Origin: Helicobacteraceae bacterium
Lineage (GTDB): Bacteria > Campylobacterota > Campylobacteria > Campylobacterales > Sulfurimonadaceae
DNA: 14,972 bases
NCBI GenBank assembly: GCA_030596305.1
Contig: JAUVKK010000003.1
Coordinates: 1 to 14,972, forward strand
Reading direction: 5' to 3'
A program made the position numbers and the translations under genes. The notes beneath the pieces were generated by a model. That model ran no database searches. It had not been told where the DNA came from and worked only from the letters and a program-made list of their open reading frames with translations. Below are positions 1 to 14,972 of this stretch, one piece after another. Position 1 is the stretch's first letter, and each line of letters begins with the position of its first letter.

Positions 1-126
1 GGAGAGTTCGCCAATACTTCTTGATGCTGTAAGCCTGTTCATGGTCTCACGGTCAATAAGCTGCGAGCGAATAGTACGACAGCGGGCACTCAGATAGCCA
101 TACTTAGCCGCTTTGCCTAAGGGCAT
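1..126 (-). CDS. V/A-type ATP synthase subunit C (AC39 family), N-terminal fragment
   Basis: Only the first 42 codons lie in the window; the gene continues past the left edge. The start is ATG at 126-124, inside the end of the upstream stalk-subunit gene (10-bp overlap), with AAGGAGAAGG just upstream as a good ribosome binding site. The peptide starts MPLGKAAKYGYLSARCRTIR and continues with a leucine- and charge-rich helix. The pattern 'YGYLSARxRxxxSxLxD' followed by a short 'L..S.SIGEL' helix is typical of the N-terminus of the AC39/subunit C family, which joins the rotary V1/A1 head to the membrane ring as part of the central stalk. The family call rests on this short stretch and on the neighbouring coiled-coil subunit, so it is good but not certain. 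It could be tested by reading the sequence to the left, where subunits A, B, D, I and K would be expected. Confidence 0.7.
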   Translation of the reverse strand, partial: MPLGKAAKYGYLSARCRTIRSQLIDRETMNRLTASRSIGELS

Positions 127-431
127 ACCTTCTCCTTAGCCATGGAGAGTAACTGCTCCGCCACTGCCTCAACATCAAAAGAGCTCTCATAGGCTTTCAT
201 CTTCTGCTTTAGAGTTACTACGGATTCTTGGCGTTGCAGCTTTAGCTTTTCATCTAAAAGAGCTCTATCATGCTCTTTTTGCGTCTCAAAAAGCTGCTGC
301 TCTTTTTCGATATGGTGTTTGGCTTGGAGGTCTGCTTTTTTGATGACATGCAAGGCGGCTGTGTCAGCCTCTTTACGTTCTGTTGTAACCTCGGCATCGA
401 GGGAGAGTATCTTCTGCGTAAGTTCAATCAT
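117..431 (-). CDS. Small coiled-coil protein, probable V/A-type ATPase peripheral-stalk subunit (H/G/F type)
   Basis: A 104-residue, highly charged protein with no signal peptide or membrane segment. Almost the whole length (about residues 5-85) has the heptad, Glu/Lys/Gln-rich and Ala-rich character of a long coiled coil, and it ends in a short hydrophobic helix around 'VAEQLLSMAK'. Size and composition match the small peripheral-stalk subunit that pairs with subunit E as the stator of V/A-type ATPases. This identity is inferred largely from the downstream gene, which overlaps it by 10 bp and looks like subunit C. The ATG at 431-429 has only a weak upstream ribosome binding site, but a strong promoter lies about 30 bp upstream, so this is likely the first gene of the operon. 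Without the neighbour it would be called only a coiled-coil protein. Confidence 0.6.
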   Translation of the reverse strand: MIELTQKILSLDAEVTTERKEADTAALHVIKKADLQAKHHIEKEQQLFETQKEHDRALLDEKLKLQRQESVVTLKQKMKAYESSFDVEAVAEQLLSMAKEKVCP

Positions 432-449
432 AATTGAGCACCACTTTAC

Positions 450-469
450 TGATATAAATAATTATATCA
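450..469. repeat. Perfect 8-bp inverted repeat overlapping the V-ATPase promoter
   Basis: TGATATAA (450-457), a 4-base spacer ATAA (458-461) and TTATATCA (462-469) form a perfect 20-bp palindrome. It covers the -10 box (461-466) and the probable start region of the ATPase promoter. The position suits an operator for a dimeric repressor, but the arms are AT-only except for one base pair, so chance is possible. Confidence 0.4.
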
Positions 470-489
470 TCATTTGTGATACTTAAAAA
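461..489 (-). promoter_or_regulatory. Probable housekeeping promoter for the V-ATPase genes
   Basis: On the minus strand a perfect TATAAT (466-461) is preceded by TGATGA-type sequence and, 17 bp upstream, by TTTTTA (489-484). A strong -10 with a weak, T-rich -35 is usual for sigma-70 promoters in Campylobacterota. It lies just beyond the stop codon of the reductase gene, so the ATPase genes need not depend on read-through from that gene. Confidence 0.55.
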
Positions 490-496
490 GCAACTG

Positions 497-2224
497 TTAT
501 CTAAACGAGTTACGTTCGATCGGCGGTTTGTAGTGAGGGTCTTCGCCTTTTATCGTCCAGAGCTCTTTGCTCAAGGCAGTGACTGCTTCAAAAAAGCTAT
601 CATCAACAAGGTCTAAAACCTCAAGCCCTGCGAAATATTTTTCCAACAGTGCTTTTTCGTAACCAAAGTCCTGTCTCTCTGTAGGCAGACTCTCATTTGG
701 CAGAAATTTCAGCATCTGATCTGTCTTTATGTTTGCCAACAGCCAGAAGGCAAGGAACTCTTCTGAAAAGAGGTTAAGCACCTCTGCTGAGTAACGTTCA
801 AAGTCACTGAATCCACTCTCTTCATACAGAGCGATTATCAGCGACATGGCAGCGTGCAGGTGTTCAAGAGGCACCATAGAAAAAAGTGTACGCCCTGCCG
901 AAGCACCTGTAGTATGTTCCGCACCGATAAAGACCCTTACTCCGCCATCAGTGGCACCAAAGTTGTTGGTCTTGAGACCGATAAGACCGATGTCTGTGTG
1001 ACGGTGTCTGCCGCACCCTTTGGCGCAGCCTGAGAAGCCGATCTCGATGCGATGTTCATGTATCTTTTCAAGCGGCAGATACGAGGTCTCATCTTTGATG
1101 TTCCAAAAAGAGAAGGGACAGTAGTCACTGCCGGCGCAGGCAAGAATGGTGTTACTTAACTTTGGTGACTCCAAGTCGGCACATTTCTCTTTAAGACCCA
1201 TCAGGTAGATGTTCTGGTCGATCCCCAGTCTGATCTCTGCGTTTTGTTCAGTAGCAAAGGCCGCGATCTTCTCAAACTCTTCGGCAGTAACACGTCCAAA
1301 ATCGGTCTCATAACAGAACGAGAGTGTGCCGTCTTTGAGTGTTTCGTAGGTCTCAAAACGTGCTTTTTCAAGCTGCAGTTCTCCACCGCTGTTAAAGCTC
1401 TTTTTATATTCAGTCTCAAGATGTTTTTTAAAGCCGTCCATCCCGATCTCTTCTAAAAGATAAAAGAGTCTGGTCTTGGCACGTGAAAAACGTGAGCCGT
1501 GTTTGTAAAAGGCTTCGACAAAGGCTGCAAAAAAGCCGATGACCTCATCAGGAAGTAAAAAGATGTCAGCGTCTTGGGCCACTTCGGTGTTTTTACCGCC
1601 CATGTAGACATTAAAGCCAAAAACGCCCTCTTTCTGGGCCAAAGAAAAATAGAGATCATTAGCGAACATCGAAGTGACATTGGCACTGTTACCGGAGATA
1701 CCGACTGAGATCCGTCTAGGCAGCATTCCCACGTAACGGGGGACTTCTAAAATATGGTCTTGCATCTGCATGACAATCGGGTACGCTTCGATCTTACTGT
1801 ATTCGCCTACACCATCATAGACATCAGAGACGATGTTTCGGATGTTGTCACCAAAACTCTGCCAGGTTGAAATGCCCATAGCATTGACCTGTTTGAAGAC
1901 ACTTAAGATGTTATCTGATTCCAGACCAAACATCTGCAGTCCCGCTCTTGCTGTCATAATCATGTGGAGGTCGTGAGTAGTGAGGATCTCAGCCAACTCT
2001 TGAAACTGAGCGGCCGTCAACCGGCCTGCAGGCAGACGAAGACGAAGGGTGAAATCTTCCTCTGCAAATTCAGCAGTGAAGATACCAAAATCCTGAAGGT
2101 AGTAGCGGTCGCCCTCACCCAGGTTTTCAAAATCCAGGGTCTCTAGTTCAGGAAAATAGTCAAATGGACGCATCTGCGCCTTGTAGCGTTCGCGTTTGTT
2201 GAGTTTGCTCTCAGTCTCTATCAT
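497..2224 (-). CDS. Ferredoxin-type nitrite/sulfite reductase (siroheme and 4Fe-4S)
   Basis: A 575-residue cytoplasmic enzyme for the six-electron reduction of nitrite to ammonia or sulfite to sulfide. The iron-sulfur/siroheme cysteines are all present: C363 and C369 in 'CAGSDYC' (C-x5-C), and C400 and C404 in 'SGCAKGCGRH' (C-x3-C). Two ferredoxin-like half-domains are expected before each redox half; 'LRLRLPAGRLTAAQFQEL' near residue 60 and 'GTLSFCYETDFGRVTAEEFE' near residue 300 fit these. The length is normal for the single-chain family. The ATG at 2224-2222 has a strong AGAGGGGAG ribosome binding site about 6-8 bases upstream. It diverges from the c-di-GMP gene and no sulfate- or nitrate-assimilation partner gene is visible nearby. 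I cannot decide from the motifs whether nitrite or sulfite is the substrate. Confidence 0.9.
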   Translation of the reverse strand: MIETESKLNKRERYKAQMRPFDYFPELETLDFENLGEGDRYYLQDFGIFTAEFAEEDFTLRLRLPAGRLTAAQFQELAEILTTHDLHMIMTARAGLQMFGLESDNILSVFKQVNAMGISTWQSFGDNIRNIVSDVYDGVGEYSKIEAYPIVMQMQDHILEVPRYVGMLPRRISVGISGNSANVTSMFANDLYFSLAQKEGVFGFNVYMGGKNTEVAQDADIFLLPDEVIGFFAAFVEAFYKHGSRFSRAKTRLFYLLEEIGMDGFKKHLETEYKKSFNSGGELQLEKARFETYETLKDGTLSFCYETDFGRVTAEEFEKIAAFATEQNAEIRLGIDQNIYLMGLKEKCADLESPKLSNTILACAGSDYCPFSFWNIKDETSYLPLEKIHEHRIEIGFSGCAKGCGRHRHTDIGLIGLKTNNFGATDGGVRVFIGAEHTTGASAGRTLFSMVPLEHLHAAMSLIIALYEESGFSDFERYSAEVLNLFSEEFLAFWLLANIKTDQMLKFLPNESLPTERQDFGYEKALLEKYFAGLEVLDLVDDSFFEAVTALSKELWTIKGEDPHYKPPIERNSFR

Positions 2225-2371
2225 GATAAAACTCCCCTCTGAGCGTTCTGAAATAATTTTGCTATTTTACTTGAATAACAAAGACCGAATCATGATGTGT
2301 GTCAACGCCAAGGAGGCGCGTTTATTGCGTAACAGAGGCCTTATATAAATATTATTTATTCTATTTTTTGT

Positions 2372-2400
2372 AATGACTTTATCACTTTTTAGACTATAAT
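2372..2400 (+). promoter_or_regulatory. Probable promoter for the GGDEF-EAL gene
   Basis: A perfect TATAAT at 2395-2400 sits 31 bp before the ATG at 2432. There is no strong -35: AATGAC at 2372-2377 gives a 17-bp spacer, while TTGTAA slightly upstream gives about 20 bp. T-rich runs upstream fit Campylobacterota sigma-70 promoters. The ribosome binding site AAGGG is at 2421-2425. Confidence 0.5.
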
Positions 2401-2431
2401 ATATCGATAACTTATAAGCGAAGGGCTGTTA

Positions 2432-4678
2432 ATGAAGCTGCATCGACGATATAGCACCATGACGACCTTCTTTATTCTCTTTACTCTCTTCGTCACTATT
2501 GCCACTTCCGTACTTGTCTGGACAACATGGATCGAGACCAAAGAGAGGGCCGTGCTGGAACTGGAATACATCAACAAGACGGTCTCTAACTCCTACGCCT
2601 CCGACCTGCAGCAGAATGAGACACTTCTGGGACTCTTGGGTGCTCACCTCTTGGAAAATGACATTCTCAACCATCCTGAACGCATACAACAACTCATCCG
2701 ACACCCGCTCGAGACCAATCCAAGTCTTGCCGGATTTGGGATCGCACGCAAGGATGGACAACTGGTATCTGTCTCCTACATACCGAAAAACTATACCCTT
2801 CCAAATCTGCTCAAAGATGAAAAAAGCCGCGACACCTTCAAAAAAGCCCTCAAATATAAAAAAATGGTCATCGGACGCACCTACTATATGGGGATCTTGG
2901 ATAAATGGATAATCCCTCTGCGCACCCCGATCTTAGATAAAAATGGTGACATTGCCTTTGTCTTGACTACAGGTATCGATCTTTCGCTCCAGAAAAGTTC
3001 ATGGAATGCCAAAGGCTTTCCGGAACATATCGGCGTGGCTATCGTTCGTGATGACAACTATTTCACCTATGTCTCTGACGTTGAAGAAAATGAGATGCAA
3101 GAGTGGTATTACAACCCTGTTCCACAAAACTCTCTTAGTCAAATAGACACAATCAACATCCGTTTTCCCGGTATTCACATCTTTGACCTTATAAACCGTG
3201 ACCAGAAAAAGATCTTAGTCCTCTCAGAGTATAACCGGCAGTTCAACTACATTAGTGTGACCAGAGTGACCTATGAGAAGCTCTATTACGACCTCTATGA
3301 GCAGCTCAACTACTTTATACTCGGTATCACTCTCTTTTACCTCTTTACCCTTCTCTTTTACATCATCAACCATCGACGCGATCAACAGCGGACAAGCGAA
3401 CTTGTCTGGTCGGCAAACCATGATATCCTGACAAAACTGCCTAATCGATACTTTTTACAGCAAAAGACAGAACAGTGGAACAAGCTCCATCAACAATACA
3501 GTGCACTTTTTATGGACCTCAATAACTTTAAATCCATCAATGACAATTATGGACACCCCTTTGGAGACAAGCTCCTGGTGATCATTGCAGAGCGTCTTAA
3601 CGCAATCGTTCAAGAGCATGAATATGTCATCAGACAGGGCGGAGATGAGTTTATTGCCCTTACCCCCAGACCCTATAGTGAGATCCCTCAGTTTGCACAG
3701 CATATCATCCATGTCCTAAGTGAAGTCGTTACGATCGACAACATCACCCTGCATCCTCAGATCACCATAGGTATTGCACATTTCCCTCAAGACGCTGACA
3801 ACATCGACCTGCTGCTCAGTAAAGCAGACATGGCTCTCTATAAAGCGAAAGAGAACAAACTTGGTTTTCTTGCGTACTCTTTTACCTTGGAGGAGGCCTC
3901 AAAAAGACGTCTGGACATAGAGATGCGACTGCGAACAGCAGTTGAAAATGATGAATACTACGTACTTCTGCAGCCTCAGATGAATGCCCTGACACTGGAG
4001 GTAGAGGGTGTCGAAGCGCTCATACGATGGGAGAGCCCTGAACTTGGCTTCATACCGCCTGACCAATTCATCTCCATAGCAGAAGAGGTCGGGGAGATAT
4101 CTCGTATCGGTCGATTTGTGTTGCGACGTGCCTGTGAGATGGCCGTTGCGGTCTGGAAAGAGACAGATATACGGTTTACACTCTCTGTCAACACCTCAGC
4201 AGACGAGTTACTGCATGATGATTATCTTGACCAGATCCTGATGATCTTGCATGAGACAGACTTTCCAAAAGAGATGCTCATCGTCGAAATAACAGAGAGT
4301 CTCTTGATCAACGATGTACGTCGGGCAAAACAGGTCTTAAACGATCTGCGAAGTGAAGGCATTGGTGTCTCTTTGGATGACTTTGGTACCGGCTACTCCT
4401 CTTTGAGCATGCTCAAAGGTCTTCCTGTCACCGAACTAAAGATCGACCAGAGCTTTATCAAAGATTTCCTTGTTGACAAACAGGACCTCATGCTGACCAA
4501 GTCCATCATCGCACTCTCAGAGCTCTTTGATCTTAAAACAGTCGCAGAGGGCGTCGAAGAGGAAGGACACGTCTTTGAACTGCAAAATGCAGGCTGTACC
4601 ATACTCCAGGGCTTCTATTTCTCAAAACCGCTAACACAGCCAGAATTAGTACAATTTATAAATGAGTTGGATGAGTGA
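2432..4678 (+). CDS. Membrane-bound c-di-GMP cyclase/phosphodiesterase (periplasmic sensor, GGDEF, EAL)
   Basis: A 748-residue protein. Order of parts: short cytoplasmic N-terminus; transmembrane helix about residues 11-30; periplasmic region about 31-285 with the size and feel of a double-Cache sensor; second transmembrane helix about 293-312; GGDEF domain about 325-480; EAL domain about 495-745. The cyclase signature GGDEF (403-407) is intact. The usual RxxD inhibitory site five residues before it is replaced by Q-E-H-E, so product feedback through that site looks lost. In the phosphodiesterase half, EAL (528-530), 'VEITES' (E619/E622), 'LDDFGTG' (D649/D650), the Lys of 'LKIDQSF', 'VAEGVE' and 'LQGFYFSKPL' are all present, so hydrolysis looks competent. 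It may be bifunctional, with an unknown periplasmic signal setting the balance. It is a stand-alone gene that converges on a tRNA. Confidence 0.93.
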   Translation: MKLHRRYSTMTTFFILFTLFVTIATSVLVWTTWIETKERAVLELEYINKTVSNSYASDLQQNETLLGLLGAHLLENDILNHPERIQQLIRHPLETNPSLAGFGIARKDGQLVSVSYIPKNYTLPNLLKDEKSRDTFKKALKYKKMVIGRTYYMGILDKWIIPLRTPILDKNGDIAFVLTTGIDLSLQKSSWNAKGFPEHIGVAIVRDDNYFTYVSDVEENEMQEWYYNPVPQNSLSQIDTINIRFPGIHIFDLINRDQKKILVLSEYNRQFNYISVTRVTYEKLYYDLYEQLNYFILGITLFYLFTLLFYIINHRRDQQRTSELVWSANHDILTKLPNRYFLQQKTEQWNKLHQQYSALFMDLNNFKSINDNYGHPFGDKLLVIIAERLNAIVQEHEYVIRQGGDEFIALTPRPYSEIPQFAQHIIHVLSEVVTIDNITLHPQITIGIAHFPQDADNIDLLLSKADMALYKAKENKLGFLAYSFTLEEASKRRLDIEMRLRTAVENDEYYVLLQPQMNALTLEVEGVEALIRWESPELGFIPPDQFISIAEEVGEISRIGRFVLRRACEMAVAVWKETDIRFTLSVNTSADELLHDDYLDQILMILHETDFPKEMLIVEITESLLINDVRRAKQVLNDLRSEGIGVSLDDFGTGYSSLSMLKGLPVTELKIDQSFIKDFLVDKQDLMLTKSIIALSELFDLKTVAEGVEEEGHVFELQNAGCTILQGFYFSKPLTQPELVQFINELDE

Positions 4679-4724
4679 TGTTTTTTGAATATATTTAATG
4701 GTAATTGATTAATTTATTTGAAAG

Positions 4725-4801
4725 TGGTGGGTCGTGAGTGACTCGAACACTCGACCACTCCGTTATGAGCGGAGGGCTCTAACCAACTGAGCTAACGACC
4801 C
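4725..4801 (-). tRNA. tRNA with anticodon CAU (probably elongator Met)
   Basis: The minus strand folds as a full cloverleaf. The acceptor GGGTCGT pairs perfectly with ACGACCC; the D arm carries AGCTCAGTTGG; the anticodon stem CTCCG/CGGAG encloses loop CTCATAA (anticodon CAT); the T arm GAGTG/CACTC has loop TTCGAGT. The discriminator is A and CCA is encoded (4727-4725). The G-C first acceptor pair and the elongator-like D arm rule out the usual initiator tRNA. The same anticodon is used by tRNA-Ile2, whose C34 is changed to lysidine; the elongator Met reading is preferred by general resemblance only. Confidence 0.92.
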
Positions 4802-4822
4802 ACTTACTGTTGGAAGGCCGAG

Positions 4823-4851
4823 ATTATAGACAAACTTTCTTTAGACAAAAC
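4823..4851 (-). promoter_or_regulatory. Promoter for the CAU tRNA, inside the 3' end of rodA
   Basis: A perfect TATAAT (4828-4823 on the minus strand) lies 22 bp upstream of the tRNA 5' end. Upstream is T-rich sequence with two copies of TTTGTCTA 15 bp apart, the first in -35 territory. The upstream part overlaps the last codons and stop of rodA (stop at 4843-4841). The tRNA may therefore be made both from this promoter and by read-through from rodA. Confidence 0.5.
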
Positions 4852-5950
4852 TTTTTTTACCGCGTCCTGTGTACATTTCTTGAAATCTGAAGGCCAGCAG
4901 GTTCTGCAAAATGGCAAAAAGTATCATAAAGTTGACAAAACTGCTGCCTCCGTAGCTGAACATGGGCAGAGGCACGCCGACAACCGGAGCAAGTCCCATA
5001 GTCATAGCAATATTGACCGACATGTAGATAAATATCATCAAGGATATCCCGGCGGCGACCACCTTGATATACATATCGCTGCTGTGGGTACTCAGACTCA
5101 GCAGGTGCAAGATAATGGCGGCATAAAGCGATATCAGCAGAAATGCTCCGATAAAACCGAAACGTTCTGTCACGTAGGCAAAAATAAAATCACTTGAGGC
5201 GATTGGCAGAAACTTCATCTGTGTCTGCGTTGCCTCATCTTTGACCTTGCCGATCACCCCGCCTGAGCCGATGGCTATGATGGACTGTTGGACATGGTAC
5301 GAAGGCTTCTCAGCTAAGAAATCAGTGATACGCTGTTTCTGATAAGCATGCAACTGTGTATACAGCAGCGGTGCAGAGATCAGAACACCAACAATAAGTG
5401 TTGCCCAGATCTTCCAGTTCACACCGACAAGGAACAGTGTACCTACGCCGATAAGAAGAAGAACTGTTGCCGTACCAAGATCAGGTTCTTTGGCGATAAG
5501 AAAAAAGGGCAGTAAGATATAAAAACTTATCTTCAAAAAATCCATAAGTTCATAACCGTCTTTCGGGGGCGGATTACGGCTGATAATATAGGCCAGCATC
5601 AAAACAAAAGCAGGTTTCATTAGTTCTGAGGGTTGAAGTGTAAAGTGGGTAAAAGGGATCTCGATCCACCGTTTTGCACCCAGTCGTGAATGGCCAAAAA
5701 ACTCAACAGAGACAAGCAAGGCAATGTTAAACCAGTAGAAAAAAGGGATCAGCCAATTGAAGCGCCGCAGAGGAAGAAAAAAGAAAAACACAAAGACGAC
5801 TATCCCGACGCTGACATAGACAAAATGCTTCTGTGCAAGAGTCGGATGAACCTCACCGATAAGCCAATGTGAGATAAAGATCAAAGGGAGCAGTAAAATA
5901 ATGGTGGGATAATCAAAATGTGCTAAAATACGGCGATCAATTTTAAACAC
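4841..5950 (-). CDS. rodA: RodA, SEDS-family peptidoglycan glycosyltransferase
   Basis: A 369-residue polytopic membrane protein with about ten hydrophobic helices. SEDS signatures are clear: 'GAKRWIEIPF' followed by 'LQPSELMKP' (near residues 95-115), 'KEPDLGT' in the middle, 'QSIIAIGSGGVIGK', and the C-terminal 'PMFSYGGSSF'. D254 in 'SSDFIFAY' aligns with the Asp of the 'TDFIFA' motif needed for glycan polymerisation in E. coli RodA. It polymerises lipid II for side-wall growth, normally with a class B penicillin-binding protein that is not in this window. The start is GTG at 5950-5948, supported by AAAGGGG eight bases upstream (5965-5959). RodA rather than FtsW is chosen on length, the short N-terminus and the conserved neighbourhood. 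It diverges from the pseudouridine synthase operon across 65 bp. Confidence 0.92.
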   Translation of the reverse strand: MFKIDRRILAHFDYPTIILLLPLIFISHWLIGEVHPTLAQKHFVYVSVGIVVFVFFFFLPLRRFNWLIPFFYWFNIALLVSVEFFGHSRLGAKRWIEIPFTHFTLQPSELMKPAFVLMLAYIISRNPPPKDGYELMDFLKISFYILLPFFLIAKEPDLGTATVLLLIGVGTLFLVGVNWKIWATLIVGVLISAPLLYTQLHAYQKQRITDFLAEKPSYHVQQSIIAIGSGGVIGKVKDEATQTQMKFLPIASSDFIFAYVTERFGFIGAFLLISLYAAIILHLLSLSTHSSDMYIKVVAAGISLMIFIYMSVNIAMTMGLAPVVGVPLPMFSYGGSSFVNFMILFAILQNLLAFRFQEMYTGRGKKSFV

Positions 5951-6015
5951 AGTCGGTACCCCTTTTAATGACTATTTATTTTTATATTGAGCGAATTGTA
6001 ACATAACGGACAATA

Positions 6016-6987
6016 ATGACACCAAAATCGACCACCTTACACGCTACAGACACCATTCGCCTTGATGCATTTCTCAGCGCTGAGTTAGGCGTTACCCGCA
6101 ATCAGATCGTTCAGCTTATCAAGCAGGATGCCGTAGTTGTTGAGGGCAAAAAGATCTCTAAACCCGGTCTGAAGCTCAAAATCGATCAAGAGGTGACGAT
6201 CACCTTTCCTCAGGCGAAGGTCACACCTGCTAAAGAGATCGACTTTGATGTTGAGATCCTTTATGAAGATGATGACCTGCTTGTTATCAACAAACCCTCA
6301 GGTCTTACTGTTCACCCTGCTCCAAGCGTCAAAGAAGCCACCTTGGTCGATTGGCTTAAACACAAGGGAATCCGTCTTTCAACCATCAGCGGTGAAGAGC
6401 GTCACGGTATCGTTCACCGTCTTGACAAAGGGACTTCCGGTGTTATGGTCGTAGCAAAAAGCAATGAAGCGCACGAAGCGCTCTCAGCCCAACTGCAAGA
6501 CAAGTCGATGGGACGTTTTTATCTTGCAGTGATCAATCCGCCGCTGAAAGATGATATGGTCATGGTGGACAAACCGATCGGCCGCAGTGCGCAGAACCGA
6601 CTCAAGATGGCAGAGGTCGAAGGGGCTAAAGAGGCAAAGACACTTTTCAAACACCTTGCCCTCTCCAAAGATGAGAAAAATGAGTTGATCGCCTGTAAAC
6701 TCTTTACAGGACGTACCCACCAGATCCGTGTTCACCTCGAGACCTTTTCGCGTCACATCTTGGGAGACCATCTTTACGGGATCAAAAATGACAAACTTGA
6801 GCAGATCTTGCTTCACGCTTATGTCCTCTACTTTATCCACCCCACTACCAAAGAGCGTTGCCAATTTTCAGCACCACTGAGTCAGGCAATGCAAGAGTAT
6901 CTAGAAAAATATTTTGAACAGGAGATCATCAATGAACAGCTACCTCATACGAATTTTGAGCGCCACTTCGATATTAGTGCTTCTTAG
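6016..6987 (+). CDS. RluA/RluD-family ribosomal pseudouridine synthase
   Basis: A 323-residue cytoplasmic RNA-modifying enzyme that isomerises uridine to pseudouridine, probably in 23S rRNA. An N-terminal S4-type RNA-binding segment (about residues 14-75, 'LDAFLSAELGVTRNQIVQLI') is followed by the catalytic domain. That domain opens with 'ILYEDDDLLVINKPSGLTVH' and has the catalytic Asp D137 in 'HRLDKGTSG', then 'GRTHQIRVHL' and 'LLHAYVLYF'. The S4 domain and overall length point to the RluD branch; the exact target base cannot be read from sequence. The ribosome binding site is weak (ACGGACAAT). It is the first gene of the operon leading to ftsEX, and its last 56 bases overlap the start of the lipoprotein gene. 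Confidence 0.92.
   Translation: MTPKSTTLHATDTIRLDAFLSAELGVTRNQIVQLIKQDAVVVEGKKISKPGLKLKIDQEVTITFPQAKVTPAKEIDFDVEILYEDDDLLVINKPSGLTVHPAPSVKEATLVDWLKHKGIRLSTISGEERHGIVHRLDKGTSGVMVVAKSNEAHEALSAQLQDKSMGRFYLAVINPPLKDDMVMVDKPIGRSAQNRLKMAEVEGAKEAKTLFKHLALSKDEKNELIACKLFTGRTHQIRVHLETFSRHILGDHLYGIKNDKLEQILLHAYVLYFIHPTTKERCQFSAPLSQAMQEYLEKYFEQEIINEQLPHTNFERHFDISAS
6920..6924 (+). promoter_or_regulatory. Ribosome binding site fixing the FN3 lipoprotein start
   Basis: AGGAG at 6920-6924 is 7 bases before the ATG at 6932. This favours that ATG over an in-frame TTG at 6914. It also gives a clean lipoprotein signal peptide, whereas the longer form would add six residues ahead of it. Confidence 0.7.
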
Positions 6988-8191
6988 CGCTTGTACAGGG
7001 GGAACGCCAAAACCGGCACAAGTTGACAAATCACTACCAAAAGTCGCACTCAACGGCTACTTAAGCGATATGACCGCCGCTGCATTTGAGTGGCAACCTA
7101 TCACCGATACCCGCGTCAAAGGGGTCATTGTCTACCGTAATGATCCATCATCTAAAAGCCCTAACAAACTCAGCCAGATCGACACCGTCAAAAATGCACG
7201 TGTTACCCACTACCTTGATAGCAAGCTGAAACCTGAGACCCTTTACCAATACCGTTTTGCCACCTATAATGCAAAAGGGCACACCTCTCTTGCCAGTAAA
7301 AAGCTTGATGTAAAGACAAGACCTCTTTTAGCTTCTGTCAGCTTTTTCAGTACCTCAGGTTCCCTGCCGCGTGCTGCAAAACTGGTCTGGCGCCCGCACA
7401 CAAACAACAGTATTGTTGCCTACCGTCTGGAGCGTCGTCAAAACGGCACTGATAAATGGAAAAAGATAGCAATGATCAAAGGACGTCTCAATGCAGAGTA
7501 CATCGACACAGGTCTAAAAGACAACACCCGTTATGAGTACCGACTCAAGTCGGTGACCTACAATGACATCATCTCTAAACCGAGTCAAAGTGCCACTGTG
7601 ATCACCAAAGCACCGCCTCCGCCTGTTAACACTATCAATGCATCTCACGGTAAACCAGGTATGATTAATGTAAGCTGGAAAGATGACAATAGCGCCAACA
7701 TCGTCTATTACCAGGTCTACCGTGCAACCAGTGAGACCGGACGTTATAAACTGGTCGCTGACAGACTGAAAAAAATGCGTTATAACGACAGTATCTCTAA
7801 AACATCACAGCAGTACTTTTACAAGGTCATCGGTATCAATGCAGACAACCTCGGCGGTGAGCTGAAGGCTGTAAAAGCAGCTGCAGGTACCACGATCGAC
7901 GCACCAAGAGGTCCAAAAAACCTTGTGGCCATGGTTGAAAATGCCACCGTTCAGTTGACATGGAAGTCAACAGACAGCCGTGCTGTTTCGTACATCGTGA
8001 CCAAAGAGATCTCTAAAGGCTTTATGTCCAGTGAGACGAAGATCTATAAAAACATCAAAAAGACATTGATGATAGACAGTTCGCTAAAACATGGTGAAGA
8101 GTACACCTTCAGTGTCGTCAGTGTCGATAAAAACGGCATAAAGTCAGCACCGTCAAACAGTGTTAATGTCAAGTTGGAGGATAAAAAGTAA
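6932..8191 (+). CDS. FlpA-like lipoprotein with tandem fibronectin type III domains
   Basis: A 419-residue surface or periplasmic lipoprotein. A basic start and hydrophobic stretch end in the lipobox L18-S19-A20-C21, with Thr at +2 of the mature protein, so outer-membrane sorting is expected. The rest reads as four FN3-like beta-sandwich repeats of about 90-100 residues (roughly 30-125, 126-225, 226-322, 323-415). Each has a core Trp or Phe ('EWQP', 'LVWRP', 'VSWKDD', 'LTWKS') and a late 'Y.Y.....' strand ('YQYRFATYN', 'YEYRLKSVT', 'YFYKVIGIN', 'YTFSVVSVD'). Position between the pseudouridine synthase and trmB matches C. jejuni FlpA, a fibronectin-binding adhesin. In a likely free-living relative a host-adhesion role is doubtful; an envelope or divisome-linked scaffold is equally possible. 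Function here is unknown. Confidence 0.85.
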   Translation: MNSYLIRILSATSILVLLSACTGGTPKPAQVDKSLPKVALNGYLSDMTAAAFEWQPITDTRVKGVIVYRNDPSSKSPNKLSQIDTVKNARVTHYLDSKLKPETLYQYRFATYNAKGHTSLASKKLDVKTRPLLASVSFFSTSGSLPRAAKLVWRPHTNNSIVAYRLERRQNGTDKWKKIAMIKGRLNAEYIDTGLKDNTRYEYRLKSVTYNDIISKPSQSATVITKAPPPPVNTINASHGKPGMINVSWKDDNSANIVYYQVYRATSETGRYKLVADRLKKMRYNDSISKTSQQYFYKVIGINADNLGGELKAVKAAAGTTIDAPRGPKNLVAMVENATVQLTWKSTDSRAVSYIVTKEISKGFMSSETKIYKNIKKTLMIDSSLKHGEEYTFSVVSVDKNGIKSAPSNSVNVKLEDKK

Positions 8192-8194
8192 TCT

Positions 8195-9367
8195 ATGCCG
8201 CACATCCACATCAAATCTTTTAATCCCGTTGCCCTGCCTGCAAAAAGAGAGAACGTTGACTTTCACTTTATGGCAAGCAACGTTACCCACAAAGATGAAC
8301 ATCTTATTGCTACCAGCATCGATGATAAAGAATTTTTTCTCCTGATCAAAGACACCGCAGACAATGTACTCTTGAAAAGTGAGAAGATCTCCCGTCCCTC
8401 ACCGACCTATCTTGTCAAACAGGCGCTTAACCACTATGCTGCACTGACCAACAGCGAGATACTCGCATCTAACGTTGATGACACCACTAAAAACATGCAC
8501 CTGCAAAAAGAGGATGCTTTATGGACCATTCACGATTTTGCCAAGGGGTTTCCGGAAGCTGATGATGTTCGCATCGAAGTTGGATTTGGCTCCGGCCGTC
8601 ACCTTCTGCATCAGGCAAAAGAGAATCCTGAAATTCTTTTTATCGGTATAGAGATACATAAGCCCTCAGTCGAACAGGCACTTAAACAGATCAACATCTT
8701 AGGGCTTAAAAACCTTATCTTGCTCGATTATGATGCAAGACTCTTTTTAGAACTGGTTCCATCAAACATTGTCAGCCGTGTCTATGTCCACTTCCCGGTG
8801 CCTTGGGATAAAAAACCGCACCGTCGTGTTATCTCGACTGCCTTTATCAGTGAGTCAACACGTGTCTTGGCACCTCAAGGTCGTCTTGAACTTCGCACAG
8901 ACAGCGAAAACTATTTTGCGTATTCATGGGAGACTTTTATTGCGCTTAACAGAGCTAAGTTAGAGGTCAACAAAAACCAGGAGATCGCTATTAGCTCCAA
9001 ATACGAAGACCGCTGGAAAAAGATGGAAAAAAACATCTATGATATTACGCTTATCAATGATGAGATATCGCCTGAGCTGAACCTTGAAGGCAGTTTTGAG
9101 TTCAAGACAGGTCTCGATGAAGAGTGCCTGAACAAGCTCAATACAACAACCCATAAGATCGAAGGCGGCTTTATCCATTTTGAACGTCTTTATAAAACAA
9201 GTGACGGGAGAATGATGGCAAGGATCTCAATGGGAAGTTTTGAGAGACCTGAACACCTCTATGTCATTATCGGTAAAGAGAAAAGTTACTACTTTCCAAC
9301 CCAGCCCGTACCGTCTCAGGTCAACTTTGCCGTACATAAACATCTAGACGAGCTGCTGCATGGATAA
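8195..9367 (+). CDS. trmB: TrmB, tRNA (guanine-46-N7)-methyltransferase, long Campylobacterota form
   Basis: A 390-residue enzyme, about 150 residues longer than E. coli TrmB. The SAM-binding motif I is 'IEVGFGSGRHLL' (from residue 127), followed by 'FIGIEIHKPS'. The family motif appears as 'HFPVPWDKKPHRR' (199-211), with Val where E. coli-type enzymes have Asp in FPDPW. 'GRLELRTDSENYF' is the last core motif. About 110-120 residues precede the methyltransferase core and about 100 follow it; this enlarged form is, from memory, usual in this phylum. It starts 3 bases after the lipoprotein stop. A GGAGG at 8176-8180 is 14 bases upstream, rather far, so translational coupling is likely. Its last 8 bases overlap ftsE. 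Confidence 0.9.
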   Translation: MPHIHIKSFNPVALPAKRENVDFHFMASNVTHKDEHLIATSIDDKEFFLLIKDTADNVLLKSEKISRPSPTYLVKQALNHYAALTNSEILASNVDDTTKNMHLQKEDALWTIHDFAKGFPEADDVRIEVGFGSGRHLLHQAKENPEILFIGIEIHKPSVEQALKQINILGLKNLILLDYDARLFLELVPSNIVSRVYVHFPVPWDKKPHRRVISTAFISESTRVLAPQGRLELRTDSENYFAYSWETFIALNRAKLEVNKNQEIAISSKYEDRWKKMEKNIYDITLINDEISPELNLEGSFEFKTGLDEECLNKLNTTTHKIEGGFIHFERLYKTSDGRMMARISMGSFERPEHLYVIIGKEKSYYFPTQPVPSQVNFAVHKHLDELLHG

Positions 9368-10031
9368 GGTCATATTAGCGCAGGACCTTTCACTGGCCTA
9401 TAACACGGAAGAGACCATCATCTCAAGAGCAAACTTCTCTGTCAGCTCAGGTGACTTTGTCTTTATCACCGGTGCCAGCGGTAGCGGTAAGTCTACCCTG
9501 CTTCGATCTTTTTACGGTGCACTTAAACCTGAAAACGGTTCTCTTATCGTTGGTGGAGTCGAAGTGAACAATATATCAAGTTCCAAACTTAACTTCCTGC
9601 GTCGCCATATCGGGATCGTCTTTCAAGACTACAAACTGATCAAAGAGTGGACAATAGAGAAAAACGTAGCACTGCCGCTTATCATCAACGGCTATGCCAA
9701 AGATGTCTGCGATATTCAAGTCGATAAACTGCTCAACCATGTCAAACTCTCACATAAAATGGGGAAATATCCACCTGAGCTCAGTGGTGGTGAACAGCAG
9801 CGCGTGGCAATGGCCAGAGCTCTGGCGCACAACCCTATCTTGATCTTGGCAGATGAGCCTACCGGTAACCTTGACGACTACTCATCAAAACTGATCTGGA
9901 ACCTTCTTGAAGGTGCTAATACACAACTCAATGCAACAGTCTTAGTGGTTACCCACCACATTCCAGAAGACCTTGCCGTCGATTATAAACATTTTAATAT
10001 TGAGGGAGGAGATGTTTATGAAGTCAGTTAA
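9360..10031 (+). CDS. ftsE: FtsE, ATPase of the FtsEX divisome ABC complex
   Basis: A 223-residue ABC ATPase with Walker A 'GASGSGKST' (38-46), Q-loop in 'IVFQDYKLI', signature '[15 protein letters not shown]', Walker B '[13 protein letters not shown]' and the switch His in 'VVTHH'. All catalytic residues are present. It is assigned to FtsE by length and by the FtsX-like permease immediately downstream. FtsEX does not transport; ATP turnover changes FtsX conformation to control periplasmic wall hydrolysis at the septum. The ATG lies in the last codons of trmB (8-bp overlap) with no strong ribosome binding site of its own, suggesting coupled translation. Confidence 0.93.
10005..10010 (+). promoter_or_regulatory. 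Ribosome binding site fixing the ftsX start
   Basis: GGAGGA at 10005-10010 is 7 bases before the ATG at 10018 but only 1 base before the in-frame ATG at 10012. A start further upstream, near 9973, would add a 15-residue leader copied from within ftsE. The ATG at 10018 is therefore the likely start. Confidence 0.7.
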
Positions 10032-10830
10032 AAACCATCTCTCTCTTATCATCGCCCTTTTTACCATCGTCTTTACCATGCAGATCTATATTGTCGTTGA
10101 TCGAACAGTTAAGGCATATGAATATGACCTCAACGAAAATTACAGTATTGTCGTTGTCACTCAAAAGAAGGTTGATACAGACACTCTTGTTGCCATGAGT
10201 CCCAAGATCAAAAGTGCTGATGAGATCTCTACCAAAGAGGTGATCAGCAATCTTCAGTCACAGATGAAACAGCGTCACATCGACCTGCTGAAGCTTTCAC
10301 TCCCACACTTCTACTCTTTACACCTTACTCATTACCCTGCACCACATGAGGTAAAGGAGCTGCGTAAAAGACTGGAAAAGAACAGTCACATCACACGTAT
10401 CGAAGACTTCGCACAAAGTCATGATACGCTGTATAAACTGCTACTTCTTTTTAAATCTGTCATTGTCCTCTTTGCTATCGCAATATTTGCAGTCACTTCG
10501 CTGCTGATAATTAAAGAGATGCGTATCTGGCAGTTCCAGCATAATGAGCGTATGAGTATCATGGCGATGTTCGGTGCACCGGTGTGGATGCGTTCAGCCG
10601 TACTGTTTAGAGTCTCTATTGTCGATGCTGTCATCGCTTCTGTGTTGGCCATCGGGACCATTACCTATGCAGACTTTATGAAAGTCGGCAATGAACAGTT
10701 ACAGTCTATCGGTATCGAGGTACTGCTGTTTGACCCGATCAATGACAGTCTTTTAATTGTGGGTGTCGCCTTAAGTCTCTCTATCATCCTTGCTACACTG
10801 ATTGTCATCGGTCATAAAGAAGAGGTCTGA
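10018..10830 (+). CDS. ftsX: FtsX, membrane subunit of the FtsEX divisome complex
   Basis: A 270-residue membrane protein with the FtsX layout: transmembrane helix 1 at about 7-28; a periplasmic domain of about 110 residues; then helices near 138-162, 187-212 and 244-265 with the cytoplasmic loop that contacts FtsE between helices 2 and 3 ('MRIWQFQHNERMSIMAMFGA'). The 'MAMFGAPVWMR' segment is the usual 'm..lGA....R' coupling region. The first 14 bases overlap ftsE, and the stop TGA shares one base with the ATG of the EnvC-like gene. FtsX would pass the FtsE ATP cycle to the periplasmic coiled-coil partner encoded next. Sequence divergence from E. coli FtsX is large, so the name relies on topology and context. 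Confidence 0.9.
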   Translation: MKSVKNHLSLIIALFTIVFTMQIYIVVDRTVKAYEYDLNENYSIVVVTQKKVDTDTLVAMSPKIKSADEISTKEVISNLQSQMKQRHIDLLKLSLPHFYSLHLTHYPAPHEVKELRKRLEKNSHITRIEDFAQSHDTLYKLLLLFKSVIVLFAIAIFAVTSLLIIKEMRIWQFQHNERMSIMAMFGAPVWMRSAVLFRVSIVDAVIASVLAIGTITYADFMKVGNEQLQSIGIEVLLFDPINDSLLIVGVALSLSIILATLIVIGHKEEV

Positions 10831-12029
10831 TGCGCGCACTTTTACTCTCTCTTCTTCTTATTGTCTCTACAGTAGCCGCGAAACAAGACGTTACTAAACA
10901 GATAAAAAAGACCAACAAAGAGATCAAAAGCTTTGACAAAAAGTACTCCAGTCTCCATAAAAAGATGTCCAAAACAGCCAAGGCGATTAAAAAGTCTGAA
11001 AAAGAGCTGGTTCGACAAGAGAAAGAGATCACAGAACTTAGTAAAAAATTGGGAAATTCGCAAGAGAGATATCAAGCCAACCAAAAAGAGCTGCTGGTAC
11101 TTAAAGACAAGCAGCTGCTGCTGCATGGCAAACAGGGACTCATAGAAAAAGAGCTTATCCAATCGATTGCACGCAACATCTCTATCAACTCTTTAGTCAA
11201 AGACAAACATGCTGTCACAACAGAATCAATTATCACTGAAGAGATACTAAACGAACTTAATCTCCAGACCCAGCGCAAGATAGAACGGTTAGAGCAAGAG
11301 CACAACTCTAACGCCAAGACGATAAAAAGTTATCAGACTCGCACGGACAGACTCCAGGCCAACATCAGCAATATTGATAAAGAGAAGATCAAACTGCTAA
11401 AAGTGACTAAAAACAATAAAAAATCTATTACCAAGATGCAAAAAGACCGAAAAAAGTATAAAAAGTCCATCAATAAACTGCTTGCACAAAAAAAGGCTCT
11501 AAGCAGTACACTTGCGAGACTCAACATCATTAAGTCAGAAGAGAAAAAACAGACAAAACAGACAAAGAGAAGCAGAACCAAAACAAATACTACGGCCAAA
11601 GTAACCAAAAAAGGCTCAAGCTATCAGAGTGTAAAGTCAAAAAGATATCGCGGCAAAAAGACCATTGCACCACTTTCAGGTTATAGAGTGGTCAAAAAGT
11701 TCGGTCCCTATACTGATCCTATCTACAAAATCAAGATCTACAACGAGTCTGTCTCTCTTCAGCCAAATCAGCGTAACGCTAAGGTCAAGACCGTTCTAAA
11801 CGGTAAAGTCATCCTGGCTAAAAAGACACAGCTTCTTGACAACGTCGTCATCGTAAAACACTCAAACGGTCTTCATACCATCTATGCCCACCTGGATCAG
11901 ATCGCCCCTACCGTTAAAAAGGGCAAAAAAGTCAAAAAAGGCTCTACAATTGGTCGTGTAGACCATGAGCTTACCTTTGAAGTGACGCAGGATAGTTATC
12001 ATATTGATCCAATGACGTTGATAAAGTAG
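10830..12029 (+). CDS. EnvC-like murein hydrolase activator (coiled coil plus degenerate LytM/M23)
   Basis: A 399-residue secreted protein. A signal peptide (about 1-17, ending 'STVAA') is followed by a long Lys/Glu-rich coiled coil (about 20-250), a basic linker (about 240-275) and a C-terminal LytM/M23 domain (about 280-399). In active M23 enzymes the first zinc ligands form H-x3-D; here the site reads N305-E-S-V-S309. The later HxH before 'FEV' reads E380-L-T382. Only the His of 'YAHLD' (H354) is kept. The domain should therefore not bind zinc or cut peptidoglycan by itself, as in EnvC, which activates amidases under FtsEX control. Its start overlaps the ftsX stop by one base, which supports direct functional linkage. 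The amidase partner is not in this window. Confidence 0.85.
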   Translation: MRALLLSLLLIVSTVAAKQDVTKQIKKTNKEIKSFDKKYSSLHKKMSKTAKAIKKSEKELVRQEKEITELSKKLGNSQERYQANQKELLVLKDKQLLLHGKQGLIEKELIQSIARNISINSLVKDKHAVTTESIITEEILNELNLQTQRKIERLEQEHNSNAKTIKSYQTRTDRLQANISNIDKEKIKLLKVTKNNKKSITKMQKDRKKYKKSINKLLAQKKALSSTLARLNIIKSEEKKQTKQTKRSRTKTNTTAKVTKKGSSYQSVKSKRYRGKKTIAPLSGYRVVKKFGPYTDPIYKIKIYNESVSLQPNQRNAKVKTVLNGKVILAKKTQLLDNVVIVKHSNGLHTIYAHLDQIAPTVKKGKKVKKGSTIGRVDHELTFEVTQDSYHIDPMTLIK

Positions 12030-12047
12030 ATACTCTATCAACATCTA

Positions 12048-12082
12048 TCTTCACACATTTTCTGCTCTTATTTGTGAGAAGA
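12048..12082 (+). terminator. Imperfect hairpin just after the ftsEX operon, possible terminator
   Basis: TCTTCACACA (12048-12057) pairs with TGTGAGAAGA (12073-12082) with one A-A mismatch across a 15-base loop, 19 bases after the EnvC-like stop. No T-run follows, so it is a weak candidate for an intrinsic terminator; it might instead protect the mRNA end. Confidence 0.3.
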
Positions 12083-12097
12083 CCGTTTAAATACACC

Positions 12098-12126
12098 TTG
12101 TCTTAAAACAACTTACTTAAGAACAA
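12098..12126. repeat. Imperfect inverted repeat in the leader of the NIT-like gene cluster
   Basis: TTGTCTTAA (12098-12106) and TTAAGAACAA (12117-12126) are complementary apart from one extra base, separated by 10 bases. It lies about 160 bp upstream of the first NIT-like gene in an otherwise featureless AT-rich 257-bp gap (12030-12286). It could be an operator, but no regulator family is recognised. Confidence 0.25.
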
Positions 12127-12286
12127 TTCACTATACAATACTGCCACTATTTTGAGTTAAGACATTTAAACTGACAATAAATATTAATATAAATGAGTAT
12201 ACATTTTAAGCTGTTATTTATTATTTTTCATCAATAATAGTTATATCTTAATATCAAGTAACGCTTATCAACCAAAAGGATAACTT

Positions 12287-13108
12287 ATGAAAAAAATTGT
12301 AATGTTGCTATTAATGCTGGTAGTCACTGCATCTGCTGTTTCAGATGCCAAAAAAGTACGCTACCTCGATACTGTTAAAGACCTTATTGTCGCAACGCAA
12401 AAGACACGTGGCGGTACCTATAACTTTTTAAATGGAAGTGAGTTTGCACAGTTTGGTGTATTTGACCAACGCTCAAAGATCAAAGCTTCATTTAAGGCAC
12501 TAAACCGACAATTTAAAGTGGTAGGTCCAAAAATAGACGGTGAGTTTGACAAACTGTATAAGCAGATGAAAAGTCTTAACAAACTGGCATTTCAACTTGA
12601 TCCATTAACATCGTTCAAAGCATACAGTTCACTTATCAATAAGATGATCATATTGGGAGGTAAAGCACAAGTAGAACTTTATGGAGATGGCAACAAGTTT
12701 GAGAAGAGAGCAAGTGATGTGATGATGAACCAGATCATGCGATTGACAGAAGGGCTTGGTAAACTACGCGGTTTGGGTTCTGGTATTGCCGCGCGTGGTG
12801 AATGTGAAGATGAAGAGGTCGAGTATATGGAGGGCTATGTTGATGAAGTAAATAAAAACATGCAAAAAGTCATTGCTTCAATGAGCGCTCTAAGTAAAGA
12901 ATATGACGACAAATATCCTGCAGGTTTGAGTAAAAAACTCTCAAAATATAAAAAAGGTGTTCTCTCATATGTTAAGCTGGCCGAGACAAAATTGATCGAA
13001 AAAGATAATATACAGGTCGATTCAAATCAATACTTTAAACAAGGTACAGACCTAATTGGCGGTGCGATCAAGTTTTATAAAATGAACTCAAAAGCACTTA
13101 AAGACTAA
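12287..13108 (+). CDS. Secreted stand-alone NIT-like (nitrate/nitrite-sensing) protein, copy 1
   Basis: A 273-residue, mostly helical protein with a signal peptide (1-17, cleavage after A15-S16-A17) and no other membrane segment. It resembles the NIT sensor domain (PF08376). The N-terminal half has 'LIVATQKTRGGTYNFL' (Q38, R41, G42), then 'FDQRSKIKASFKAL' and 'TSFKAYSSLINKMI'. The second half has a matching helix 'LTEGLGKLRGLGSGIAA' (R161, G162). NIT domains normally sit in chemoreceptors, histidine kinases or NasR with an output module; none is present here. One Cys occurs, C173. The gene has an AAAAGGATAAC ribosome binding site, is followed 18 bp later by a MORN-repeat gene, and has a paralogue at 13668-14504. 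A role as a periplasmic ligand-binding partner of some membrane receptor is inference; the ligand is unknown. Confidence 0.7.
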   Translation: MKKIVMLLLMLVVTASAVSDAKKVRYLDTVKDLIVATQKTRGGTYNFLNGSEFAQFGVFDQRSKIKASFKALNRQFKVVGPKIDGEFDKLYKQMKSLNKLAFQLDPLTSFKAYSSLINKMIILGGKAQVELYGDGNKFEKRASDVMMNQIMRLTEGLGKLRGLGSGIAARGECEDEEVEYMEGYVDEVNKNMQKVIASMSALSKEYDDKYPAGLSKKLSKYKKGVLSYVKLAETKLIEKDNIQVDSNQYFKQGTDLIGGAIKFYKMNSKALKD

Positions 13109-13126
13109 TCAATAAAAGGATAATGT

Positions 13127-13510
13127 ATGCGATTTTTATTGATCATGACAATGCTGATGAGTATCACTCTTTTTGCAGAGATACAGAAAAAAAGCTACTC
13201 AAGTGGCGAGTTGAAGTCTGAGACCAACTACACCTCTGGTAAAAAGAGCGGTATCTCTAAAGGGTATTACAAAAACGGTAAGACAAAATATGAGGCACAG
13301 TACAAAAACAATAAGCGTGAAGGCCTCACAAAGTCCTATTATAAAACGGGGATATTAAAAGCAGAAGAGAACTATAAAGATGGTTCACTAAACGGTATAT
13401 CAAAAAAATACTATAAAAGCGGGAAACTCAAATCAGACTTTAATTTTGAAAGCGATCTGCCGGTCAGTGGTTCAAAGTACACTGAAGATGGTAAAAAGGC
13501 AGATAGTTAA
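13127..13510 (+). CDS. Small secreted MORN_2-repeat protein
   Basis: A 127-residue protein with a signal peptide (about 1-17, 'ITLFA' then EIQ) followed by four consecutive repeats of exactly 24 residues (21-44, 45-68, 69-92, 93-116) and an 11-residue tail. The repeat consensus is K-x-Y-Y-K-x-G-x-L-K-x-E-x-x-Y-K-x-x-x-x-x-G-x-S/T, typical of MORN_2 (PF07661). The last copy has drifted (Phe for Tyr, Pro inserted). Such proteins are often labelled 'YwqK family antitoxin' in databases, but no toxin gene is adjacent and the signal peptide argues against that role. It starts 18 bp after the first NIT-like gene with a similar AAAAGGATAA ribosome binding site, so the two look co-transcribed. MORN_2 strands commonly form extended beta surfaces; the partner here is unknown. 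Confidence 0.8.
   Translation: MRFLLIMTMLMSITLFAEIQKKSYSSGELKSETNYTSGKKSGISKGYYKNGKTKYEAQYKNNKREGLTKSYYKTGILKAEENYKDGSLNGISKKYYKSGKLKSDFNFESDLPVSGSKYTEDGKKADS
13187..13474 (+). repeat. Four tandem 72-bp units encoding MORN_2 repeats
   Basis: The units begin at 13187, 13259, 13331 and 13403. They are regular in length with no indels. At the DNA level they have diverged (for example tattacaaaaac, tattataaaacg, tactataaaagc), so this is an old protein repeat rather than a recent slippage array. Confidence 0.75.
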
Positions 13511-13584
13511 TATCTTTTTATCTCACGAAGTGTTGACCTATAGACTAACGTTCAAAAGTATTGTCATCTTTCTATAAAGTAAAC

Positions 13585-13613
13585 CATTTAAACTCAGAAT
13601 TAGGTACTATAAT
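13585..13613 (+). promoter_or_regulatory. Probable promoter for the second NIT-like gene
   Basis: A perfect TATAAT at 13608-13613 lies 54 bp before the ATG at 13668. The -35 area is poor (CATTTA at 13585-13590, 17-bp spacer). The block CATTTAAACT here (13585-13594) also occurs at 12163-12172 upstream of the first NIT-like gene. The rest of the 157-bp gap (13511-13667) is AT-rich with no other clear signal. Confidence 0.5.
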
Positions 13614-13667
13614 AACAAGAGAACTAAAGTATAGACCAATAACTCAAAAGAATTTAAAAGGTGTAGC

Positions 13668-14504
13668 ATGAGAAAAATCATATTACTACTAATAACGGCA
13701 GTTTTTTCACTCTCAGCAACATCGTTGGATGATAAAGTAGCCTATTTGGATAATGTTAAAGAGTTGATCATCATGACACAAAAGATGCGTGGTGACACAA
13801 ATGTCTACGTTAAAGGCGGTGAAATTGTTCTCTCTGAGATTGAGGACGATCGTGACAATGTAGCAACATCATTAAGAGACCTGCGTCACAAGTTTAAAAC
13901 AGTCGATATCAAGACGAACGACGAATTCGACAAACTTCACCGTTATATGCAAAGTTTAAATGAAGTAGCGTCAGAACTTGATACTATGACAACATTTAGA
14001 GCCTACAGTCTGTTGATCAATGAGATGTTAAAGATCGGTGTGCAGGTTCAAGAGAACTTTTTTGTTGATGGCAGTGAACGACAGAAAAGAGTCAGTGCTG
14101 TAATGATGAAAGATGTTTTACCTATGACAGAGCACATAGGAAGATTACGTGGACTCGGGGCTGGAATGGCTGCATGTGGTCAGTGTAATAATGATGAGTA
14201 TAGCTACACAAAAGAGTACTTTGTTGATGTTGCTGATACTCTCGATGAATTAGTAGCCGCTATGAAAACGTTAAATGCCTCTTATCCAAACAGCTACCCG
14301 AAGAACTTGGATCAGCAATTAAAAAAATATCAAACTGATGTTAAAAATTATATAGGGATTATTGAGACTAAACTCTCTAATGCTGAACTTGGAGAGATTG
14401 AGAGTATTAAACTTGATGCATATGACTTTTTTAGTCATGGGAGCAGTCTTATCGATCATACGTTGAGCTTTTATGAGATGAATAAAATACTTTTAAACGA
14501 TTAG
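13668..14504 (+). CDS. Secreted stand-alone NIT-like (nitrate/nitrite-sensing) protein, copy 2
   Basis: A 278-residue paralogue of the protein at 12287-13108, alignable without gaps through residue 173. It has a signal peptide (about 1-17, 'FSLSA'), no further membrane helix and no output domain. Conserved landmarks fall at identical positions: Y26-L27-D28, Q38-K39, R41-G42, 'DEFDKL', 'FRAYSLLINEML', R161-G162 and C173. The notable difference is C170: residues 170-173 read C-G-Q-C, a CxxC pair, where copy 1 has R-G-E-C. After this the helices are more diverged but share 'SYP..L...L.KY..DV..Y' and a final 'FF.....LI...LSFYEMN' segment. It has its own promoter and a GGTG ribosome binding site region, and is followed by a hairpin. 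Ligand, partner and the role of the CxxC are unknown. Confidence 0.7.
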   Translation: MRKIILLLITAVFSLSATSLDDKVAYLDNVKELIIMTQKMRGDTNVYVKGGEIVLSEIEDDRDNVATSLRDLRHKFKTVDIKTNDEFDKLHRYMQSLNEVASELDTMTTFRAYSLLINEMLKIGVQVQENFFVDGSERQKRVSAVMMKDVLPMTEHIGRLRGLGAGMAACGQCNNDEYSYTKEYFVDVADTLDELVAAMKTLNASYPNSYPKNLDQQLKKYQTDVKNYIGIIETKLSNAELGEIESIKLDAYDFFSHGSSLIDHTLSFYEMNKILLND

Positions 14505-14514
14505 TCTCTATCCG

Positions 14515-14535
14515 TAAAGGGAAGATCACCCTTTA
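14515..14535. terminator. Hairpin between the NIT-like gene and the convergent MATE gene
   Basis: TAAAGGG (14515-14521) pairs perfectly with CCCTTTA (14529-14535) around the 7-base loop AAGATCA, with a possible extra G-U pair. It begins 11 bases after the NIT-like stop and lies 42 bases beyond the MATE stop in the other direction. No long T-run follows on either strand, so bidirectional termination is likely by position more than by form. Confidence 0.5.
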
Positions 14536-14576
14536 TAAACACACTTATACTTTCGAGAACATGCCAGATAGATCTC

Positions 14577-14972
14577 TCATACCACCATCTTTTGCCATTT
14601 ACGTTGTTTGAAAATAAACCAGAAAATGGCTCCTTTTACAAATGTCTCTATCGTCATTGCAATAAATATCCAAATCAGTTCAAATCCATAATAGTATAAA
14701 AGCAGTGAAGGGATCACTCGAAGCAGCCACAGAGAAGAGACATTGACCTTCAGTGTTGTTTTAGTCGCCCCTGCCCCTCGTAGTGCTCCATTGATGACAA
14801 AGGTCATCGCCAGTGGTACCTGAGAGATACCAACAAGCTGCAGGTAGATCGATGCTGCGTCTATCGTTACCGCATCCTGCGTAAAAAAGCCGATAAAAAA
14901 TGCTGGGAAAAGCGCCAATAAGATACCAAGTAAGCCCATAAAAGTAGCGGCTATTTTAATCGCATACAGTCC
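14577..14972 (-). CDS. MATE-family efflux transporter, C-terminal fragment
   Basis: The reading frame is open to the right edge; 131 codons before the TGA at 14579-14577 are visible and no credible start lies inside the window. Hydrophobic helices alternate with short loops. The region 'LQLVGISQVPLAMTFVINGA' followed by 'LRGAGATKTTLKVN' matches the conserved 'galrGaGdt......n' of the second half of MATE (multidrug and toxin extrusion) transporters. The protein ends in a basic tail 'KQRKWQKMVV'. MATE proteins export cationic drugs or metabolites using H+ or Na+ gradients. The gene converges on the NIT-like cluster and shares no obvious operon with it. Confidence 0.85.
   Translation of the reverse strand, partial: GLYAIKIAATFMGLLGILLALFPAFFIGFFTQDAVTIDAASIYLQLVGISQVPLAMTFVINGALRGAGATKTTLKVNVSSLWLLRVIPSLLLYYYGFELIWIFIAMTIETFVKGAIFWFIFKQRKWQKMVV

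Follow-up and report, generated by a model that had tools for sequence, protein, structure and literature searches.

Which role could two NIT-domain proteins play that are predicted to be exported and carry no output domain, and what would a small MORN-repeat protein, encoded between them, contribute? This question is raised by three consecutive genes, here called the cassette, on contig C262 of genome G000. The window, i.e., the complete stretch of DNA analyzed, comprises 14,972 nucleotides and belongs to a genome of 293 contigs with a completeness of 56.6%.

The cassette and its encoded proteins

The cassette is bordered in the window by two known genes, EnvC and MatE, and the locus is arranged as follows:

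10830..12029, plus strand: EnvC-like M23 peptidase, flanking the insertion site on the left, outside the cassette
12030..12286: A+T-rich gap between EnvC and NIT1 (GC 0.257), presumed promoter region of the cassette
12287..13108, plus strand: NIT1, predicted secreted freestanding NIT-domain protein of 273 amino acids, signal peptide at approximately residues 1-17
13127..13510, plus strand: MORN, predicted secreted protein of 127 amino acids consisting of MORN_2 repeats, mature pI 9.5
13511..13667: gap of 157 bases between MORN and NIT2
13668..14504, plus strand: NIT2, predicted secreted paralogue of NIT1 with 278 amino acids, acidic, mature pI 4.9
14577..14972, minus strand: MatE transporter, truncated at the end of the contig, flanking the insertion site on the right, outside the cassette

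NIT1 and MORN are separated by 18 bases. In the gap upstream of NIT1 (12030..12286), a sigma-70 scan revealed no plus-strand site. Between positions 12000 and 14700, five promoter sites were predicted in comparison to 10.3 in shuffled sequences and no terminator in comparison to 1.0, and no Rfam family reached its gathering score in the window. The gaps upstream of NIT1 (12158-12178) and NIT2 (13580-13600) have a 21-base stretch in common, which is 81% identical and perhaps represents a shared control site, or is due to chance. Elsewhere in the window, a nitrite/sulfite reductase-like protein is encoded on the minus strand (497-2224). Its best named model is ferredoxin-nitrite reductase with 213.6 bits, far below the cut-off of 594, so that nitrite is no more than a candidate substrate. 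A further protein (2432-4678) combines GGDEF with EAL and additionally matches dCache, the latter below the cut-off.

NIT1 matches the Pfam profile PF08376 with 30.4 bits (E 6.3e-7), above the curated cut-off of 24.9. NIT2 reaches 23.0 bits when scored alone, slightly below this value, and is 40% identical to NIT1 over the full length. The two paralogous NIT-like proteins of the original prediction are present as open reading frames at the expected positions, and the profile check proposed for them is passed by NIT1 and narrowly missed by NIT2. In the relative G033, both proteins exceed the cut-off (NIT1 28.0 bits, NIT2 26.3 bits), and NIT1 of G052 stays below it with 24.4 bits.

A fold comparison with NasR from Klebsiella oxytoca (PDB 4AKK) shows that the eight-helix NIT fold spans the whole mature NIT1. 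The outcome named beforehand as speaking against the prediction, a lack of structural similarity to NIT, did not come true. NasR was seen by fold comparison only; it is missing from the 28 rows that a sequence-profile search against the PDB produced. These rows were rejected as unrelated, most of them being long-helix or coiled-coil chains (best E 0.0021). In a tree of 91 rows, NIT1 (25 core rows), NIT2 (26 rows) and the solo NIT proteins form separate clades. NIT2 of G033 groups with the NIT2 clade at 99/97; the tool gave a long-branch warning.

All three cassette proteins contain a sole strongly hydrophobic stretch, which is located at the N-terminus. After residue 23, the highest Kyte-Doolittle mean over 19 residues is 0.78 for NIT1, -0.57 for MORN and 0.80 for NIT2. 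Alanine occupies position 17, where the signal peptide is expected to end, in 77 of the 91 aligned NIT rows. Because of this lone N-terminal segment, together with an alanine in the NIT proteins that fits signal peptidase I, NIT1, MORN and NIT2 are predicted to be exported. They carry no lipoprotein signal, since the first cysteine is residue 173 in NIT1 and residue 170 in NIT2 and MORN contains none. Judged by domain cut-offs and hydrophobicity, neither a transmembrane anchor nor a fused output module was found in the NIT proteins of the cassette, and no output domain reached its cut-off in any of the three proteins in Pfam or NCBIfam. The sequence features therefore support the earlier claims of signal peptides without a transmembrane anchor and of a missing kinase, chemoreceptor or RNA-binding module. 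As no signaling module is attached, the proteins may be the sensing component of a system whose receiver lies elsewhere in the cell envelope.

MORN consists only of MORN_2 repeats, as had been proposed. It matches PF07661 with 54.3 bits (E 4.9e-15, cut-off 29.6) in three passing stretches and no other Pfam family; in NCBIfam, only matches below cut-off were obtained, the best being an LIC20035-type adhesin with 29.4 bits against 250. Nine beta strands are displayed by its structural model. As in other MORN_2 proteins (PF07661), the repeats follow a signal-like N-terminus.

Conservation and genomic sites of the cassette

NIT1 was searched in 228 genomes of the family, of which 72 contain a match at E ≤ 0.001. 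Close orthologues with at least 245 bits are present in seven genomes (G000, G003, G033, G013, G018, G019, and G052), and in all seven MORN lies downstream of NIT1 in the same orientation, with a spacing of no more than 34 bases. NIT2 follows MORN in G000, G033, G013 and G019, where the copies of G013 and G019 are cut by contig ends. It is absent in two of the six readable loci, namely in G052 and, within the remaining 854 bases, in G018; G003 was left out of this count, as its contig ends inside MORN. NIT1-MORN is the constant core, and NIT2 is optional. The second outcome named beforehand as speaking against the prediction, genes that are not kept together in related genomes, did not come true either: the pair is conserved in seven of seven loci including the window, and NIT2 is missing in two of six. 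In three relatives, the trio looks like one operon because the MORN-NIT2 junctions measure 2 bases, 12 bases and a 4-base overlap, compared to 157 bases in the window.

Since MORN_2 proteins are common, a search with MORN gave matches in 83 of the 228 genomes at E ≤ 1e-5. The seven best (at least 108.8 bits) are exactly those beside NIT1, with the orthologues of G003 and G033 being 85% and 71% identical, and the next match (94.1 bits) belongs to G110, a genome without a NIT1 match. Among the short MORN_2 proteins of the family, only the orthologue group of the cassette is tied to NIT1. In genus g14, short MORN_2 proteins are encoded without NIT near groEL or a conserved membrane-protein gene (L073-L076, names assigned by eye).

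The seven cassettes occupy five chromosomal sites:

after EnvC: G000 and G003
adjoining ruvX-mnmE: G033 and G018
adjoining nuo genes: G013
approximately 3.5 kb beyond an ammonium-transporter gene: G019
2 kb before guaB: G052

At the last four sites, one gene per site, with ruvX and mnmE once each, was checked by search and the remaining names were assigned by eye. Within the window's genus (eight genomes), the cassette is present in G000 and G003. In all five other genomes readable at this site (G002, G004, G005, G006, and G007), EnvC and MatE face each other at a distance of 0-215 bases with nothing inserted; the contig of G001 ends 308 bases past EnvC, and MatE was checked in Pfam for G007 only. 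This genome comparison shows that the cassette has been inserted as a block. Its GC content lies below that of the chosen flanking stretch in seven of seven cases (0.37-0.38 vs. 0.44 in the window, 0.32-0.40 vs. 0.37-0.44 in the six relatives), which the lysine-rich composition may explain in part.

Beside the cassette, no receptor, kinase or chemoreceptor gene was recognized, mostly by eye, upstream in seven of seven loci or downstream in the four of seven that are readable (six of six and three of six for the relatives alone), and a distant partner is possible. Likewise, no nap gene was recognized by eye in the readable stretches.

The anion pocket and the wider NIT family

PMC8199190 describes nitrate-binding G-x-x-R motifs and states that NasR keeps both arginines, with one glycine exchanged for glutamine, in an asymmetric site. 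E175 and R176 of helix 5 are given as predicted pocket residues in PMC7496416. Counted from these two residues, the chain numbering of 4akk is offset by 27 and the helix-1 arginine becomes R50; that the glutamine half-site is helix 1 is our own reading. NIT1 contains the motifs Q38-x-x-R41 and G158-x-x-R161, and both are also found in NIT2. In the alignment, Q-C-E-R of NasR corresponds to Q38-K-T-R41 and G-Q-E-R to G158-K-L-R161, and the glutamates beside the arginines are replaced by T40 and L160 in NIT1. The predicted pocket of NIT1 and NIT2 is NasR-like, minus these glutamates.

Of the 91 aligned rows, which include the two NIT proteins of the window and some near-identical rows, 89 contain the full set Q38, R41, G158 and R161; the exceptions are NIT1 of G052 (A158) and a solo protein of G001 (A38). 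A further 67 relatives all retain each of these four residues. Nevertheless, the pocket motif does not prove the ligand, since PMC6381276 reports binding of neither nitrate nor nitrite to the NIT domain of PA4520. The loop after the pocket helix harbors Cys173 in NIT1 (24 of 25 core rows) and C170-x-x-C173 in NIT2 (each cysteine in 22 of 26 rows), and one may speculate about an inter-subunit link or redox control.

Among the matches listed for the NIT1 search, eight are located in long frames (364-963 amino acids) and five in short ones (149-214 amino acids, some cut by contig ends). The remaining frames of approximately 270-312 amino acids represent freestanding NIT proteins. Such proteins with predicted secretion are widespread in the family, also where MORN is absent. 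One of their public names is "nitrate- and nitrite sensing domain-containing protein [Sulfurimonas]." One source labels a solo NIT protein of 283 amino acids (P0091) as a methyl-accepting chemotaxis protein, for which it seems far too short. The solo genes were surveyed at 38 distinct places (44 loci, with six repeats of the same place), and none of these has a MORN-gene match within flanks of mostly 1.5 kb. Eighteen of the 38 places are flanked by trpS and argF (L014, L018, L042-L044, L047-L051, and others) and belong mostly to genus g2, which probably is Sulfurimonas. Six lie between moaC and mobA (L015, L016, L017, L019, L033, and L055); the flanking gene names were checked on one locus each. 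Both moaC and mobA are molybdenum cofactor genes, and nitrate reductase uses this cofactor, so that the position gives a hint toward nitrate for this solo subgroup.

In the phylum survey, a PF08376-type match was obtained in 259 of 397 genomes. Among the best matches listed, which are biased to canonical NIT, all but two have frames of at least 600 amino acids. The window's own genome encodes a NIT-HisKA-HATPase kinase (L002) and a NIT protein with SBP_bac_3 (L001), both assigned by Pfam, as well as a NIT protein with GGDEF/EAL-like sequence recognized by eye (L003). Such receptors with PF08376 architectures contain the same domain fused to output modules, whereas the cassette proteins are unfused.

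The Sulfurimonas group is known for nitrate respiration with sulfur compounds. A link of NIT1-MORN to the periplasmic nitrate reductase as a rule is not borne out, since NapA exceeds the cut-off of 930.55 in only three of the seven cassette genomes. Long partial matches are present in G000 (818 bits) and G003 (427 bits). In G052 (99% complete) and G018 (65% complete) the best matches reach 99 and 81 bits, and matches of this size also occur in 11 of the 14 ring control genomes. NIT1 of G052 (L066:2031-2852) is the only cassette NIT1 without G158, and this genome lacks NapA over the cut-off; as a single case, this proves nothing.

Possible function of the cassette

For the ligand, the complex and the membrane partner of the cassette proteins, we infer the following. 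The cassette would encode a soluble sensory assembly in the periplasm. Here, the exported NIT1 and NIT2 would hold a small oxyanion between the helix-1 motif Q-x-x-R and the helix-5 motif G-x-x-R, as NasR does, with nitrate or nitrite being the most likely ligand. Without a transmembrane helix of their own, they would pass the state of the pocket by contact to another envelope protein, a mode resembling binding-protein-dependent receptors. MORN, whose gene comes right after NIT1 at all loci seen, would probably act as a scaffold or docking protein, and the acidic NIT2 may modulate the assembly or form a second subunit with another specificity. This soluble receptor, signaling by contact and docked via MORN, is the reading favored here, albeit tentatively; that the signal is handed on to a distinct membrane receptor would be plausible.

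All 25 core rows of mature NIT1 and all seven of MORN are basic, and mature NIT2 is acidic in 24 of 26 rows, one of the two basic rows being the cut cassette copy of G013. These opposite charges would fit a complex. Since NIT1 and MORN share the same frame, they were read as one chain (TAA as Gly) and folded together with three relatives read likewise and unpaired rows. In this model both halves fold well, and the pTM of 0.75 is not clear evidence for an interface. None of the 120 NIT proteins listed of 619 profile matches carries PF07661; proteins of up to 1.75 times the query length were admitted, so that a short fusion was eligible. It is conceivable, though doubtful, that a periplasmic NIT1/NIT2 heterodimer docked by MORN acts as an exchangeable sensing unit for a separate receptor, which would split nitrate-type sensing from output; Cys173 of NIT1 and C-x-x-C of NIT2 could then link the subunits or add redox control.

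NasR shares the eight-helix NIT fold and the Q-x-x-R/G-x-x-R motifs with the cassette proteins. In contrast to its RNA-binding ANTAR domain, the latter have no output domain, possess export signals and do not keep the glutamates beside the arginines. A comparable mode is described for DbfQ, a soluble periplasmic protein that modulates the separate membrane kinase DbfS and is encoded beside its two-component genes (PMC12714742). As with binding-protein-dependent receptors, such a soluble modulator of a membrane sensor would correspond to the mode proposed here. Unlike for DbfQ, no sensor gene was recognized alongside the cassette. In the open-access literature, neither a freestanding exported NIT protein nor a NIT-MORN pairing was found, nor a NIT protein acting as soluble modulator of a separate membrane sensor.

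Two main rivals compete with the sensor reading: the proteins could serve as a scaffold or carry nitrate for Nap. Scaffolding is a known function of MORN repeats, and NIT1, NIT2 and MORN might form a structural or surface complex reusing the NIT fold without sensing, with the arginines needed for folding or assembly. The charge of NIT2, opposite to that of NIT1 and MORN, would agree with this, as would the NIT domain of PA4520, reported without nitrate binding in PMC6381276. However, 89 of 91 rows retain the NasR anion-site motif, seemingly more than scaffolding needs, and such a role is considered rather unlikely. Alternatively, the NIT proteins could bind the anion in the periplasm and deliver or buffer it for Nap respiration without any signaling. 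NapA over its cut-off in three of seven cassette genomes, the partial matches in G000 and G003 and the solo NIT group between moaC and mobA speak for such a carrier. Yet G052 and G018 possess the NIT1-MORN pair without NapA over 930.55, no nap gene was recognized by eye beside the cassette in the readable stretches, and described NIT domains are receptor parts, which makes the carrier decidedly unlikely.

The five chromosomal sites and the low GC of all seven cassettes would also fit mobile cargo with a role in conflict, e.g., immunity or toxin neutralization, and the YwqK-type name of some MORN_2 proteins is a hint in this direction. This is very improbable: none of 18 pattern matches on viral contigs encodes a relative of the cassette proteins, PHROGs gave no match for NIT1, MORN or NIT2, and no integrase was recognized at the cassette borders in the window. 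A repeat search between 11900 and 14700 revealed three weak two-copy direct families, no inverted pair and no clear border repeats, and PADLOC only related AbiC to NIT2 (E 5.3e-4, 17.6 bits) without a passing stretch. The missing output domain could finally mark the genes as degenerate leftovers of a NIT receptor that has lost its output part. Against this, the frames are intact, N-termini and gene order are conserved across five genera, and NIT1 and NIT2 form separate clades, so that decay is hardly to be expected.

The cassette is real, conserved and unusual in its layout. NIT domains have been described as nitrate sensors built into receptors, and relatives of Sulfurimonas possess a family of NIT proteins that lack the receptor part and are predicted to be exported. 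As small soluble proteins, they would allow the disputed NIT ligand to be measured directly. Judged from its sequence, the cassette points to a sensory link that may run via protein contact in the periplasm.
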